Translations under genes and position numbers: made by a program
From: an uncultured bacterium
GTDB lineage: Bacteria > Cyanobacteriota > Vampirovibrionia > Gastranaerophilales > Gastranaerophilaceae
DNA length: 59,933 nucleotides
Direction of reading: 5' to 3'
Assembly: GCA_949296355.1 (NCBI GenBank)
Contig: CASFPS010000020.1
Span: forward strand, 1-59,933
Notes under the pieces: generated by a model
Database searches by the model: none
What the model was told of the DNA's origin: nothing
What the model saw: only the letters and a program-made list of their open reading frames with translations
Shown here: piece after piece, positions 1-59,933 of the stretch
Layout: each line of letters begins with the position of its first letter
Numbering within the stretch: the first letter of the stretch is position 1

Positions 1-13
1 ATTTTGTTTCCTG

Positions 14-19
14 TATAAT
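14..19 (+). promoter_or_regulatory. -10 box of the dedA-family gene
   Basis: A perfect TATAAT lies 26 bases before the ATG at 46. The -35 region would fall at the very edge of the window and cannot be judged. A purine-rich GGGGGAG Shine-Dalgarno (positions 35-41) precedes the start. Confidence 0.6.
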
Positions 20-45
20 ACGAGAAAAAGAATCGGGGGAGTTTT

Positions 46-672
46 ATGGAATTTATAAATCTTATATTAGCACATCTTGTGAATTTTATTGAACACGTTA
101 TAACATATCTTGGACCGTTTGGAATAAGCCTTCTTATGGCAATAGAGTCCTGTAATATCCCGCTTCCGAGCGAAGCAATATTACCTTTTGCAGGGTATAT
201 TGTAAGCAAAGGTGAAATGAACTTTCACGTTGCAGCGTGGGCAGGAGCATTCGGCTGCGTATTAGGTTCAATTCCATCATACTACCTCGGATACTTCGGC
301 GGACGTAAATTTGTTGAAAAATACGGAAAATATTTCTTAGTTTCTAAAAAAGATCTGGAAGATGCTGATAAATGGGTTGAAAAATACGGAGATTGGGCAT
401 TTTTTATTTGCAGAATGCTTCCTGTAATAAGAACTTTTATCTCACTTCCTGCCGGGATTTTAAAGGCAAAGAAAAGAATATTTTTTACGCTTACATTCCT
501 CGGCTCGCTTGTCTGGAGTTATCTGCTGGTTTATGTCGGAGTAAAATTCGGGCAGAATATGGAAATGTTTAAACACCTCTGGCATAAATTCGATATTTTG
601 ATTGTTGTTGTTTTTGGAATCCTCGGTATTTTGTATATTTATAAGCATTTTAAGCATTTAAAAGACTCATAG
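46..672 (+). CDS. DedA family (VTT/SNARE-associated) inner membrane protein
   Basis: A 208-residue polytopic membrane protein. Family features are visible: the N-terminal hydrophobic helix around residues 20-35, the Glu34...PLPSE43 segment, a Gly-rich loop (residues 80-87), the R123...R129 segment followed by SLPAG, and two C-terminal hydrophobic segments (about 146-166 and 183-198). DedA proteins of this type are linked to lipid (undecaprenyl phosphate or phosphatidylethanolamine) flipping and membrane homeostasis; the exact substrate here is not known. The start has a strong GGGGGAG ribosome site and its own TATAAT. It is a single gene: the next gene has its own promoter. Length matches the family. 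Confidence 0.9.
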   Translation: MEFINLILAHLVNFIEHVITYLGPFGISLLMAIESCNIPLPSEAILPFAGYIVSKGEMNFHVAAWAGAFGCVLGSIPSYYLGYFGGRKFVEKYGKYFLVSKKDLEDADKWVEKYGDWAFFICRMLPVIRTFISLPAGILKAKKRIFFTLTFLGSLVWSYLLVYVGVKFGQNMEMFKHLWHKFDILIVVVFGILGILYIYKHFKHLKDS

Positions 673-755
673 TCTTATGCTTGTGTATATCCTTTAAATG
701 CCGGCTGAGATTTCTTAAAAAAAATTTAACTTTCGGTTAGTTTGCGCAATTTTTG

Positions 756-784
756 CTGACAAAAATACTTTATATAAATATAGT
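756..784 (+). promoter_or_regulatory. Promoter of the 806-1610 gene pair
   Basis: CTGACA at 756-761 and TATAGT at 779-784 are separated by exactly 17 bases. The predicted start is near 791, leaving a 15-base leader with a GAAGG ribosome site at 794-798. Confidence 0.55.
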
Positions 785-805
785 GTAGTAAAAGAAGGTA
801 TTATT

Positions 806-1003
806 GTGTCAGAAATTAATCCGGTACTATATCAGAATGAGCTGGGCAAATTTTCTCAAATCCAGCAGGATTATGAGGAGGTTAAAAAGCGCGTGGATAA
901 AGAGAATAAACTCTCTTCAATATTTGATGTTTGCCCGATTTTCAGACGCGTTGAGAGGGTTCCGGACAAAATTGAAGCAGATGATTATATTGGACTGGCG
1001 TGA
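806..1003 (+). CDS. Small helical protein, first of a coupled pair
   Basis: A 65-residue protein starting at GTG, 7 bases after a GAAGG ribosome site and downstream of a good promoter. It is charged and mostly helical, with a coiled-coil-like stretch over residues 10-35, and has no signal peptide. No family is recognised. It stops at TGA 1001-1003 and the next frame opens with ATG at 1005, so the two are translationally coupled or are halves of one gene broken by a frameshift: the downstream frame is open well upstream of its ATG, across most of this gene. Confidence 0.55.
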   Translation: MSEINPVLYQNELGKFSQIQQDYEEVKKRVDKENKLSSIFDVCPIFRRVERVPDKIEADDYIGLA

Positions 1004-1004
1004 T

Positions 1005-1610
1005 ATGAAATCCGCTTATTCGCAGATTAAGTCAGGTGCGGAAGGCAGACCTTTTACCCCCTCTTATGACTACAAAAAAGCCCAGCATCCGTTTTCGTTC
1101 TTTAGAGGAACGCTTCTGCATAAATTCGTAAACCCAGCAACAAGCCCTTGTCCAAAGTTTGCGAAGTGGTTATTGAAGAATGATACGACTTTGATGAGTA
1201 CTAAACTGGGTAAATATATTACAGATAAATTTAAGATTGATGAAATTGCGGTAGACACAAAAATAGAGAATATTACATCAACAAAAGATACTCCTTCTTT
1301 TGTTGGGGCAAAACAATTTATCACTAAATCTCCTTTTGGCGAACTTACAGCCCGAGCCATGACACGAACAACTAAAATCGGTGCAGCGGTTTTAGGGGGA
1401 TTAGAAGCAGCACATCTGGTTAAAGAAATTTCAGACGGCGAGAATGCAATTAAAGCTACTGCAAAATCCGCAGTAAATTTTGCAAGCTCCATTGCAGGAA
1501 TCGGTTATGGCGGAGCTATCGGCGCAAAACATTTTGGACCGGTCGGCTCTCTTGTCGGTATGGGATTAGGCGCTATTGCCGGAAATAAGATTAGCGACCT
1601 TATTGATTAA
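1005..1610 (+). CDS. Protein with a glycine-zipper hydrophobic C-terminus
   Basis: A 201-residue protein whose first 100 residues are basic and polar. The last 70 residues hold small-residue hydrophobic helices with GxxxG-type repeats (ending in GAIAGNKISDLID), as in glycine-zipper membrane-inserting proteins. No specific family is recognised. The ATG at 1005 follows the previous stop by one base. An upstream TTG (804) keeps the same frame open but lacks a ribosome site, so 1005 is preferred. The stop codon overlaps by 3 bases that of the convergent gene ending at 1607. A structural or effector-like role is possible but not shown. Confidence 0.6.
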   Translation: MKSAYSQIKSGAEGRPFTPSYDYKKAQHPFSFFRGTLLHKFVNPATSPCPKFAKWLLKNDTTLMSTKLGKYITDKFKIDEIAVDTKIENITSTKDTPSFVGAKQFITKSPFGELTARAMTRTTKIGAAVLGGLEAAHLVKEISDGENAIKATAKSAVNFASSIAGIGYGGAIGAKHFGPVGSLVGMGLGAIAGNKISDLID

Positions 1611-1870
1611 GCTCTCTTTATACAATCCATTACGTGATTAAAGAATTTCATACTTGGTTCTGTCACATATTTCCTTGCGGCATTCATAGTATCAACTCCG
1701 TCTTTAGAAGAAATATCTTTAAATAGAGTAACATCATCTCTTAAAGATTCATACCATTCAGTTGTAATATTTCTTCTCTCTTTATATAATTTTTCCGCCC
1801 ATTTCAAATACTTTTGATTAACCTTCTGGAAAGCGGGTTGATTTGTACCATTAACTGCATTGATTTTCAT
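1607..1870 (-). CDS. Short lineage-type protein with N-terminal polar/Phe motif
   Basis: An 87-residue basic protein, no family recognised. The start is the ATG at 1870: the in-frame GTG at 1879 lies inside the GAGGTG ribosome site. The N-terminus (MKINAVNGTNQPAFQK) is a short polar Asn-rich stretch ending in Ala-Phe-Gln-Lys, resembling the starts of the proteins at 56200 and 45307 in this window. The rest is helical and charged with one Trp-rich stretch. It converges with the 1005-1610 gene, stop codons overlapping. Confidence 0.6.
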   Translation of the reverse strand: MKINAVNGTNQPAFQKVNQKYLKWAEKLYKERRNITTEWYESLRDDVTLFKDISSKDGVDTMNAARKYVTEPSMKFFNHVMDCIKRA

Positions 1871-1907
1871 ATAATACACCTCTTTAATTGGTATGCCCGA
1901 TTTACGT

Positions 1908-2000
1908 TCAGTTTTTGTCGGATTTCATCCAGCCTACAGTTATTTATAATTTGAAAGTCTTACTACAACAATGCAGGTCAGGTTTACTAACCCGACAAAA
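1908..2000. repeat. Degenerate copy of the intergenic GTAGGTTGGGTG-type repeat
   Basis: The segment holds a decayed inverted copy of the repeat found intact at 53953 and 57411: AGTTTTTGTCGG then CAGCCTAC on one side, and TGCAGGTCAGG with TTTACTAACCCGAC on the other. Nothing else is recognised between the two minus-strand genes here except the terminator at 2110-2137. Confidence 0.55.
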
Positions 2001-2109
2001 ACTTTTTACACACATTTGAGTTAATTATACAAAATTTTTTAAAATTTGTCGATAAGTTACTGATAAATTTTTAATATTTAACTTTTAACCGGCATAGCAA
2101 TTTAAAATT

Positions 2110-2137
2110 AAAATAAAAAGGGGCGTTAAGCCCCCCT
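2110..2137 (-). terminator. Terminator of the ferritin-like gene
   Basis: Read on the minus strand, a GGGGGC / GCCCC hairpin with a short TTAA loop is followed by TTTTTATTTT. It sits 14 bases past the stop of the 2151-3464 gene. Confidence 0.75.
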
Positions 2138-2150
2138 ATATGAATAAATT

Positions 2151-3464
2151 CTAAATCAATTTTTCCTTTTCTTCTTCTCTTGCTTCGTGTTTTTCTATCA
2201 TTTTCTCCAATTCATCAGGCATTACTGTATTATGTGCTAACCCGACTTTCTGAAGTCCTTTCTTCAATAAATCAACCTCTTTATCCTTAAGTTCTTCATC
2301 AGCCGCAACTATATCTCTATCGTGGTAAATTCCTGCAAGACGAATTGCGTTTTCAGATGGCGAACTTATCTCGTTTTGTTTTTCCTGAACTTTATAACTT
2401 TGCCAGTCTTCTCTGAGTTTCTTTATCGTAGTATATTCTCCCTCTGCTTCAAGACGCTTATCAACTTCTTTTTCCAGAACTTTCTGAACGTATTCTTTTT
2501 GTGACTTAAACCTGCACGGAATAACGATTTCTGTTCCGATTACTTCTTCCGGATCACGCTTTTCGTATTTCTTAAACAATTCCGCTGCAGCCTGCAAGTG
2601 TCCGAGCTCTATATCAAGGAACAATTCCCATGTCTTTTTGATTCTATCGTCCGGCTCATCCTCCATACAGGTATAGTAGTTACAAACCTCGGTAAATTCG
2701 TGAATAAGGAATTTTTCCCACATAGTTTCTGTCGGATCTATTAAAGACTCATACATTGTAACGTGTTCTTCTTCGACATCTTTAATCTCGGCATATGTTT
2801 CTCTTAAGACATGGTCGCCGTACATAAAACCGTGTTCTGCATAATAATTATGGGTTTGCTGCTCACCTGATAAAAGTGTCAGGATATTAACTTTTGTCTG
2901 CGGATGGGCGGTCTTTTTATCATAATGCTTTCTGATTCTCAGCCCGTTGCAGTTATGATGATGCTGGGTAGGACGTCCCACTATAACATCGGTCTGCCCC
3001 TGTACTATATCATCAGGTTCAAAACCTTCTGTCATATAAGCAAACTGAGAATATCTGTATAAATGATCAAAATCCTCAAGGAGCCCGAAGTCAAAAGTCT
3101 CTTTTACATAAGGATCAGGTTCATTCTGCGCCATCCAGGCAGTCAAATCTACCGCAACCTGTTCATATCCCAATGTTGTTTCCAATACGGATTGATCAGC
3201 CGGTCCCATCCAGTTTGCAGTCGCCTGCTGCGAATCTTCTATCCTGCTTATCCTTGCAATAAGTTCTTTATCATTGTTGTCCGGTACAAATCTGTTAAGC
3301 TGGTGTTTAAACCCCCAGGCTTCAACTTCTATACCGTTCATTAAAATTTGTCTTGTTCTGGTATAACAATCAACCTCTACTTTGTTGTAAGGTTTTCCGA
3401 CAATCTGATGCCAGTTTCTTATCTGTTTTTCTACAGGTATACCCTTTTCTTTTAACGGATTCAT
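2151..3464 (-). CDS. Large ferritin-like (diiron-type) protein, uncharacterised
   Basis: A 437-residue soluble protein. Its middle part has several helix-borne acidic/His pairs typical of ferritin-like four-helix bundles: EDFDH at 130-134, EEEH at 231-234, EFTE at 256-259 and ELGH at 286-289. The last 130 residues are charged and coiled-coil-like. Such large ferritin-like proteins are seen in anaerobes and are presumed to bind iron or deal with oxidative stress; substrate and activity are unknown. The ATG follows an AAAGGGG ribosome site. The gene stands alone with its own terminator. The family name is a motif-based inference. Confidence 0.65.
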   Translation of the reverse strand: MNPLKEKGIPVEKQIRNWHQIVGKPYNKVEVDCYTRTRQILMNGIEVEAWGFKHQLNRFVPDNNDKELIARISRIEDSQQATANWMGPADQSVLETTLGYEQVAVDLTAWMAQNEPDPYVKETFDFGLLEDFDHLYRYSQFAYMTEGFEPDDIVQGQTDVIVGRPTQHHHNCNGLRIRKHYDKKTAHPQTKVNILTLLSGEQQTHNYYAEHGFMYGDHVLRETYAEIKDVEEEHVTMYESLIDPTETMWEKFLIHEFTEVCNYYTCMEDEPDDRIKKTWELFLDIELGHLQAAAELFKKYEKRDPEEVIGTEIVIPCRFKSQKEYVQKVLEKEVDKRLEAEGEYTTIKKLREDWQSYKVQEKQNEISSPSENAIRLAGIYHDRDIVAADEELKDKEVDLLKKGLQKVGLAHNTVMPDELEKMIEKHEAREEEKEKLI

Positions 3465-3600
3465 TATATCCCCTTTCTGCAGAATTTTTCTGCATAGTAA
3501 TGGTAATATAATCCAAGATTTTTTGTATTATCCATCCGGGTATTACACGAGAAAGTTATTGTCGGGCTAAAGTCCGATTTATTTGTTAATGTCCAGCGCA

Positions 3601-3731
3601 CCGTCATTCAGAGCCCAACAACAATTCAGGGGTGAAGAATCCCTTTTTTAGGTGAATAGTGAGGAGTGAATAGAGACCGGAATGGTTTGAAGTTATAGAG
3701 ATTCTTCGGGCTCACGCCCTCTGAATGACGG
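3601..3731. repeat. 131-bp MITE-like element with 13-bp perfect inverted ends
   Basis: The ends CCGTCATTCAGAG (3601-3613) and CTCTGAATGACGG (3719-3731) are perfect inverted repeats. Inside lie a heptamer tandem (GTGAATA GTGAGGA GTGAATA, 3652-3672) and the phrase ATTCTTCGGGCTCACGCCCT, which recurs near 57381. No coding sequence. The rest of 3465-3820 holds a partial copy of the 50-bp repeat family (about 3735-3770) and nothing else recognised. Confidence 0.7.
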
Positions 3732-3820
3732 CAAACCTGGCGTGTAGACTACCAGCCCAAAGATTTACCGCATCGTTATATGCTATCTTTTATTCTTCTA
3801 TTGTTAAGAAAAAACAATTT

Positions 3821-3849
3821 TTGTCACCAAACTATATAACATATACAAT
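3821..3849 (+). promoter_or_regulatory. Promoter of the candidate type I toxin
   Basis: TTGTCA (3821-3826), 17-base spacer, TACAAT (3844-3849). Predicted transcription start near 3856 gives a long leader of about 140 nt before the 26-codon peptide at 3998. A long structured leader is usual for type I toxin mRNAs. Confidence 0.65.
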
Positions 3850-3997
3850 GAGGATATGAATCCGAAGAATCTATGTAAAAATATCAAATTTAATGGTAAT
3901 ATTGTTCTACAGGGTAAAAGAGACTCTTTTTAGAAAGGAACTGCTTACAACATTATTTCAAGCTTCGGGTTGGTTCCCGACTAGAAAGGGGGCTGAT

Positions 3998-4078
3998 ATG
4001 AACGATTTCAATTTGAGTTTAATTTTAATCTTTTTGATTTTGTACATATTAAAAAACGGCTCTTATTCTAATAAATAA
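3998..4078 (+). CDS. Candidate type I toxin: 26-residue membrane peptide
   Basis: ATG at 3998 follows a very strong AAAGGGGG ribosome site by 5-6 bases. The peptide is MNDFNLSL, a hydrophobic Leu/Ile-rich core to about residue 18, then a polar tail ending NGSYSNK: one membrane-spanning helix, the shape of Fst/Ldr-type toxins. A longer frame opens at 3893 but has no ribosome site. The mRNA leader contains TTCAAGCTTC (3957-3966), repeated exactly at 4085-4094 inside the region covered by an oppositely directed small RNA. The architecture matches par/Fst loci; sequence family membership is not claimed. Confidence 0.55.
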   Translation: MNDFNLSLILIFLILYILKNGSYSNK

Positions 4079-4131
4079 GAACCGTTCAAGCTTCTAAGAG
4101 TATCCGGCAGTCTGGTAAACTGCCACCCTGT
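4052..4131 (-). ncRNA. Candidate antisense antitoxin RNA
   Basis: A minus-strand promoter at 4138-4166 predicts a start near 4131. The transcript would hold a GGCAGT/ACTGCC stem-loop, then GAAGCTTGAA (complementary to the toxin leader repeat), then a 12-bp hairpin (4056-4083, one G-U pair) followed by a T-run, an intrinsic terminator. Length is about 80 nt. Its 3' part is fully complementary to the toxin mRNA 3' end. Confidence 0.5.
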
Positions 4132-4137
4132 ATTTAT

Positions 4138-4166
4138 ATTATTTACTATAGCGCATATTTTGTCAA
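4138..4166 (-). promoter_or_regulatory. Promoter of the antisense RNA
   Basis: On the minus strand: consensus TTGACA (4166-4161), 17 bases, AATAAT (4143-4138). It lies just downstream of the stop of the hydrolase gene and cannot serve any other gene, since the next minus-strand coding region is far away. Confidence 0.5.
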
Positions 4167-4172
4167 TATTAA

Positions 4173-5069
4173 TTACTCATTAATGAGTGATTTTGCCTCA
4201 GGAATCCGGTTCAACCCAAGATCAATACAGTCAAGTACAATCCGGGCGTAGTCATCATGCATTCCGTAGAATATATGTGACGCTCCCTGAACTTCTATAA
4301 CCCGATTTCCCTCCGGATTTCTTGTCAGGGAATTTAGAGTTTCCATAAATCTTTTAGGGCTTTCGCCAGTTACGGAATCACGTGAGCCTATAATAAATGA
4401 GCCGTTCGGCTTTATGTTATAAAGTGATTGAGTCTCGCCTTCTCCGCTTAAAACAGGGCAGTTTTTGAGATTGTCGGCGTTATAAAATCCGAGAACTGTA
4501 TTTGCTGTCATAGGCGAAAAGCCTCCGAAAAGGAACGGCAGAATATCATCTCCTCTACCTTCTTCAACCCACGATTTTGCCATATCAAAACATTTATCTA
4601 TATTTGGCATAACCCTCCACCAGTGCATGATATCAACTGGACAGGATACGATAAAATAATCCACAAAATCATCAGGCGTGTTCCCTAAATAATGTATGAT
4701 TTTATTTGAGCCGAGAGAATGACCGCCAAGAATTATTTTTTTGAATCCGAGCTCTTTTGCATATTTTACGTAGCTTTCAACATCTTCATATACTTTGCTG
4801 AAATCGTCGTTGAAAACTCCGGCGTGTCTTTGCTTCCCGATTGAAAAATCAGTGTACGCAAAGCAGGAAAAAGAATCATGAGCGTGCGCAATTATACAGG
4901 CAATTCCGTTTTTGCCCAAAAGCTTTCCTGTAGAATACAAAAGTTCGTTTTGAAAAACATTCGAACAAATCCCGGTTATCATAACAAGAACTGTATCAGA
5001 ACTTGTATCTCCAAACATTGCCCCCTTAAGTTCCAAGCCTCTCGGGGTTTTGACTTTTATTATTTCCAT
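4173..5069 (-). CDS. Alpha/beta hydrolase
   Basis: A 298-residue cytoplasmic alpha/beta-hydrolase fold protein. The nucleophile elbow GGHSLGS places the Ser near residue 118; the catalytic His is in GASHIFYGMHDDY near the C-terminus, with an Asp expected in GSRDSVTGE. An oxyanion-type loop (MITGICSN) follows the first strands. The substrate is unknown (esterase or lipase-like). The start is taken as the ATG at 5069: the GTG at 5093 is upstream of the AAGGAG ribosome site. It is the last gene of an operon with the DUF3737 protein (16-base gap) and the 74-residue protein, all divergent from a LysR regulator. Confidence 0.85.
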   Translation of the reverse strand: MEIIKVKTPRGLELKGAMFGDTSSDTVLVMITGICSNVFQNELLYSTGKLLGKNGIACIIAHAHDSFSCFAYTDFSIGKQRHAGVFNDDFSKVYEDVESYVKYAKELGFKKIILGGHSLGSNKIIHYLGNTPDDFVDYFIVSCPVDIMHWWRVMPNIDKCFDMAKSWVEEGRGDDILPFLFGGFSPMTANTVLGFYNADNLKNCPVLSGEGETQSLYNIKPNGSFIIGSRDSVTGESPKRFMETLNSLTRNPEGNRVIEVQGASHIFYGMHDDYARIVLDCIDLGLNRIPEAKSLINE

Positions 5070-5085
5070 TTTCTTTAATTTCTCC

Positions 5086-5964
5086 TTATACACATTTTTT
5101 TAAACAAATATTTTCATTGGAATTGCGTATTAATACTTTTCCGGAGCATTTTATAACCGGTTTTTCAGTAACGATTTCACCAATACTGTCCGCTGCAATA
5201 ACACCTGATTTAGGATTCTTAACCGATACAATATGTCCCTTTATGTCAGCTTCAACATCTGAATATTCAAACGATAGGTCTGTATCTTCCATTGTACAGT
5301 TTATTAATTTTAAGTTTTTACAATAACACAAAGGCTGCGTCCCTGTAATTTTACAGTTTATAAAGGTTAAATTTTCGCTGAACCATCCTAAATACTTACC
5401 TTTTACAACAGAATCTTCTACCGTAACATTCTTGCTGTGCCAGAATGCGTCTTTTGTATCAAGTGTAGAATTTTTGATATGAACATTTTTCATATACTGA
5501 AAAGAATATTTGCCGCTCATTGAAAGGTTATCGATTTCCACATCTTTCGATTCAAAAAGAAAGTACATTGAATCAATGGTTGAATTGGTAATTTTTACTC
5601 CTTTGCATTTCCAGCCGAATTCCGGTGATTCGATTTTGCAATTATCGACCAGAATATGTTTGCATTCTCTAAGACACTTGATACCGTTTATAATGTTATT
5701 TTGCAATTTGCCGTCAAAAGAGTACCACAAAGGCGCACGGGTTTTCTCATCCATAAAAGAATCTTCCAGCGTAAATCTTCTTGCATGCCAGAGCGGATAC
5801 CTTAAAGAAAACGAACAGTTAACAACATTTATCCCTCTGCATTCTTTTAAAACAGACTCACCATCTGCCGGTCCTTCAAATTTGCAGTTCAAAACCTCTG
5901 TATTCTTAATGTTATACAGTGATCTTTCTTCGTTGAATGTTTGATTTGCAATTAGATTTTTCAT
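5086..5964 (-). CDS. DUF3737-type right-handed beta-helix protein
   Basis: A 292-residue protein made of short beta-strand repeats with regularly spaced hydrophobic and Asn/Asp residues (patterns such as NCKFEG, NSTIDS, NCKITG, NCTMED), typical of a parallel beta-helix and of the DUF3737 family. No enzymatic residues are evident; function unknown. The ATG at 5964 is chosen because GGAG lies 9 bases upstream; the ATG at 5973 abuts the ribosome site. It sits between the 74-residue gene and the hydrolase gene; this trio beside a regulator suggests a regulated sugar or surface process, which is inference. Confidence 0.8.
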   Translation of the reverse strand: MKNLIANQTFNEERSLYNIKNTEVLNCKFEGPADGESVLKECRGINVVNCSFSLRYPLWHARRFTLEDSFMDEKTRAPLWYSFDGKLQNNIINGIKCLRECKHILVDNCKIESPEFGWKCKGVKITNSTIDSMYFLFESKDVEIDNLSMSGKYSFQYMKNVHIKNSTLDTKDAFWHSKNVTVEDSVVKGKYLGWFSENLTFINCKITGTQPLCYCKNLKLINCTMEDTDLSFEYSDVEADIKGHIVSVKNPKSGVIAADSIGEIVTEKPVIKCSGKVLIRNSNENICLKKCV

Positions 5965-5979
5965 AACAATCATCTCCAA

Positions 5980-6204
5980 TCAGGCAATTTCATTTTTCAG
6001 GGTGAAAATTAAATAATCAAGGCAGTCTATGCGTTTTTGATTTATGTGCAGCTCGTTTAAAAGAAGTTTGCGGTGCTCTGCCAAAAGCTTTGTTTTTGCC
6101 TCTTTGCCGGCATGAATAAACTTTTCTATAAAATCCTGACTGCAATTTGCGTCTTTCAGGTTTTGTAAAATCTTATCATCTGTCATACTTTCATTATTTA
6201 TCAT
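5980..6204 (-). CDS. Small helical protein, first gene of the DUF3737 operon
   Basis: A 74-residue charged helical protein ending in the pattern KLLLNELHINQKRIDCLDYLI, similar in style to small proteins found beside transcription regulators in Firmicutes. No function is known. No clear ribosome site precedes the ATG at 6204; an internal ATG at 6186 is possible. Its stop lies 15 bases upstream of the next start. It is divergent from the LysR gene at 6283. Confidence 0.6.
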   Translation of the reverse strand: MINNESMTDDKILQNLKDANCSQDFIEKFIHAGKEAKTKLLAEHRKLLLNELHINQKRIDCLDYLIFTLKNEIA

Positions 6205-6247
6205 TTTTTAAAAATAGCAAATACTTATATTACATAATAAAAAATAC

Positions 6248-6276
6248 TTGACAGGCATATTTAAATAAATTATTCT
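6248..6276 (+). promoter_or_regulatory. LysR-gene promoter predicting a leaderless mRNA
   Basis: TTGACA (6248-6253), 17 bases, TATTCT (6271-6276), then exactly 6 bases to the ATG at 6283, so the predicted transcription start is the A of the ATG. A palindrome TATTTAAATA lies in the spacer (6259-6268) and could be a LysR-type site shared with the divergent operon. Confidence 0.6.
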
Positions 6277-6282
6277 TATTTT

Positions 6283-7185
6283 ATGGAGCTTAGAGTATTA
6301 AAATATTTTTTAACAGTAGCAAGGGAAGGCAGTATAACAGGGGCGGCGAATTCGCTTCATCTTACCCAGCCGACACTCACGCGCCAGATTCAGGAACTTG
6401 AAAAAGAACTCGGACAAAAACTTTTTGTGAGAGGAAAATACAAGGTTACGCTTACACCTGAGGGAATGATATTAAGAAACCGAGCCCAGGAAATTGTCGA
6501 TCTTGTTGAAAAAACCGAAGCCGAGTTTCAGGCAATAACCGATACAGTGAGTGGAGATGTTTACATAGGCGGCGGTGAATCTGATTGCATGAAACATATT
6601 GCAGAAATTATAAAAGAGATTCAGACTGAATACCCTGCAATTAAATTCCATCTGTTTAGCGGAAATGCCGAAGATGTTACGGAAAAACTGGACAAAGGAT
6701 TGTTGGACTTCGGAGTTTTAATCCAGCCTGTTGATTTATCAAAATACGATAATCTTCCGCTTCCGGATAAAGATATCTGGGGCGTTGTTATGAGAAAAGA
6801 CAGTCCGCTTGCAGAAAAAGAATATATTGAATTGGAGGATTTAAGAGGTTTGCCGCTTATTAATTCCAGACAGGCAATGAGAAAAACTTCGTCAAAAAAT
6901 GAATTTATTGAATGGTTCAGAGGGGAGTTTGAGAATTTAAACACAGTCGCTACAATAAATCTCGTATACAATGCGGCAGTAATGGTAAAAGCAGGTGTCG
7001 GGTATGCAATTACTCTTGATAAACTTGTGAATACTTCAGAAGAAAGCGAACTATGTTTCAAACCTCTCAAGCCAAAACTTGAATCAGGCTTGGATATTGT
7101 CTGGAAGAAATATCGGGTATTTTCTCCGGCTGCAAAGATTTTTTTAAATAAGTTACAAAATAAATTAGGTGACAAATTAGAATAG
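6283..7185 (+). CDS. LysR family transcriptional regulator
   Basis: A 300-residue LysR-type regulator. The N-terminal winged helix-turn-helix is clear (residues 1-60: YFLTVAREGSITGAANSLH, then TQPTLTRQIQELEKELG and LFVR), followed by a two-lobed effector domain to residue 295. It is divergent from the 74-aa / DUF3737 / hydrolase operon across 78 bases, the standard arrangement for a LysR regulator and its target, so control of that operon is inferred. The ATG has no ribosome site and sits 6 bases past a -10 box. Confidence 0.9.
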   Translation: MELRVLKYFLTVAREGSITGAANSLHLTQPTLTRQIQELEKELGQKLFVRGKYKVTLTPEGMILRNRAQEIVDLVEKTEAEFQAITDTVSGDVYIGGGESDCMKHIAEIIKEIQTEYPAIKFHLFSGNAEDVTEKLDKGLLDFGVLIQPVDLSKYDNLPLPDKDIWGVVMRKDSPLAEKEYIELEDLRGLPLINSRQAMRKTSSKNEFIEWFRGEFENLNTVATINLVYNAAVMVKAGVGYAITLDKLVNTSEESELCFKPLKPKLESGLDIVWKKYRVFSPAAKIFLNKLQNKLGDKLE

Positions 7186-7189
7186 AATT

Positions 7190-8311
7190 TTAAATCAAAA
7201 GTTCTGATTCTTTAACTTTTTTTATTTGCTCTTCTGTAAGATATTTATTATAGTAATTGTGCAGTTCAATTAACTCTTTTTTAGAATATTTGTCATACGG
7301 ATTTATATTAAGAACCTCCGGCGGAATCGGCTTTTTAAGCATAAAAACGGCACTGTTCCATTCGGTTGCGCCGATAAACTCAAAATAGTCTTTCAAATAT
7401 CCCATTGTAATTTTTATATACGGCAGCTCTCCATATACATAATCCTGCTGAACAACAACGGACTTTCCGGGAATAAGTCTTGTAAACAGCTGCTGCATTC
7501 TAAAATTAACCTCCGGAGTTTTGCACACATCCAGAAACATGATTTCAATCTTGTCAGGATATTGCATTTTTAAAATATCTCCCTGAATAAAATTGATTTT
7601 GTCATAATGTCCGAGAGTATTCAGGTAAGAAAAAGTAATATTTGTAAAGTCATTTTTTAAAGGTTTTATCCCGAGAGAGTTATTAAAAAGTCTATGATTC
7701 TTATAAGTATCAACCTGATATCCGTATTCGTACGCCCAGATTTGCTTTGTTTTATCTGCCTGCTTTTTATTCTCGAGTAATCCTTTCAAAAACGCTTCGG
7801 TGCACCCGCCGAAGAATATACCTGCATCAAATATCTTACCCTCGTCTGTATAGTAGTACCGGGCAAGCGAATATAACAAATGTTTCTCTTCAAGAGTTAA
7901 CATACTTGGAATTTTGAATATGTTTGCAGTTTGTGATTTTGCAAAGGATAGGATTTCTTTTAATTTTTCTCTATTATTTTTGAAGTGTAGGTTTGGCTTG
8001 TCTAATCTGATTTTTACAAGTTCATTTATTGAAATAATTTCTGTATCTAACCCCTTAGATAAAGTAAATTTTTTAATTTCACTGATGATATCATAGTTTA
8101 CTACGGCAGATATAATAACATCCGGAGCAAAACTTGTAATTTCATCCGGAGAGTATACATTAAAACCGCAAAACTTTTGCCCTATCTTATTTTTGTCATT
8201 ATCAAATATTCCCTTGCAAAAACTTAAATTAAAAGTCTTTTTTGACAGTGCATCCTCCAAAAACTTACTGGCGCCCCAGATGAAAACTTTTTTATTGCGA
8301 AATTTATTCAT
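7190..8311 (-). CDS. Class I methyltransferase-like protein (TylF-type) with Rossmann N-domain
   Basis: A 373-residue protein. Residues 1-100 look like a nucleotide-binding Rossmann unit (KVFIWGASKFL, FDNDKNKIG, then DVIISAV). The second half has a SAM-methyltransferase outline: FDAGIFFGGCTEAFL, an acidic strand IMFLDVCKTPEVN, and LIPGKSVVVQQDYVYG, similar to macrocin O-methyltransferase-like enzymes in polysaccharide or glycan clusters. The substrate is unknown. The ATG at 8311 follows GGGAG; an in-frame TTG at 8329 is upstream of it. It stands alone, converging with the LysR gene (4-base gap), in an accessory-looking block. Confidence 0.6.
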   Translation of the reverse strand: MNKFRNKKVFIWGASKFLEDALSKKTFNLSFCKGIFDNDKNKIGQKFCGFNVYSPDEITSFAPDVIISAVVNYDIISEIKKFTLSKGLDTEIISINELVKIRLDKPNLHFKNNREKLKEILSFAKSQTANIFKIPSMLTLEEKHLLYSLARYYYTDEGKIFDAGIFFGGCTEAFLKGLLENKKQADKTKQIWAYEYGYQVDTYKNHRLFNNSLGIKPLKNDFTNITFSYLNTLGHYDKINFIQGDILKMQYPDKIEIMFLDVCKTPEVNFRMQQLFTRLIPGKSVVVQQDYVYGELPYIKITMGYLKDYFEFIGATEWNSAVFMLKKPIPPEVLNINPYDKYSKKELIELHNYYNKYLTEEQIKKVKESELLI

Positions 8312-8353
8312 AAAACTCCCTTCAATCAATTTATATATAAAATTATATATTAA

Positions 8354-8396
8354 AAATAAAAAGAGGAGTATTGATATCTCTATCCTCTTTTTATTT
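8354..8396. terminator. Bidirectional hairpin terminator before repeat copy A
   Basis: A 14-bp perfect stem (8354-8367 with 8383-8396; AAAAAGAGGA / TCCTCTTTTT core) has T-rich tails on both strands. It can end the abi transcript (minus) and insulate the methyltransferase gene. Repeat copy A starts 9 bases downstream. Confidence 0.7.
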
Positions 8397-8404
8397 AAGA
8401 TAAA

Positions 8405-8448
8405 GTTTACGAGTTCAGAACCTGGCTGCTCGAGAATGTTGTGTAAAC
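8405..8448. repeat. 43-bp direct repeat, copy A
   Basis: GTTTACGAGTTC... to ...GAATGTTGTGTAAA; 40 of 43 positions match copy B at 9399-9441, same orientation. Contains the palindromes CTCGAG and GTTC-A-GAAC. The remaining bases to 8563 show nothing recognisable. Confidence 0.85.
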
Positions 8449-8563
8449 TAATTCTTCTTTCGCAATAGGATGGGGCGGAACACTTGACAAATATTGAGTT
8501 ATCGTAAATAATATATATGTGTAACCTAGAGACCTCTTCCTACAGTTTATCTGTTATAGAACT

Positions 8564-9253
8564 CTAGGTTTTAGCTTTATATAGGTCTTTTGCTATCCTA
8601 TTATAAACTTCTAAAAAGTTTGAAGTGTCTTTTAGAATGTCAATATTACCTTGCGGCAAGTACGATAGAACTTCAAGTATTTCATTATACTTATTTAAAA
8701 GAGATTTTGTTAATATAGGTTCATAGTGGAAAATCCTGTTTCTAAGCTTTCTGATTGAAGTCAATTTCTTTGATAGCATATTAATTTGTTGAGCAGAGCC
8801 GGGACAGTTCATAAACACACCTCTAAAGAATTCTTTTTTATGCCATATTTTAGTGCTGTATCTTTTGGAACAGAGTCCTGTCCAGAATCCAAAATTCAGG
8901 TTGGCTATAACTTTACCGATTGTAAAGTGTCGCTGCTTGTATTCCTTCATTGTTTCATTATATGCTCTAAGCAATTTAGTATGTTCCTGGTCAGATAAAA
9001 TATTTTGCTGCAAAATCTCATCTTCAATCCATGTTGAAGAGAAGTTTTTACAGAACGTAGAATGAATAGCATTTCTTAATGTAACTTCAAGAATAGATAA
9101 TTCCGGATAAAGAGCCTGGGATATACGAATATTGTCTTTATAACGAGTGATAAGGTTTTCTACGGTATCATTGTCATCCTGCTTAAAAGATAACAATCTC
9201 TCTACACTTATTGTGCTTGCGTATTTTTCCAATTCTTCTTTAGTAATTGTCAT
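8564..9253 (-). CDS. Abi-like HEPN protein (Abi_2-type), candidate abortive infection factor
   Basis: A 229-residue protein with the typical Abi_2 layout: an N-terminal ALYPELSILEVTLRNAIH segment, a central FGFWTGLCS segment, and a C-terminal HEPN RNase motif in RKLRNRIFHYEPI (R-N-R-I-F-H). Proteins of this family are linked to phage defence and act as RNA-cleaving toxins; that role is inferred. The start is set at ATG 9253, because TACAAT lies exactly 6 bases upstream (leaderless layout); a longer frame to 9340 has no support. The gene is bounded by two copies of a hairpin plus 43-bp repeat and lies next to a Fic gene, so it looks like an accessory defence cassette. Confidence 0.8.
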   Translation of the reverse strand: MTITKEELEKYASTISVERLLSFKQDDNDTVENLITRYKDNIRISQALYPELSILEVTLRNAIHSTFCKNFSSTWIEDEILQQNILSDQEHTKLLRAYNETMKEYKQRHFTIGKVIANLNFGFWTGLCSKRYSTKIWHKKEFFRGVFMNCPGSAQQINMLSKKLTSIRKLRNRIFHYEPILTKSLLNKYNEILEVLSYLPQGNIDILKDTSNFLEVYNRIAKDLYKAKT

Positions 9254-9353
9254 AGGCTTATTGTAGCATAGAGGTTGTCTTTTATAAAGAATGACAGAGT
9301 AGAAATGTTCTGTAACATAAAAGGTGTTTTGTCTATACACAGGTGTAAATAAT

Positions 9354-9382
9354 AAGAGACAGGATAGACCTGTCTCTTTTTT
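9354..9382 (+). terminator. Hairpin terminator before repeat copy B
   Basis: AAGAGACAGG (9354-9363) pairs perfectly with CCTGTCTCTT (9369-9378), followed by a T-run. On the plus strand no gene ends here, so it looks like part of the repeated hairpin-repeat unit rather than a terminator of a local transcript. The following TTGAAAAAATAC recurs beside tRNA-Arg (10793-10804). Confidence 0.65.
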
Positions 9383-9398
9383 GAAAAAATACTATAGG

Positions 9399-9441
9399 GT
9401 TTACGAGTTCAAAACTTAGCTGCTCGAGAATGTTGTGTAAA
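9399..9441. repeat. 43-bp direct repeat, copy B
   Basis: Second copy of the repeat at 8405, three mismatches in 43 bases, same orientation, again just past a hairpin terminator. The two copies lie 994 bp apart and enclose only the Abi gene. Confidence 0.85.
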
Positions 9442-9532
9442 AAACTTGAAAGTACAAACAAAAGGTATATTTTGCATTCTGATAAAATTTAGTTGTACCA
9501 AATATAAGATTGAAATACTGTAACAAATCGTC

Positions 9533-9600
9533 CACTCTTATTTCAATTTTAGTTGCGAAATTGAAATAAGAGTGTTATAATAAGCATGTTATTTCAATTT
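9533..9600 (+). promoter_or_regulatory. Palindromic operator and promoter of the fic gene
   Basis: A perfect 17-bp inverted repeat (9533-9549 and 9558-9574, 8-base loop) covers the promoter TTGCGA (9553-9558), 17-base spacer, TATAAT (9576-9581). A third half-site TTATTTCAATTT (9589-9600) lies just before the CGGAG ribosome site. This is a strong candidate for autoregulation, by the Fic protein's own winged-helix domain or an unlinked repressor. Confidence 0.65.
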
Positions 9601-9610
9601 CGGAGTTACC

Positions 9611-10753
9611 ATGAATAATAGAGCAGGAATATACAAAAATAATTTATCAGGGGAAATGGCATACAAATCTTTCTTGCCGGCAATATTACCGCCTAATCCG
9701 CCAATAGAACTTGATAAGGATATTGTAGATTTATTAGTAAAAGCTAATAAGCAGCTTGCATTACTTGAAGGGATTTCAAGCAGAATCCCTAATATTCATT
9801 TGTTTATTTCTATGTATGTAAGAAAAGAAGCTCTTATGTCCTCGCAGATTGAAGGGACTCAAGCAACTTTAGAAGATGTTTTAGACCCAATGTTAGAAGA
9901 AAATACGAACAGACCGGTTGGTGATGTTGTAAATTATATCAAAGCAACTGATTATGCAATTAATAGATTGAAAGAATTACCATTGTGCAACCGTCTAATT
10001 AAAGAGGCTCATGAAGTTTTATTATCGGGAGTTAGAGGACAAAATAAAAGTCCCGGTGAATTTCGGCATTCTCAAAACTGGATAGGTGCAGCAGGTTGCA
10101 ATTTGCAAAATGCACGCTACATTCCGCCTTCTGTTGAAGATATGATACAAGCAATGTCTGAGTTAGAAAAATATATTAATGGTGATGATGACATTGATGT
10201 TTTAATTAGAGCAGGCTTAATTCACTATCAATTTGAAACCATTCATCCGTTTTTAGATGGTAACGGCAGAATCGGAAGGCTGTTAATTACTTTGTTTTTG
10301 ATAGAAAAGAAAGTTTTAAGCACTCCGGCATTATATATTTCTTACTTTTTGAAAAAGAATAGGATTGAATACTATGACCGAATGAATGAAGTCCGGTTAA
10401 AGGGGAATTATGAACAATGGATTAAATTTTTCTTAGAAGCTGTTTATGAATCCGCTAAAGATGCCGTTGAAACGATTGATAAGTTGACATCATTGCATAA
10501 TAATTATTGCTTAAAAATTGAAGGTTTGGGACGCAGAGCTAAAAATGCAAAGAGAGTATTTGAATATTTAGAGTCAAACCCTATTATTGAGATTCAAAAA
10601 ACAGCCAGAGAACTTGATATAGCCTTTAATACAATGTCAAGCATAGTCAAAGACCTGACTAATATCGGTGTCCTTGAACAAACTTCAACCCAAAGCAGAA
10701 ATAGGACTTTTGCGTATAAAGAGTATTTAGAAATTTTAAAAGAAGGAACTTAA
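9611..10753 (+). CDS. Fic family protein (AMPylation-type) with inhibitory motif and winged helix
   Basis: A 380-residue Fic protein. The catalytic motif HPFLDGNGRIGR begins at His212. The N-terminal inhibitory helix motif SSQIEG (Ser77 to Gly82, SxxxEG) marks a class II Fic protein, self-inhibited in cis. The C-terminus (about 310-375) forms a winged helix-turn-helix, usual in this subfamily. Fic enzymes transfer AMP or other nucleotides to hydroxyl groups of target proteins; the target is unknown. CGGAG precedes the ATG. It has its own operator-promoter and a terminator, and lies between the abi cassette and tRNA-Arg. Confidence 0.92.
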   Translation: MNNRAGIYKNNLSGEMAYKSFLPAILPPNPPIELDKDIVDLLVKANKQLALLEGISSRIPNIHLFISMYVRKEALMSSQIEGTQATLEDVLDPMLEENTNRPVGDVVNYIKATDYAINRLKELPLCNRLIKEAHEVLLSGVRGQNKSPGEFRHSQNWIGAAGCNLQNARYIPPSVEDMIQAMSELEKYINGDDDIDVLIRAGLIHYQFETIHPFLDGNGRIGRLLITLFLIEKKVLSTPALYISYFLKKNRIEYYDRMNEVRLKGNYEQWIKFFLEAVYESAKDAVETIDKLTSLHNNYCLKIEGLGRRAKNAKRVFEYLESNPIIEIQKTARELDIAFNTMSSIVKDLTNIGVLEQTSTQSRNRTFAYKEYLEILKEGT

Positions 10754-10762
10754 TCAGTAGAT

Positions 10763-10794
10763 AAAAAGGACGGGATAAACCCGTCCTTTTTTTT
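10763..10794. terminator. Bidirectional terminator between fic and tRNA-Arg
   Basis: AAAAAGGACGGG / CCCGTCC with a TAAA loop and an 8-T tail on the plus strand; on the minus strand the same stem is followed by TTTTTATC. It serves fic and, from the other side, tRNA-Arg. Confidence 0.85.
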
Positions 10795-10801
10795 GAAAAA
10801 A

Positions 10802-10875
10802 TACGCCCGGCGCGATTCGAACGCGCGACCCTCTGCTTAGAAGGCAGATGCTCTATCCAGCTGAGCTACGGACGC
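10802..10875 (-). tRNA. tRNA-Arg (anticodon TCT)
   Basis: A full cloverleaf on the minus strand: acceptor GCGTCCG pairing CGGGCGT (two G-U pairs), D-arm GCTC...GAGC, anticodon arm TCTGC CTTCTAA GCAGA giving TCT (reads AGA), T-arm GCGCG TTCGAAT CGCGC. CCA is not encoded. AGA is a common Arg codon in the surrounding genes. tRNA-Arg genes are frequent integration sites, which fits the accessory block beside it. Confidence 0.95.
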
Positions 10876-10974
10876 ATACCTTTTTTATTAAATTTTTACT
10901 TCCTGCAAGCTTTTTGCAAGCTCAATTTCTAAAATATCACATAAAGCTTTTTTTGCAAGAGCTTTTTCTGAATA

Positions 10975-12258
10975 CTATAAATCGTTTTTTTGGAAATACT
11001 CTATCCACATAATCAAATCGGAAATTTCATAAGGTTTTGGAAGGTACAAATCCGCTCCGGTATCTAATATAGCTGTTTTATCGTGCGTGGTAGTGGTTAC
11101 AATTATTTTTGTATTTACAAAATTCAACTTGTTTTTAAGCTCCCTGCAAATATCAAGTCCTGACATATCTTCGTCAGTATCAAGTATTATTATTCCCGGC
11201 TGTATATTAGATTCCGGCTCAATACTGTCAACTATTTCATATCCCTGCAGCTCTAATGTTGTTTTCAAAAGCAGCGAAAGAGCTTCATCCGGCTCGTGTA
11301 TGTATATACTCCTGTTGATTTTCGGCTCAACTACCGAATTTTCGCCTGTAAGTTTTACCCTGTCTATTGCATAATTTGAGCCGCTCGGAATTTTTGCAAT
11401 CTTTTTAATTGTGTGCAATTTTTCCAGCAAAACATCTACGGAATTTATCAGTTCATAATTATCAATGATTCCGCCAATCAATACGGATACAAAATCCGCT
11501 CTCATTCCCGCTTCTCTGTCTCCCTGAAGCAGTGTATACCCGCGCCTTGCATCCTGTTCGGAATAGAATTTCGGCGCAACGGTATCAAATGCAAATGTTA
11601 AAAAGGCAGCCATTTTTTCTGCGCTGTAGGGACTTGTTATTATTATAAAAGTATTTTCATTAATCTGCCCCAAAAAATCATTTTTATCCAATGCGGATTT
11701 TGCAATAGCAGTGAACGTTTGCAGCAGCTTATCTCCGGCAATATCAGAATATACGCTTTTATAATTATCCAGTTTTTCCACTCCTGCAAGAAGAACTGCC
11801 GGCTTGTTTTCTGAATTTAAAAGCCGCCTCAGAGCTTTCAGTGTATATTTTTTATTAGGAAGAAGAGTTATATTATCGAGATTGGATTCAATATCCCGCC
11901 TTAAGTGGGCTTTGATTCTCATTTTAAACTCTTCTATATTAACCGGCTCGCTCAAAAAATCATCAGCTCCGCATCCAAGAATTCTTATTCTATCGTTTAT
12001 ATCCGCAGATTTTGAAAGAGCTATAATTGTCGGTCTTGTGTTATAGGTAAGAGAACGGATTTTTTCGCAAAAAGATGCCAGCTCTTCATCTATACTGTCA
12101 GAAACCAGTATCAAATCAGGTTCTGCCTGTCTTGTAAGTTCAAGCCCTTCCTTTAATGTCCTTGCCATAAGAACAGAAGTTTGTTCATCTTCAAGACTTT
12201 TTTTGTATTTAGTGGAAAGTTCTTTCCTTTTATCAATTATCAGGATATACGAGAGCAT
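10975..12258 (-). CDS. REC - degenerate GGDEF - REC response regulator
   Basis: A 427-residue protein. The N-terminal receiver-like domain (1-120) lacks a proper acidic pair and has Glu-Pro in place of Lys-Pro (SEPVN), so it is probably a pseudo-receiver. The middle (130-280) has a GGDEF-like fold but INENTF at the GGDEF position, so no diguanylate cyclase activity is expected. The C-terminal receiver (about 310-427) is intact: ILDTDEDMSGLD with the acceptor Asp and LPKPYE with the Lys. The ATG follows AGGAGG inside the end of the kinase gene (19-bp overlap), so it is translationally coupled to it. The stop is a TAG followed by 28 further in-frame sense codons to 10888. Confidence 0.8.
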   Translation of the reverse strand: MLSYILIIDKRKELSTKYKKSLEDEQTSVLMARTLKEGLELTRQAEPDLILVSDSIDEELASFCEKIRSLTYNTRPTIIALSKSADINDRIRILGCGADDFLSEPVNIEEFKMRIKAHLRRDIESNLDNITLLPNKKYTLKALRRLLNSENKPAVLLAGVEKLDNYKSVYSDIAGDKLLQTFTAIAKSALDKNDFLGQINENTFIIITSPYSAEKMAAFLTFAFDTVAPKFYSEQDARRGYTLLQGDREAGMRADFVSVLIGGIIDNYELINSVDVLLEKLHTIKKIAKIPSGSNYAIDRVKLTGENSVVEPKINRSIYIHEPDEALSLLLKTTLELQGYEIVDSIEPESNIQPGIIILDTDEDMSGLDICRELKNKLNFVNTKIIVTTTTHDKTAILDTGADLYLPKPYEISDLIMWIEYFQKNDL

Positions 12259-12959
12259 CTCAAAGCCTCCTCCTGATTGTAAATCGGAACTCTGACGAAA
12301 AATGTTGTACCTTTATTCTCTTCGCTTTCAAAATTTATGCTGCCGTTCATTTTTTCTACAAGCTGTTTTGTAATATAAAGCCCCAGACCGTTACCCTGAG
12401 TTGTGCTTGTAAGATGGTTTTCAAGCCGGCTGAACTTTTTAAATAATTTCCCGTAATCCTCTTTTTTAATCCCGACACCTTCGTCTTTAACTTTGATAAG
12501 AATCATATTACCGTCAGGTTCGGTTGAAATTGTAACAATTTTACCGTCCCCGGAATACTTTGCGGCATTATCAATGAGGTTTGTCATAATTTGTTCAAAC
12601 TTGTCTTCATCAAGCCTTGAAGGGGGTAAATTAGGTGACAGTTCCGGCTTGAAAGTTCTTGTCTTATACTGCTCTGTGAATATTGGTATAATTTTTTTTA
12701 TAACCCCGTTTATGTCGACTTTTTTTAGAACATCAACTCCGGCGTTCATTTTTGAGACGGAAAGAACATTTTCCACAAGATGAATAAGCCTGTTTGACTG
12801 GTCTTCTATGATTTTAATAAACTTTTTCTTGCTGTCATCATCAATTCTGTCCCAGGAATTAAGCAGAGTTTGAGAAAACCCTCTTATACTTGTAAGAGGG
12901 GTTCTCAATTCGTGTGAAACTGTTGCAATAAATTCGTCCTGAATGGAATCGTTTGACAT
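12240..12959 (-). CDS. Soluble sensor-less histidine kinase
   Basis: A 239-residue protein with only the catalytic core: HisKA with H16 in SHELRTPLTS, N box DNAAKYS, G1 box DEGVGI, G2 box GNGLGLYI. There is no sensor or membrane segment, so input must come from a partner or from fused receivers. An AAGGAAC ribosome site precedes the ATG. It overlaps the REC-GGDEF-REC gene, its likely phosphorelay partner. Confidence 0.9.
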   Translation of the reverse strand: MSNDSIQDEFIATVSHELRTPLTSIRGFSQTLLNSWDRIDDDSKKKFIKIIEDQSNRLIHLVENVLSVSKMNAGVDVLKKVDINGVIKKIIPIFTEQYKTRTFKPELSPNLPPSRLDEDKFEQIMTNLIDNAAKYSGDGKIVTISTEPDGNMILIKVKDEGVGIKKEDYGKLFKKFSRLENHLTSTTQGNGLGLYITKQLVEKMNGSINFESEENKGTTFFVRVPIYNQEEALRCSRIS

Positions 12960-13035
12960 AATTATAAGTTCCTTAAATTTAACATACCGTTTGGGATTAA
13001 ATACGTTTATTCAATATATATTTACCCCTCTTCGT

Positions 13036-13272
13036 TTACCCCTCTTCGGTCATAAATTCTTTTTTAGCTTCTTCAATAGCTTCGGAAAGTATGTCTAACT
13101 GATCAGGCGCAAAGGTTACACCTTTCTTTGTCGGAAGCCAGGTTGCACCGTCATCTGTTGTATAAAATATTCTCAAATTGAAATAACTCTTTCCTCTGTA
13201 TTCCGATATAGAAATCTGCAATTGTTCCGTATCTGTTCTTTGAATACTTGCAAGTAATTTTGATTCTGCCAT
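13036..13272 (-). CDS. PC4/p15-type transcriptional coactivator homolog
   Basis: A 78-residue protein with the PC4 fold pattern: basic beta-strands, YRGKSYFNLRIFY, a W in DGATWLPTKKGV and the C-terminal helix with AIEEAKKEF. Bacterial PC4-like proteins bind single-stranded DNA and may act on transcription or genome stability. A strong AAAGGAG ribosome site lies before the ATG. It stands between two signalling cassettes and has no obvious operon partner. Confidence 0.8.
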   Translation of the reverse strand: MAESKLLASIQRTDTEQLQISISEYRGKSYFNLRIFYTTDDGATWLPTKKGVTFAPDQLDILSEAIEEAKKEFMTEEG

Positions 13273-13343
13273 ATCTTCTCCTTTGATTTAAAATTCTAAA
13301 ACACAATTATGATTATATCATAATATTCATAATTTTTAATAAT

Positions 13344-13372
13344 TTGTCTAAACGTATTGTTTGGGTTAATAT
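13344..13372 (+). promoter_or_regulatory. Hybrid kinase promoter, leaderless layout
   Basis: TTGTCT (13344-13349), 17 bases, TAATAT (13367-13372), AAGATT, ATG at 13379. No ribosome site is present. The string TAATATAAGATTATGG is identical to that before the minus-strand gene starting at 56962. Confidence 0.6.
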
Positions 13373-13378
13373 AAGATT

Positions 13379-14944
13379 ATGGATACGGGATTGATAGTCG
13401 TAGTCGATGATGAGAAAATAGTGACCTCTGCATTCAAAACGCTGCTTAAGGTAGAGGGTTTCGGTAATGCGCATTTTTTTAATAATCCCGAAGAGGCGCT
13501 TGAGTTTTTAAAGAGCAATACTCCGGATTTAGTTATATCTGACTTTTTGATGCCTGAAATGAACGGGCTTGAGTTTTTGAGTGAAGTAAAAAAAATGTAT
13601 CCGGAAGTAAGTAAGATTTTGCTTACGGGCTATGCTGACAAAGAGAACGCAATAAGAGCAATCAATGAAGTCGGGCTTTACAGGTATATAGAAAAGCCGT
13701 GGGATAATGATGATTTAATTCTGAATATCAGAAACGGGATTGAGAGAAGTTATCTTTTGAGCGAACTCAGGAAAAAGATAGCGGAGCTTGAAGCGGCTAA
13801 GAAGGAATTAGAAAAATATTCTCACAATCTTGAACAGATTGTGGAAGAAAGAACTGCGGATTTGAAACAATCAAACGCAAAGCTTGAAGGAATCTTCAAT
13901 TATTGTGCGGACGGAATTGTTATTATTAACGAGGACGGAATTATAGAGCAGGTGAATCCGGCATGCGAGAATCTTATCGGGCTTGTAGAGAGTAAACTTT
14001 TAAATTCGTCTGTTGACGATTATTTATTTTCAAAAAAAACTTTTATCTCAAAAGAACTGCATAAACTGGACGAGAGCGAACTTCTTTTGAGAGACTTTTT
14101 TATTAAAAACCCGTTGAGTAATGTTGAAATCCCTGTTGAAGTAAGCTTTGCAAGAATTAATCCGGAGGATGAGTTTAAGAGATTTGTAGGTGTAATAAGG
14201 GATGTTACGGAGCAGAAAAAATCGGATAAATTGAGGGATGATTTTATAGCAACACTTACACATGACCTTAGAACGCCTCTTCTTGCTGCTATTCAGACTC
14301 TGAAATTCTTTCTTGACGGAGCTCTTGGGGAATTGGATGAAAAACAAAAAACTCTTCTTGCAACAATGCAGAAGAGTAACGAGGATTTGCTCGGGCTTGT
14401 GAACGCTCTTCTTGAGGTTTACAAGTATGATGCGGAAAAATTAACGCTTGCAAAGACTAATTTTAATATTTATAACCTTACAGAGCAGGTTTATCAGGAG
14501 CTTTTACCGCTTGCGGAATCAAAAAACATTGATTTTACAATCGAGTGCGAAAATAAAGAGATGGAAATTTTTGCGGACAGAAGTGAAATCAGGCGTGTTA
14601 TCTGCAATCTTTGCGGAAATGCAATTAATTATACGCAAAACGGCGGTAAAGTTAGTATTATTATTAAAAACGAAGGAAATGACCTTATATTCTCCGTTTC
14701 CGATAACGGCTGCGGAATCCCTCAGGAGGATATTCCTAATATGTTCCAGAGGTTCTCGCAGGGAACAAGCAAAAAGCGTTCGACGGGAACGGGCTTGGGA
14801 TTGTACTTATCACGTCAGATTATTGAATCACACGGCGGGAAAATCTGGCTTGAAAGCCGCTTAAATAAAGGGAGCGAATTTTCTTTTCTGCTTACAGATA
14901 CCGTAAGCGGCGGAATTAAACAAAATGAAGGAAGTTTAGTATGA
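13379..14944 (+). CDS. REC-PAS-histidine kinase (hybrid, soluble)
   Basis: A 521-residue protein with no membrane segment. N-terminal receiver (1-120) with Asp55 in VISDFLMP and Lys106 in EKPW; a coiled coil (about 125-170); a PAS domain (170-280) ending in GVIRDVTEQKK; HisKA with His295 in THDLRTP; HATPase with N box NLCGNAINYT, G1 DNGCGIP and G2 GTGLGLYLSR. A receiver placed before the PAS suggests the kinase is switched by an upstream kinase. Its stop overlaps the ATG of the NarL-type regulator, its likely output partner. Confidence 0.92.
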   Translation: MDTGLIVVVDDEKIVTSAFKTLLKVEGFGNAHFFNNPEEALEFLKSNTPDLVISDFLMPEMNGLEFLSEVKKMYPEVSKILLTGYADKENAIRAINEVGLYRYIEKPWDNDDLILNIRNGIERSYLLSELRKKIAELEAAKKELEKYSHNLEQIVEERTADLKQSNAKLEGIFNYCADGIVIINEDGIIEQVNPACENLIGLVESKLLNSSVDDYLFSKKTFISKELHKLDESELLLRDFFIKNPLSNVEIPVEVSFARINPEDEFKRFVGVIRDVTEQKKSDKLRDDFIATLTHDLRTPLLAAIQTLKFFLDGALGELDEKQKTLLATMQKSNEDLLGLVNALLEVYKYDAEKLTLAKTNFNIYNLTEQVYQELLPLAESKNIDFTIECENKEMEIFADRSEIRRVICNLCGNAINYTQNGGKVSIIIKNEGNDLIFSVSDNGCGIPQEDIPNMFQRFSQGTSKKRSTGTGLGLYLSRQIIESHGGKIWLESRLNKGSEFSFLLTDTVSGGIKQNEGSLV

Positions 14945-15600
14945 TAAATGTACTTTTGGTAGAAGATCACGAATTGTACCGCATGGGTTTATCAATGCTT
15001 ATTGATAAAGCGGAAGGTATTGAATTGTGTGCTCAGGCATCCGACGGGATTGAAGGGATTAAAGCCGCAAGGGAGACTAATCCGGATGTAATATTGATGG
15101 ATATCGGGCTTCCGAACATCGACGGTATTGAGGCGACCCAGAGAATTAAAGATTTTAATCCGGAGGTAAAAGTTTTGATTTTCACTTCCCGCGACAGCGA
15201 GAACGATGTTTTTGAATCTTTTAAAGCCGGCGCAGACGGTTATATTATGAAGGGAGCTACTCCGGAGCAGACAATTTCAGCCATAAAAGCAGTTCACGAC
15301 GGAGTAGGCTGGATTGATCCTAATATAGCGAGACTTGTTTTTTCTAACCTGCAGCGTCCTCAAAAACAGGTTGTAACCGCGCCTGAAATTAAGAAGTCTC
15401 CAAACTCATACGGGCTTACGGAGCGCGAACTTGATGTTCTGGAGCTTATGGTAGAAGGTCTTTCCAACCCGCAGATTGCGGATAAACTTGTTATAACAAG
15501 GGCTACTGCAAAGGCGCATGTTCATAGTATTTTGCAAAAACTTTGCGTATCTTCAAGAACTCAGGCAACAGTTACGGCTATGAAAGAGGGGCTTGTTTAA
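14941..15600 (+). CDS. NarL/FixJ-type response regulator
   Basis: A 219-residue regulator: receiver domain with Asp54 in ILMDIGLP, Lys in IMKGAT, then a LuxR-type helix-turn-helix (LTERELDVLELMVEGLSNPQIADKLVI ending in HSILQKL). It overlaps the hybrid kinase gene (ATGA-type junction) and its stop overlaps the next start (TAATG), so kinase, regulator and the 15600 gene form one operon. DNA targets are unknown. Confidence 0.93.
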   Translation: MINVLLVEDHELYRMGLSMLIDKAEGIELCAQASDGIEGIKAARETNPDVILMDIGLPNIDGIEATQRIKDFNPEVKVLIFTSRDSENDVFESFKAGADGYIMKGATPEQTISAIKAVHDGVGWIDPNIARLVFSNLQRPQKQVVTAPEIKKSPNSYGLTERELDVLELMVEGLSNPQIADKLVITRATAKAHVHSILQKLCVSSRTQATVTAMKEGLV

Positions 15601-16835
15601 TGTTTGAAGCTTTAGCCGGTATGATTATGGCTGCAAAAGTCCATTTTCAGCAGATGAAGTATCCTTTTATCAAAAGGTCAGACCATGTTGTTGCCGAGAC
15701 TATTTACTTGAATGAAGTCGATAAAGTTGACGAGAAGGAAAAATATGAAAAAAGCAGAATGCCTGAATCCGGCTATATGACGGTTGCGGAGTATGAAGCA
15801 AAATCCAGAGGAAAATCGAGAAAAGAAATTAATGACGATATTCTTGATAAAGCTCAGATGCCTAAAGATGAGAATATGGTCTATATTCCGCAAAAGAAGT
15901 TTAAGCTCGTAAAATACAACGAACCTGTAGGGAGTCCGGAATTAACTCTTCCGAGAAAATTGAATTTTGACCGTCAGATTAACGCTCAGGGAATCGTATC
16001 GGGTGATTTTACAAAGCTTGTGTATCCGGCAGTTTATTATTATGCCCAGTCAGATTGCACAAGCTGTGATTTGTTTTTGATAAATCTTGACTCCACGCTT
16101 TCCGATATTGAAAAAGTTAAGAAAGCAAATATTGTTAACAGGGAAAAAGAACCCTTGATTTCAACCTCAAAAGATATTGATACAAAGTTTATATTTAGAA
16201 CGCTTACCCCGATTGATTTTTCGCCTGATAATAAGAAGCTTGTCGTGAAGGAAAAAGTCGGACACCGGCATGACGGTATATGGAAAACTGACTTGTGGGT
16301 GTATGATTTTGAGACGAAAGAAGCAAGAAAATTACCTCAAATTAGAGATGCTATAGTAAATTACTGGGCGCTTACAGGCGGGGTTGATTTTGATGAAAAG
16401 CGCTGGGATATTTATCCTATGGGGTTTGACGCAAACGACGAAAATCGGGTTGTTTTATGCGCTTACGCTTATACAGGCGACGTTCCTAAATTCCTGGGGA
16501 CATGGAGTATAGATGTTTACGGCGAAAATTCCCGTCTTGAATCACTTTCCGGTGTAAGCTTTCCTGTCTCGATTGTCGGATTCCGGCTGGAGCAGGATTC
16601 CGAAGTAATTCCGCCTTCCGAAGTTAAATTTGACGCTAAACAGGCTAAAGAGCAGGCAAAAGCAAAAGAAAAAGCCGCTAAGGAGGCAGAGAATTTTGAA
16701 AAAGATATAAAAAGGCTTGAATACCATCGTAAAATGGAACAGATGGATATGCAGACTCTGATTAAAATCCGTGAGCGTCAGAAATATATGAAGGAAAATT
16801 TTAAAAAAAGCTCTGACGGACTTACAGGGTCATAA
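15600..16835 (+). CDS. Unknown protein with propeller-like repeats and C-terminal coiled coil
   Basis: A 411-residue protein, no family recognised. Residues 130-330 contain TolB/WD-like strands (SGDFTKLVYPAV, FSPDNKKLVVKEK, LWVYDFETKEARKL), suggesting a beta-propeller; residues 345-405 are an Ala/Lys/Glu-rich coiled coil. No signal peptide. GAGGGG lies before the ATG, which overlaps the stop of the NarL regulator. Being coupled to the kinase and regulator, it may be a signalling or output partner. Confidence 0.6.
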   Translation: MFEALAGMIMAAKVHFQQMKYPFIKRSDHVVAETIYLNEVDKVDEKEKYEKSRMPESGYMTVAEYEAKSRGKSRKEINDDILDKAQMPKDENMVYIPQKKFKLVKYNEPVGSPELTLPRKLNFDRQINAQGIVSGDFTKLVYPAVYYYAQSDCTSCDLFLINLDSTLSDIEKVKKANIVNREKEPLISTSKDIDTKFIFRTLTPIDFSPDNKKLVVKEKVGHRHDGIWKTDLWVYDFETKEARKLPQIRDAIVNYWALTGGVDFDEKRWDIYPMGFDANDENRVVLCAYAYTGDVPKFLGTWSIDVYGENSRLESLSGVSFPVSIVGFRLEQDSEVIPPSEVKFDAKQAKEQAKAKEKAAKEAENFEKDIKRLEYHRKMEQMDMQTLIKIRERQKYMKENFKKSSDGLTGS

Positions 16836-16838
16836 AAA

Positions 16839-17903
16839 CTATCTTGTTTTTAAATATTCTTCAATGAATCCGTCTAAATCCCCGTCCATTACTGCATCTA
16901 CGTTTCCGACTTCGTATCCTGTCCGGTGGTCTTTTACCATTTTATAAGGGTGGAAAACATAAGAGCGGATTTGTGAGCCGAAATTAATATCAAAATTTTC
17001 GCCTTTGAGTTCCGCAAGTTTCTTTTCGTGCTCTCTTTGTCTTAATTCCAACAATTTTGACGCAAGCATTTGCATTGCATTTTCTTTGTTCTGAAGCTGA
17101 GAGCGCTCCTGTTGGCATTTTATTACAATGCCGGTAGGTTTATGGAGAATTCTGACTGCGGTTTCCACTTTGTTAACATTCTGCCCGCCGGCTCCGCCCG
17201 AGCGCATTGTATCGACTTCTATATCCTCGGGAGGAATTACAATAGTCTTTTCGTAATCCGGAATAATCGGAGAAACTTCGCAGGAGGCAAAGCTTGTCTG
17301 GCGTTTTCCGTTAGCATTAAACGGAGAAATTCTTACAAGTCTGTGAACGCCTTTTTCAGCTTTGGCGTATCCGTAAGCGTATTTGCCGGTTATTTTTATA
17401 GTAGCTGATTTTATGCCGGCTTCTTCCCCGTCGGATTTGTCGACAAGTTCAACTTTCCAGCCTTTGGATTCTGCCCAGCGGGTGTACATTCTTAAGAGCA
17501 TACTTGCCCAGTCCTGAGCATCAGTCCCGCCAGCGCCGGCATTAATTGTTAAAAATGCGTCAGCTTCATCATATTCACCGGATAACATTTTTTGTACATC
17601 GTATTTATCCAGCTCTTTTTTTAACTGTTCAAGCCCAATTTCACTTTCTTTTATAAGTTCCTCGTCTCCAATCTCCTGAGCAGTTTTTGCATCTTCTAAG
17701 ATTGAATCCCATCTTGAAAACATATCGAGAGTTTCTTTTATCTCTCTTGATTTCTGACCTAATTCGGAAGCAAGGTTCTGGTTTGACCAGACTTCCGGAC
17801 TCTGGAGCTTATCCTCAATCTCTAAAAGTTCTTTTTTTAATCCGTCAAAATCTATATTTTGCTTATTCTTATTTACAGTATGTTCTAATTCTTCGATATT
17901 CAT
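16839..17903 (-). CDS. prfB: Peptide chain release factor 2
   Basis: A 354-residue class I release factor with the RF2 specificity tripeptide SPF (193-195) and the peptidyl-hydrolysis GGQ loop (239-241, [14 protein letters not shown]). It terminates translation at TGA/TAA. The gene is one continuous frame from an ATG that overlaps the tmk stop; the N-terminus is about ten residues shorter than in E. coli and contains no CTTTGA shift site, so the usual programmed +1 autoregulatory frameshift is absent. Confidence 0.95.
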
Positions 17904-18508
17904 AAATTTTCAACCAGTTCAATAACCTTCCGGTGAACATTTTCTATTGTATCAGAAGAATCAATAATTTTCACTCTGTCCGGCTCCTGTTTTGCAATTT
18001 CAAGATACCCGCGGCGCACGCGGTTAAAGAAATCAACTCCGGCAGATTCCATTCTGTCTTTGCTTCCGCCGACTCTTGAGAGCGAGGTTTCTATATCCAC
18101 ATCAAAAACAATTGTTAAATCCGGCTTTAAACCGCTTGTCGCAAGATTGTTTAAATACTTAATTCTTTCCATATCAAGCTCTCTGCCATAGCCTTGATAA
18201 GCAAGAGTTGAATCTGTATACCTGTCGCAAAGAACGATTGTACCCTCTTCAAGCGCCGGTTTTATCATGCCCTCAACGTGCTGCGCCCTGTCTGCCAAAA
18301 ATAAAAAGGACTCGCAATTCGGAGAAACTTCACCGTCATAATTTAGGAGAAGTTCTCTGATTTTTGCCCCCAAAATCCCCGCCCCCGGCTCTCTAGTGAG
18401 CAGAGTTTTTTTGCCAGCTTTATTAAAATATTCATTCAAAAGGGTTATCTGCGTAGTCTTACCGCACCCGTCAGCACCTTCAAAAGTTATAAATAAACCA
18501 TCTTTCAT
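17900..18508 (-). CDS. tmk: Thymidylate kinase
   Basis: A 202-residue dTMP kinase (dTMP to dTDP). P-loop [12 protein letters not shown] at residues 8-19, the [15 protein letters not shown] segment with the catalytic DR(Y/H) motif, and a LID region. Start ATG overlaps the stop of a 45-codon frame; its end overlaps the prfB start, giving a compact operon. Confidence 0.95.
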
Positions 18509-18645
18509 TAAACTTTTACCAGATCCTTTTCTATTAACTTATAAAACTTTTCATCAATACTATTGTAATCAGCAAAATTAACAACATACGAAAGATTAGA
18601 ATTATCAAAAAGATATCTTATAAACCCCAGAGTATCATAAGGCAT
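18508..18645 (-). CDS. Short frame coupled to tmk (possibly frameshifted small gene)
   Basis: A 45-codon frame (start MPYDTLGFIRYLF, end KLIEKDLVKV) whose TAA overlaps the tmk ATG by one base. Upstream, an ATG at 18679 placed 6 bases after TAAAAT opens a second frame of 14 codons (MESSLEIEALRNAL) that stops right at the start of this one. A 2-base change would join them into a 57-residue helical protein. So this is either a coupled small gene or a recently broken one. No family recognised. Confidence 0.4.
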   Translation of the reverse strand: MPYDTLGFIRYLFDNSNLSYVVNFADYNSIDEKFYKLIEKDLVKV

Positions 18646-18707
18646 TTCTTAAAGCTTCTATTTCCAAAGAACTTTCCATAGCCTTATTTTATCACAAATA
18701 CGGGATA

Positions 18708-19649
18708 CTACAAGCCGATTTTCTGGTCTAATTTGAAGTGGTCGATGAGTTTTATGATAGACAGAATTTCTTCAAACATCTGAAAGAACTGCTTGCCGTC
18801 ATTAACCGGCTTAAGAAGCGAACAGATAGAAAACAAATCTTTTCGGGTATGAAGTGCTACAAACAGATTCGTTCCGTAAAAAGCGCAGGATACTTTATCT
18901 GCTGCAAATGCAACTTGCATATTATTAAGTCTCTCCATAAAAGAAGGTGTAATCAAATACCTTGCCTCAACCTCATCGTCTGTAAAAACATCAAATTTCT
19001 TTTCAAACACAACATCTTCTAAAGTTGTGTGTACTAAATTGGATGAAGGGGAAGCATGGAACATTGAATCCGGACGTATAACAGTATTTCCGCTGAAATT
19101 CTTGTTCATATCAAGTTTAACTATTACACCGTTAAAAACCGTTCTTCTGTTTTTACCTGTACCGGTTGAAAATTCCGATTCAATAATTTCAAACCCTACA
19201 TCTTTATAACTTCCGCTGAAATAGTCATCAAAACTGCTTGAAGAAAAAGACGGTATAAGGTTTGATTCCTGAAATACTTTACGGTTTTCATACAAAATGC
19301 ATTTCTTCCAGCTAATATCTCCGAAACATTGACATACTGACGGCATAATTTTTTCTTTTATTTTGTTTTCAAAGTTTTTCTTAATTATTGCCCAGACAAA
19401 TCCTGCCATAAAAAACATTCCAATGCCGCTTTTAAACGTATTTTCCGAAGTTTCCTCGGACATAGTTATAAAGAATGGCGAAATAATAAGCAATATACCG
19501 ATTACAAAGCATATAACCGCCCCTGCAACCGCAAGTCTCAGCTTCCCTTTTCTTTCAGCGTCAAATTTTTCAAGTGCGGGAGAGAGTTCTTTAAAAAACT
19601 TGTCCTGAAACTCTTTGCGCATCTCTTGGTATGTTTTTTCTTCCTGCAT
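18708..19649 (-). CDS. DUF3137-type membrane protein
   Basis: A 313-residue protein with a charged N-terminus, two hydrophobic segments (about 42-62 and 72-92) and a soluble C-terminal domain, matching DUF3137 proteins usually found next to LemA. Function unknown, possibly envelope stress. The ATG at 19649 is 10 bases after AGGA; a GTG at 19655 is the alternative. It follows the lemA gene by 22 bases in the same operon. Confidence 0.75.
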   Translation of the reverse strand: MQEEKTYQEMRKEFQDKFFKELSPALEKFDAERKGKLRLAVAGAVICFVIGILLIISPFFITMSEETSENTFKSGIGMFFMAGFVWAIIKKNFENKIKEKIMPSVCQCFGDISWKKCILYENRKVFQESNLIPSFSSSSFDDYFSGSYKDVGFEIIESEFSTGTGKNRRTVFNGVIVKLDMNKNFSGNTVIRPDSMFHASPSSNLVHTTLEDVVFEKKFDVFTDDEVEARYLITPSFMERLNNMQVAFAADKVSCAFYGTNLFVALHTRKDLFSICSLLKPVNDGKQFFQMFEEILSIIKLIDHFKLDQKIGL

Positions 19650-19671
19650 AATCACATTCCTATCTTTGAAA

Positions 19672-20244
19672 TTATTTCAAAAAATCTGCAGCATTAACAG
19701 GCTGTCTTTCATTTTCTGCAGCCTTGAAGAAATCAACGGCTTTAACGTTAATCATTCTTGCAATAAGAGAAGACGGGAAGATTTCTACTGAATTTTTAAG
19801 CTCAAGAGCTGCAGAGTTATAGAATCTTCTTGCTGCTGCAATGTGTTCCTCTACTTCATTATAAGTTTGCATTGCAGTCATCATTGGCTGGTCTGCTTTA
19901 AGCTGAGGGTAATTTTCTACAGCAACCATAAACTGTCCCATTTTTTGTGCAATTTGTGTATCTAATGCAATCTTTCTGTCGATATTTTCAAAACCGTCCG
20001 GAATATTTACAGCTTGATTTCTGAGTTTTGTTACTTCTTCCAGCAAGCCGCGCTCGTGATCCATATATTTCTGGGCAATTGTCAGAAGATTCGGTATTAA
20101 ATCGTATCTCTTCTTAAGCTGTACATCGATTGATGAAAACGCTTCACCTGCTTTGTTGCGTTTTTTGATTAAAGATGCATAAATGCTGTACGCCCAGCCG
20201 ATTACTACTACAGCGGCAATTAATGCTAACATTGTTCCTGACAT
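19672..20244 (-). CDS. lemA: LemA family protein
   Basis: A 190-residue protein with a single N-terminal membrane segment (residues 4-26) and the LemA helical core: NKAGEAFSSIDVQLKKRYDLIPNLLTIAQKY and FYNSAALELKNSVEIFPSSLIA. LemA proteins are of unknown biochemical function, found in many bacteria beside DUF3137-type proteins as here. AAAGGA precedes the ATG. Middle gene of an envelope-protein operon with the LppM-like lipoprotein upstream. Confidence 0.92.
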   Translation of the reverse strand: MSGTMLALIAAVVVIGWAYSIYASLIKKRNKAGEAFSSIDVQLKKRYDLIPNLLTIAQKYMDHERGLLEEVTKLRNQAVNIPDGFENIDRKIALDTQIAQKMGQFMVAVENYPQLKADQPMMTAMQTYNEVEEHIAAARRFYNSAALELKNSVEIFPSSLIARMINVKAVDFFKAAENERQPVNAADFLK

Positions 20245-20265
20245 AAAATTTTCCTTTCTTCTTTA

Positions 20266-21138
20266 TTATAAACCTTTTACTACATCACTTTTTTGAACTC
20301 TTTGAACCAGTGCAAAAACCGCTCCCAGTATAACTAATATGGAGAAAATTGCTGCAACTTTTGAAAAATCATTGATTTCATAGTCCAGTATAATCTCTAT
20401 CGGCTGTTCGTCTTTTGTAAGATACCATTGATACTCGTGGTCGTTTACTACATTATCTGCGTTATTTTTTGTAACTTTTCCTGGAATTTTGATTGTTAAA
20501 ACGGCTTCCGGAAACAGGTAGCTGCTCATTATTTCATCATACTCATCACGGGTTAAAGTTGATATTAAAGCTCTGCCGCTTGCGTATTGTTTAGTTACCA
20601 GAACTTTTTTGCTGTTTGGAATCTCTCTGGTAGATATTGATATTATAGGCTCCTGAATTTTATCGGAAACAGATTCAAGAGTTTTGCTTGTGTGAAGGAA
20701 AGTTGCGTACTCGCCTGTATTGATGCGGACAGCTTCCGGCAGGTTGTACAATAAATGTATTTTGTATGTTTTTTTGATTAATCCGCTGTTTTTTTCTATG
20801 CTGCTATCTTCACTAAAGCCTCTTGGCAGCGACTCTTTTACATCCTGAAATCTCAATTTGTCCTTTGAAAAAACAAGTGCTGCATAATCGTCCTTGCTAA
20901 AGTCTGTTATTTTATAGCCTTTATATTTATATTGTTCAAGAACTTTTTCCATCTCCGGATCTGATTTTAAAGCGTTTATGAAATCAGGAGACTTGAACTC
21001 TTCAAAGACAGCCCCCCTGCTTTCAGAAATAGAGACTTCATCTTTGTCATTTATTTCAATCTTATAATCGAATTTTACGCATCCTGTACAAATAAAGGTC
21101 AAACCCAAAATCAAACTTGTTAAAAATACTTTTTTCAT
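20266..21138 (-). CDS. LppM/DUF3153-type lipoprotein
   Basis: A 290-residue lipoprotein. Signal peptide with lipobox ICTGC (Cys about residue 20), a beta-rich central domain like the LppM domain (DUF3153), and a C-terminal membrane helix (about 262-280). Probably anchored in the cell envelope at both ends. Function unknown. First gene of the operon with lemA and the DUF3137 protein. Confidence 0.75.
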   Translation of the reverse strand: MKKVFLTSLILGLTFICTGCVKFDYKIEINDKDEVSISESRGAVFEEFKSPDFINALKSDPEMEKVLEQYKYKGYKITDFSKDDYAALVFSKDKLRFQDVKESLPRGFSEDSSIEKNSGLIKKTYKIHLLYNLPEAVRINTGEYATFLHTSKTLESVSDKIQEPIISISTREIPNSKKVLVTKQYASGRALISTLTRDEYDEIMSSYLFPEAVLTIKIPGKVTKNNADNVVNDHEYQWYLTKDEQPIEIILDYEINDFSKVAAIFSILVILGAVFALVQRVQKSDVVKGL

Positions 21139-21208
21139 AAAACTATCCTTTTTATTTTTAACAATACATTATTATCCAGCTAAGAATAACGTTCAGATGG
21201 ATGATTTC

Positions 21209-21619
21209 TTACTGAAAGGTAGGGTATCTGTTTTGACAGTATGTGTTTCCGGTTTCTAAAAGATATCGATAGTTTTTATCCAGGAGTTCTTCCATAACGC
21301 CGTTTTTCTGACGGTGAACTCTCTCCATTGTCCGGAATTTCTGTACATCTGCAAATTTTTGATACACACCTTCCGGAAAAGCGCAGTCAACAATTGTCCA
21401 TCTGACAGAGCACGCCCTGTTTTGTTTACCTCTTATTTCATATACTCCGTTTGGCATTGCGTGATATTTATAAGGAGTACAGGTTGACAGGTTATCAAGA
21501 AAAAGCATTCTTGCATTAATTTCTTTATCGTTTGTTATGTAGAAATCAAAAATGTTTTCAGCCTGAGAAGTTAAACACAGACTGAAAAACATTATTGATA
21601 TTATTAAAGCTCTATTCAC
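21209..21619 (-). CDS. Small secreted protein, unknown
   Basis: A 136-residue protein with a signal peptide (RALIISIMFFSLCLTSQA, cleavage after AQA-type site) and a mature part with five Cys, suggesting a disulfide-bonded periplasmic protein. No family recognised. The likely start GTG at 21619 is preceded by GGTGG, formed inside a heptamer repeat tract (GTGAACA GTGATTG GTGGATA GTGAATA, 21640-21613); a GTG at 21640 is also possible and would overlap the upstream transglycosylase stop. Confidence 0.6.
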   Translation of the reverse strand: MNRALIISIMFFSLCLTSQAENIFDFYITNDKEINARMLFLDNLSTCTPYKYHAMPNGVYEIRGKQNRACSVRWTIVDCAFPEGVYQKFADVQKFRTMERVHRQKNGVMEELLDKNYRYLLETGNTYCQNRYPTFQ

Positions 21620-21639
21620 TATCCACCAATCACTGTTCA

Positions 21640-23604
21640 CTAGTAAACATTCCCGTAAACCCAGTAGCTTTTGAGAACTTTTTTTACATAGTTTCTGGTT
21701 TCAGGATACGGAATTTGTTCGACAAATTCATCGGTGTCGCTGTAGATTAATTTTGAAAACCAGTTTGTAACAGACCCGATTCCGCCGTTATAAGCAGCTA
21801 TTGTATACAGGTCTTTGTTCCCGAGCATTCTCTTTAGGCTTGTATAATAGAGGGTTCCGGCTGTAATATTAGCGGTCTCGGCATTTAAATCAGACGGAAG
21901 ATTATGTTTTTTTACAACCTCATTGTATGTTGCAGGCATTAACTGCATTAAACCGGCTGCTCCGACAACACTTTTTGCAAACGGATTGAAGTGGCTTTCT
22001 TCACGAATAATTGATTCCAAAATAATCGGATTATTTTCGCCCTTCACTCTGTCTACAATGTCGTAGTAATGCATTGGATACACAAGACGCCATCTTAAAT
22101 CTTCAAACGGCGGTTTAACCTCCAGCTCTTGCATTCCGTCTCTTGCAAGAACTACTGAAACCGTATAGTTTTTCTTCTGATAAGCTATCCAGCTCTGTAT
22201 AAACTTATCGTTTTTGCAAAGCTCGCCGACCAAATCATAATCCTGCAGGTAGGCAAGTTTCACAACCAGATTTTTATCAAGAGATTTTTTGTAAGGAAAT
22301 ACAACAGGTTTGTAGTTTAATTCCAAAAACGGAAACATGCCGTCGTCCTTATACAGATTGAAGTTTGCCCGAAACGCATAGTACGTATCCGGATATGCAG
22401 CAATTACCTGTTTATAATAATTGTTGGCGCTTTCATAGTGTTTGAGTTTAAAAGCAATCTTACCCATATAATAAATTACAGCAGGGCTGGAGTTTACGTT
22501 CGGAAATTTTTTCATATGCAAAAATCCGAGTCTTTGGGCATCATAATATTTTTTCTGTAAATATTTTGCAATAAAGAGATTGTAAAGCGAATCTGCTGAA
22601 AACTGTCCGTTCGGATATTTTTCATAGAGTGTTCTGTAGCAGGCTTCTTTAACGTTAGATGCAACTACTTCGTTACAGTTGAGGTAAGCTGCATAATCTG
22701 CTCCCGTTGAATCCAGATTCATATTGACAAGTTTTGTAATACCTTCTTTTCTTGTCGGAAAAGAGGCTACATAATTATCAATAACTTCGTAAACATCTTT
22801 ATTATCAGTATTTGCAGCGTGTTTCTTTAACCCCTCTTCTGCATAGGAATTAGCTTTTTCTTTATTTCCGAGTCTGAATTCATTTTTGGCAAAATCTGCC
22901 CAGCTTTCTGCAAGGGTTGTCTTAAATAAATAGTCTTTTGCTTTTATATATTCGCCGTTTGCATAATAAGACTTGGCAATCAACAGATTGTCATAATTTG
23001 CCAGTTGAACATTAAGTTTTTTGATTTCATCAATGGCATTAAGAGAAAATCTGCCGTCAGGAGATTCTTCCAGATATGTTTTAAAATTAATAAATGCCCT
23101 GTTTTTAGATTTTTCCAGCCATCTTGCATTTTTAGGCGGGTTGGCAATTTCTATCAAACCGAGATAATACTGGGAAGCTATTGCATAATCACTGTTCGGA
23201 TATTTTTTTATAATGCGTTTAAAGTGTCTTTTTGCTCCTTTGTCCTGAGTCTCAAACATCAGGGTTGCCATATTGTATTCGCTGATAGGTGATATTGATG
23301 ATTTTGCTCTTGAGTGCACTATACGATTGTATTTTTTTATTGCAAGCTCTTTTTTATCCAGATTAGTTGCGCAACGAGCCTGCCTGAAAAGTGCCGGTGA
23401 TTTTAGTGAAGAGCCGGAGGGAACTTTGCCGAACTCTTCGTAGGCTTTTTCATACTCGTTTGCTTTATACAGTTCAAGTGCTGATGAGTATTTTGTAATC
23501 CCTCGAGATTCTGCCGACACATGGTTATAAACAAGATAACCGACCGTAAAAATTGTCAAAAAAACCGCTATATAAAAATCATACTTCCTTCTTCTGCTTC
23601 TCAT
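21640..23604 (-). CDS. Lytic transglycosylase (SLT) with TPR-like N-domain
   Basis: A 654-residue envelope protein. An N-terminal membrane anchor (residues 8-28), a long array of TPR/superhelical repeats (40-480), then a C-terminal SLT domain with the catalytic Glu in SIIREESHFNP, then GAAGLMQLMP and AAYNGG motifs. It cleaves peptidoglycan glycan strands to 1,6-anhydro products. Size and layout match Slt70-type enzymes. The gene ends at the heptamer repeat where the small secreted protein begins. Confidence 0.93.
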   Translation of the reverse strand: MRSRRRKYDFYIAVFLTIFTVGYLVYNHVSAESRGITKYSSALELYKANEYEKAYEEFGKVPSGSSLKSPALFRQARCATNLDKKELAIKKYNRIVHSRAKSSISPISEYNMATLMFETQDKGAKRHFKRIIKKYPNSDYAIASQYYLGLIEIANPPKNARWLEKSKNRAFINFKTYLEESPDGRFSLNAIDEIKKLNVQLANYDNLLIAKSYYANGEYIKAKDYLFKTTLAESWADFAKNEFRLGNKEKANSYAEEGLKKHAANTDNKDVYEVIDNYVASFPTRKEGITKLVNMNLDSTGADYAAYLNCNEVVASNVKEACYRTLYEKYPNGQFSADSLYNLFIAKYLQKKYYDAQRLGFLHMKKFPNVNSSPAVIYYMGKIAFKLKHYESANNYYKQVIAAYPDTYYAFRANFNLYKDDGMFPFLELNYKPVVFPYKKSLDKNLVVKLAYLQDYDLVGELCKNDKFIQSWIAYQKKNYTVSVVLARDGMQELEVKPPFEDLRWRLVYPMHYYDIVDRVKGENNPIILESIIREESHFNPFAKSVVGAAGLMQLMPATYNEVVKKHNLPSDLNAETANITAGTLYYTSLKRMLGNKDLYTIAAYNGGIGSVTNWFSKLIYSDTDEFVEQIPYPETRNYVKKVLKSYWVYGNVY

Positions 23605-23690
23605 TCAAATACTTCCCGCTTCTTTAATTAAACTCTCTTATTAACAAAAAGACCAGCGTCTTATATATAATACTATTCTAATATAGAAAT

Positions 23691-23885
23691 GTGCAAAAAG
23701 AAAATCCTGTAATAAAAAATTACATTTTATCATCAGAAAAGCGCATTTTAAAAGAAAATGCGCTTAACGAAAATACCCTCCTGCCGGAGTTTGTTATTGA
23801 AATTTTGAAATGTCGTGAACTCTCAGAGCAAAATAAGGTTTTGTTTTATACTTTTCTTTTAAAAATACTACAAACGTATCATTAA
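23691..23885 (+). CDS. Doubtful small ORF with leaderless-type start
   Basis: A 64-codon frame from GTG at 23691, exactly 6 bases after TAATAT, with no ribosome site. The product is polar and helical. The last 92 bases overlap the 3' end of the oppositely directed serpin-like gene, which has far better support, so this may be a chance frame. Confidence 0.25.
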   Translation: MQKENPVIKNYILSSEKRILKENALNENTLLPEFVIEILKCRELSEQNKVLFYTFLLKILQTYH

Positions 23886-24801
23886 AGTAGAAATATCTGG
23901 ATTCTTCCGGCGGCAGAAGTGCTGTCATTTTAGCAATCATAGCAGCTTCGCTTTTAAGTTCCACGCCCGTATTATCCATATTAAATCTAACTGTTTCAAT
24001 AGCTTTATCTATAACAAGGTTTGTTCCTTTAACTCTGTTTCCGCAGATTTCTTCAAAGATTTTTTCTTCAAAGAAGTTCAAATTCGGAACTTTTAACTCA
24101 TCTTCTTCGCCGAATTTTTTGCTGCCCTGATAAGCCTCCTGTTTTTTCAGCATATCGTCATAAATATAATTAAATGTTTTTGTGGTTGAAGTTTTGTATA
24201 AGTAAACTTCATCCTCACCTTCGGTTTCAAGCTTTACTGCAAAATCCGAAGGGCTGTCATAGAATAAAACTTCTACGCCGTCATCCAGTTCTTTGCGTGA
24301 ATCTTTTGAAATTCCGAAGTATTCAGCCTGCATATCTCTGAACGAATCAAGTCCGAGTTTGTCAAAAGGAACAGTGAATTTGAAATCCTTCTTGAGCATT
24401 GCATAAACAATAAATCTTTGTTTTGAAGGCGTTAAATCAAGCTGATCCAGAATATCGCTGGTTTCATTAAATTTTCTTTTGATAGCTTTTGCTATAACCT
24501 TTTTAGTATTTTTCTTGATATTACCCAGATACTTGTAATAAGACTTATCAGAAATATCTTCTTCCGTAAAATCCTGCCTGTTAAGTTCATTTACAATAAC
24601 AGGTGTTCCTGCCGGAAATTTAATCTGGTTGAATGCAATTTTGTCCATAAAATCATTCCACACAAGCTGGAAAGTTCCGACCCAGACTCTGTCCTGAACA
24701 TTTGTTTTACTCATCATTGTAGGTAATACATCAATATTTGCGGCAAACGCCGGTGAGAATAACAATAGTGATGTAAATACTGATAAAATTAATTTTTTCA
24801 T
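23794..24801 (-). CDS. Secreted serpin-like protein
   Basis: A 335-residue protein with a signal peptide (cleavage after AFA, residue 20). The C-terminal part resembles a serpin: a strand and hinge-like segment around ETVRFNMDNTGVELKSEAA, then YFYFNDTFVVFLKEK and YFALRVHDISKF, as in serpin strands before and after the reactive loop. The predicted loop is short and lacks the usual small-residue run, so inhibition is uncertain. N-terminal Trp-rich segment (VWVGTFQLVWNDFMD) is also serpin-like. No operon partner; upstream region is shared with the divergent aminotransferase gene. Confidence 0.5.
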   Translation of the reverse strand: MKKLILSVFTSLLLFSPAFAANIDVLPTMMSKTNVQDRVWVGTFQLVWNDFMDKIAFNQIKFPAGTPVIVNELNRQDFTEEDISDKSYYKYLGNIKKNTKKVIAKAIKRKFNETSDILDQLDLTPSKQRFIVYAMLKKDFKFTVPFDKLGLDSFRDMQAEYFGISKDSRKELDDGVEVLFYDSPSDFAVKLETEGEDEVYLYKTSTTKTFNYIYDDMLKKQEAYQGSKKFGEEDELKVPNLNFFEEKIFEEICGNRVKGTNLVIDKAIETVRFNMDNTGVELKSEAAMIAKMTALLPPEESRYFYFNDTFVVFLKEKYKTKPYFALRVHDISKFQ

Positions 24802-24918
24802 AAAAACTCCCTTTAACTATAACCTCTTAATAAAATCGTATCAAAAATTCCGCTTAAATTCAATTAAATTTATGTTAATATAGTTAAAGGGCACAGCAGG
24901 AGTGATAAACAGAGAATT

Positions 24919-25998
24919 ATGAGAATTGCGGAATTTAAAATAGAAGAATGGATGAACAAATATGAAGCGTCCGCTTTATATGATTTAACCACAACCTGCA
25001 TTTCTCCTTTATGCATAAATGATTTGCCGTTTTCAAAAGAAATTTTTGATTTAAAACTCGGATACGGTGATATTACAGGCTCTGAAAGACTCAAGGCTGC
25101 AATTCAGACATTATACGAAAGAGACCATTCTATAACTGTTACCCACGGCGCTATCGGAGCAAATCAGCTTGTATTTTTATCTTTACTTGAAAAAGGGGAT
25201 GAGGTTGTATCTGTTGTTCCCACATATCAGCAGCATTATTCTATTCCTGAGGCTTTAGGATGCAGGGTTAAACTTTATTTTCTGAAAGAAGAAAATTTCT
25301 GGCTTCCAGATATGGAAGAATTGGAGAAAATAATTACACCGGATACCAAGCTTTTATGTCTTAACAACCCTAATAATCCGACGGGAGCTGTCATTCCTGA
25401 CCGGATGCTTGAGAAAATTGCTGAAATTGCACTGAAAAATAATGTGTGGATTCTCTCTGACGAAGTATACAGAGGATTGAATCTGATAGGAAAACCTTAT
25501 TCTAAATCAATTGCAGATATTTATGAAAAGGGTATTTCCGTGGGCAGTATGTCTAAAACATATTCGCTTCCGGGCTTAAGAGTAGGATGGGTCGCGGCAA
25601 GAGCGGATTTAGTCAATGAAATTAATCACCAGAGGCAGTATAATACAATCAGTGTAAGCGCTCCGGATGATTATTTTTCTGCTGTTGCATTAGAAAACAA
25701 AGATTTTATACACGAGAGAAATTTTAAAATTATGAATGAGGGAGTAAATATATTAAATAACTGGCTTAAAAATACCCCTGAAGTCCGCTGTATTCTTCCA
25801 AAAGGCGGAACAACCGTTCTTTTAAAATACAACCTTGACCTTCCGTCCCGTGATTTTTGCAAAAAGCTTCAAGCAGAAACTGGCGTTGCTCTTTTACCGG
25901 GTGAAACCATGGAAATGGAAGGATATGTAAGACTCGGTTTTTGTGCGGAGAATTTAGAGCCGGCTCTTGAAAAACTCGGGAATTTTTTAAAACGGTAG
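24919..25998 (+). CDS. PLP-dependent aminotransferase, class I/II
   Basis: A 359-residue fold-type I aminotransferase. NNPNNPTGAV substrate motif, the Asp-Tyr region ILSDEVYRGL, the PLP lysine in SMSKTYSLPG and the phosphate-binding Arg in LRVGWVAA. Closest style is the aspartate/aromatic group or the VioD-like group; the amino acid substrate cannot be told. An AGGAG lies 14 bases before the ATG. A solo gene, possibly followed by the U32 gene (23-base gap) which has its own -10 box. Confidence 0.85.
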   Translation: MRIAEFKIEEWMNKYEASALYDLTTTCISPLCINDLPFSKEIFDLKLGYGDITGSERLKAAIQTLYERDHSITVTHGAIGANQLVFLSLLEKGDEVVSVVPTYQQHYSIPEALGCRVKLYFLKEENFWLPDMEELEKIITPDTKLLCLNNPNNPTGAVIPDRMLEKIAEIALKNNVWILSDEVYRGLNLIGKPYSKSIADIYEKGISVGSMSKTYSLPGLRVGWVAARADLVNEINHQRQYNTISVSAPDDYFSAVALENKDFIHERNFKIMNEGVNILNNWLKNTPEVRCILPKGGTTVLLKYNLDLPSRDFCKKLQAETGVALLPGETMEMEGYVRLGFCAENLEPALEKLGNFLKR

Positions 25999-26009
25999 TT
26001 TTTTCATGT

Positions 26010-26015
26010 TAAAAT
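26010..26015 (+). promoter_or_regulatory. -10 box of the U32 gene, leaderless layout
   Basis: TAAAAT at 26010-26015, six T residues, then ATG at 26022; a weak TTAAAA is 17 bases upstream. No ribosome site is present. Confidence 0.4.
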
Positions 26016-26021
26016 TTTTTT

Positions 26022-27275
26022 ATGATTAAACCTGAACTTTTAATGCCTGCCGGCAATATTGAAAAACTTAAATACGCAATTAAATACGGCGCGGATGCAG
26101 TATACCTCGGGGTTGTTGATTTTAGCCTGAGAGCAATGCGTAAGGGAGAATTAATAACTCTTGACAATCTTAAATACGCAATTGATACGGCGCGTTCAAT
26201 GGGCGCAAAATCTTATTTAACTTTGAATATTTTTGCCTTCAATAGTGATATAAAAGCGCTGGAAGATTGTATGGAAAGGATTGTTGATTCTAATCCGGAC
26301 GCGCTTATTATAAGTGATGTCGGAATTATGCGGCTTGCAAAAAAATATATGCCAAAAACTGATATTCACGTAAGCACTCAGGCAAATATTTTAAACTATG
26401 AAGCTGTCCGCTTCTGGCAGGATATGGGCGCAACAAGGGCAATTCTTGCCAGAGAGCTTCCGATTAAAGATGTTGCGGAGATTAAGAAAAAAGTTCCTGA
26501 TATGGAACTTGAATGCTTTATTCACGGCGCGCAATGTGTTTCTTTTTCCGGCAGATGTCTCTTAAGCGACTATATGACAAATGGGGAAAGGAAAGCAAAT
26601 TCCGGCAACTGCTCCCAGCCTTGCAGATGGAGCTATAAACTTGTTGAAGAAACGCGCCCTGGGCAGTATTATGAGATTGAGGAGAATGAAAAAGGTACTC
26701 ATATCTTGAGCACAAAAGATTTATGCCTTGTAAAACACCTCAGAGAAATGATTGAAGCAGGAATTGATTCCTTTAAAGTCGAAGGCAGAACAAAGAGCCT
26801 TTATTATGTTTCAGCAACTGCAAAAGCTTATAGAGAAGCAATTGATGAGGTTATGAAAAACCCTGAAGCTGATATGACGCCTTATTTTAATGAGCTTCTG
26901 AAAGTCGGAAACAGAGGATACACAACAGGATTTTATCTCGGCGAAGGCTATCCGAAAGACGGCTACAGCTATGATATCTCAAAAGGACTGGCAGGGGCGG
27001 ATTTTCTCTGCGAATTCCACGGTGTTGAAGACGGGTACTACAAAATTGTTACCAAAAACAAATTTAATAAGAATGAAGATATTGAAATAATTTCACCTTC
27101 TGAAAAATTTATCACTCAGGTAACTGAGATTAAAAATACGAAAGGCGAAGAATTAGAACTTGCAAATACTAATGACGAATTGTTGGTAAAACTTACCAAA
27201 GCGCCCCGGGAGGCTGAATTTGCAATTGCAAGAACGGTCGGGATAAAAGGAGAGAATAATGTTTTTAAAACCTGA
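26022..27275 (+). CDS. Peptidase U32 family protein (TrhP/RlhA-like RNA hydroxylation factor)
   Basis: A 417-residue protein with the U32 signature ECFIHGAQCVSFSGRCLLS and further Cys in NSGNCSQPCRW, giving the four conserved Cys of the iron-sulfur-type site. Family members such as E. coli TrhP act in prephenate-dependent hydroxylation of tRNA U34 or rRNA rather than as proteases; TrhP is the closest in length and layout. The last 17 bases overlap the YqeG-type phosphatase gene. Confidence 0.85.
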   Translation: MIKPELLMPAGNIEKLKYAIKYGADAVYLGVVDFSLRAMRKGELITLDNLKYAIDTARSMGAKSYLTLNIFAFNSDIKALEDCMERIVDSNPDALIISDVGIMRLAKKYMPKTDIHVSTQANILNYEAVRFWQDMGATRAILARELPIKDVAEIKKKVPDMELECFIHGAQCVSFSGRCLLSDYMTNGERKANSGNCSQPCRWSYKLVEETRPGQYYEIEENEKGTHILSTKDLCLVKHLREMIEAGIDSFKVEGRTKSLYYVSATAKAYREAIDEVMKNPEADMTPYFNELLKVGNRGYTTGFYLGEGYPKDGYSYDISKGLAGADFLCEFHGVEDGYYKIVTKNKFNKNEDIEIISPSEKFITQVTEIKNTKGEELELANTNDELLVKLTKAPREAEFAIARTVGIKGENNVFKT

Positions 27276-27735
27276 TTACAACTTAAAAAACATATATGAA
27301 ATTGATTTTATGAAACTCAAAGAACAGGGGATAAAATGTCTGATGTTTGATTTGGACAGTACCGTTATGGTATCTAAATCTTCGACATTTCTTCCGGAGA
27401 CAGTAGAGTGGTTTAATACATTTATCAAGGATTTTGAAGTTGCAATAATATCAAATAATAAAAACAAAGATTATATAGAAGCAGCCTCAAAAACCGCGCC
27501 TTGCAGGGTAATCGGACGCGCTGATAAACCTAATCCGAAAATTATGCGCGAGTATCTTGAATCTGTCGGGGTGAAACCGGAATATGCGGTAATGGTTGGG
27601 GACAGACCGCTTACGGATATTCTTGCAGGCAAGCTTCTCGGATGTAAAACCATTCTGGTAGGTTCAATTAATCCGAAGGAAAATCTTCCGACAAAGTTTG
27701 TACGCGCGCTTGAACGCTCGACTATACGAAGATAA
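27259..27735 (+). CDS. YqeG-type HAD phosphatase
   Basis: A 158-residue HAD-superfamily protein. Motif I is MFDLDSTVMV, motif II IISNN, and the C-terminal MVGDRPLTDILAGKLLG carries motif IV. YqeG-type proteins (PGPMT1/GEP4-like) include phosphatidylglycerophosphate phosphatases, so lipid synthesis is possible. AAAGGAG precedes the ATG, inside the U32 gene. Confidence 0.85.
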   Translation: MFLKPDYNLKNIYEIDFMKLKEQGIKCLMFDLDSTVMVSKSSTFLPETVEWFNTFIKDFEVAIISNNKNKDYIEAASKTAPCRVIGRADKPNPKIMREYLESVGVKPEYAVMVGDRPLTDILAGKLLGCKTILVGSINPKENLPTKFVRALERSTIRR

Positions 27736-27839
27736 AATCAGGTTGGATGCAGTTTTTCTGTTAATACTATAAGCTTTACTTTTACACCTGATTTTGTTAA
27801 AATCTTGGTATGATTTGGGGGGCGTAAGCCTGTTTAATA

Positions 27840-29759
27840 ATGAAGCGAGTATTATTTTTTATAACAGTATTTATAATGTTTCTTGTGCAGTGTTTTGCCT
27901 CCGTTAATGCAGAACCGTCAAAAGTTATGTCTATGCATTATGATGACTCCTCATCTGTTATTTTCCTGAATATACTTGAATCACCGGAGGGGTTGCCAAA
28001 GAATTTGAAGTTTTCAAAGCTTGAAAACCCTAACAGAATATATTTTGATATTGAAAATGCAGTTCTTATCGGGGATAAGCAGCAGCTTGTATTTAGTAAA
28101 TCCGAGATTAAGGAAATCAGGCTGTCTCAGTTTACAACCGAGCCGGATGTCGTAAGAGGGGTTATTACTTTTGAAGAAGGTTTTGATACTTCAAAGGTAA
28201 AACTTATAAATATAAACGGCAACATACTGATAAAATGTTCTGTTATGTCATTAAAAAATGAGTATTTTAATCCGTTATATGACGAATCCTCGCCAAACCT
28301 TCCGTATTCAAGTGTTACCGTAAATTCCCAGGTCGTGCAAAAAGTCGCAATACCGCAGAGTTCCGCCCTGAAAGCGCCGGATAATGTGGTGGCTGATATA
28401 CAACAGGCATTTGAAAATTCTATCCTGAACAATTCAGACGGAAAATCTTACGACTCGGTTGTTTCTGTAGACCTTTCATCGGATTTGAAGCTTCGTACAA
28501 AGTATTATATTAACGGATATTTTATAAAAAATAACGGGCTTCTGGTTAACGGTTCCGGACAGATTACAGCATCAAAGATGTTTTATCTGGACAGCCCGAA
28601 GAGGCTTGTGATAGATTTGCCGAATACTTTTGTGGGTAAAGATATCAGAAATAAAGAAATTAAAATTTGTCCGGACGGTTCTTGTAAGGATACTGCTAAA
28701 ATCGGACAGTTTGAGTACAACAAAGGGCGTATAGTTGTAACGAGCGAGAGTGCCGAAAAATATATTCCGGTGTTTTCTGCTGATGCTCAGTCAATGCTTT
28801 TGATTAATGCGGATAAGCTGAAACATACAGAGCTTGTTAACTGTGTTTCAAATCTGGACAAGGCGTATGTCAGAAAAATCGATAATAAAACCGGAGAACT
28901 CATTCTTTCGTTTACCGAACCTGTTGTGCATTCGATTTTAAGAAATGACAACTCGTTGAATCTTTATATGTTCAATGTTAGAAGCTACAATGAACTGGAC
29001 TTAATAAAGACTTTTAAAAACACATATTATAATGAGCTTACAATGTCTTTGCTGCCTCAAATCGGGGTAAGAGCTTCTATGAAGATTAATAAAGATGATA
29101 TTGTAAAAGTCGATCAGAGTATTGACGGCAAGGCTATAAGATTGACAATTACAAGATCAGCGGCAAGCTCTAGTGAATCATCACCTGTTATAACGGCAAA
29201 GAAAACCGCTATACAGGGTAAGGTTGTTCTTGATGCAGGACATGGCGGAAGTGATTACGGGGCAATACGCGACGGAATTAATGAAAAAGACATAACTCTG
29301 GATATTACACAAAGGGTAGCTTCTCTCTTGAAATCAAAAGGGTATAAGGTTGCATTGACCCGTTCGGATGATACTTATGTGTCATTGCAGGAGCGTGTTG
29401 ATTTTTCAGAAGAAGAGACTCCGGAAATTTTTGTAAGTATCCATGTGAATTCTGCAGTTGCAACCGAGCCTATGGGAATTGAGACCCATTACTACCACGA
29501 CTACAGCAAAGAACTTGCAGAGGTTGTGCATAAACATTTAATGAAAGAAATAGATACAAAAGACAGAGGATTGGTTAAATCCAAGTTTTATGTTATAAAT
29601 CATACAACGATTCCGGCGATTCTTGTCGAAACTGGATTTTTGTCTAATGATGAAGAACGTTCGGAACTTATAACGGATTCAAGAAAGAAAAAGACAGCAA
29701 AAGCTATAGCTGAGGGTATAATTGAGTACATCAAATCACAACAGTCAGATAAAAAGTAA
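27840..29759 (+). CDS. N-acetylmuramoyl-L-alanine amidase with AMIN-type domains
   Basis: A 639-residue secreted enzyme. Signal peptide (residues 1-24, cleavage near NAEP), AMIN-like beta domains (about 35-130 and 230-420) that bind peptidoglycan or division sites, then an Amidase_3 catalytic domain from residue 460: zinc ligands His in DAGHGG, Glu in GINEKD, His in SIHVNS, and the catalytic Glu in VETGF. Cleaves the amide between MurNAc and the stem peptide, usually for daughter-cell separation. TATGAT upstream (about 27809) is a possible -10 box. Its end overlaps the murI start. Confidence 0.92.
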   Translation: MKRVLFFITVFIMFLVQCFASVNAEPSKVMSMHYDDSSSVIFLNILESPEGLPKNLKFSKLENPNRIYFDIENAVLIGDKQQLVFSKSEIKEIRLSQFTTEPDVVRGVITFEEGFDTSKVKLININGNILIKCSVMSLKNEYFNPLYDESSPNLPYSSVTVNSQVVQKVAIPQSSALKAPDNVVADIQQAFENSILNNSDGKSYDSVVSVDLSSDLKLRTKYYINGYFIKNNGLLVNGSGQITASKMFYLDSPKRLVIDLPNTFVGKDIRNKEIKICPDGSCKDTAKIGQFEYNKGRIVVTSESAEKYIPVFSADAQSMLLINADKLKHTELVNCVSNLDKAYVRKIDNKTGELILSFTEPVVHSILRNDNSLNLYMFNVRSYNELDLIKTFKNTYYNELTMSLLPQIGVRASMKINKDDIVKVDQSIDGKAIRLTITRSAASSSESSPVITAKKTAIQGKVVLDAGHGGSDYGAIRDGINEKDITLDITQRVASLLKSKGYKVALTRSDDTYVSLQERVDFSEEETPEIFVSIHVNSAVATEPMGIETHYYHDYSKELAEVVHKHLMKEIDTKDRGLVKSKFYVINHTTIPAILVETGFLSNDEERSELITDSRKKKTAKAIAEGIIEYIKSQQSDKK

Positions 29760-30525
29760 ACCGGTGGGCTTTTTTGACTCGGGAGTCGGCGGACTTTCTG
29801 TTTATGCAAGATTCAAGAAGGTTCTGCCCTTTGAGGATACATTGTATTACGGTGATTTAGCCAATATGCCTTATGGAAGTAAGACTAAGGATGAGCTGGT
29901 TGGTTTTGCAAGAAAGATTCTTGACTTTTATAATGAAAAAGATGTAAAAGCTGTTGTTATAGCTTGCAATACTTCATCAGCAAGAGCTTATGAGGCAGTT
30001 AAGGATGAATATAGATTTAAAATTTATCCGATTATTCAGTCTTGCGCAAAGATAATTGCATCAGCAGGATATAAAAAATTGGGAGTTTTTGCAACCGCGG
30101 CTACTGTTCAGTCCGGAGTTTACACGCATGAACTCCGAAAATACGATTCAGGTATAGAAGTTCAGGAGATTGCTTGTCCGAACTGGGTTCCGATAGTTGA
30201 AAACAATAAATATACCGAACAGGCAGCAATTAATGATGTGCGCAATCAGGTATCGAAAATGCTTGAATTTAATCCGGATAAGATAATTTTGGGATGTACC
30301 CATTATCCGTATTTAATGTCTTTACTGAAAGAGTTTGCTCCTGCCGGGTTGTTTATAGACCCAGCTGAAATTTTTGTTGAGTATATAAAATCAGATTTGG
30401 AAGAATGTGGGCTGCTAAACTCTTCCGGCGGAGCGGAACAGTTTTTTGTGAGTGCAAATCCTGAGAGTTTTAAGGCGCATTCTAAGATTTTTTATAATGT
30501 GAAAGATTTACCGCTATGCGTGTAA
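29722..30525 (+). CDS. murI: Glutamate racemase
   Basis: A 267-residue enzyme making D-glutamate for peptidoglycan. Both catalytic Cys are present: VIACNTSSA and LGCTHYP; the FFDSGVGG motif is near the N-terminus. The start is a TTG at 29722 with GAGGG five bases upstream, lying inside the amidase gene (38-bp overlap), so the two are translationally coupled. This links a cell-wall hydrolase with a precursor enzyme. Confidence 0.93.
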   Translation: MSTSNHNSQIKSKPVGFFDSGVGGLSVYARFKKVLPFEDTLYYGDLANMPYGSKTKDELVGFARKILDFYNEKDVKAVVIACNTSSARAYEAVKDEYRFKIYPIIQSCAKIIASAGYKKLGVFATAATVQSGVYTHELRKYDSGIEVQEIACPNWVPIVENNKYTEQAAINDVRNQVSKMLEFNPDKIILGCTHYPYLMSLLKEFAPAGLFIDPAEIFVEYIKSDLEECGLLNSSGGAEQFFVSANPESFKAHSKIFYNVKDLPLCV

Positions 30526-30644
30526 TTAATGCTAAATATTAGTCAAGGTTGTATGTATATCAAAAACAGAATGTATCTCCCCCCCCTTTATTCCTTTTTT
30601 TCTTTGTGTAATAATATTCGGGTAAAAAAAGGAAGGATAAAATT

Positions 30645-32123
30645 ATGTCAGAAGTAAGAGTAAGAATTGCACCGTCACCGAGCGGCAATCTTCACATCGG
30701 AACGGCAAGAACAGCTTTATTTAATTATTTATTTGCAAAGAAAAATAACGGAAAATTTATTTTAAGAATAGAAGATACTGATGCTGAAAGAACTAGTCAG
30801 GAATATGTTGATAATATTTTTGACAGCTTAAAAGCGTTAGGCTTAAACTGGGATGAAGGTCCTGATGTTGGCGGAGAATACGGTCCTTATACGCAATCTC
30901 AGAGGTTTGATATTTATCCAAAATATATTCAAAAACTTCTTGATGAAGGTTTTGCTTATGAATGCTTCTGCACGCCGGAAGAGTTGGAAGCTGAAAAAGA
31001 AGAAGCTTCCAGAAACAAAAAAGCTTATGTTTATTCTAAAAAATGTGAGAATTTAACAGAAGAAGAAAAAGCTAAACTAAGAGCAGAGGGAAGAAAACCT
31101 GCAATCAGATTTAATGTTGCAAAAGCGCAAAAAGCTTTCCACGACTCTTCAATCCTCGAATTTGACGACCTTGTTAAAGGCAAGCTTCACATGGATACAA
31201 ACTTAATCGGGGATTTTGTTATTATGAAATCTAACGGAACTCCGACTTACAATTATGCAGTTGTAATCGATGATGCCCTGATGAAGATTTCACACGTTAT
31301 AAGAGGTGAAGATCATATTTCTAATACTTATAAACAGATTCTGATTTTTGAAGCTTTAGGTTTTGAAGTTCCACGTTTTGGACATTTAGGTATGATTCTT
31401 GCGCCTGACAGAAGCAAACTTTCAAAGAGACACGGCGCAACAGCGGTTTCTGATTTTGTAGAGCAGGGTTATTTGACAGAAGCTCTTGTAAACTTTGTAG
31501 CACTTCTTGGCTGGTCTCCGTCTGATGGTCAGGAAATCAAGACGATTGATGAGATTGCGGCAGATTTCAGAATTAATGAAATTTCTTCATCTAACTCAAT
31601 TTTTGAATACGATAAATTGAAATGGATGAACAGTCATTATATCAAAATGCTTCCGAAAGAAGTGTTGAGAGAAAAGCTTAAAAAGTATTTAACAAAATAT
31701 GATTTAAGCGAACTTACGGAAGAACAGTATAACAGAATGATTGATATAACTTATGAACCATTAACTTTACTTTCTGATATTACTGATGCGGTTGCTTATT
31801 TCTTCGGAGGTGACAAGGTTGAGATTGATGAAAAAGCTCAGGCAGAATTGGAAACCGATTTGTCTCAGGATGTTTTGAAATCCTTTGTTGAACAGGCAGA
31901 AGGATGGGAATGGACAGAAGAAAATCTTCACGAAAAATTGGAAGTTTTCAGAGGTAAATTCAAAGAAGAAAAAGGCTACAAGCCTAAATTTACAATGTGG
32001 GCAATCCGTGCTGCTGTAACCGGAAGATTATGCGGGGCTGATATGGTTGTAACTCTTGCTATAATAGGTAAAGAAAATTCGCTTAAGAGAGCAAAAGCCG
32101 CTATTAAGACTGCAATGGTTTAA
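30645..32123 (+). CDS. gltX: Glutamyl-tRNA synthetase
   Basis: A 492-residue class I synthetase: HIGT (HIGH variant) in SPSGNLHIGTARTALF and KLSKR (KMSKS variant) in the SKLSKRHGATAV segment, plus the C-terminal anticodon-binding helical domain. In lineages with GatCAB, such enzymes may also charge tRNA-Gln; gatC is present at 53580. An AAGGAAGG ribosome site precedes the ATG. A terminator follows. Confidence 0.96.
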   Translation: MSEVRVRIAPSPSGNLHIGTARTALFNYLFAKKNNGKFILRIEDTDAERTSQEYVDNIFDSLKALGLNWDEGPDVGGEYGPYTQSQRFDIYPKYIQKLLDEGFAYECFCTPEELEAEKEEASRNKKAYVYSKKCENLTEEEKAKLRAEGRKPAIRFNVAKAQKAFHDSSILEFDDLVKGKLHMDTNLIGDFVIMKSNGTPTYNYAVVIDDALMKISHVIRGEDHISNTYKQILIFEALGFEVPRFGHLGMILAPDRSKLSKRHGATAVSDFVEQGYLTEALVNFVALLGWSPSDGQEIKTIDEIAADFRINEISSSNSIFEYDKLKWMNSHYIKMLPKEVLREKLKKYLTKYDLSELTEEQYNRMIDITYEPLTLLSDITDAVAYFFGGDKVEIDEKAQAELETDLSQDVLKSFVEQAEGWEWTEENLHEKLEVFRGKFKEEKGYKPKFTMWAIRAAVTGRLCGADMVVTLAIIGKENSLKRAKAAIKTAMV

Positions 32124-32143
32124 TTTTTAAACAGCAATAACAG

Positions 32144-32179
32144 AAAAAAGAGGCAAGTTTTTTGTTTGCCTCTTTTTTT
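32144..32179 (+). terminator. gltX terminator
   Basis: AAAAAAGAGGCAA pairs with TTGCCTCTTTTTT across a T-rich loop, followed by a T-run. The next gene starts within 40 bases and has its own TATAAT (32182-32187). Confidence 0.85.
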
Positions 32180-32212
32180 ATGTATAATTATATAAAGTAC
32201 GAGGATAAAAAT

Positions 32213-33565
32213 TTGTTCAACTATCGTTTTATAAGAAGAGTATTTTTAATATTGCTGATGCTTGCAGCTGTAACAATACAGTCATACGGGTTTGAAATAT
32301 ATTACCCGAAGGAAAAGAAATCAGAAACGACTTATGACTATGGTTTATTTATCGGAAAAGCCAGAAATACAGAGTTGATTTCAATTAATAATATAAATAT
32401 ACATACCGCGTCAAATGGCGCCTTTGCTCATTCTGTTAAACTTAAAGACGGAGAAAACAGAATTGTAATCCGCTCAAACTATAGTACAAAAGTATACAAT
32501 GTTTATAAGAAGAAGCCTGTAATTAAAGCAGCCGCGGAGATTAAGGAATTGGAAAAACGTACTCTTCTTGTAAAATCTGATAATACCCCATTGAGGAGGG
32601 CGCCAGAGGATATCGGGTATAATATTGTATCTTATCTGTTTAAAGATACAAGACTTGTTGTTAACGGAGAAAAAGGCATCTATTACAGAGTTTTTCTCTC
32701 TAAAGACAAAACTGCCTGGATATTAAAAAGTGATGTGGACGAAAATTCCTGTCCTGATACAGAGCCGGCAAGTTTTGTGAATATGGACAGCGAAAGATTC
32801 AAAAATGCAAATGTTCAGACAATAACTTTTACGAAAAATCTTCCTTATACAGTAGAGGACGGGGAAAAAGAAATTCTGTTCAGAGTGTACAATCCCGAAC
32901 TTTCAGACAATTCTGTTTATACTTTAAATATTTTAAAACCAAAAAAGTATTTTTATAACGTAACATTAAACGACGGTTTTTATACATTTAAAGTCAGCGA
33001 AGTTCCTAAGACATTTGAGGGCTGTACCATTGTTGTGGATGCAGGGCACGGAGGAGAGCAGGACGGGGCTGCAGGTTGCCTTGGGGATAAAGAAAAAGAC
33101 ATTAACCTGAAAATAGCGCTTGAACTCCAGCAGCTTTTGAAGCAAAGAGGAGCTAATGTCGTTATGACAAGGGAATGCGACGGAACAATTACGCTCAAAG
33201 ACCGGATAAAAATAGCAAAAGCCAGTGAAGCAAATATATATTTAAGTATTCACATGAATTCAATCGGAAATGTTGCTTTTAGCAGCATAAAACACCGCGG
33301 AACAGGGTTGTATTACTTTAACAGAAACTCAAGAGAACTTGCGGAAATTCTTGAAAAAACTATTTCAAAATCTGCAGGTACCAGAAGAGACGGCGTGAAG
33401 TCCAGAAGTTTTGCGGTAATCAGACCCGCAAATTATGTCGGCGTTCTTATAGAAACCGCTTTTATGATAAATCCTTCCGATACTTTGCTCTACCGCTCGC
33501 CTGAATTTGCTAAAAATGTTGCGGAAGGAATCGTTACAGGTCTGGAAGAATTTATTTGTGAATAA
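32213..33565 (+). CDS. Second N-acetylmuramoyl-L-alanine amidase, SH3-type N-domain
   Basis: A 450-residue secreted amidase. From TTG 32213 (GAGG ribosome site 6 bases upstream) it has a signal peptide (basic start, LILLMLAAVTIQSYGF), a beta-rich central region that includes an SH3-like domain (TPLRRAPEDIGYNIVSYL), and a C-terminal Amidase_3 domain with DAGHGG, DKEKD, SIHMNS and IETAF motifs. A longer frame to 32162 is also open but would lack a ribosome site. Probably peptidoglycan turnover, parallel to the 27840 enzyme. Confidence 0.88.
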   Translation: MFNYRFIRRVFLILLMLAAVTIQSYGFEIYYPKEKKSETTYDYGLFIGKARNTELISINNINIHTASNGAFAHSVKLKDGENRIVIRSNYSTKVYNVYKKKPVIKAAAEIKELEKRTLLVKSDNTPLRRAPEDIGYNIVSYLFKDTRLVVNGEKGIYYRVFLSKDKTAWILKSDVDENSCPDTEPASFVNMDSERFKNANVQTITFTKNLPYTVEDGEKEILFRVYNPELSDNSVYTLNILKPKKYFYNVTLNDGFYTFKVSEVPKTFEGCTIVVDAGHGGEQDGAAGCLGDKEKDINLKIALELQQLLKQRGANVVMTRECDGTITLKDRIKIAKASEANIYLSIHMNSIGNVAFSSIKHRGTGLYYFNRNSRELAEILEKTISKSAGTRRDGVKSRSFAVIRPANYVGVLIETAFMINPSDTLLYRSPEFAKNVAEGIVTGLEEFICE

Positions 33566-33577
33566 ACTATAACTCTT

Positions 33578-33700
33578 GTCATTGGGGGGGGTAAATGTAT
33601 TTTGGTCGGTAAGTTGGGACTACTAGCTCGATGTCATTGCTGGGTGGGATAAATGTATTTTGGCTGGTAAGTTGGAACTGCTAGCTTGACGTCATTGCGA
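33578..33700. repeat. Tandem ~56-bp repeat (two units and part of a third)
   Basis: Units start with GTCATTG at 33578, 33633 and 33691, share TAAATGTATTTTGG and GGTAAGTTGG, and end in CTAGCT. The same family occurs in reverse orientation at 37551-37727 and in diverged form near 49550 and 49940. Next to it is the GTTGGGTTTCACCCAACC palindrome (33750-33770). Confidence 0.75.
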
Positions 33701-33778
33701 GAAAATCTTTGATTTTCGCGGCAATCCGTTTAGTTATCGTTGGGTTTCACCCAACCTACATTTTATAACACATGTTGC

Positions 33779-33872
33779 GCCGCGAGCGTGTTATGCGTCA
33801 GCATAACAATAGCGAGCGAGAACCAGCAGGCTTTGCCTGCAACAGCCGTTCAGACAACGCTCGAAAGAGCGT
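33779..33872. repeat. Structured element of three hairpins
   Basis: Three perfect short hairpins in 83 bases: GTTATGC-gtca-GCATAAC (33790-33807), GCAGGC-ttt-GCCTGC (33826-33840), ACGCTC-gaaa-GAGCGT (33857-33872, GAAA tetraloop). The first is flanked by GCGAGCG direct repeats. G+C-rich against the A+T-rich surroundings. Could be a structured RNA or a mobile palindromic repeat. The stretch 33566-34004 has no other gene. Confidence 0.5.
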
Positions 33873-34004
33873 AGAAAACAATTGCGTGATTTCTCTTTCT
33901 TTTCGTCCTTTTGGGGTAAATTTATTTAGTCTGTAGGCACCACTACAAATTTGAAAGTTTCATAAAACTTTGTTTCGTAAATAAAGAGAAAGAAAAGGAC
34001 AATT

Positions 34005-34067
34005 ATGAAAAACTCTCAAGACTTGTTTTATTTATACATTTTTAAAATTTTAGTGTTAAAATGTTGA
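34005..34067 (+). CDS. Possible 20-residue leader peptide before dnaG
   Basis: An ATG at 34005 with AAAAGGAC just upstream opens 20 codons (MKNSQDLFYLYIFKILVLKC), hydrophobic in the middle. Its TGA ends one base before the dnaG ATG, so dnaG could be translated by coupling. Only the ribosome site and position support it. Confidence 0.3.
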   Translation: MKNSQDLFYLYIFKILVLKC

Positions 34068-34068
34068 T

Positions 34069-35949
34069 ATGGCAAATTCGTTTGAAGAAGTTATTTCTCA
34101 GATAAAAGACCGGCTGGATATAGTAGACGTTGTTTCACAATATGTGGTTTTGAAAAAGAGCGGAGCGAATTACTGGGGGTTGTGTCCGTTTCATAACGAC
34201 AAAAAACCTTCCATGTCAGTAAGCCCATCCCGCGGTATTTTTAAGTGCTTTTCCTGCGGGGAAGGCGGAGATGCCTTAAGTTTTCTTGTAAAAATCCAGA
34301 ATCGGGAGTATAAAGATGTTATACTTGAACTTGCCGAAAAATACGGAATCGAGCTTCCCAAAAAATATACGCCGTCGTCCGAGACTAAAGATTTAAAAAA
34401 AGATATGATAAAAGCTTGCACAAAAGCTGCAAAGTTTTATCATACACAATTAAGAAGTGCTGATGATGCAAATAAAGCAATGACTGCTCTTAGAGCGAGA
34501 AATGTCGATGACAGTGTAATAGACAGATTTACTTTGGGCTGGGCACCTAATAAGTATGATGTTTTGTATAAAGAATTGAAAAAAGAGTTTAAAGATGATG
34601 TTCTTGAAAAAGCGGGCTTAATTCTCAAATCCAATTCAGGCGGGTGGATTGACCGGTTCAGAAACAGAATAATTATTCCTATTCAAAATGAAAACGGAGA
34701 GTATGTCGCGTTTGGAGCACGCGCGGTTGATGAGGGGCAAAACCCTAAATATTTGAACTCTTCTGACTCTTTGATTTACAACAAAAGTAAAATCCTTTTC
34801 GGGCTTTATACCGCACAAGAAGCTATAAAAAACGAGGACGGAGTCCTTATTATGGAAGGGTATTTTGATGTAATCTCGGCTCAGGCACATGGCGTGGAAA
34901 ATGCTGTAGCTTCCTGCGGAACCGCTTTAACTGCAGAGCATGTTAAACTTCTTTCAAGGTATACAAAATCAAGAAGGATTTATCTCTCGTTTGATACGGA
35001 TAATGCAGGTATAAATGCCACAAAAAAAGGAAGTGCGGTTATAAAAGAAGCTCTGGCTGCTTTAGGTGATGTAAAACAGTTTGATGAAAGTCATATTTCA
35101 TCTGCCGCTGATAATAAATACGCCTGTGAAATCCGTGTAGTTTCACCTCCGCAGGGGAAAGACCCGGATGAATTTATAAGAACAACCGGAGGTGAGGCGT
35201 TCAAAGAATTTATTAAAAATGCCCCGCTTCTTATAGACTTTCTTCTAAATAATATTTTGAAAGAAAAAAATTCAGCAAAAACTCCTCAGGAAAAAGCGGT
35301 TCTTGTCGAACAGATAATAGAAATTTTAAAAGATGTTAATAATAAAATTATTCAATCTGAATATGTAAAGATGGTTTCATCGATTTTAAATGTTGATGAA
35401 AATGCCATGCTGAAAGAACTTCAGCGGCATGAAAATTTGAACCAATATATAGAGCGCCGGAACTTTAATAAAAAAGTTGTAACAAATTCTTCACAATTTG
35501 AAATAAAAGCGCAAAAAAATTTATTGAGCGTTTTTCTAGCAAGTGGCAATGTTCTAAGTTACCAACAGCTAAATGAACTATTACCCGAAAATATCATTCA
35601 AGATGAATCGTTAATAATTGTAAAAAATACAATTGACAAATTGTCGTGTACAATAAATAATGTTAAGGAATTGGTAAAAAGTTTGTATACAGAATTCATT
35701 GAGGATGATAATTTGACCCATATATTAACCGATATAGTCGAACTCTCGGAGTCATTTAACGGACTCGAACCGGATGAGTTTAAACGGGCTGTAGAGGAAA
35801 ATGTTGCAAGACTTAAAAGATGTTATCAGGAAAAAGAAGCCGAAATAATTCGCCGGCAGTACAAGCAGGTGAATGATAATGATATTGAAGCATTAAAGCT
35901 TCAAATGCAGCTTAGAGATAAGATAAAATTAAGGACTGGAGATAAATAA
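34069..35949 (+). CDS. dnaG: DNA primase
   Basis: A 626-residue primase: CHC2 zinc-binding domain ([10 protein letters not shown]...FKCFSCG at residues 40-65), catalytic TOPRIM core ([13 protein letters not shown] and [12 protein letters not shown]), and a C-terminal helicase-binding helical region. Makes RNA primers at replication forks. TAAAAT lies 6 bases before the ATG; alternatively the start is coupled to a short upstream frame. The stop overlaps the rpoD ATG by one base (TAATG): the classic dnaG-rpoD operon without rpsU. Confidence 0.96.
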
Positions 35950-37043
35950 TGACCCAAAAAAGAAATTCACATTCATCAGTTGTAAGCGTAGAAGATGAAA
36001 ATCTTGATTTATTGGATTTTGATGCTGACAAAGAAGATGATGATACTGTAGATTACATTGAAACTGATTTAGGGACAGATAATATTGAAGATATTATAAC
36101 TTCATCCAAACTCGGCGAGATGAAAAGTGATGATTTTTATATGATGGATTCATCCGACTCTTCAAGAGATTCAGACTTAGATACAGATGTTCCAAAAGGT
36201 GTTGCGGTAGAAGATCCGGTAAGACTTTATTTAAGAGAAATCGGACGTATTAAATTATTATCAACAAGTGAAGAGATTGAACTTGCCAGAAAAATTATTC
36301 AGGGCGGAACTCCGGGCGCTATTGCAAAACGTAAGCTGGTTCAGGCAAATTTGAGACTTGTTGTAAGTATTGCAAAAAAATACGTCGGAAGAGGCATGCT
36401 ATTTTTAGACCTTATTCAGGAAGGCAATTTAGGTTTAATAAGAGCAGCAGAAAAATTTGACCACGAAAGAGGGTTTAAATTTTCGACTTATGCAACCTGG
36501 TGGATAAGACAGGCTATTACAAGAGCAATTGCAGATCAGGCAAGAACAATCCGTATTCCGGTTCACATGGTAGAAACTATTAATAAATTGAAGAAAGTTA
36601 CCCGCCGCTTGGCTCAGGAACTTTCAAGAAAACCGACCGAAGAAGAATTGGCTTCAGAAATGGGAGTTTCAATTTCTAAATTGAGAGAAATTGTTAAAAT
36701 TGCGCAGGAGCCTTTGTCATTAGAAACTCCAATCGGTAAAGAAGAAGATTCAAGACTTGGTGATTTTATTGAAGATAAAGAAGCAGATGCTCCGATTAAG
36801 ACTGTAGCTTCAGAACTCTTGAGAGAAGACCTGGCAGAAGTTCTTTGTACATTATCTCCGAGAGAAAGAGATGTTCTGAGACTAAGATTCGGTATGGACG
36901 ACGGACGCCAGAGAACACTTGAAGAAGTTGGACAATTGTTCGGCGTAACAAGAGAACGTATCAGACAAATTGAAGCAAAAGCGTTAAGAAAATTGCGTCA
37001 TCCAAACAGAAGCAAACGCTTAAGAGAATATGTAGAAAACTAA
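35949..37043 (+). CDS. rpoD: Primary sigma factor (sigma-70/SigA)
   Basis: A 364-residue housekeeping sigma factor: acidic N-terminus (1-85), region 1.2 [11 protein letters not shown], region 2 with [14 protein letters not shown], region 3, and region 4.2 helix-turn-helix [18 protein letters not shown]. It directs RNA polymerase to TTGACA/TATAAT-type promoters, as seen across the window. Short like cyanobacterial SigA, lacking the long non-conserved region of E. coli RpoD. GGAGATAAATA before the ATG. Confidence 0.96.
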
Positions 37044-37048
37044 ATTTT

Positions 37049-37079
37049 AAAAAGACCGGATTTACAATCCGGTCTTTTT
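37049..37079 (+). terminator. Terminator of dnaG-rpoD
   Basis: AAAGACCGGATT / AATCCGGTCTTT stem with a TAC loop and a T-run, directly after the rpoD stop. Confidence 0.9.
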
Positions 37080-37130
37080 CGTTAAATATTTATAAAATTT
37101 TTTCTACTAAATCTTTCAGCAGAGACTTTA

Positions 37131-37410
37131 TTGCTTCTAATGTCCGCATGTTCCCCTCGCCCAATAAACGCGCCTACCTCCCAAGTTGGGGAGGTCGCAG
37201 TTGTGCGAACGCCAGTGAGCTACAAATGCGGGTGGGGTTCTGTCAAAGCTATTCCCCATCCGAACCTGCTTGAGCCGCCAGGCAAAATTTACGGATGTGG
37301 GAGTGGGCTGAAAAACTATTATTCCATACAACACCCCCCCCTACCCCCTTCGGGTACTTCCTCCGCAAGGGGGGGGCAGATGTGGCGGCGTTCGATTAGC
37401 GCATATTCAT
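37131..37410. repeat. G+C-rich repeat-derived spacer
   Basis: This 280-base part of the 37080-37849 spacer is clearly richer in G+C than the genes around it and holds short inverted motifs (CCTCCCAAGTTGGGGAGG at 37176-37193; CCCTTCGGG; CCCCCC and GGGGGG runs). Open frames in it translate into low-complexity Pro/Ser/Gly sequence and look non-coding. Origin unknown. Confidence 0.5.
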
Positions 37411-37427
37411 CACCCTTTAAAATTCTC

Positions 37428-37557
37428 GTCATTGCGAGGGAATAGCCATTCAACCCGAAGCAATCCCGAACGCATTACACAATTAAAAATGGTAGGTTGG
37501 GTGAAACCCAACAATAACAATATGGATTGCCGCGTCGCTCCCGCTCCTCGCAATGAC
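37428..37557. repeat. 130-bp MITE-like element with 12-bp inverted ends
   Basis: GTCATTGCGAGG (37428-37439) and CCTCGCAATGAC (37546-37557) are perfect inverted ends. Inside lies the GGTTGGGTGAAACCCAAC palindrome (37494-37511) and GGATTGCC sequences. Similar GTCATTGCGAG ends occur in many bacterial genomes as short mobile repeats. Confidence 0.7.
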
Positions 37558-37727
37558 ACCCAGCTGGTAAGCTTACCTACTAAACCAAACATTTACCCCC
37601 CGCAATGACGCTCAAGCTGGTAGTTCTACTTCCCAGCCCAAACATTTACCCCCGCAATGACGCCAAACTGGTAGTTCTACCTACCAACCAAAATACATTT
37701 ACCCCCGACGGCGCTCAAACTAGATGT
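37551..37727. repeat. Tandem ~52-bp repeat, three units
   Basis: CAATGAC recurs at 37551, 37603 and 37655 with a 52-base period; each unit carries a CTGGTA-type segment and TTTACCCCC. This is the reverse-complement orientation of the 33578 array. Confidence 0.75.
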
Positions 37728-37849
37728 TTTCACTTGTCTCTTTGGAAGAGAGAGTATAAAACAGAATTTTTACAAAACATAACATTTTATTGGATTTTTA
37801 GAATGTTTAAAATATAATAACTTAGGTAAACCTATGAGGGAGTATAAAA

Positions 37850-38446
37850 ATGCCTAATAACGAAAGTGTTGGAAAGAAAATTGTAGAAGCTTTGAAAAAG
37901 CAAGCTGAAAGTATGGATATGCAAGATAATCAGGATATGAGTTTTGATTCTGTTCCTGTTAGTAACCCGATGAAGGAGGATATTTTTGCTTCTTCACCTT
38001 CTGATGATATTTTTGCAGAACCTGTTAAACCTAAAAAGAGTACAAATTTCTTTGATGATATAACAGAAGATAAAGATCCGTTTTTTGAAGAGGCAAAGCC
38101 GGTTCAGGCACCGATTTCCGAAACTATGAGCGAATCTTTTGAAATGCCTGCAAATATTACAGTTTTGAAAAAGCTTATTTCCCAGCTTCCGAGCGGTGTT
38201 TCAAGACACACGGGGGCGCAGATTATTAAGCAGACAATGGAGGCTCTTGGAATTTCAATGAAGAGTGTACTTCAAGATGCACAGCAGGTTCAGGAAAATC
38301 TGAAAGTTTCTGCAAGAGAATGTCAGGCATCTATTCAGGAATACAAAAAACAGATTCTGGCACTGGAAAAACAATCGCAAAGCTACCAGAAACAGTATTC
38401 AGCATTGAATGATTTGATAAGTCTGTTTATTCAAACAACAAAATAG
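37850..38446 (+). CDS. Unknown coiled-coil protein
   Basis: A 198-residue acidic protein. Residues 1-95 are disordered and Asp/Pro-rich; residues 100-190 form a helical, Gln-rich coiled coil after a segment ITVLKKLISQLPSGVSRHTGAQIIKQTMEALGI cut into helices. No signal peptide or membrane part. No family is recognised; a cytoskeletal or division-linked scaffold is possible. GAGGGAG precedes the ATG; its own terminator follows. Confidence 0.7.
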   Translation: MPNNESVGKKIVEALKKQAESMDMQDNQDMSFDSVPVSNPMKEDIFASSPSDDIFAEPVKPKKSTNFFDDITEDKDPFFEEAKPVQAPISETMSESFEMPANITVLKKLISQLPSGVSRHTGAQIIKQTMEALGISMKSVLQDAQQVQENLKVSARECQASIQEYKKQILALEKQSQSYQKQYSALNDLISLFIQTTK

Positions 38447-38460
38447 AAAATATTAAAATT

Positions 38461-38498
38461 AAAAGCCGGAGATTGATGTGTTGTCGTCTCCGGCTTTT
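38461..38498 (+). terminator. Terminator after the coiled-coil gene
   Basis: AAAAGCCGGAGA / TCTCCGGCTTTT stem with a 14-base loop, ending 20 bases before the mtnA start; the mtnA ribosome site (GGAGAG) lies just past it. Confidence 0.75.
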
Positions 38499-38517
38499 GT
38501 TAACCGGAGAGATTAAA

Positions 38518-39573
38518 ATGGAATTTAAGTCAAAAATAAAAACAATAGAGTGGGTTGATAATTATTCAAAGATGGTTGACCAGACGGTTATACCTTATGA
38601 ATATAAGTTTGTTAATATAACATCAGGCGATGAAATGTTTGCTGCTATCAGAAATATGATAGTAAGAGGCGCGCCGGCAATAGGAATTGCAGGGGCTCAC
38701 GGTGTAATTCTTTTTGCTCAGGAACTTGAAAAACAGGGGCTTACCCGGGACGAGTTTGTCAAAAAACTTATTGAAAAAGCTGAATATATGAAAACTTCCC
38801 GTCCTACTGCAGTCAATCTTATGTGGGCGTGCGAAAAACAAATTGAGGTTATAAGAAATTCAAAATCCGATATTTCAGGGATTATAGAGGAGTTAAAAGC
38901 AAACGGGATAAGACTTGAGGATGAGGATATTGAAATCAATAAGAAAATTGGTGATTATGGCGCAGAAGTTGTTCCAAAAGGCGCAACGATACTTACTCAC
39001 TGTAATGCCGGTGCTCTGGCAACTGTAGGTTACGGAACCGCTCTCGGGGTAGTGCGTTCGGCTTATGCAAAAGACAGCACGATTCAGGTTTTTGCGGACG
39101 AAACCCGTCCGCGCCAGCAGGGGGCAAGAATTACTACTTTTGAACTTGCTATGGACGGTATTCCTGTAACGCTTATTACTGACGGAATGTGTTCTTATTT
39201 TATGAAAAAAGGCATGATAGATATGGTTGTTGTTGGCGCGGACAGAATTGCAGCCAATGGTGATACTGCTAACAAAATCGGAACGTATACTGTAGCGATT
39301 GCCGCAAAATACCACAATATTCCGTTTTATATTGCTGCTCCGCTTTCTACTATTGATATTTCAATTAAATCTGGCGATGAAATTCCTATAGAAGAGCGTT
39401 CGCACGAGGAAGTTACTCATATCAACGGAAAACCAATCTGCCCTCTTAAAGGAGTAAATATCATAAATCCGGGATTTGACGTCACCCCGCACGAGTTAAT
39501 TACCGGTATAATTACTGAAAAAGGAATTTTAAGACCTGATTATGAAAAATCTATAAAACAAGTTTTTGTATAA
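38518..39573 (+). CDS. mtnA: S-methyl-5-thioribose-1-phosphate isomerase
   Basis: A 351-residue enzyme of methionine salvage or dead-end 5'-deoxynucleoside recycling (methylthioribose-1-P to methylthioribulose-1-P). Family marks: IVRGAPAIGIAGAHG near residue 45, LTHCNAGALATVGYGTALGVV with the catalytic Cys, and the catalytic Asp in VVVGADRIAANGDTANKIGTY. GGAGAG precedes the ATG; an upstream in-frame ATG at 38473 lies inside the terminator. No other salvage genes are adjacent. Confidence 0.95.
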   Translation: MEFKSKIKTIEWVDNYSKMVDQTVIPYEYKFVNITSGDEMFAAIRNMIVRGAPAIGIAGAHGVILFAQELEKQGLTRDEFVKKLIEKAEYMKTSRPTAVNLMWACEKQIEVIRNSKSDISGIIEELKANGIRLEDEDIEINKKIGDYGAEVVPKGATILTHCNAGALATVGYGTALGVVRSAYAKDSTIQVFADETRPRQQGARITTFELAMDGIPVTLITDGMCSYFMKKGMIDMVVVGADRIAANGDTANKIGTYTVAIAAKYHNIPFYIAAPLSTIDISIKSGDEIPIEERSHEEVTHINGKPICPLKGVNIINPGFDVTPHELITGIITEKGILRPDYEKSIKQVFV

Positions 39574-39606
39574 AAAAACTTCCGGTATTTTAACCGGAAG
39601 TTTTTC
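39573..39606. terminator. Bidirectional terminator between mtnA and the heptad-repeat gene
   Basis: AACTTCCGGT / ACCGGAAGTT stem with A- and T-runs on both sides; it serves both convergent genes. Confidence 0.85.
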
Positions 39607-39619
39607 TTATACAGAGGTT

Positions 39620-42391
39620 TTATTCTTCTTTTTTAGCATCAGCATCAGCTTTTTCAAATTCTCCGGTTTCAACGTTGTATTCATATTTTATTCCGTCTTT
39701 TTCAACAATGAATGGATAGTTTGTTAAGTCTGATTCTGAATATGTGAATCCTTCATTTTGCATTTTCAGCATTGCCTCAGCTCGAATTGCATCAGGATCA
39801 TCCCTGTTTATGGCTTTTCCGTCCGGAGTGAAGTCTGCATCCGTATCTTCTGCACTTTCTGCCTGCACAAAAGAATTAAATTCTTGAGCGACAGGATCCC
39901 AGATATAAAGATATGTGCCCATAGGAGTACTTTGAGTGTAAGCACCCGTCATATCAGTACTGCTTAAACCTTGTGCTGCAGCTGCTTCATCCGGAGAAAC
40001 AGGAGCTTCTTCAGTTTTTTCCGGAATTAATTCTTCTGCAAGATTATCAAGCTCTTTGTTCAGGTTAGCAATGATATCATCTTCATTCTGGTATTCTTTC
40101 AATTCGACTTTTAAGCCTTCAATGTCGCCTTCAAAAGGAGTACCATCTTCGTTAGTATAGACTTCATTGCCATCCTGATCTGTATTTTTATAGACACGAT
40201 TGCCGTCAGCATCTGTATAAGCTGCACCATTTTCATCTACTACAGGGAAGCCCATTACAGCACTTAAGTCCTCATCAGTACCTTCGTATGCCGTACCGTC
40301 TTGATATGCATAGCTGATATTGCCTTCTTCATCAACATTTTGGAATACATAGTTGCTGTCTGCATCCTTAAACATTAATCGACCTTCAGCATCACTCATT
40401 TGCTGTAAATCAGAAGGTTTTACTTCTGCCATTTCAGCACTGGTTTCGTTAGCTCCGCTGATTATATCTTTTACAGTAGAATCAAGATCATATACTGCCA
40501 GCTGTAATTTCTCAAGCTTTGTAAGTTCTTCGCCGTTTTCAGCTTTTTCTTTTAATGCTTCATATTCTTCAGCGCTGATTCGGTAATCTGAGCTTCCATC
40601 CCATTCAAATATAGCTTTTAAACCATCAAGCAGCATATCTCTGCGTGCCATTACCTGCTCATACACACGCATTTGAAATTCATTCATCTGCTCAACATAA
40701 TCATTATCATGGACCATACTGTTATTGCTATTATCGGATTGGTCAGTATTATTGTAAGAGCCCTCTATGTTATTAGAACCCGTCGTTGTGTTGTTTGAAT
40801 CCGTTGTAGTCGTTGTATTATTTGAATCAGTATAGTTATTGGTTACGTCGTTTGTTGTTGTATTACCGGAGTTATTGCCGTCTCCATTTGTATTTCCTGT
40901 TCCGTTTCCGGTGTTTCCGTCACCGGTTGTGTTATTATTGCCGGCATTTGCTAATTGTTCTTTTAATGCTTCAATCTCAGCTTTTAATGCTTCAACTTCA
41001 TCTGTATCTTCTGTTTCTTCCGGCGCAATACCTGTATTACCGACAATTAAACCTTTTAACTCTTCTATCTGAGCTTTTAAGTCGTCGATTTCATCACGTA
41101 ATTCCTGATTTTCTTCTTCTACAGGAGTTCTTAGAGCGTTAGCATTGTCAGCTGCTTCTTGAGACTTTTCAGCTGCTTTTTTTGCTTCTTCGGCATCAGC
41201 AAGTGCTTTTTCGGCATTAGCTTTTGCTTGTTCAGCCATATCTAAGGCAAATTGTGATTCTTCAACTTGTGCTGCTAATTCTTGAACTTTAGCGGAAGCT
41301 TCTTGAACTTCCTGAGCAAGTTTTTCGGCTTCTTCTGCAGCCTTGGCGGCTTTTTCAGCAGTGTCATTTGCTTTTTGAATAGCATCTTCTTTGTTCTTTT
41401 GTGCAGTTTCCATGTCTGCCTGAGCTTTTTCAAAAGCGGCATTTGCTTCTTCAAGCTTAGCCTGGGCCTCTTCAAGTTTAGCTTGTGCTTCTTCAAGAGC
41501 CGCTTTCTTCTCTTCAAGTATTGCTTGTTTTTCTTCAAGAATAGCCTGTTTAGCTTCCAGATCAGCCTGTTTAGCCTCTAAATCAGCCTGTTTAGCTTCT
41601 AAATTTGCTTGTTTTTCTTTAAGAACAGCCTGTTTTTCTGCTAATACAGCTTCTTTTTCTGCCAGTTTAGCTTGTGCTTCTTGAAGTTTAGCTTGTGCTT
41701 CTTCAAGAGCTTGTTTGGCTGTCGCGTATGCAGGGTTTGGTACAGATCTGGTTCCGGTCTTTTTATTTCCTTCGGAGTCTACATAAGTGTATGTTTCTGT
41801 TATAGTCTCGGGTGTATTGTTTAAAGTTGCTTGAGCAGCATCAACTTCTGCCTGCGCACTGTTAACTTCTCCTTGAGCAGCATCAACTTCTGCCTGCGCA
41901 GCGTCAACTTCTCCTTGTGCGGTATCAACTTCTCCTTGTGCGGTTGTAACCTCATTTTGCGCAGTCTCAACCTCTCCTTGAGCGGTTTCTACATCACTTT
42001 GAGCAGTGTCGACATCTGCCTGTGCAGTATCAACTTCTCCTTGCGCTGTATCAACTTCTCCTTGTGCGGTTTCGACTTCTGTTTCAGCTTCTGCTCTTGC
42101 CGTTTCAGCTTCAGCTTTTGCAGTTTCTGCTGCATCATAATCTGCTTGTGCCTGTGTTGCTGCGGCTTCGGCATTCAGTGCATCCTGGGCATAAGTTTGA
42201 GCTTCTGTTTTGATTTGATTCACCTGTGCTGTTAAGTCAGCAACTCTTTCTGTTGCTTCTAATACAGCCTGCTCATCTTCTGTAAGTTTTAACTCACCAT
42301 CAACAGCATCGTCTGTCTTAGCCTTTACTTCTTTTGACCAGTACTCAATCAAGCAGTCATAATTGGTATAATTGTTACCGTCTATCTTCAT
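39620..42391 (-). CDS. Giant heptad-repeat coiled-coil protein
   Basis: A 923-residue acidic protein. Residues 60-450 are a nearly unbroken coiled coil; AQGEVDT-type heptads (about 100-185) and LEAKQAD-type heptads (about 240-320) are repeated almost exactly, as 21-bp DNA repeats. An Asn/Thr/Gly-rich linker follows (about 475-555), then a globular part with repeated DxDGNxVYxN motifs (about 690-770), like short beta-hairpin repeats. There is no signal peptide, so it may be a cytoplasmic scaffold or leave by an unusual route. No family is recognised. The N-terminus MKIDGNNYTNYDCLIEYW is Asn-rich like other short-leader proteins here. Ribosome site GGAGAG. Confidence 0.75.
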   Translation of the reverse strand: MKIDGNNYTNYDCLIEYWSKEVKAKTDDAVDGELKLTEDEQAVLEATERVADLTAQVNQIKTEAQTYAQDALNAEAAATQAQADYDAAETAKAEAETARAEAETEVETAQGEVDTAQGEVDTAQADVDTAQSDVETAQGEVETAQNEVTTAQGEVDTAQGEVDAAQAEVDAAQGEVNSAQAEVDAAQATLNNTPETITETYTYVDSEGNKKTGTRSVPNPAYATAKQALEEAQAKLQEAQAKLAEKEAVLAEKQAVLKEKQANLEAKQADLEAKQADLEAKQAILEEKQAILEEKKAALEEAQAKLEEAQAKLEEANAAFEKAQADMETAQKNKEDAIQKANDTAEKAAKAAEEAEKLAQEVQEASAKVQELAAQVEESQFALDMAEQAKANAEKALADAEEAKKAAEKSQEAADNANALRTPVEEENQELRDEIDDLKAQIEELKGLIVGNTGIAPEETEDTDEVEALKAEIEALKEQLANAGNNNTTGDGNTGNGTGNTNGDGNNSGNTTTNDVTNNYTDSNNTTTTTDSNNTTTGSNNIEGSYNNTDQSDNSNNSMVHDNDYVEQMNEFQMRVYEQVMARRDMLLDGLKAIFEWDGSSDYRISAEEYEALKEKAENGEELTKLEKLQLAVYDLDSTVKDIISGANETSAEMAEVKPSDLQQMSDAEGRLMFKDADSNYVFQNVDEEGNISYAYQDGTAYEGTDEDLSAVMGFPVVDENGAAYTDADGNRVYKNTDQDGNEVYTNEDGTPFEGDIEGLKVELKEYQNEDDIIANLNKELDNLAEELIPEKTEEAPVSPDEAAAAQGLSSTDMTGAYTQSTPMGTYLYIWDPVAQEFNSFVQAESAEDTDADFTPDGKAINRDDPDAIRAEAMLKMQNEGFTYSESDLTNYPFIVEKDGIKYEYNVETGEFEKADADAKKEE
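41455..42085. repeat. In-frame 21-bp minisatellite inside the coiled-coil gene
   Basis: Two blocks of tandem 21-base units: 41870-42085 (encoding AQxEVxx heptads) and 41455-41700 (LEAKQAx / LEEAQAK heptads). Units differ by a few bases, so unit number could vary between strains by slippage without changing frame. Confidence 0.7.
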
Positions 42392-42520
42392 TAAGACTCT
42401 CCTTTCTATTCTGCCATTCTGCTATTCTGTACAAAAACAATATAAATTTTATAACGGCATTTTTAGTTAAAACTTTAATGAAAATAGGACAATTGTTACA
42501 AATTTTTACAATAAAAATTT

Positions 42521-42553
42521 CAAAACTCTGCCGAAATTCAGTGCAGAGTTTTG
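42521..42553 (-). terminator. Terminator of the ssb-kinase-pdxA operon
   Basis: On the minus strand CAAAACTCTGC pairs with GCAGAGTTTTG, followed by AAATTTTTATT. It lies 47 bases past the pdxA stop. Confidence 0.75.
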
Positions 42554-42599
42554 TTTTAAAGACTAATATTATTGTAAAGAAATATTAATAAATTTTACT

Positions 42600-43535
42600 T
42601 TAATACAGGCAGTATTTAATTGCTTCAATCATTGATTCCGGGTTTGCAATATTTTTTCCTGCAATATCAAATGCAGTGCCGTGTCCTGGGGAAGTCCTTA
42701 TAATATCAAGACCTATAGTCATATTGACTGTTTTTTTGGAAGCTATTGCCTTAATAGGGATTAAGCCCTGATCGTGATAGCAGGCAATATAGCAGTCGTA
42801 AGGGATTTTCTCTTCTTTAATATAATTCTGTACTGCTTTTACAAACAATGTGTCTGCAGGAAGCGGGTTTGTAATATTTATCCCTCTTTTTCTGACTGCT
42901 TCTATTGCAGGAAGAATTTTTTCTTCCTCTTCTCTTCCGATAAGCCCGTTTTCTCCGGCATGAGGGTTAAGTGAACAAAGAGCAAAAGAAGGCTTTTTTA
43001 TCATTAATTTATTCTGGAAAAAGCTTCTCAGGCGCTCTGTTTTTTCAATAATCAATTCTTTTGTAATCAAGCCGCTGACTTCTTTTAACGGAACATGTCT
43101 GGTTAAAAGAAGGATGCGAAAATCTTTTGAAACAAAAAGCATTTCAGCTTTTTGCCCGTCATGTGCGAGGAATTTTTCAAGAATTTCCGTCTGACCCGTA
43201 TAATTATGTCCCGCAAGGTTCATTGCCTCTTTTGATGTAGGCGCTGTAACAATAAATTTAGGCTTTAATTCGCAAGCCTTTTGAAGAGCGCGGAAAGCAA
43301 AATCGCCTGCTGAAGCTGAAACCTCACCCGGAACTATTTTTGCTGGATTATCAATTTCAATAACTTCATATTTATTATTTATACTTCCGTAAGTGTTTAG
43401 AATTTTAGAATTAGAAATAATAACTATGTCTTTAGACGGCAAATTAAGCAAATTCAACGCTTTTATTGTAATTTCTGCGCCGATTCCGTTCGGATCTCCC
43501 GTAGTTATAACAATTTTATTTTCATAATTATTCAT
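42600..43535 (-). CDS. pdxA: PdxA-family 4-phospho-acid dehydrogenase
   Basis: A 311-residue PdxA-family NAD-dependent dehydrogenase: TTGDPNGIGAEI at the N-terminus, TAPTSKEAMN, the metal-site GHNYTGQTE, and CYHDQGLIPIK and TSPGHGTAFDIAG near the C-terminus. Classic PdxA oxidises 4-phosphohydroxy-threonine in vitamin B6 synthesis. Here it overlaps by 8 bp a four-carbon acid sugar kinase gene, the pairing typical of PdxA2 and D-threonate/D-erythronate catabolism, so the substrate may be a 4-phospho-threonate instead. No other pdx gene is in the window. Confidence 0.88.
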   Translation of the reverse strand: MNNYENKIVITTGDPNGIGAEITIKALNLLNLPSKDIVIISNSKILNTYGSINNKYEVIEIDNPAKIVPGEVSASAGDFAFRALQKACELKPKFIVTAPTSKEAMNLAGHNYTGQTEILEKFLAHDGQKAEMLFVSKDFRILLLTRHVPLKEVSGLITKELIIEKTERLRSFFQNKLMIKKPSFALCSLNPHAGENGLIGREEEEKILPAIEAVRKRGINITNPLPADTLFVKAVQNYIKEEKIPYDCYIACYHDQGLIPIKAIASKKTVNMTIGLDIIRTSPGHGTAFDIAGKNIANPESMIEAIKYCLY

Positions 43536-44832
43536 GGTGCTTAAAATAATCTAAAATTTCTATTAAAGTTCTTGTATTTCCCAGATTTCCTGATTTTGTA
43601 ACAATCCATCTTCCTTTAACGTCCTGACAGAGTGAAATTGCAGGAGCAACTTCATCTACAAGCTTTAATTCATGGGAATTTATAGTTCTGCAGCATTTAT
43701 AAGAAGTTTCTCCGCCCAGAGTAATCAGTATGGCGTTAATTTGTCCGAGAACTTTTCCGGTAAGTTCTGCAAGATAGTCGGTTATCATTGAAGATAATTT
43801 CTCTTTTGTTAACTCTGCATTAAAGGAATCATCTGAAAAGCCGTCAAAATTAGCAATAAGGTTAGAAGTATGAACCGTAACCGTAACTCCGCTTTTTAGG
43901 TTTGTAACAATTCTTTCTACTATATCATCATCAACACCATCAAGAATATCAGCAACTTCCAGCGGTATAAAATTAACGTTTTCATAATCGTCAGATTGTT
44001 CCAGTTTTGTAATCTGTTCGGCTGTTATGTTTGTAGCGGTTCCTGACACAATAAATTTAGGAAGTTTTTCCAGCTTAATCGGCTCCCGGGTTCTTTCTAT
44101 CCCTGCAAGCCAGCATTTGCCGAGAACCTGAGCGCCTGCTGCCGTTCCGGCAGGAAGAAGTTTTTTGTCACATTTTTTTATTGCAAGCGCAAGCTGCTCT
44201 ATATCTGTAATAGATGTAGAATCAGCAATTATAAGTTTTTTGCCTTCTTTAATCAACTCATTAATTTTGATTAAAATAGGTCCGGCGCCGTTCATAATCG
44301 TCTTTAAATCAATAGTTCCGACTAAATCTTTTTCCTTTTCTTCAAGCTGCGAGCGCAAAAGTGTCGGTATATGAGATTCCAGAATAGGAGAGTGCGGATC
44401 CATGGCAATCTCTGTTCTGCCGATTGGAACTCCTTTTTGAAGGTGATAACCGCCGACTGTTATTCTTCCCTCCTGCGGGAATGCCGGAATAATTATTGCG
44501 GCGTCGTAACTTAGAATATTGAGCATGGCAAGTGTTTCGCGTGCAATGTTGCCTCGAAGAGTTGAGTCAATTTTTTTGTAATAATATTCAAAAGAAAAAT
44601 TGTCAACAAATGATTTGACAGCAGCTTCCACTTTTTCAACCGCTTCATTGCAGGCAATATTTCTTGATTCCGTAGAAATTGCCCATACTTCGGTATCCCC
44701 TTTATTTATGGGAATATATTCACTGTCCAGCAAAATTTTTGTATTTGCTCCGCGCAGGTGAAACTGAAGTGCAGTATCGTTTGCACCGGTTAAGTCATCT
44801 GCAATTATTCCAACTATGTCTGAAAATATCAT
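43528..44832 (-). CDS. Four-carbon acid sugar kinase (DUF1537 family)
   Basis: A 434-residue kinase of the DtnK/OtnK family: the N-terminal substrate domain has IADDLTGANDTALQF (residues 9-24), and the C-terminal nucleotide domain ends with IVTKSGNLGNTRTL. Known members phosphorylate D-threonate, D-erythronate or 3-oxo-tetronate at O4. Overlaps ssb upstream (4 bp) and pdxA downstream (8 bp), so all three are one transcript. Confidence 0.9.
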   Translation of the reverse strand: MIFSDIVGIIADDLTGANDTALQFHLRGANTKILLDSEYIPINKGDTEVWAISTESRNIACNEAVEKVEAAVKSFVDNFSFEYYYKKIDSTLRGNIARETLAMLNILSYDAAIIIPAFPQEGRITVGGYHLQKGVPIGRTEIAMDPHSPILESHIPTLLRSQLEEKEKDLVGTIDLKTIMNGAGPILIKINELIKEGKKLIIADSTSITDIEQLALAIKKCDKKLLPAGTAAGAQVLGKCWLAGIERTREPIKLEKLPKFIVSGTATNITAEQITKLEQSDDYENVNFIPLEVADILDGVDDDIVERIVTNLKSGVTVTVHTSNLIANFDGFSDDSFNAELTKEKLSSMITDYLAELTGKVLGQINAILITLGGETSYKCCRTINSHELKLVDEVAPAISLCQDVKGRWIVTKSGNLGNTRTLIEILDYFKHHE

Positions 44833-45158
44833 TGTTCGGCGTCTCTTTTTGATCCCAGTAATCTTACGTTATTTGCAACAATGAGAAATCTTTCTCTCTC
44901 TTCTCCGGTCTGATCTGTCCATTTGCTTATGGAAATTCTTCCGTCAACAACAACCTGACGACCTTTTTTTATGTATTCTCCGGCAAATTCAGCCTGCTTG
45001 TCCCAAACTTCTATATTATACCAGTCGGTGACTTCTTCTTTTGTTTTTGAATCCCATCTGCCTACTGCAAGTGAAAATGTTGTTTTAACTTTTCCTGATT
45101 CAAAATATTTAATTTCAGCGTCCTGACCGGCTCTGCCGATAATTGTGGCTGTATTCAT
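44829..45158 (-). CDS. ssb: Single-stranded DNA-binding protein
   Basis: A 109-residue OB-fold protein: N-terminal MNTATIIGRAGQDAEIKY, then TTFSLAVGRW, TDWYNIEVWDKQAEFAGEYIKKGRQVVVDGR split over the core strands. It lacks the acidic DDDIPF-type C-terminal tail of canonical SSB, so it may be a secondary SSB or a cyanobacterial-type short form. The ATG at 45158 follows AAGGAGA; an upstream GTG at 45176 is before the ribosome site. First gene of an unusual operon with the sugar-acid kinase and pdxA. Confidence 0.9.
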   Translation of the reverse strand: MNTATIIGRAGQDAEIKYFESGKVKTTFSLAVGRWDSKTKEEVTDWYNIEVWDKQAEFAGEYIKKGRQVVVDGRISISKWTDQTGEERERFLIVANNVRLLGSKRDAEQ

Positions 45159-45306
45159 CAATCTTCTCCTTACCAATCTGATTAATCACATTATATCATG
45201 TATTAATTTTAAAACGATTAACTATTACTAATTGTAAATTTTTTAAAACAACTAGCAAAAAAATAAATTATCAGTTTTAAAATAATATGTATTAAGGAGA
45301 AATTAA

Positions 45307-48261
45307 GTGATATTAAGTGTTAATTCTGCGGACAGAGTCTTTTGCTTAAAGCCGGTTGTTAAAAAGTCAGACAATAAGAACAACAATGCTCTTATTACAA
45401 CAAGTGATAACAATGATATTAAAGGTGTTCCGAGAAGTTATATTACCTTTAAACAAAAAGAGGAAAGTAAAATTAATTTTACAGAAGATGCGGAACATCT
45501 GCTAAATGGTGCCCGTGAAGTTGCAATGCGGTATCACCATACGGAAATATTGCCGCAGCACATAATACAGGCGTCTATAGAGGAGACACGGAATAATATA
45601 GAAGCTTTAGGAGAAGAAACTCTGGATACGGGCGCATTTGCTAGTGTTTCTGTATTAAGCCGCCTTGCTAATGATTATGCGAAGGTCAATCTGCTTTCTA
45701 CAAGTGAAAACAGACAATTTTTAAATTTAATGCTTTATGATTTGGAAGTGAGCAACAAGGAATCTTTAAATAATATTCATGCAGATGCTGAAGGTTCTGT
45801 TGATGAACTTAATCTCTCGACACCGTTGGAAAAGAAGCTGCAAGAATTGGAAAAAAATATGCATTCTGTTAATGCTTATGTACTTCTCGGTACGGCAATG
45901 AATACGCTTACTGCAGAGAATATTCTGTATCCGACGGAATTCCTCGGGAGTTTAATCAGTTTTTCGGCATATAAAAGTTCAGAAAATGTAAATAAGAATT
46001 ATATTAAAGCTTACGATAATAAAGCTATAGAGGTGTGGAACAAGCTTGCTCTGGGCTCTAACATGATAGTAACATACAGTGACTCAAAAGAAGCAGACAG
46101 AATTACTGCGAGTATTCTTAAAACAATAAATCGTCCGAAATACGGTAACTTCAATGATAAAAATACGGTTATGTATGTAATGGCGGATGATATAACTGAT
46201 GTTAGCATGCTTCAGGAACTTACAGATTTAAAAGAATCATTGCCGGACGTTCGTAAGATTGTAATGGCAAATTTTGATAACCTGCTTATAAATTCCGGCA
46301 ATAAAGATGAACTTGAGACCTTTAATAATCTTGCCGGCATTGTTAGAAGTTCTGATGAGAATTTAAAACTTATTCTTTTCCAGAAGGATAATGTTTATTA
46401 CAAGTTAAAGTCAGAGCCTGCTATGGAGGCGGTATATAAGAATACGGTTACTTATGCAATTCCGCAGATTCAAACTTATGAAGCGCGTGCAATGCTGAAT
46501 AAGAATATGCTTAAGGATGTCAAAACTCCGTTTACAAAAGAGGCTAAGGACAGAGCAGTTTTCCATGCCGCAAATTTAGACGGGATTTTTCCGGATAAAG
46601 CGGTTGATTTGATGAAAAGAATTGCAAACTATTATGGTAATTCAAAAAAGAAAATTACTGCCGCTGATGTTGATGAATTTGCGCAAATCGGATACGAGTT
46701 GTTTAAAAATAAATCAGACCAGTCTAAAATTGTCTATGACACGGGAAAAACTCTGGAGTCTTTATATGGAAAAGAGACGACCAAAAAAGATATTGAAGCT
46801 ATAATAAGACAAATCAAAACCGGCAAAATCGGAACAAGAGGTATAATTATTTCATCAAAGGATAATGAAGCCGGTTCAGGCAGAAAATACACAGCGGAAA
46901 CTATAGCGGGAGAAGCCAAAGTTCCGTTTATTGCAATAGATACAGCGGATTTTGCTCTGTCGAAAAGGGATTCTTCCGGTGTGACATTAGATTCTCCGAA
47001 AAATCAAATGAGCAGAATTTTTGCCGAGGCAAAGAATGCGGCAAGGCAGAATCAGTATAAAACAGCGATAATTTATGTGAATAATTTTGAAGAATTTGCC
47101 TTTTCAAATCCGTATTTACCAGGATATAAACAGGCAATGTCCCAGCTTGCTAATGAAATGCAGGATGCTGAGCATGAGGATATAAGTATTCTGGTTATTG
47201 CTTCTACTGATGAAGATTATGCGCAATATATTCCTAAATTCGTCAGAGGTTTTAATCAATCTTTGTCGGTTGATTCTCCTGCATTTAATAAGAGAGGAAG
47301 AAAAGAAATTCTTGAGCATCGGATAAATGAAGTAGGCTTACCGCTTTCATATAAGACATTAAAAGACAAAGAACATTTGATTGAGCGACTGGTTAAACTT
47401 ACTGAATATATGTCTTTTGTAGAAATAAAATCTCTTGTGGATAAGACTAGTCAGATTATGTATGAGAGGAATAAGCAAAAAGCTTCTATCGGCGAGTTTA
47501 TAGAAGCGTATTTGCAGCTTGTAACGGGAAGAACTTCACGTCCGGAGACACCGGAGTATAACAAACAGCTAACTACTTCTCACGAGTGCGGACATGCAAC
47601 AAACCTGGAAGTTATGAATGATATTTTAAAACGCAAAGGACAGCCATGGCATCAGTTCAGGAATGTTAATTTTATAACATTAGACCCTAGAGGAGATTTC
47701 TTGGGTGCGGTATTTGAGGACAGCTCCGATAATACAACATTTCCTTTTGAGGCTCTGTTTACTGCGCTAGTATGCTCATATGGCGGTTACTCCAGTGAAA
47801 AATTCTTCTTTAATATTAACGGTTCTGCCGGAATTTCACAGGATCTGGCACAGGCAACCGCTGCTGCAAAACGGGGTATAGAATACTTCGGTTTCGGGCA
47901 TAATACCGGAAAAATCTCTAATGCAGTGAAGATTCAGTCTCCAACATTTTATGAAAAAGTTTATAAGGATTTAGATATTATACTTGAAAATGCAAAATCT
48001 GCTTCTGATTTGATTACAGAAACATTTAAGTCGTTTAATGAGTGGTTTACGAATAAATATTCAAAACTCATAGGTTCAAACGATTGTATGGTTGACGGTG
48101 ATGAATTCAGACGTTCACTCCAAAACTGGAGGAAATCTCTCAGTGCTGATAAGAAAGAAGAAATTAATATTCTGGAAGATATGATTATGGATATTATTGA
48201 CTCTTCCAAAAAAGGGATTAAATACGGACAGCTTAAAGCAATAAAAAAAGCGGTAAAATAA
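45307..48261 (+). CDS. ClpN / degenerate AAA / M41 metalloprotease fusion
   Basis: A 984-residue protein. Residues 55-190 resemble a Clp N-terminal repeat domain (FTEDAEHLLNGAREVAMRYHH then ILPQHI). Two AAA-like regions follow (about 230-480 and 490-740). In the second, the Walker A site is EAGSGRKYT (521-529) rather than GPPGTGKT, and the Walker B position is IIYVNN (588-593), without the Asp-Glu pair, so ATP hydrolysis is unlikely. The C-terminus is an FtsH-type M41 zinc protease: HECGH at 759-763, third ligand Asp846 in ISQDLAQAT, preceded by GGYSSEKFFF. No membrane segment is present, unlike FtsH. The start is GTG after AAGGAG. The N-terminus has the polar leader ending ITFKQKE. Function unknown; regulated or chaperone-like proteolysis is inferred. 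Confidence 0.75.
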   Translation: MILSVNSADRVFCLKPVVKKSDNKNNNALITTSDNNDIKGVPRSYITFKQKEESKINFTEDAEHLLNGAREVAMRYHHTEILPQHIIQASIEETRNNIEALGEETLDTGAFASVSVLSRLANDYAKVNLLSTSENRQFLNLMLYDLEVSNKESLNNIHADAEGSVDELNLSTPLEKKLQELEKNMHSVNAYVLLGTAMNTLTAENILYPTEFLGSLISFSAYKSSENVNKNYIKAYDNKAIEVWNKLALGSNMIVTYSDSKEADRITASILKTINRPKYGNFNDKNTVMYVMADDITDVSMLQELTDLKESLPDVRKIVMANFDNLLINSGNKDELETFNNLAGIVRSSDENLKLILFQKDNVYYKLKSEPAMEAVYKNTVTYAIPQIQTYEARAMLNKNMLKDVKTPFTKEAKDRAVFHAANLDGIFPDKAVDLMKRIANYYGNSKKKITAADVDEFAQIGYELFKNKSDQSKIVYDTGKTLESLYGKETTKKDIEAIIRQIKTGKIGTRGIIISSKDNEAGSGRKYTAETIAGEAKVPFIAIDTADFALSKRDSSGVTLDSPKNQMSRIFAEAKNAARQNQYKTAIIYVNNFEEFAFSNPYLPGYKQAMSQLANEMQDAEHEDISILVIASTDEDYAQYIPKFVRGFNQSLSVDSPAFNKRGRKEILEHRINEVGLPLSYKTLKDKEHLIERLVKLTEYMSFVEIKSLVDKTSQIMYERNKQKASIGEFIEAYLQLVTGRTSRPETPEYNKQLTTSHECGHATNLEVMNDILKRKGQPWHQFRNVNFITLDPRGDFLGAVFEDSSDNTTFPFEALFTALVCSYGGYSSEKFFFNINGSAGISQDLAQATAAAKRGIEYFGFGHNTGKISNAVKIQSPTFYEKVYKDLDIILENAKSASDLITETFKSFNEWFTNKYSKLIGSNDCMVDGDEFRRSLQNWRKSLSADKKEEINILEDMIMDIIDSSKKGIKYGQLKAIKKAVK

Positions 48262-48275
48262 ATTTACCGCTTTTT
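48244..48275 (+). terminator. Terminator of the M41 fusion gene
   Basis: AAAAAGCGGTAAA / TTTACCGCTTTTT hairpin that includes the stop codon itself, followed by a T-run. On the minus strand it is A/T-rich as well and may serve both convergent genes. Confidence 0.85.
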
Positions 48276-48291
48276 ATGTTTTATTTAATTT

Positions 48292-49392
48292 CTATTTAGA
48301 TTCTTTTTTCACCGGAGTAACCTGTTTTGCAATTTTTTTCGGGTTAAAAGATTCGTTTAAGTATTCTATTTTTGCGTTCTTCATTAATCCGTCCGTCAGA
48401 TTTTTGAGAACTTCAACCTGCTTTTGGGTTTCTAAGTAGAATTTTATTTCATCTTTTACTTTTGCAAAAGGAGTTGAACCTGCAGCCATTCTGTCAGTTA
48501 CTTTTATAATATGGAAACCGTATGGAGACTGAACAAGAGTTTCGCTTATTGTATTCGGTTTCATAGAGAATGCTGCATTAGCAAATTCCGGCACCATTGC
48601 TTCTTTAGGGAAGAACCCGAGTTCACCGCCGCGTTCTCCGCTTGCTTTGTCATCAGATTTTTGTTGTGCAATTTTTTCAAAGTTATCCGGATTCTTTTTA
48701 ACTTCTGCTAATATTGATTCCGCTTTTGCTTTTTGCGCCGCAATTTGTTCTTCTACTTTTTTATTAAGCTCAGTCGGGTCGATATCCGGATTTTTAGCTT
48801 TAATTTGCTGAATCATTTCCAGCATGTTAGCGGAAATTAAGATGTGAGAAGCTCTTACCTGCTCGCCGTGGGTGAATTCATTTTTGTGAGTGTTGTAGTA
48901 TTTTTCAGCGTCAGCATCTGTAACGTTTACTTTTTGAATAGAATCTACGAGTTTTTTGATTTTGATTTGAGTTTTCAAATCTTCTGTAAATTGGGCATTT
49001 GAAACTCCTCTTTGCTTAAGCAGAGAATTGAGTTGTTCTTTAGAGCCGACTCTGTCTATAATAGTTTTTAATTCGTTTTGAATATCATCTTCGGAGGCGG
49101 TTATACCGCGTTTTGCAATTTCCTGATCAAGCAGTGATTTAATAATAAGTTCATTAACGATTTTGTCTTTAAAAATTCCGTACATAGGATTTTCGTCAGA
49201 CTTAACAAAGTTTTTTGAGCCGCCGAAAGACTTCAGGAAGGATTTGTCTACTGTTTTATCAAAAGCTTCATCAAACTGAGCCTGAGTAATAACAGTTTCA
49301 TTAACTTTAATAATACCTTCCGATTTCTGGAAGAGTGTGCAGCCTGATAATAACACTGTAGATAACGCAATGCATGTTAATAATTTTTTCAT
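48292..49392 (-). CDS. PrsA/SurA-type parvulin peptidyl-prolyl isomerase lipoprotein
   Basis: A 366-residue lipoprotein: signal peptide with lipobox LLSGC (Cys18), an N-terminal SurA-like helical chaperone part, a parvulin domain (VRASHILISA, then SGERGGELGFFPKEAMVPEF and YGFHIIKVTDR), and a basic tail. Assists folding of exported proteins at the membrane. A 30-residue insert with Gln/Lys-rich helix lies inside the parvulin domain after SHILISA. Own gene, no operon partner. Confidence 0.92.
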   Translation of the reverse strand: MKKLLTCIALSTVLLSGCTLFQKSEGIIKVNETVITQAQFDEAFDKTVDKSFLKSFGGSKNFVKSDENPMYGIFKDKIVNELIIKSLLDQEIAKRGITASEDDIQNELKTIIDRVGSKEQLNSLLKQRGVSNAQFTEDLKTQIKIKKLVDSIQKVNVTDADAEKYYNTHKNEFTHGEQVRASHILISANMLEMIQQIKAKNPDIDPTELNKKVEEQIAAQKAKAESILAEVKKNPDNFEKIAQQKSDDKASGERGGELGFFPKEAMVPEFANAAFSMKPNTISETLVQSPYGFHIIKVTDRMAAGSTPFAKVKDEIKFYLETQKQVEVLKNLTDGLMKNAKIEYLNESFNPKKIAKQVTPVKKESK

Positions 49393-49544
49393 TTAATACT
49401 CCTCTTATTTACCAAAATTATATACATTTATAATAAATCAAATCTGCAAAAATGTTAAACATATATTTACGCTTCTTAATAAAAAGCTTTATTTATTTAC
49501 CAAGTGGGAAAATGCGTTAATCGAACGGCAGCGCGCCTTCCCTC

Positions 49545-50000
49545 TATGCAAAAACGTTCAGCTTGTAGAATTACATACCAAACCAATACCTTTACCCCGG
49601 AGAGGGGAAGGGAGAGTGGCTGAATAATTGAGCGACAGCGCGTGTTCCTTCCCTATATGAGGGAAGGTAAGGATGGGTGATAACTTTAAGTTTTTAGCCC
49701 CTCACCCGAATTTCTAAGTTTCGCTCAAGCTCAACTTGAAATTCTACCCTGTCTTGGATTTGCTCCACGCTCTCGGAGTTTCGCCTTCGGAGCAAAGCTC
49801 CTGTTGGCTCAATCCGTTCGCTATCCGGAGGGGTGGCTGTATTGGCTGTTTCACCCGCTCCGTCCGCAAATCCGCTCTCCCCACAAGGGGCGAGGGGAAT
49901 AAATAAATTGAGCGACAGCGCGTGTTCCCTCTATACCAAAACGTTCAGCTTGTAGAATTACATACCAAACCAATACATTTACCCCGGAGAGGGTTAGGGA
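49545..50000. repeat. Intergenic repeat cluster before mfd's 3' end
   Basis: The 620-base spacer 49393-50013 holds a composite of repeats: the ACGTTCAGCTTGTAGAATTAC unit with TTTACCCCGGAGAGG occurs at about 49552-49615 and 49939-49993; ATTGAGCGACAGCGCGTGTTCC occurs at 49628 and 49907; CCCCTCACCCGAATTTCTAAG and CACAAGGGGCGAGGGG recur near 54085-54155. No coding sequence seen. Confidence 0.7.
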
Positions 50001-50013
50001 GAGGGGCTGCAAG

Positions 50014-53000
50014 CTATTTTGCCGCAGTAAACCTGTTTACAGTCTCTTTTATATTATAAAAAAGCCCTGATAAAATATCGAAAATTTCTTCAAACGTTAA
50101 ATTCTGATTATTCACAAGCAAAATAGATTTTCCGTCCTGGCAGGATTTCGGCGCTACTGTAAATTTAACTCTTCTTAATATAGTTTTATCTAAACCGTTT
50201 TTTATAATATTCCACTCATACGGAGTAAACGGCGAATATATTCTTATGTCGTTTCCGGCTTCGCGTATTATTGTGATTCCGCAATCTGTTGCAGCAAGCC
50301 TTATTCTTATTAATTTTATAAGGTTTTCAACCTCCTCCGGAATCCTTGAGAAGCGGTCTTTCCACTCTGATACTATATAATTAAGTTCCGTTTCATTTTT
50401 AACATCGGAAAGCCTTTTGTATTCAATCATTTTCTGTTCAGTAGAGCCGACCCACTCGTCAGGAATATAGGCTGTAATATTTATATCAACAATTGTAGGC
50501 TTATTCGCTTTAACTTTTTCGCCTTTGAGTTCATTCACGGTTTCTTCAAGAAGCTGGCAATACGTGTCGAACCCGACATTAATCATATGCCCGTGCTGCT
50601 TGGTTCCTAAGATATTGCCGACGCCTCTAATCTCGACATCCCGCATTGCAATCCTGTACCCGCTTCCGAGAGTTGTAAATTCTTTTATAGCCTTTAGTCT
50701 TTCTGTTGCTTCTTCCGAAAGCCCTTTGTATTCAAGTTGTTTTGTCTTGCCGTCTTTTGTTACCTGATTGTATTTACCCTTGTAGAAGCAGTAACAATAA
50801 GCCTGTTTTTCGCTTCTTCCCACACGTCCTCTAAGCTGGTAAAGCTGCGCCAGACCAAGTTTATCGGCTTCGTGAATAATCATTGTATTAGCGTTTGGAA
50901 TATCAAGTCCGTTTTCAATAATTGTTGTACAGAGAAGAATGTCTGACTCGTGGTTGTCAAAACCTATAATTACATCTTCAAGCTGCTTTTCACTCAACTG
51001 ACCGTGACCGATTGCTATTCTTGCATGAGGTACAAGCTTCTGGAGTTCAAGTTTAAATTCTTCAATAGTTTCAACCCTGTTATAGAGATAAAACACCTGT
51101 CCGTCTCTGTCTAATTCGTTAACAATAGCGTTTTTGACCGTATGTTCGTTGTATTCGCCGACAAAAGTCTTAATCGGGAGCCTGTTTTGAGGCGGGGTGT
51201 TGATTACTGAAATATCTTTTATTCCGGACAAAGACATATAGAGAGTTCTCGGAATCGGAGTTGCTGACATTGAAATTATATCAATATTTTCCCTGAATTC
51301 TTTTAATTTTTCTTTATGCCTTACGCCAAACCTGTGCTCTTCATCGATTACAAGCAAGCCTAAATCCTTGAATGTAACATTATCCTGCAGAAGGCTATGT
51401 GTTGCGATCACCACATCACATTTACCGGTTGCAAGGTTTGTCAGAGTTTCTTTACGCTCTTTTGCACTTCTAAAGCGGCAGAGAAGTTCGACATCAATTC
51501 CGAACGGTTTAAACCTTTCCGATACGGTTTGAAAATGCTGGAGAGCCAGAACTGTTGTAGGAACAATTACCGCAACCTGCTTAAGCGAAGTTACCGCTTT
51601 AAACATAGCTCTCATTGCTACTTCCGTTTTGCCAAAACCGACATCACCGCAAACAAGTCTGTCCATAGGATTCGGGCTTTCCATATCTGCTTTAATCTGA
51701 TTTATTGCTTTAAGTTGATCCGGAGTTTCTATATATTCAAAAGTATCTTCCATCTCAAGCTGCAAAGGTGAATCAGGCGCAAACTCTATTCCTGTCTGCA
51801 TTTTTCTTCTTGCATAAAGCCTTAATAAATCGTAAGCAATGGTTTCAACTTCTTTTTTAACTCTTGTTTTCGTGTTTTCCCAGTCGCTTCCGCCCATTCT
51901 GGAAAGCTTAGGCTTAACCTGACCCGAGCCTCTGTAGCGGCAGAGCATGTTTATCTGCTCCGCCGGAATATGCAATTTGTCTTTGTTTGCGTATTCAATC
52001 GTCAGGTAATCTTTCAACTGCCCGTCAAATTCCTGTTTTGTAAGCCCTTTATAAATCCCGACTCCGTGAATTGAGTGAACTACATATTCACCTTCCTGAA
52101 TATCGTTAATGTTTTCAATATATTCAGCTTTTTCTTTATACCGTCTTTTTCTGTTTGAAGGAACTTCTTTCTGGCGCTTGTTAAAAAGCTCTCTGTCTGT
52201 CAGAAGCAGGATTTTTCCGTCTCTTAACTCTGTTCCCTGGGAAGTTATGTTTCTAATGTAGTTAATATCAAAAATCCCGTATCCTGCAAAAACTTCCTTA
52301 ACCCGCTCCTGAAAATCGGTCGCAATGGTTATCTGATACCCTTTATGCTCCTGTATAAATCCGGCAGCAGCGTCCATATTTGCATCAAAAATCTGCACGT
52401 TTCTTGCATCAATATCAATAACTTCATTATTCTCATCAGACAAAAAGTTGTTCAGATAAATTTTCTGAAATCCGGCAATTTTGTTTACAACTTCTGTCAG
52501 TGTAAAATGATTTATTTCCTTAAGGGGGTAAATTAGCTGCGTTTTTAAAGCTTCATTATAACTATTGATAAAATTATCATCAATCTGCCCGTATTTTGCA
52601 CTGACTTCCGCATACTCATCCACAATAATTATATAATCATCAAAATAGTCAAAAATGCTTACTAAATTGTCATTGAAATAAGACTGGTAAACATTTATCC
52701 CCTCAAAATATCCTTCGTTTTCAAACTGCTCTTTTAATTCAACAGGAAATCCTTCCGGCATTTTATCAGGCTGGACAAATTTATACAGCGGTTTGATATT
52801 TACTCCCTTTATTTTTTCAATAGATTTCTGGGTTTCGTTATTGAAAAATCTTATATCAACAATCTCATCCCCCCAGAATTCAATTCTCACCGGATTATCT
52901 TCCAGTGTATAAATATCTGCAATATCTCCTCTTATGCTGAATTCACCAATATCAGAAACCATAGTTGAGCGCTTGTAGCCAAGCTTTGTAAAACGTTTCA

Positions 53001-53427
53001 AAAGCTCCTGCTGGGAAATACTGTCACCGATATTGAGGTCAAAAGAATTTTCCTCAAAAAACTCTTTAGACGGAAACTTTTCCAATAAGACTTTAACAGG
53101 TGCAATTACAATATCGGGTTTGTCAATAAGCGTTTTTACCTGCTTTTCATAATCGTATAAACTTCCCGCTACAGCTTCGTAAGGAGAAATATTTTGATAA
53201 GGAATTGTCGCTGCTTCAAGTTCAAACAACCTCTCTAAATCTGCGGAATACTTTAAGGCAGACTGCTCGGTTGAGGTTACAAACAAAACTTTTTTTTCAG
53301 AAAGTTTATAAATATATTTCAGCAATAACAACCGGCTAAACGTCGTAAGTCCTGTTAGTGTAAAACTTTTACCTTTTTTTACATTTCTGACAAAACTGTC
53401 AAAAAATGAAGCAAATTCTAATTTCAT
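50014..53427 (-). CDS. mfd: Transcription-repair coupling factor
   Basis: An 1137-residue Mfd. N-terminal UvrB-homology region (1-350), RNA polymerase-interacting CarD-like domain (GEYVVHSIHGVGIYKGL near 450-520), RecG-like translocase with Walker A GDVGFGKTEVAMRA, DEEH box, helicase motif VI QLRGRVGRSEKQAYCY, and C-terminal TRCF domain. It removes stalled RNA polymerase and recruits UvrA. Full length, intact, no obvious ribosome site before the ATG at 53427. Confidence 0.96.
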   Translation of the reverse strand: MKLEFASFFDSFVRNVKKGKSFTLTGLTTFSRLLLLKYIYKLSEKKVLFVTSTEQSALKYSADLERLFELEAATIPYQNISPYEAVAGSLYDYEKQVKTLIDKPDIVIAPVKVLLEKFPSKEFFEENSFDLNIGDSISQQELLKRFTKLGYKRSTMVSDIGEFSIRGDIADIYTLEDNPVRIEFWGDEIVDIRFFNNETQKSIEKIKGVNIKPLYKFVQPDKMPEGFPVELKEQFENEGYFEGINVYQSYFNDNLVSIFDYFDDYIIIVDEYAEVSAKYGQIDDNFINSYNEALKTQLIYPLKEINHFTLTEVVNKIAGFQKIYLNNFLSDENNEVIDIDARNVQIFDANMDAAAGFIQEHKGYQITIATDFQERVKEVFAGYGIFDINYIRNITSQGTELRDGKILLLTDRELFNKRQKEVPSNRKRRYKEKAEYIENINDIQEGEYVVHSIHGVGIYKGLTKQEFDGQLKDYLTIEYANKDKLHIPAEQINMLCRYRGSGQVKPKLSRMGGSDWENTKTRVKKEVETIAYDLLRLYARRKMQTGIEFAPDSPLQLEMEDTFEYIETPDQLKAINQIKADMESPNPMDRLVCGDVGFGKTEVAMRAMFKAVTSLKQVAVIVPTTVLALQHFQTVSERFKPFGIDVELLCRFRSAKERKETLTNLATGKCDVVIATHSLLQDNVTFKDLGLLVIDEEHRFGVRHKEKLKEFRENIDIISMSATPIPRTLYMSLSGIKDISVINTPPQNRLPIKTFVGEYNEHTVKNAIVNELDRDGQVFYLYNRVETIEEFKLELQKLVPHARIAIGHGQLSEKQLEDVIIGFDNHESDILLCTTIIENGLDIPNANTMIIHEADKLGLAQLYQLRGRVGRSEKQAYCYCFYKGKYNQVTKDGKTKQLEYKGLSEEATERLKAIKEFTTLGSGYRIAMRDVEIRGVGNILGTKQHGHMINVGFDTYCQLLEETVNELKGEKVKANKPTIVDINITAYIPDEWVGSTEQKMIEYKRLSDVKNETELNYIVSEWKDRFSRIPEEVENLIKLIRIRLAATDCGITIIREAGNDIRIYSPFTPYEWNIIKNGLDKTILRRVKFTVAPKSCQDGKSILLVNNQNLTFEEIFDILSGLFYNIKETVNRFTAAK

Positions 53428-53579
53428 AATAATATTGTATGCAGCAGCCCTTATTTTTCCATAATTTTAACTTAAATATCGGATTTTTTCAATTTTCAAC
53501 AAATATTTATCCGTAACTCTTACTTTGCTAAAACCGGATGTTTATGTTAGAATTTTTTTGTTATTGGAGTACGAAAATT

Positions 53580-53861
53580 ATGATTACAATCAAAGACGTA
53601 GAACACGTAGCAAAACTGGCTCGTTTGGAATTAACGGAAGAAGAAAAAGAAAAATTTACAAAACAGTTAGGTGATGTCCTCAAGCACGTTGATGCCATGA
53701 ACGAAGTTGATACATCAAATGTTGAGCCGATGGCGCACGCAATTGATTTTGTAAACGTCATGAGAGATGACGAAGTATATTATGAACAAACAAAAGAAGA
53801 ACTTATGAAGAACGCTCCGGATGAAGAAAACGGATTCTTCAGGGTTCCGAAAATCAATTAA
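53580..53861 (+). CDS. gatC: Glutamyl-tRNA(Gln) amidotransferase subunit C
   Basis: A 93-residue GatC: DVEHVAKLARLELTEEE at the N-terminus and the VEPMAHAIDF middle segment. Part of GatCAB, which amidates Glu-tRNA(Gln) and/or Asp-tRNA(Asn), fitting a non-discriminating GltX. The ATG at 53580 has GGAG 10 bases upstream; the frame opens earlier (53538) without a ribosome site. gatA and gatB are not adjacent. Terminator follows. Confidence 0.93.
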   Translation: MITIKDVEHVAKLARLELTEEEKEKFTKQLGDVLKHVDAMNEVDTSNVEPMAHAIDFVNVMRDDEVYYEQTKEELMKNAPDEENGFFRVPKIN

Positions 53862-53870
53862 GAAAATACA

Positions 53871-53895
53871 GGAGGGCTAACTGCCCTCTTTTTTT
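53871..53895 (+). terminator. gatC terminator
   Basis: GAGGGC-taact-GCCCTC followed by seven T. Confidence 0.88.
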
Positions 53896-53911
53896 AGGGC
53901 AGGGGGGGAAA

Positions 53912-54160
53912 ATTAGTGACTAAGTGATTAAGTGACTGAGTGACTAAGGAAAATGTAGGTTGGGTGGAACCCAACAAAAACTTTAGAAATGTAAGTCAGA
54001 TTTACTAATCCGACCAAAACTACAAACTAAATGTCATTGCTTCAGGTAGTCAAAACAGCCCGAAGGAATCTATAACGAAGATCCCCTCACCCGAATTTCT
54101 AAGTTCGCTAGACGCTCACTAAGAAATTCTTCCCTCTCCCACAAAGGGGCGAGGGGAAAA
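53912..54160. repeat. Repeat cluster between gatC and pyrG
   Basis: Starts with four 8-base units GTGACTAA, GTGATTAA, GTGACTGA, GTGACTAA (about 53917-53948); then the TGTAGGTTGGGTG...CCCAAC palindrome and its companion TTTACTAATCCGAC (53953-54025); then CCCCTCACCCGAATTTCTAAG and a CGAGGGGAA end (54085-54160). No gene in 53862-54191. Confidence 0.75.
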
Positions 54161-54182
54161 ATTAGAACAATAAAATTTTTAA

Positions 54183-55802
<1,620 letters not shown>

Positions 55803-55804
55803 AT

Positions 55805-56200
55805 CTACTTATTTATAATAACATTTTTAAACATTCTGTTTTTAGGCGCATCATTACCTAATTTTACAAGCTTTTCAAAAGCAAACTTAAGCGGATTCAT
55901 TTTTGTTTCACTTTTGAATGTAGTAATTTTATCCTTTTTAAAATCCTGCATTGTTTTAGGAACAATTACTTCCGGCTTTTTTATAAAACGTGTAAAAGTA
56001 ATATAAGGTTTGCCGTCTTTTTCCCCTACATCTACCAATAAACGACGATTGAAATAATATTTTTCAATATTCTTGCGTGAATTATTAAGTTTATCGAATT
56101 TATTATGTTCTACGGCATAATTTGCTACACGTCTCAAGGATTCACTATCAAGAAAACGTGCTTTGAAATTTAGGGTATTATTTTGAGAGTTAATATTCAT
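55805..56200 (-). CDS. Short basic protein with N-terminal polar/Phe motif
   Basis: A 131-residue basic protein, no family recognised. It begins MNINSQNNTLNFKARF, an Asn-rich leader ending in Phe-Lys-Ala, similar to the starts at 1870 and 45307. The rest is Lys/Arg-rich alpha/beta. It converges with pyrG (2-base gap). No strong ribosome site. Confidence 0.55.
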   Translation of the reverse strand: MNINSQNNTLNFKARFLDSESLRRVANYAVEHNKFDKLNNSRKNIEKYYFNRRLLVDVGEKDGKPYITFTRFIKKPEVIVPKTMQDFKKDKITTFKSETKMNPLKFAFEKLVKLGNDAPKNRMFKNVIINK

Positions 56201-56242
56201 ATCGATAATAAAATTCGTAAAAATAATTTTTGCTATTTTAAA

Positions 56243-56962
56243 TCAGCTCAATCTTAAAAAAGCTTCAACTTTTGCCTTGATTGAGTTTGAGGCATAATCA
56301 TCTATATCAATATAGAGTCCGTTGTATTTATCGGCTAAATATTTAGCAAGCTGAGCCTTTGCACAAAAAGCCTGGGCGTAAAAAACAGTCGGAACATTTT
56401 CATCCACAAACATTTCCAGCTCTAAATCAGCAGGGGTTCCTGCTTCCACACACCTTGTCCAGCCGTAAACGTGGGTTGTATCAGGAAATAGCCTTAATAT
56501 TTCCAAATCATTAGGCGGTACTCCCCAGAACCCGAATTCCGCAGGAATTTGAGTTATTGAATGCTCCACCGGTGTTATAATATCAGCAGTAATCATAGTA
56601 ATTTTGTCATATAAAGGCAAATTGCTCGTACTTATTTTCAACTCTCTTTTCGGCTCTAATTTTTCATAAATTGTCTGAATTACATTAAATCCCATATCCA
56701 TAAGAATTCTTGACGCAAACCAGCCGCTGTCGCATTTATCTTTACCAATCGGAGCAACTATTAAATCCGGCTTTAAATGAATCGTATTATCAATAATATT
56801 TCTGATAATTTTACAATAAGATTCCGGAAGGATATTAGTTTTCGGGTAATAAAAATCAATATCCAGATCTATCCATTCTGCCGACGGGTAATCCTTCTTA
56901 ACTTTTTTTACTATATCAGGGTCGGGATACCCCCAGAACCCGATTTTTGTTATACTTGCCAT
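56243..56962 (-). CDS. Unknown protein with internal FWG duplication
   Basis: A 239-residue soluble protein, no family recognised. Two segments match each other: IGFWGYPDPDIVKKVKKDYP near residue 7 and FGFWGVPPNDLEILRLFP near residue 143, each beginning a half of similar size, suggesting duplication of an alpha/beta domain. The ATG has TAATAT exactly 6 bases upstream and no ribosome site. It is divergent from the TSCPD gene. Confidence 0.6.
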   Translation of the reverse strand: MASITKIGFWGYPDPDIVKKVKKDYPSAEWIDLDIDFYYPKTNILPESYCKIIRNIIDNTIHLKPDLIVAPIGKDKCDSGWFASRILMDMGFNVIQTIYEKLEPKRELKISTSNLPLYDKITMITADIITPVEHSITQIPAEFGFWGVPPNDLEILRLFPDTTHVYGWTRCVEAGTPADLELEMFVDENVPTVFYAQAFCAKAQLAKYLADKYNGLYIDIDDYASNSIKAKVEAFLRLS

Positions 56963-56991
56963 AATCTTATATTACAATAAACAGGAGAAAT

Positions 56992-57020
56992 TTGATTATG
57001 AATATGCAAAATGATATAAT
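56992..57020 (+). promoter_or_regulatory. Promoter of the TSCPD gene
   Basis: TTGATT (56992-56997), 17 bases, TATAAT (57015-57020). It lies downstream of, and divergent to, the -10 box of the 56243-56962 gene (56969-56974). Confidence 0.65.
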
Positions 57021-57057
57021 TGGTGTTAGTAATACATTTATCAGTGAGGAGTATGAT

Positions 57058-57366
57058 ATGAGCGAGAATATAGAAATAAAAGAATCAAACGGAGTCGACT
57101 TTGTAAGATTCCAGCCTAAAGGTGTCTGCTGCAAACTTATGCAGATGAGAATTAAAGACGATATTATAGAGGATGTTGAATTTGTAGGCGGCTGCAACGG
57201 AAACCTCAAAGGTATCGGGATTTTAATTCGCGGAATGAATATTCACGATATAATCCCTAAACTAAGCGGGCTGCCTTGCGGAAGCAGACCGACAAGCTGT
57301 CCGGATCAGCTTACACAAGGAATACAGGCGTATATCGAAGCTAAATCAGGTGTTAAAGCTGTTTAG
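57058..57366 (+). CDS. TSCPD-domain protein (TIGR03905-like)
   Basis: A 102-residue protein with the motif near its end: GLPCGSRPTSCPDQLTQGI split as PCGSRPTSCPDQL, plus CCKLMQ and GGCNGNLKG segments. Small TSCPD proteins resemble the C-terminal domain of class II ribonucleotide reductases and bind metal through Cys. The start at 57058 is set by GAGGAG eight bases upstream; the frame is open from 56992 without a ribosome site. Confidence 0.85.
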   Translation: MSENIEIKESNGVDFVRFQPKGVCCKLMQMRIKDDIIEDVEFVGGCNGNLKGIGILIRGMNIHDIIPKLSGLPCGSRPTSCPDQLTQGIQAYIEAKSGVKAV

Positions 57367-57369
57367 AAA

Positions 57370-57480
57370 GCTTATAGAGATTCTTCGGGCTTACGCCCTC
57401 TGAATGACAAAATGTAGGTTGGGTGAAACCCAACAAAAACTTTAGAAATGCAGGGCGGATTTACTAATCCGGCAGAAACA
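57370..57480. repeat. Intergenic repeat abutting the icd ribosome site
   Basis: ATTCTTCGGGCTTACGCCCT (57381-57400, as at 3701), then TGTAGGTTGGGTGAAACCCAAC (57414-57434 region) and TGCAGGGCGGATTTACTAATCC (57450-57471), intact palindromes. The repeat ends 4 bases before the AGGAG of the next gene. Confidence 0.75.
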
Positions 57481-57489
57481 GGAGTGGAA

Positions 57490-58497
57490 ATGAAATCAAT
57501 AACTTTAATCAAAGGTGACGGAATTGGACCGGAAATTACGGATTCGGTAATCAAAATTATTAATGCGGCAGGTGTAGCAATTGACTGGGACATTCAAACC
57601 GCCGGAGCCGACGTGATTGAAACAGAAGGAACTCCGCTACCTAAGAGAGTTATTGAATCTGTTAAAAAGAACAAAGTTGCCTTAAAGTCACCCGTTACAA
57701 CGCCTATCGGGAAAGGATTCCGCTCGGTTAATGTACAGTTAAGAAAAGAGCTTGATTTATACGCAAATTTGAGACCTTGCTATAACTTACCAAATGTAAA
57801 AACAAAATACGATAAAGTCGATATTGTTGTCGTAAGAGAAAATACAGAAGATTTATATGCGGGAATTGAGCGCCGGGTTGACGAAAATACTGCTGAAAGT
57901 ATTAAAATTATCACCCGCTCTGCCTCTGAACGTATTGCAAAATTTGCATTTGATTATGCCGTAAATAACAACAGAAAAGAAGTTTGCGTCGTTACAAAAG
58001 CCAACATTTGCAAGTTGTCTGACGGTTTATTCTTAGACTGCGCAAGAAAAATTGCTGCAGAATATTCAAATATAAAATTCAGAGAAATACTTGTAGACAA
58101 TTGCTGCATGCAGCTTGTACAAAATCCTAACCAGTTTGATGTACTTCTGCTTCCAAACCTGTATGGGGATATCGTTTCAGACCTTTGTGCAGGACTCGTA
58201 GGCGGACTCGGAATCGCTCAAGGCGCAAATATCGGAAAAGACTATGCAGTATTTGAGCCTGTTCACGGCTCCGCTCCGGACATTGCCGGGCAGGATAAGG
58301 CAAACCCTACTGCTATGCTGATGTCTGCTATAGAAATGCTTAATTATATCGGGGAAAAAGATGCTGCAAGCCGCATTAAACTGGCTCTTTTTGAGACTCT
58401 AAATGCCGGAGTCAAAACCGCTGATTTAAACGGAAATGCCTCTTGCAGTGAATTTACGCAGGCAATAATCAAAAGACTGGCAGTCCTTGTTAAATAG
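57490..58497 (+). CDS. icd: NAD-type isocitrate dehydrogenase
   Basis: A 335-residue beta-decarboxylating dehydrogenase: [13 protein letters not shown] at the start, the substrate-binding [18 protein letters not shown] (Ser, Asn and Arg spacing of isocitrate rather than isopropylmalate enzymes), [14 protein letters not shown], and [15 protein letters not shown] plus [14 protein letters not shown] near the cofactor site. Closest to short NAD-dependent IDHs. The AGGAG ribosome site sets the ATG at 57490. It overlaps the convergent 58490 gene by 8 bp. Confidence 0.88.
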
Positions 58498-59047
58498 CCG
58501 GCTTCAAGCGTTCCATAAGTTTTAGGCATTCTCCTGCGTACTTCTTGATTGTTGCAGGAAAATCCCCTTTTATAAGCTGTTTTAAATCTTCTTTTGAATT
58601 GTTATTCTCCAGAATTTTACTGCCGCGTTTTTTTAAATGCAATTTAAAGCGTGAAATTGTGAAATCTTGCTTTACTGCCTCAACAACGACCAGCCGGCTG
58701 TCTGTCTGCATATTAGGTTGTTTACTCAATGTGACAATGTCCACATAGCCATTTCCGGGTTTTGCCCCGCTATATCCGGCAATAGGACAGTATGTCTCCG
58801 AAGGTTTATATACTCTGAGAGTTCGTCGATTAGGCCATCTCATTTCCGGATATGACCAGTCTTGATTCCGTATATCATAATACTCTTTTTCTATAACTCT
58901 TGTTTTAGGAGCTTTTTGTTTATATACCTTATTAAGAGACATATTAGCGCCCTGCCTTGTAAGGCAGCACAAAGTCCCGTTTTTAGCTTCAAACATTTTA
59001 TATTCAACTGGAGATACACTATCGAAATAACTTGATAAATAGCCCAT
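58490..59047 (-). CDS. Unknown basic protein
   Basis: A 185-residue basic protein with no signal peptide; no family recognised. N-terminal part is Cys/aromatic-containing (FEAKNGTLCCLTR), the middle is Pro/Arg/Tyr-rich, the end a Lys-rich helix. AAAGGAT lies before the ATG. It converges with icd with an 8-bp overlap. Confidence 0.55.
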   Translation of the reverse strand: MGYLSSYFDSVSPVEYKMFEAKNGTLCCLTRQGANMSLNKVYKQKAPKTRVIEKEYYDIRNQDWSYPEMRWPNRRTLRVYKPSETYCPIAGYSGAKPGNGYVDIVTLSKQPNMQTDSRLVVVEAVKQDFTISRFKLHLKKRGSKILENNNSKEDLKQLIKGDFPATIKKYAGECLKLMERLKPAI

Positions 59048-59121
59048 TTATTATCCTTTCAGTTCTTATTTGTATGTATAAAAAACCAAAAAAATAAAAT
59101 TTGCTAGTTTGTTTATAAATA

Positions 59122-59163
59122 TTAAAAAACCTCCCCTTAAAAGTCTTTTAAGAGGAGGTTTAA
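59122..59163 (-). terminator. ispF terminator
   Basis: AAACCTCCTCTTAAAA / TTTTAAGGGGAGGTTT on the minus strand, a strong stem followed by a T-run (59127-59122). Confidence 0.85.
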
Positions 59164-59177
59164 AAAATTTTTCCTTG

Positions 59178-59672
59178 TTAAGATCCTATTCTTTCAAGCA
59201 TAACAACCGCTTGTGCTTCTATTGCGAGTTTTCCGCCAACAGCATCAAGCTGCTCTTTTGTCTTTGCCTTAATCGAGATATCCATCTTATCCAGACCTAA
59301 ATAAGGCGCCAGAACAGATTTCATTTGCGGAATATAAGGCATAAGTTTTGGTTCCTGGGCAATAATGTTGGTATCAATATTGCTGATCCAGTAACCCTGA
59401 GCTTGAACTTTGTCACATACTTTCTTCAAAAGGGTTAAGCTATCTGCATCTTTAAATCTGTCATCAGTATCAGGAAACAGTGTCCCGATATCATCCATAG
59501 CCAAAGCTCCCAACAGTGCATCCATAATGGCGTGTACAAGTACATCAGCATCAGAGTGTCCTTCCAAACCTTTTTCGTAAGGTATTTTTACGCCGCCTAT
59601 TATTAAATCTCTATTTTCTATAAGCTTATGAATATCATAGCCTATACCTATTCTATACTGTTGTTCTGACAT
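59178..59672 (-). CDS. ispF: 2-C-methyl-D-erythritol 2,4-cyclodiphosphate synthase
   Basis: A 164-residue enzyme of the MEP isoprenoid pathway. Metal-binding DIH (GYDIHKL) near residue 9 and His in EGHSDADVLVHAIMDALLGA, then DIGTLFPDTD. Forms trimers in the cytoplasm. Start at the ATG 59672; no other MEP gene is nearby. Confidence 0.95.
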   Translation of the reverse strand: MSEQQYRIGIGYDIHKLIENRDLIIGGVKIPYEKGLEGHSDADVLVHAIMDALLGALAMDDIGTLFPDTDDRFKDADSLTLLKKVCDKVQAQGYWISNIDTNIIAQEPKLMPYIPQMKSVLAPYLGLDKMDISIKAKTKEQLDAVGGKLAIEAQAVVMLERIGS

Positions 59673-59887
59673 AGTAGCAACCTCTCATTAAAAACATCCT
59701 GTATATATTTATTATAGCACATGTATAATGATATAACACTCATTTCTTAATATTTTTTAACATAAAAGTAGTATAAAATAAACTTAACTTTACATTTCTT
59801 AATATTTAAGCAACAAAAAGGCAATTTTTTGAAGCAGATATACTTTATATATATGTAAGAGATAAACGAAAGAGAGAGTAAGAAAGA
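59673..59887. other. Spacer with no recognised gene
   Basis: An A+T-rich 215-base gap between the divergent ispF and the truncated gene at 59888. A TTGAAG with downstream TATA-rich sequence (about 59829-59858) is a weak promoter candidate. Nothing else is recognised. Confidence 0.4.
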
Positions 59888-59933
59888 TGACAGCAACATA
59901 CGACGCAATCGAAAGAAATAAAAAACCGGCAGG
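59888..59933 (+). CDS. Start of a gene cut by the window edge
   Basis: ATG at 59888 with a purine-rich AGAGAGAGTAAGAAAG leader opens 15 codons (MTATYDAIERNKKPA) before the window ends. The product cannot be identified from this. Confidence 0.4.

What the first reader, a model, noticed from the sequence alone, without database searches (positions are those of the whole stretch)
39620..42391. 923-residue heptad-repeat protein with in-frame 21-bp minisatellite
Almost perfect heptads, an Asn/Thr-rich linker and DxDGNxVY repeats without a signal peptide. Such a protein could be a filament-forming scaffold or a surface fibre leaving by a non-Sec route; repeat number is likely to vary.
Basis: partly seen in the sequence, partly recalled or inferred. 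Interest (0 to 1): 0.5.

Follow-up and report, generated by a model that had tools for sequence, protein, structure and literature searches.

The report
Gut bacterium's flagellum-coregulated hairpin stalk protein
A gut relative of cyanobacteria carries a long helical-hairpin protein whose gene sits behind a flagellum-type (sigma-28) promoter; it is probably one of a set of leaderless proteins sent out through a flagellum-like export machine, which would matter because these gut bacteria seem to keep a second such machine of unknown purpose.

Summary
In detail: a 923-aa ORF, on the minus strand, has heptad repeats, an Asn/Thr linker, DxDGN repeats and no signal peptide. The organism is a Candidatus Gastranaerophilales bacterium. 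The heptads form two equal arms that AlphaFold2 folds into one antiparallel hairpin (helices 38-192 and 220-375) with a beta-hairpin tip. Orthologues change length by the same whole heptads in both arms (-28/-28 and +21/+21), so the hairpin is well supported. The 21-bp units are too diverged for a minisatellite. Upstream lies TAAAGTTT-N11-GCCGTTAT, the recalled sigma-28 consensus, kept within 2 mismatches in 16 of 18 family members. The motif recurs 17-52 times per genome in the genus (reversed controls 0-6), in G000 mostly before leaderless proteins and one flagellin. The DxDGN module also lies in FlgL. The genomes carry two flagellum-type export sets; one relative without flagellins keeps the second set and the motif. 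Best reading: a sigma-28-regulon surface stalk exported by a type III route. Promoter and hairpin are strongly supported; export is inferred, and the route and the reading sigma factor are open. Filament formation is not supported.

The parts
39620..42391 (-). ORF of 923 aa (P0001), leaderless hairpin stalk protein
42451..42477 (-). sigma-28-type promoter: -35 TAAAGTTT at 42470-42477, N11, -10 GCCGTTAT at 42451-42458; 59 nt from the start codon
   Evidence: conserved in 16 of 18 family members at up to 2 mismatches
42399..42404 (-). ribosome binding site AAGGAG
   Evidence: read from the upstream sequence
42290..42391 (-). residues 1-34, disordered N-terminus, possible export signal (inferred)
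   Evidence: pLDDT under 50; no Sec signal; composition test negative
41816..42280 (-). residues 38-192, first arm of the hairpin (heptads V-D/E-T-A-Q-G-E)
41726..41812 (-). residues 194-222, conserved beta-hairpin tip
41267..41725 (-). residues 223-375, second arm of the hairpin
40940..41254 (-). residues 380-484, further helices
   Evidence: lower confidence
40706..40939 (-). residues 485-562, Asn/Thr-rich disordered linker
40427..40705 (-). residues 563-655, helical domain shared with 950-1060 aa relatives
40082..40411 (-). residues 661-770, DxDGN beta repeats, module shared with FlgL
39638..39979 (-). residues 805-918, C-terminal beta domain shared with one further G000 protein (C26)

Best explanation
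The gene encodes a leaderless stalk protein of a Candidatus Gastranaerophilales bacterium that belongs to a sigma-28-type (late flagellar class) regulon. Residues 38-375 form one antiparallel helical hairpin of about 155 residues per arm (about 23 nm at 1.5 Angstrom per residue) ending in a small conserved beta hairpin. The C-terminal half carries a helical domain, DxDGN beta repeats that also occur in the hook-filament junction protein FlgL, and a further beta domain. It is probably exported unfolded through a flagellum-type type III channel, the flagellum's own or the second set found in these genomes, and folds outside as a stalk that holds its tip away from its anchor. Shown by computation: promoter match, regulon, hairpin, shared module, export machinery. 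Inferred: export, route, surface location, binding by the tip.
For: Promoter: perfect sigma-28-type site 59 nt before the start, at most 2 mismatches in 16 of 18 family members, 0 of 300 shuffles as good for those 16; 31 sites against 8 reversed controls in the genome, 17-52 against 0-6 across the 34 same-genus genomes; E. coli fliC and fliD as positive control; one flagellin with a perfect site. Hairpin: AlphaFold2 and equal whole-heptad changes in both arms, -28/-28 and +21/+21. No signal peptide in P0001 or in the 17 regulon proteins read; regulon proteins poorer in Cys and more acidic than 25 window proteins. DxDGN module in FlgL. Two flagellum-type export sets.
Against: Export was not shown. 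The N-terminal composition of the regulon proteins does not differ significantly in Ser/Thr/Asn from controls (p 0.08 for G000, 0.27 for G046). The regulon includes a GAF-HD-GYP protein that should be cytoplasmic, so membership does not prove export. Five flagellins have readable starts and four of them lack the motif. The C26 paralogue and the L181 orthologue lack a good 11-spacer site. No anchor or ligand was found; the C-terminal fold matches nothing clearly.
Confidence: 0.5

Rival explanations
1. It is a cytoplasmic protein of the flagellar regulon, for example a polar organiser or motor-associated scaffold, in which the hairpin is an intracellular spacer.
For: sigma-28 regulons also hold cytoplasmic proteins, and this one includes a GAF-HD-GYP protein; long antiparallel hairpins are common in cytoplasmic machines (MukB, Smc5/6 and Rad50 chains are in the Foldseek list); no compositional export signal.
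Against: The DxDGN module is shared with FlgL; low Cys (1 in 923) and acidic composition like the other leaderless regulon proteins; distribution is patchy (11 of 34 same-genus genomes have a long relative), unlike a core scaffold.
Confidence: 0.25
2. It is a substrate of the second, flagellum-derived export set rather than of the flagellum, perhaps an effector or adhesin directed at a host or neighbour cell.
For: The second set is complete (FlhA, FlhB, FliF, FliP, FliH, FliE and rod-like proteins), ancient, and kept with the motif in G046, which has no flagellin; a FliA-like sigma gene follows its FlhB.
Against: G046 has no P0001 match. Canonical FliA of G000 fits the motif better than the linked sigma by its promoter-reading helices (my reading). 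The 1047-aa relative lies near the flagellar flhB and flhA on C4. The second set occurs also in families without motif excess.
Confidence: 0.2
3. It is a filament-forming coiled-coil scaffold with a variable minisatellite.
For: Heptads are very regular in the first arm and 21-bp periodicity is present.
Against: A conserved non-helical tip splits the heptads into two equal arms that the model pairs antiparallel and that change length together; the units are diverged.
Confidence: 0.05

Closest known systems
PrgA and polymer-adhesin stalk proteins of Gram-positive bacteria (top PDB fold match 6z9l, E 5.3e-5, TM 0.28)
   Same: A helix before and a helix after a distal element pair into a stalk (PMC7726212, passages seen).
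   Different: No LPxTG anchor and no Sec signal, no Pfam family match, much smaller tip; fold match covers helices mainly; no sequence kinship found.
FlgL, hook-filament junction protein of the same bacteria
   Same: Shares the DxDGN module of about 50 residues.
   Different: P0001 has no Flagellin_N or Flagellin_C domain.
Non-flagellar proteins exported by the flagellar type III route and co-regulated with sigma-28 (for example Cia and FspA of Campylobacter, recalled)
   Same: Leaderless, sigma-28-type promoter.
   Different: No sequence relation tested; export not shown here.
950-1060 aa coiled-coil/GLUG relatives in the same genus
   Same: Same promoter, leaderless, helical domain and DxDGN module.
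   Different: A middle region with weak GLUG-motif matches in three of the proteins scanned in place of the hairpin tip, linker and C-terminal domain.

Membership tests
sigma-28 (FliA-type) regulon | TAAAGTTT-N11-GCCGATAA-like promoter at a transcription-competent distance | tested here: met
   perfect match to the genus form 59 nt upstream; conserved in 16 of 18 relatives; E. coli control
sigma-28 (FliA-type) regulon | transcription depends on FliA | not testable with these tools
   needs in vitro transcription or a mutant; three FliA-like factors present
flagellin / flagellar axial protein | Flagellin_N and Flagellin_C helical ends | tested here: not met
   no such Pfam match up to E 1
type III translocator (SipB/IpaB kind) | hydrophobic transmembrane helices | tested here: not met
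   best 19-residue hydropathy mean 0.55
FliK/YscP length-control protein | Flg_hook / T3S4 domain | tested here: not met
   no such Pfam match up to E 1; structure-based test not made
type III secretion substrate | N-terminal export signal, export by a type III system | tested here: inconclusive
   no Sec signal, disordered N-terminus, but composition not significantly different
PrgA / polymer-adhesin stalk protein | stalk made of paired helices flanking a distal element | tested here: met
   model and paired arm lengths; a predicted likeness of architecture only
PrgA / polymer-adhesin stalk protein | polymer adhesin domain, Sec signal and LPxTG wall anchor | tested here: not met
   no Pfam match, no signal, no LPxTG in the printed sequence

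The most novel reading that the evidence does not exclude
Gastranaerophilales keep an ancient second flagellum-derived export machine, conserved across the order and kept by a member without flagellins, which sends out a sigma-28-type-regulated set of some twenty leaderless proteins, among them modular hairpin stalks such as this one. What was described as incomplete flagellar gene sets in some of these gut bacteria would then be a working secretion system.
Probability: 0.3. Interest if true: 0.85.

Novelty: new variant of a known kind. Interest (0 to 1): 0.55.

Why it matters
Gastranaerophilales are gut bacteria known mostly from assembled genomes. A readable regulon of leaderless, domain-rich proteins tied to a flagellum-type promoter gives a short list of proteins through which they may touch their host or neighbours. 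The second export set bears on an older inference: Soo et al. 2014 (PMC4040986, passages seen) read incomplete flagellar gene sets in some members as loss of functional flagella. The G046 data suggest that in at least one lineage such a subset is a separate, conserved machine. The hairpin is also a clean case of the two arms of a stalk changing by the same whole heptads.

Tried and rejected
Sigma-70 promoter and terminator scans were no better than shuffles. Rfam found nothing at 33000-43600. Pfam gave only sub-threshold, mostly coiled-coil matches for P0001. A PDB sequence search with the C-terminal profile gave one chance-level hit (E 0.12, a designed protein). The C-terminal model (pLDDT 82, pTM 0.52) had no Foldseek match at E up to 0.001 (best 0.062, an Rhs core) and no VIA-align Z of 8 or more (best 7.4, dynamin); its fold is unplaced, which does not show that it is new. 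A filament was rejected on the paired arms, a minisatellite on unit divergence. My first idea, that the sigma gene beside the second FlhB reads the motif, was demoted after the alignment with E. coli FliA. The N-terminal composition test did not support an export signal. With one mismatch my degenerate pattern missed E. coli fliC and fliD; the canonical form with three allowed found both at two mismatches. In one search, 8 of 25 sites had no ORF by my rule; those and the doubtful L083 row (TTG start, 99 aa) were dropped. One search used 16 G000 proteins (L091 not included). In one search the landmark patterns failed for L178, L180 and L181 (tip start mis-set) and were replaced. In one search the G019 start was set some bases early, so its distance is approximate.

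Full report
WHAT IS THERE. The ORF at 39620-42391 is on the minus strand and encodes 923 aa from an ATG. It lies between an mtnA-like and a pdxA-like gene (names by inspection of the translations). The genome (G000, 2.09 Mb, 99% complete) is a Candidatus Gastranaerophilales bacterium by its nearest named relatives: the five genome-contig loci found with the C-terminal profile are labelled Gastranaerophilales or Melainabacteria, the closest 69% identical. No Pfam family passes its cut-off.

HEPTADS ARE A HAIRPIN. Heptads run from about residue 45 to 440, interrupted by a conserved non-helical stretch (residues 194-222). AlphaFold2 on six orthologues gives helix 38-192, a beta hairpin at 196-218 and helix 220-375, with block pLDDT 85-96 over most of both arms; overall pLDDT is 74 and pTM 0.35, so the relative placement of domains is not meaningful. 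Independent of the model, arm lengths change together. From fixed landmarks, P0001 and its G002 orthologue have 135 and 107 residues in the first arm and 158 and 130 in the second, 28 fewer in each. L179 against L178, L180 and L181 has 193 against 172 in the first arm and 202 against 181 in the second, 21 more in each. Both are whole heptads. That is what an antiparallel hairpin with a fixed tip requires and what a parallel filament does not.

NOT A MINISATELLITE. The 21-bp periodicity is real, but units differ at many positions (mean 65% DNA identity, highest pair 90%). The repeats are kept at the protein level and vary in number between species. Strain variation could not be tested.

REST OF THE PROTEIN. 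Residues 485-562 are an Asn/Thr-rich disordered linker, absent from the more distant orthologue aligned. Residues 563-655 are helical and shared with 950-1060 aa relatives; residues 661-770 are DxDGN beta repeats; residues 805-918 form a beta domain shared with one further G000 protein on C26. A search with P0001 in 57 genomes gave matches in 14. Long relatives occur in 11 of the 34 same-genus genomes (counted from the rows; G001 and G023 match through a FlgL-length ORF only). FlgL of G000 itself matches the DxDGN module (E 3.7e-9; two-sequence E 4e-7). In the G003 FlgL the match lies between the Flagellin_N and Flagellin_C domains (position worked out), the part that faces outwards by general knowledge of FlgL.

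PROMOTER. Printing upstream regions showed TAAAGTTT-N11-GCCGTTAT before P0001 and most of its family. That is close to the sigma-28 (FliA) consensus as I recall it (TAAAGTTT-N11-GCCGATAA); E. coli fliC and fliD carry the latter with two mismatches at the right place, and 0 of 200 shuffles had two such sites. Of 18 family members, 16 have the site with at most two mismatches 31-62 nt before the start, with 0 of 300 shuffles as good; L181 (which fits better with a 12-nt spacer) and the C26 paralogue do not. In the window the site before P0001 is the only perfect one; one two-mismatch site lies elsewhere.

REGULON. G000 has 31 sites at up to two mismatches, against 8 for the reversed pattern. With a degenerate pattern and one mismatch, the 34 same-genus genomes have 17-52 sites against 0-6 controls. 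Family f6 (four genomes) has 8-16 against 1-4. The 18 other order members, with 0-8 sites, show no clear excess, and the class outgroup has 0 against 6. Of 25 G000 sites read (the window site apart), 17 have an ORF of at least 60 aa with a ribosome site within 130 nt. They include LysM and EF-hand proteins, coiled-coil proteins, a GAF-HD-GYP protein and an MgtE_N protein. None has a signal-like N-terminus (highest score 1.70, against 2.22 and 3.08 for two Sec-type proteins). Seventeen regulon proteins, P0001 included, are poorer in Cys (0.66 against 1.08%, p 0.014) and more acidic (p 0.0001) than 25 window proteins. One G000 flagellin has a perfect site, four others do not, and for the sixth I found no start.

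EXPORT MACHINERY. Flagellin_N matches occur in 55 of 57 genomes and FHIPEP (FlhA) in 56 of 57. Most genomes show two full-length FlhA types plus a third protein with the FlhA cytoplasmic part only. Nine FlhA of the first type and eleven of the second form two clades with 100/100 support: 36-40% identity between types, 65-89% within the first and 70-96% within the second. FlhB and FliF are double in G000, G020, G033 and G043 and single in G046; FliP is double in G000, G020, G043 and G039 and single in G046. G046, 87% complete, has no flagellin and only the second FlhA type plus the third fragment among the listed matches; its FlhA lies next to FliF, FliE, FliH and rod-like genes (FliH by position and the G000 match). 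G046 keeps 16 motif sites against 1 control, two of them before genes orthologous to G000 regulon genes (59% and 30% identical). G046 has no P0001 match.

WHICH SIGMA. G000 has a canonical FliA (37% identical to E. coli FliA; 231 bits to the FliA/WhiG model) and two shorter FliA-like factors, one directly after the second FlhB. The promoter-reading helices of the canonical factor resemble E. coli FliA; those of the linked factor do not (alignment, my reading). FliA is thus the likelier reader, but why the regulon persists in G046 then depends on whether G046 keeps FliA, which I could not test.

FUNCTION. The most economical account is a stalk made late in the flagellar programme, exported without a Sec signal and folded outside. 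The architecture resembles stalked Gram-positive adhesins, in which helices on either side of a distal domain pair into a stalk (PMC7726212, passages seen; Foldseek top hit PrgA, E 5.3e-5, TM 0.28). No sequence kinship was found. Export, anchor and ligand are inferred. The GAF-HD-GYP member and the negative composition test stand against reading regulon membership as export.

LITERATURE. 'Gastranaerophilales' with 'type III secretion' gave two papers, seen as a listing only. 'Melainabacteria' with 'type III secretion' and 'flagellar' gave two, of which PMC7203096 was seen in passages (nothing relevant in the part held) and the other as a listing only. (listings) named no second export system in this order. 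The claim that it is not in print extends no further than these searches of the held library. Soo et al. 2014 (PMC4040986, passages) report complete flagellar sets in three of nine genomes and only subsets in the rest. PMC5877343 (passages) reports flagellar genes in a termite-gut member.

Noticed in passing
G000:C7:59313-61128 (L170:7305-9132) and G046:C12:42784-44516: A short, divergent FliA-like sigma factor gene lies directly after the second FlhB gene in both genomes and is found in most order members.
   Followed up: partly
G000:C15:28647-29699 (L129:6615-8087): A 490-aa protein with only the cytoplasmic part of FlhA (FHIPEP positions 321-655), with similar proteins in most order genomes; no membrane part, function unknown.
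   Followed up: no
G046:C22:80183-90381 (L167:2183-12381): Compact cluster of rod-like FlgB/FlgC/FlgF/FlgG-type proteins, a lytic transglycosylase, FliE, FliF, a FliH-position protein and the second FlhA in a genome without flagellin.
   Followed up: partly
window 45307-48261 (+): A 984-aa protein that by inspection combines a ClpA-like N-terminus, AAA modules and an FtsH-like zinc protease end without an evident membrane helix; not scanned.
   Followed up: no
window 33583-33698 and 37549-37707: Intergenic tandem repeats of 58- and 53-bp units with related sequence on either side of dnaG-rpoD.
   Followed up: no
G043:C11:11930-16014: Both full-length FlhA genes lie next to each other on opposite strands, tail to tail.
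   Followed up: no

Follow-up and report, generated by a model that had tools for sequence, protein, structure and literature searches.

FtsH-type enzymes are described in the literature as ATP-dependent membrane proteases. A 984-aa gene of Candidatus Gastranaerophilales, relatives of cyanobacteria that live in the gut, raises the question of whether a protease of this kind can dispense with both its membrane anchor and its motor. The gene lies in a 59,933-nucleotide stretch of DNA, referred to here as the window, as a single open frame with a GTG start (Table 1); its named relatives are metagenome assemblies from the same group as the host. The product scored above the Pfam cutoffs for Peptidase_M41 (45.9 bits, cutoff of 29.9) and AAA (28.8 bits, cutoff of 21.2) and reached 74.5 against a cutoff of 600 with the NCBIfam FtsH model. 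A 19-residue Kyte-Doolittle scan found no membrane segment, N-terminal anchor included, with a top mean of 1.00 versus 2.59 for the normal membrane FtsH that is the only other M41 protein of the host genome. A preliminary description made from the sequence alone had proposed a membrane-less protein with an HECGH motif at residues 759 to 763, Asp846 as third zinc ligand, and degenerate Walker A (EAGSGRKYT, residues 521 to 529) and Walker B (IIYVNN, residues 588 to 593) motifs, and each of these features was found as proposed.

Table 1. Features of the 984-aa gene and its predicted product (window coordinates)
Feature	Position	Strand	Basis
Gene of 984 aa, predicted to encode a soluble M41 protease whose two AAA domains are degenerate	45307..48261	+	ORF, Pfam, alignment, tree
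AAGGAG, ribosome-binding-site-like, 7 bases upstream of the GTG start	45294..45299	+	Sequence
Variable tail at the N terminus (residues 1-54), short conserved motif at its end	45307..45468	+	Clade alignment
All-helical ClpN-like domain, residues ~55-228	45469..45990	+	Profile matches and model, moderate support
Clp/Hsp104 NBD1-like AAA domain without Walker A, residues ~229-475	45991..46731	+	Profiles, model, alignment
FtsH-type AAA domain and lid, ATPase motifs gone, residues ~478-740	46738..47526	+	Pfam, model, alignment
Degenerate Walker A, EAGSGRKYT, with Arg526 for Lys and Lys527 for Thr	46867..46893	+	Arg in 55/55
Degenerate Walker B, IIYVNN, with Asn593 for the catalytic Glu	47068..47085	+	Glu in 0/55
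Second region of homology, FVRGFNQ in place of RPGRFDR of FtsH, Arg fingers missing	47227..47271	+	Alignment
M41 metalloprotease domain, residues ~741-984	47527..48258	+	Pfam, model
Zinc-binding/catalytic motif HECGH, residues 759-763	47581..47595	+	55/55
Asp846, third zinc ligand	47842..47844	+	55/55

Profiles and structure models predict that the protein consists, in order, of a ClpN-like part, a Clp-type AAA domain and an FtsH-type AAA domain that both lack their motifs, and an M41 domain that looks intact. The C-terminal half was modeled from a 31-sequence alignment (mean pLDDT of 80) that included canonical FtsH rows, which biases the model toward the FtsH fold. With those rows in the alignment, the model matched apo-FtsH in Foldseek (E = 1.1e-20) and FtsH with a VIA Z score of 24.6 over 409 residues; the rmsd of 9.7 presumably reflects two domains that are set differently. 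The M41 fold, whose absence would have told against the preliminary description, was recovered together with the FtsH AAA fold. Independently of the model, a 24-member diverse profile reached FtsH at an E value of 1e-45 across AAA and M41. A full-length AlphaFold model built from six sequences had pLDDT values mostly of 60 to 90 in the N-terminal part and below 50 in the C-terminal half, for which the model with more rows was used instead. Residues 55 to 390 of the full-length model resembled the Hsp104 N domain plus NBD1 (Z = 13.9 over 275 residues), with an overall rmsd of 19, indicating that domain placement differs between the model and Hsp104. Residues 231 to 467 resembled ClpC1 NBD1 (Z = 11.1, rmsd of 12.4), and residues 488 to 653 resembled the FtsH AAA domain (Z = 11.9, rmsd of 3.1).

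The N-terminal Clp repeat-like domain of the preliminary description holds up in part: the structural match to the Hsp104 N domain and NBD1 supports it, the sequence support is weak, and a second degenerate AAA domain resembling Clp NBD1 had been overlooked. Pfam matched Clp_N in 2 of 15 family members (best E value of 0.019) and in 2 of 24 (best E value of 0.064), did not match it in the window protein itself, and matched AAA_lid_9 in two family members (E = 1.6e-6). With hhalign, the ClpN part of the genus members aligned with Clp proteins at an E value of 2e-5 over just 37 columns, and the N-terminal part of the live basal paralogs described below aligned with ClpB/ClpC at 96% probability (E = 1.9e-9), both being single-comparison E values. 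The ClpN identity, which owes most to a modest model and a single short alignment of profiles, is suggested by structure and weakly by sequence. A Walker A motif, GxxxxGK[ST], was absent from residues 1 to 475 of every aligned sequence. The host genome also encodes ClpC- and ClpB-type ATPases and, apart from these genes, an open frame of 454 aa that contains five Clp_N repeats (G000:C7:3824-5104; L073-L078).

To place these losses, 72 sequences were aligned, of which 55, some from closely related genomes, share the degenerate P-loop and the remaining 17 are paralogs and canonical FtsH. In a tree of 71 of the 72, a single branch (support of 100/100) separates the 55 from all others, and the clade is monophyletic; the tree program warned of two long branches meeting near this split, so that the exact sister of the clade is not fixed. 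Every homolog within the clade lacks the Walker residues, as the preliminary description had anticipated, and close paralogs with canonical Walker motifs, all from other genomes, lie on separate branches. All 55 clade members have Arg in place of the Walker A Lys, and none has the Ser/Thr that should follow. The Walker B Asp is kept in 3/55 and replaced in 52/55, and the Walker B Glu is present in 0/55. In the window protein, the second region of homology also lacks its Arg fingers. The aromatic-aliphatic-Gly pore loop occurs in none of the 55 versus 14 of the 17 other sequences; canonical FtsH and the live paralogs retain this loop along with Walker A and Walker B. His759, Glu760, His763, Asp846, and also Glu831 are each present in all 55. 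By sequence, neither AAA domain can hydrolyze ATP in the usual way, and the pore loop that pulls on substrate is gone.

The degenerate AAA part is not decaying. Nei-Gojobori dN/dS ratios for five close pairs were 0.09 to 0.15 overall and 0.04 to 0.09 in the AAA part, which indicates that the latter is maintained by purifying selection. The modified P-loop GxGR is invariant (55/55), and the invariant Arg526 implies that the P-loop itself is under constraint rather than drifting freely; the site may still bind some ligand. The zinc site and the dead AAA fold are both under selection. A pseudogene or sequencing artifact was ruled out by open frames in dozens of genomes and dN/dS well below 1, canonical Walker motifs concealed by misalignment by the 55/55 pattern and the ease with which the live paralogs align, and chance loss of the motifs by their uniform absence from the aligned clade. 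Separately, comparison of window positions 45307 to 48258 with an 88% identical relative (L033:2820-5771) gave dS values of 0.24 in the N-terminal half, 0.41 in the M41 part, and 1.09 in the AAA part, and this unevenness suggests recombination inside the gene.

Of 286 genomes of the order searched with a profile, about 87 had a long relative of the dead type, in many genera and two families; this count was made by eye at scores of >500, excluded live basal forms, and covers more sequences than were aligned. Among 194 genomes across the phylum, matches at an E value of 1e-85 were confined to the host's own family, and none of these 194 had a member outside the order. Related Gastranaerophilales genomes also encode soluble paralogs of 725 to 869 aa with a live ATPase, i.e., with Walker A, Walker B, and pore loop intact. 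Those of the 725- to 770-aa type are found in 10/286 genomes, and the dead form accompanies them in 9 of these 10. Soluble M41 paralogs of 725 to 769 aa with canonical Walker A/B and pore loop (L079-L084, in G162, G116, G115, G120, G258, and G246) are mostly a second such protein in genomes that have the dead form too. Since the soluble paralogs keep a canonical FtsH-type ATPase, the motor was probably lost once, in the lineage that also carries the ClpN-like part. The N-terminal part spans 72 to 391 residues in the live paralogs and 474 to 536 in the dead clade, save for one of 185 residues whose gene is cut by a contig end; this difference suggests that the ClpN-like part goes together with the dead clade. 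Three intermediates (family f3; L085, L086, and L021) retain Walker A, have Asp for the Walker B Glu, and have lost the Arg fingers and pore loop; they could represent a second, independent step toward motor loss.

In the host genus, the gene stands alone on the opposite strand between a PpiC-type foldase gene and ssb. Five species of the genus without the gene (G003, G009, G015, G026, and G033) have the PpiC-type gene and ssb adjacent and codirectional, about 40 to 180 bases apart. The simplest reading is a single-gene insertion, and precise loss of the gene from this interval is a possible alternative. Two genomes filed in the host genus (G025 and G280) have versions that group with other genera and sit at other places. 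The GC content of the gene is normal for the region (0.363 versus 0.371). Comparison of neighbors across genera found no conserved neighbor or operon outside the host genus, no ATPase gene as a conserved neighbor, and no defense gene among the repeated neighbors. The gene is accessory and is often moved or lost. An anti-phage role was rejected: PADLOC had no match for the window protein and gave mainly generic AAA matches (IetA, TRIP13) in 3 of 15 members. A plasmid or phage gene was likewise rejected, as searches gave FtsH-level matches only and no full-length relative. Canonical FtsH was common on IMG/VR viral contigs, with 97 matching stretches (L188-L267) about 25% identical to the window protein.

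The N-terminal tail ends in SYITFKQ in the window protein and usually in xSF[KTS]G across the family, and F48 is kept in >95% of the dead clade within an otherwise variable tail. The motif is also found in the live soluble paralogs and is absent from canonical FtsH. Among 410 nonredundant unrelated proteins of at least 230 aa, from genomes sampled as stretches, 10 had a similar motif in residues 10 to 70, compared to 3, 3, and 1 in the next three intervals. Some of these ten are signal peptides or chance matches, and we treat a sorting tag as a lead only. Several unrelated Gastranaerophilales proteins (DEAD helicase, HNH, RelA/SpoT-like, HD hydrolase, and others) resemble the protease family in beginning with M[KRI]IxxI followed by a variable linker and [ST]F[KTS]G, possibly a lineage-specific sorting tag (L116:273-2501 and 2494-5187; L088:5375-7516; L092:795-1844; L109:2768-3751; L111:8836-9633; L119:5699-6424; L171:3404-3823; L176:2-1447; L177:4164-4523). 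At L116:273-8116, three overlapping or adjacent genes, for an HNH protein, a DEAD-DSHCT helicase, and a dead-motor protease, each carry the N-terminal motif. The window also encodes a 923-aa low-complexity coiled-coil protein (39620-42391) with an Asn/Thr-rich linker and the N terminus MKIDGNNYTNY.

How might such a protein work? The reading that we favor, at somewhat better than even confidence, is a cytosolic ATP-independent M41 peptidase for unfolded polypeptides, with the pseudo-AAA parts as scaffold or gate, the M41 counterpart of LonC. LonC, which assembles as a hexamer, has no ATPase activity, yet each hexamer binds six nucleotides, and it needs no ATP to degrade unfolded substrates (PMC3391209). 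Even FtsH has been described as having no robust unfoldase activity (PMC8197885). By analogy, the AAA modules would serve as an oligomerization scaffold and entry gate over the M41 ring, the oligomer being assumed from FtsH and Clp; the ClpN-like part would bind substrate or an adaptor; and already unfolded or short polypeptides would diffuse in and be cut without ATP, as in LonC. An extended version, in which a lineage-wide, energy-free M41 class uses its two AAA modules as a static gate, has Arg selected in place of the P-loop Lys, and is sent to a site in the cell by a lineage-specific N-terminal tag shared with unrelated enzymes, strikes us as unlikely.

The dead subunit could instead mix with or dock on an active ATPase (canonical FtsH, ClpC, ClpB, or one of the live soluble paralogs), which would unfold substrate and pass it on. 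FtsH-type heterocomplexes are known in plants and mitochondria (PMC9020784), the host genome encodes FtsH as well as ClpC- and ClpB-type ATPases, and nearly all genomes with a live paralog of the 725- to 770-aa type have the dead form too. Yet a live soluble paralog is missing from most of the approximately 87 genomes that carry the dead form, the host's only other M41 protein is membrane bound, and no ATPase gene is among the conserved neighbors; moreover, the pore loop is gone as well, and a partner within the ring would still need a continuous pore path. We consider a partner-driven enzyme rather unlikely. It seems quite unlikely that the pseudo-AAA site acts as a switch by binding a nucleotide or other phosphate ligand without hydrolysis. 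The invariance of GxGR and the nucleotides that LonC binds despite lacking ATPase activity (PMC3391209) favor such a switch, but the Walker A Lys and Ser/Thr that contact phosphate and magnesium are replaced throughout, and nearly all members have lost the Walker B Asp. Least probable, and in our judgment improbable, is a targeted accessory factor, for which the shared tail motif would act as a sorting signal that brings this and other proteins to one specific location, perhaps an ATP-poor one beyond the cytosol. The retention of F48, the excess of similar motifs near the N termini of unrelated proteins, and the patchy distribution at different places in different genera fit this idea, but the motif is short and matches no known signal, and its presence in live ATP-using paralogs speaks for a compartment with ATP.

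The 984-aa protein shares with FtsH the order and fold of AAA, lid, and M41, the HExxH motif, the third-ligand Asp, and a PRGxxLG segment; unlike FtsH, it has no membrane anchor, Walker residues, Arg fingers, or FVG pore loop, has extra ClpN- and Clp-NBD1-like parts, and falls far below the NCBIfam cutoff. By profile and model, it is an M41 protease and not FtsH proper. Like ClpA, ClpB, ClpC, and Hsp104, it has a putative N domain and, after it, an NBD1-like AAA domain whose lid resembles AAA_lid_9, but this NBD1 lacks Walker motifs, FtsH-type AAA and M41 domains replace NBD2, and the protein has a protease of its own. The live soluble paralogs share the N-terminal motif, soluble AAA and M41 domains, and, in basal ones, an NBD1-like N-terminal part, whereas their N-terminal parts are 100 to 250 residues shorter, with no detectable ClpN part. 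LonC (MtaLonC) also has a degenerate AAA module before an intact protease, but a Ser-Lys protease of Lon fold, making it a parallel case and not a relative. Plant FtsHi and Ycf2 motor subunits are, as here, FtsH-derived with one of two activities lost. FtsHi is membrane bound and has lost the protease, a contrast that the preliminary description drew correctly (PMC8197885, PMC9020784), whereas the protein here is soluble and has lost the ATPase motifs. The novelty claimed for it stands within M41, as we found no M41 protease without an ATPase motor, soluble FtsH, or M41-ClpN fusion described in the open-access literature, and is qualified by LonC, a Lon-family enzyme with the equivalent loss (PMC3391209).

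If our reading is true, this would be the first FtsH-type protease known to do without a motor of its own, and the motor would be missing across a whole old gene lineage. The clade would mirror plant FtsHi and would be, after LonC in the Lon family, a second and independent instance of such a loss. It poses a testable general question, namely, what role is left for an AAA ring in a protease that is unable to burn ATP, and the live paralogs in the same order would offer a natural before-and-after comparison for motor loss.
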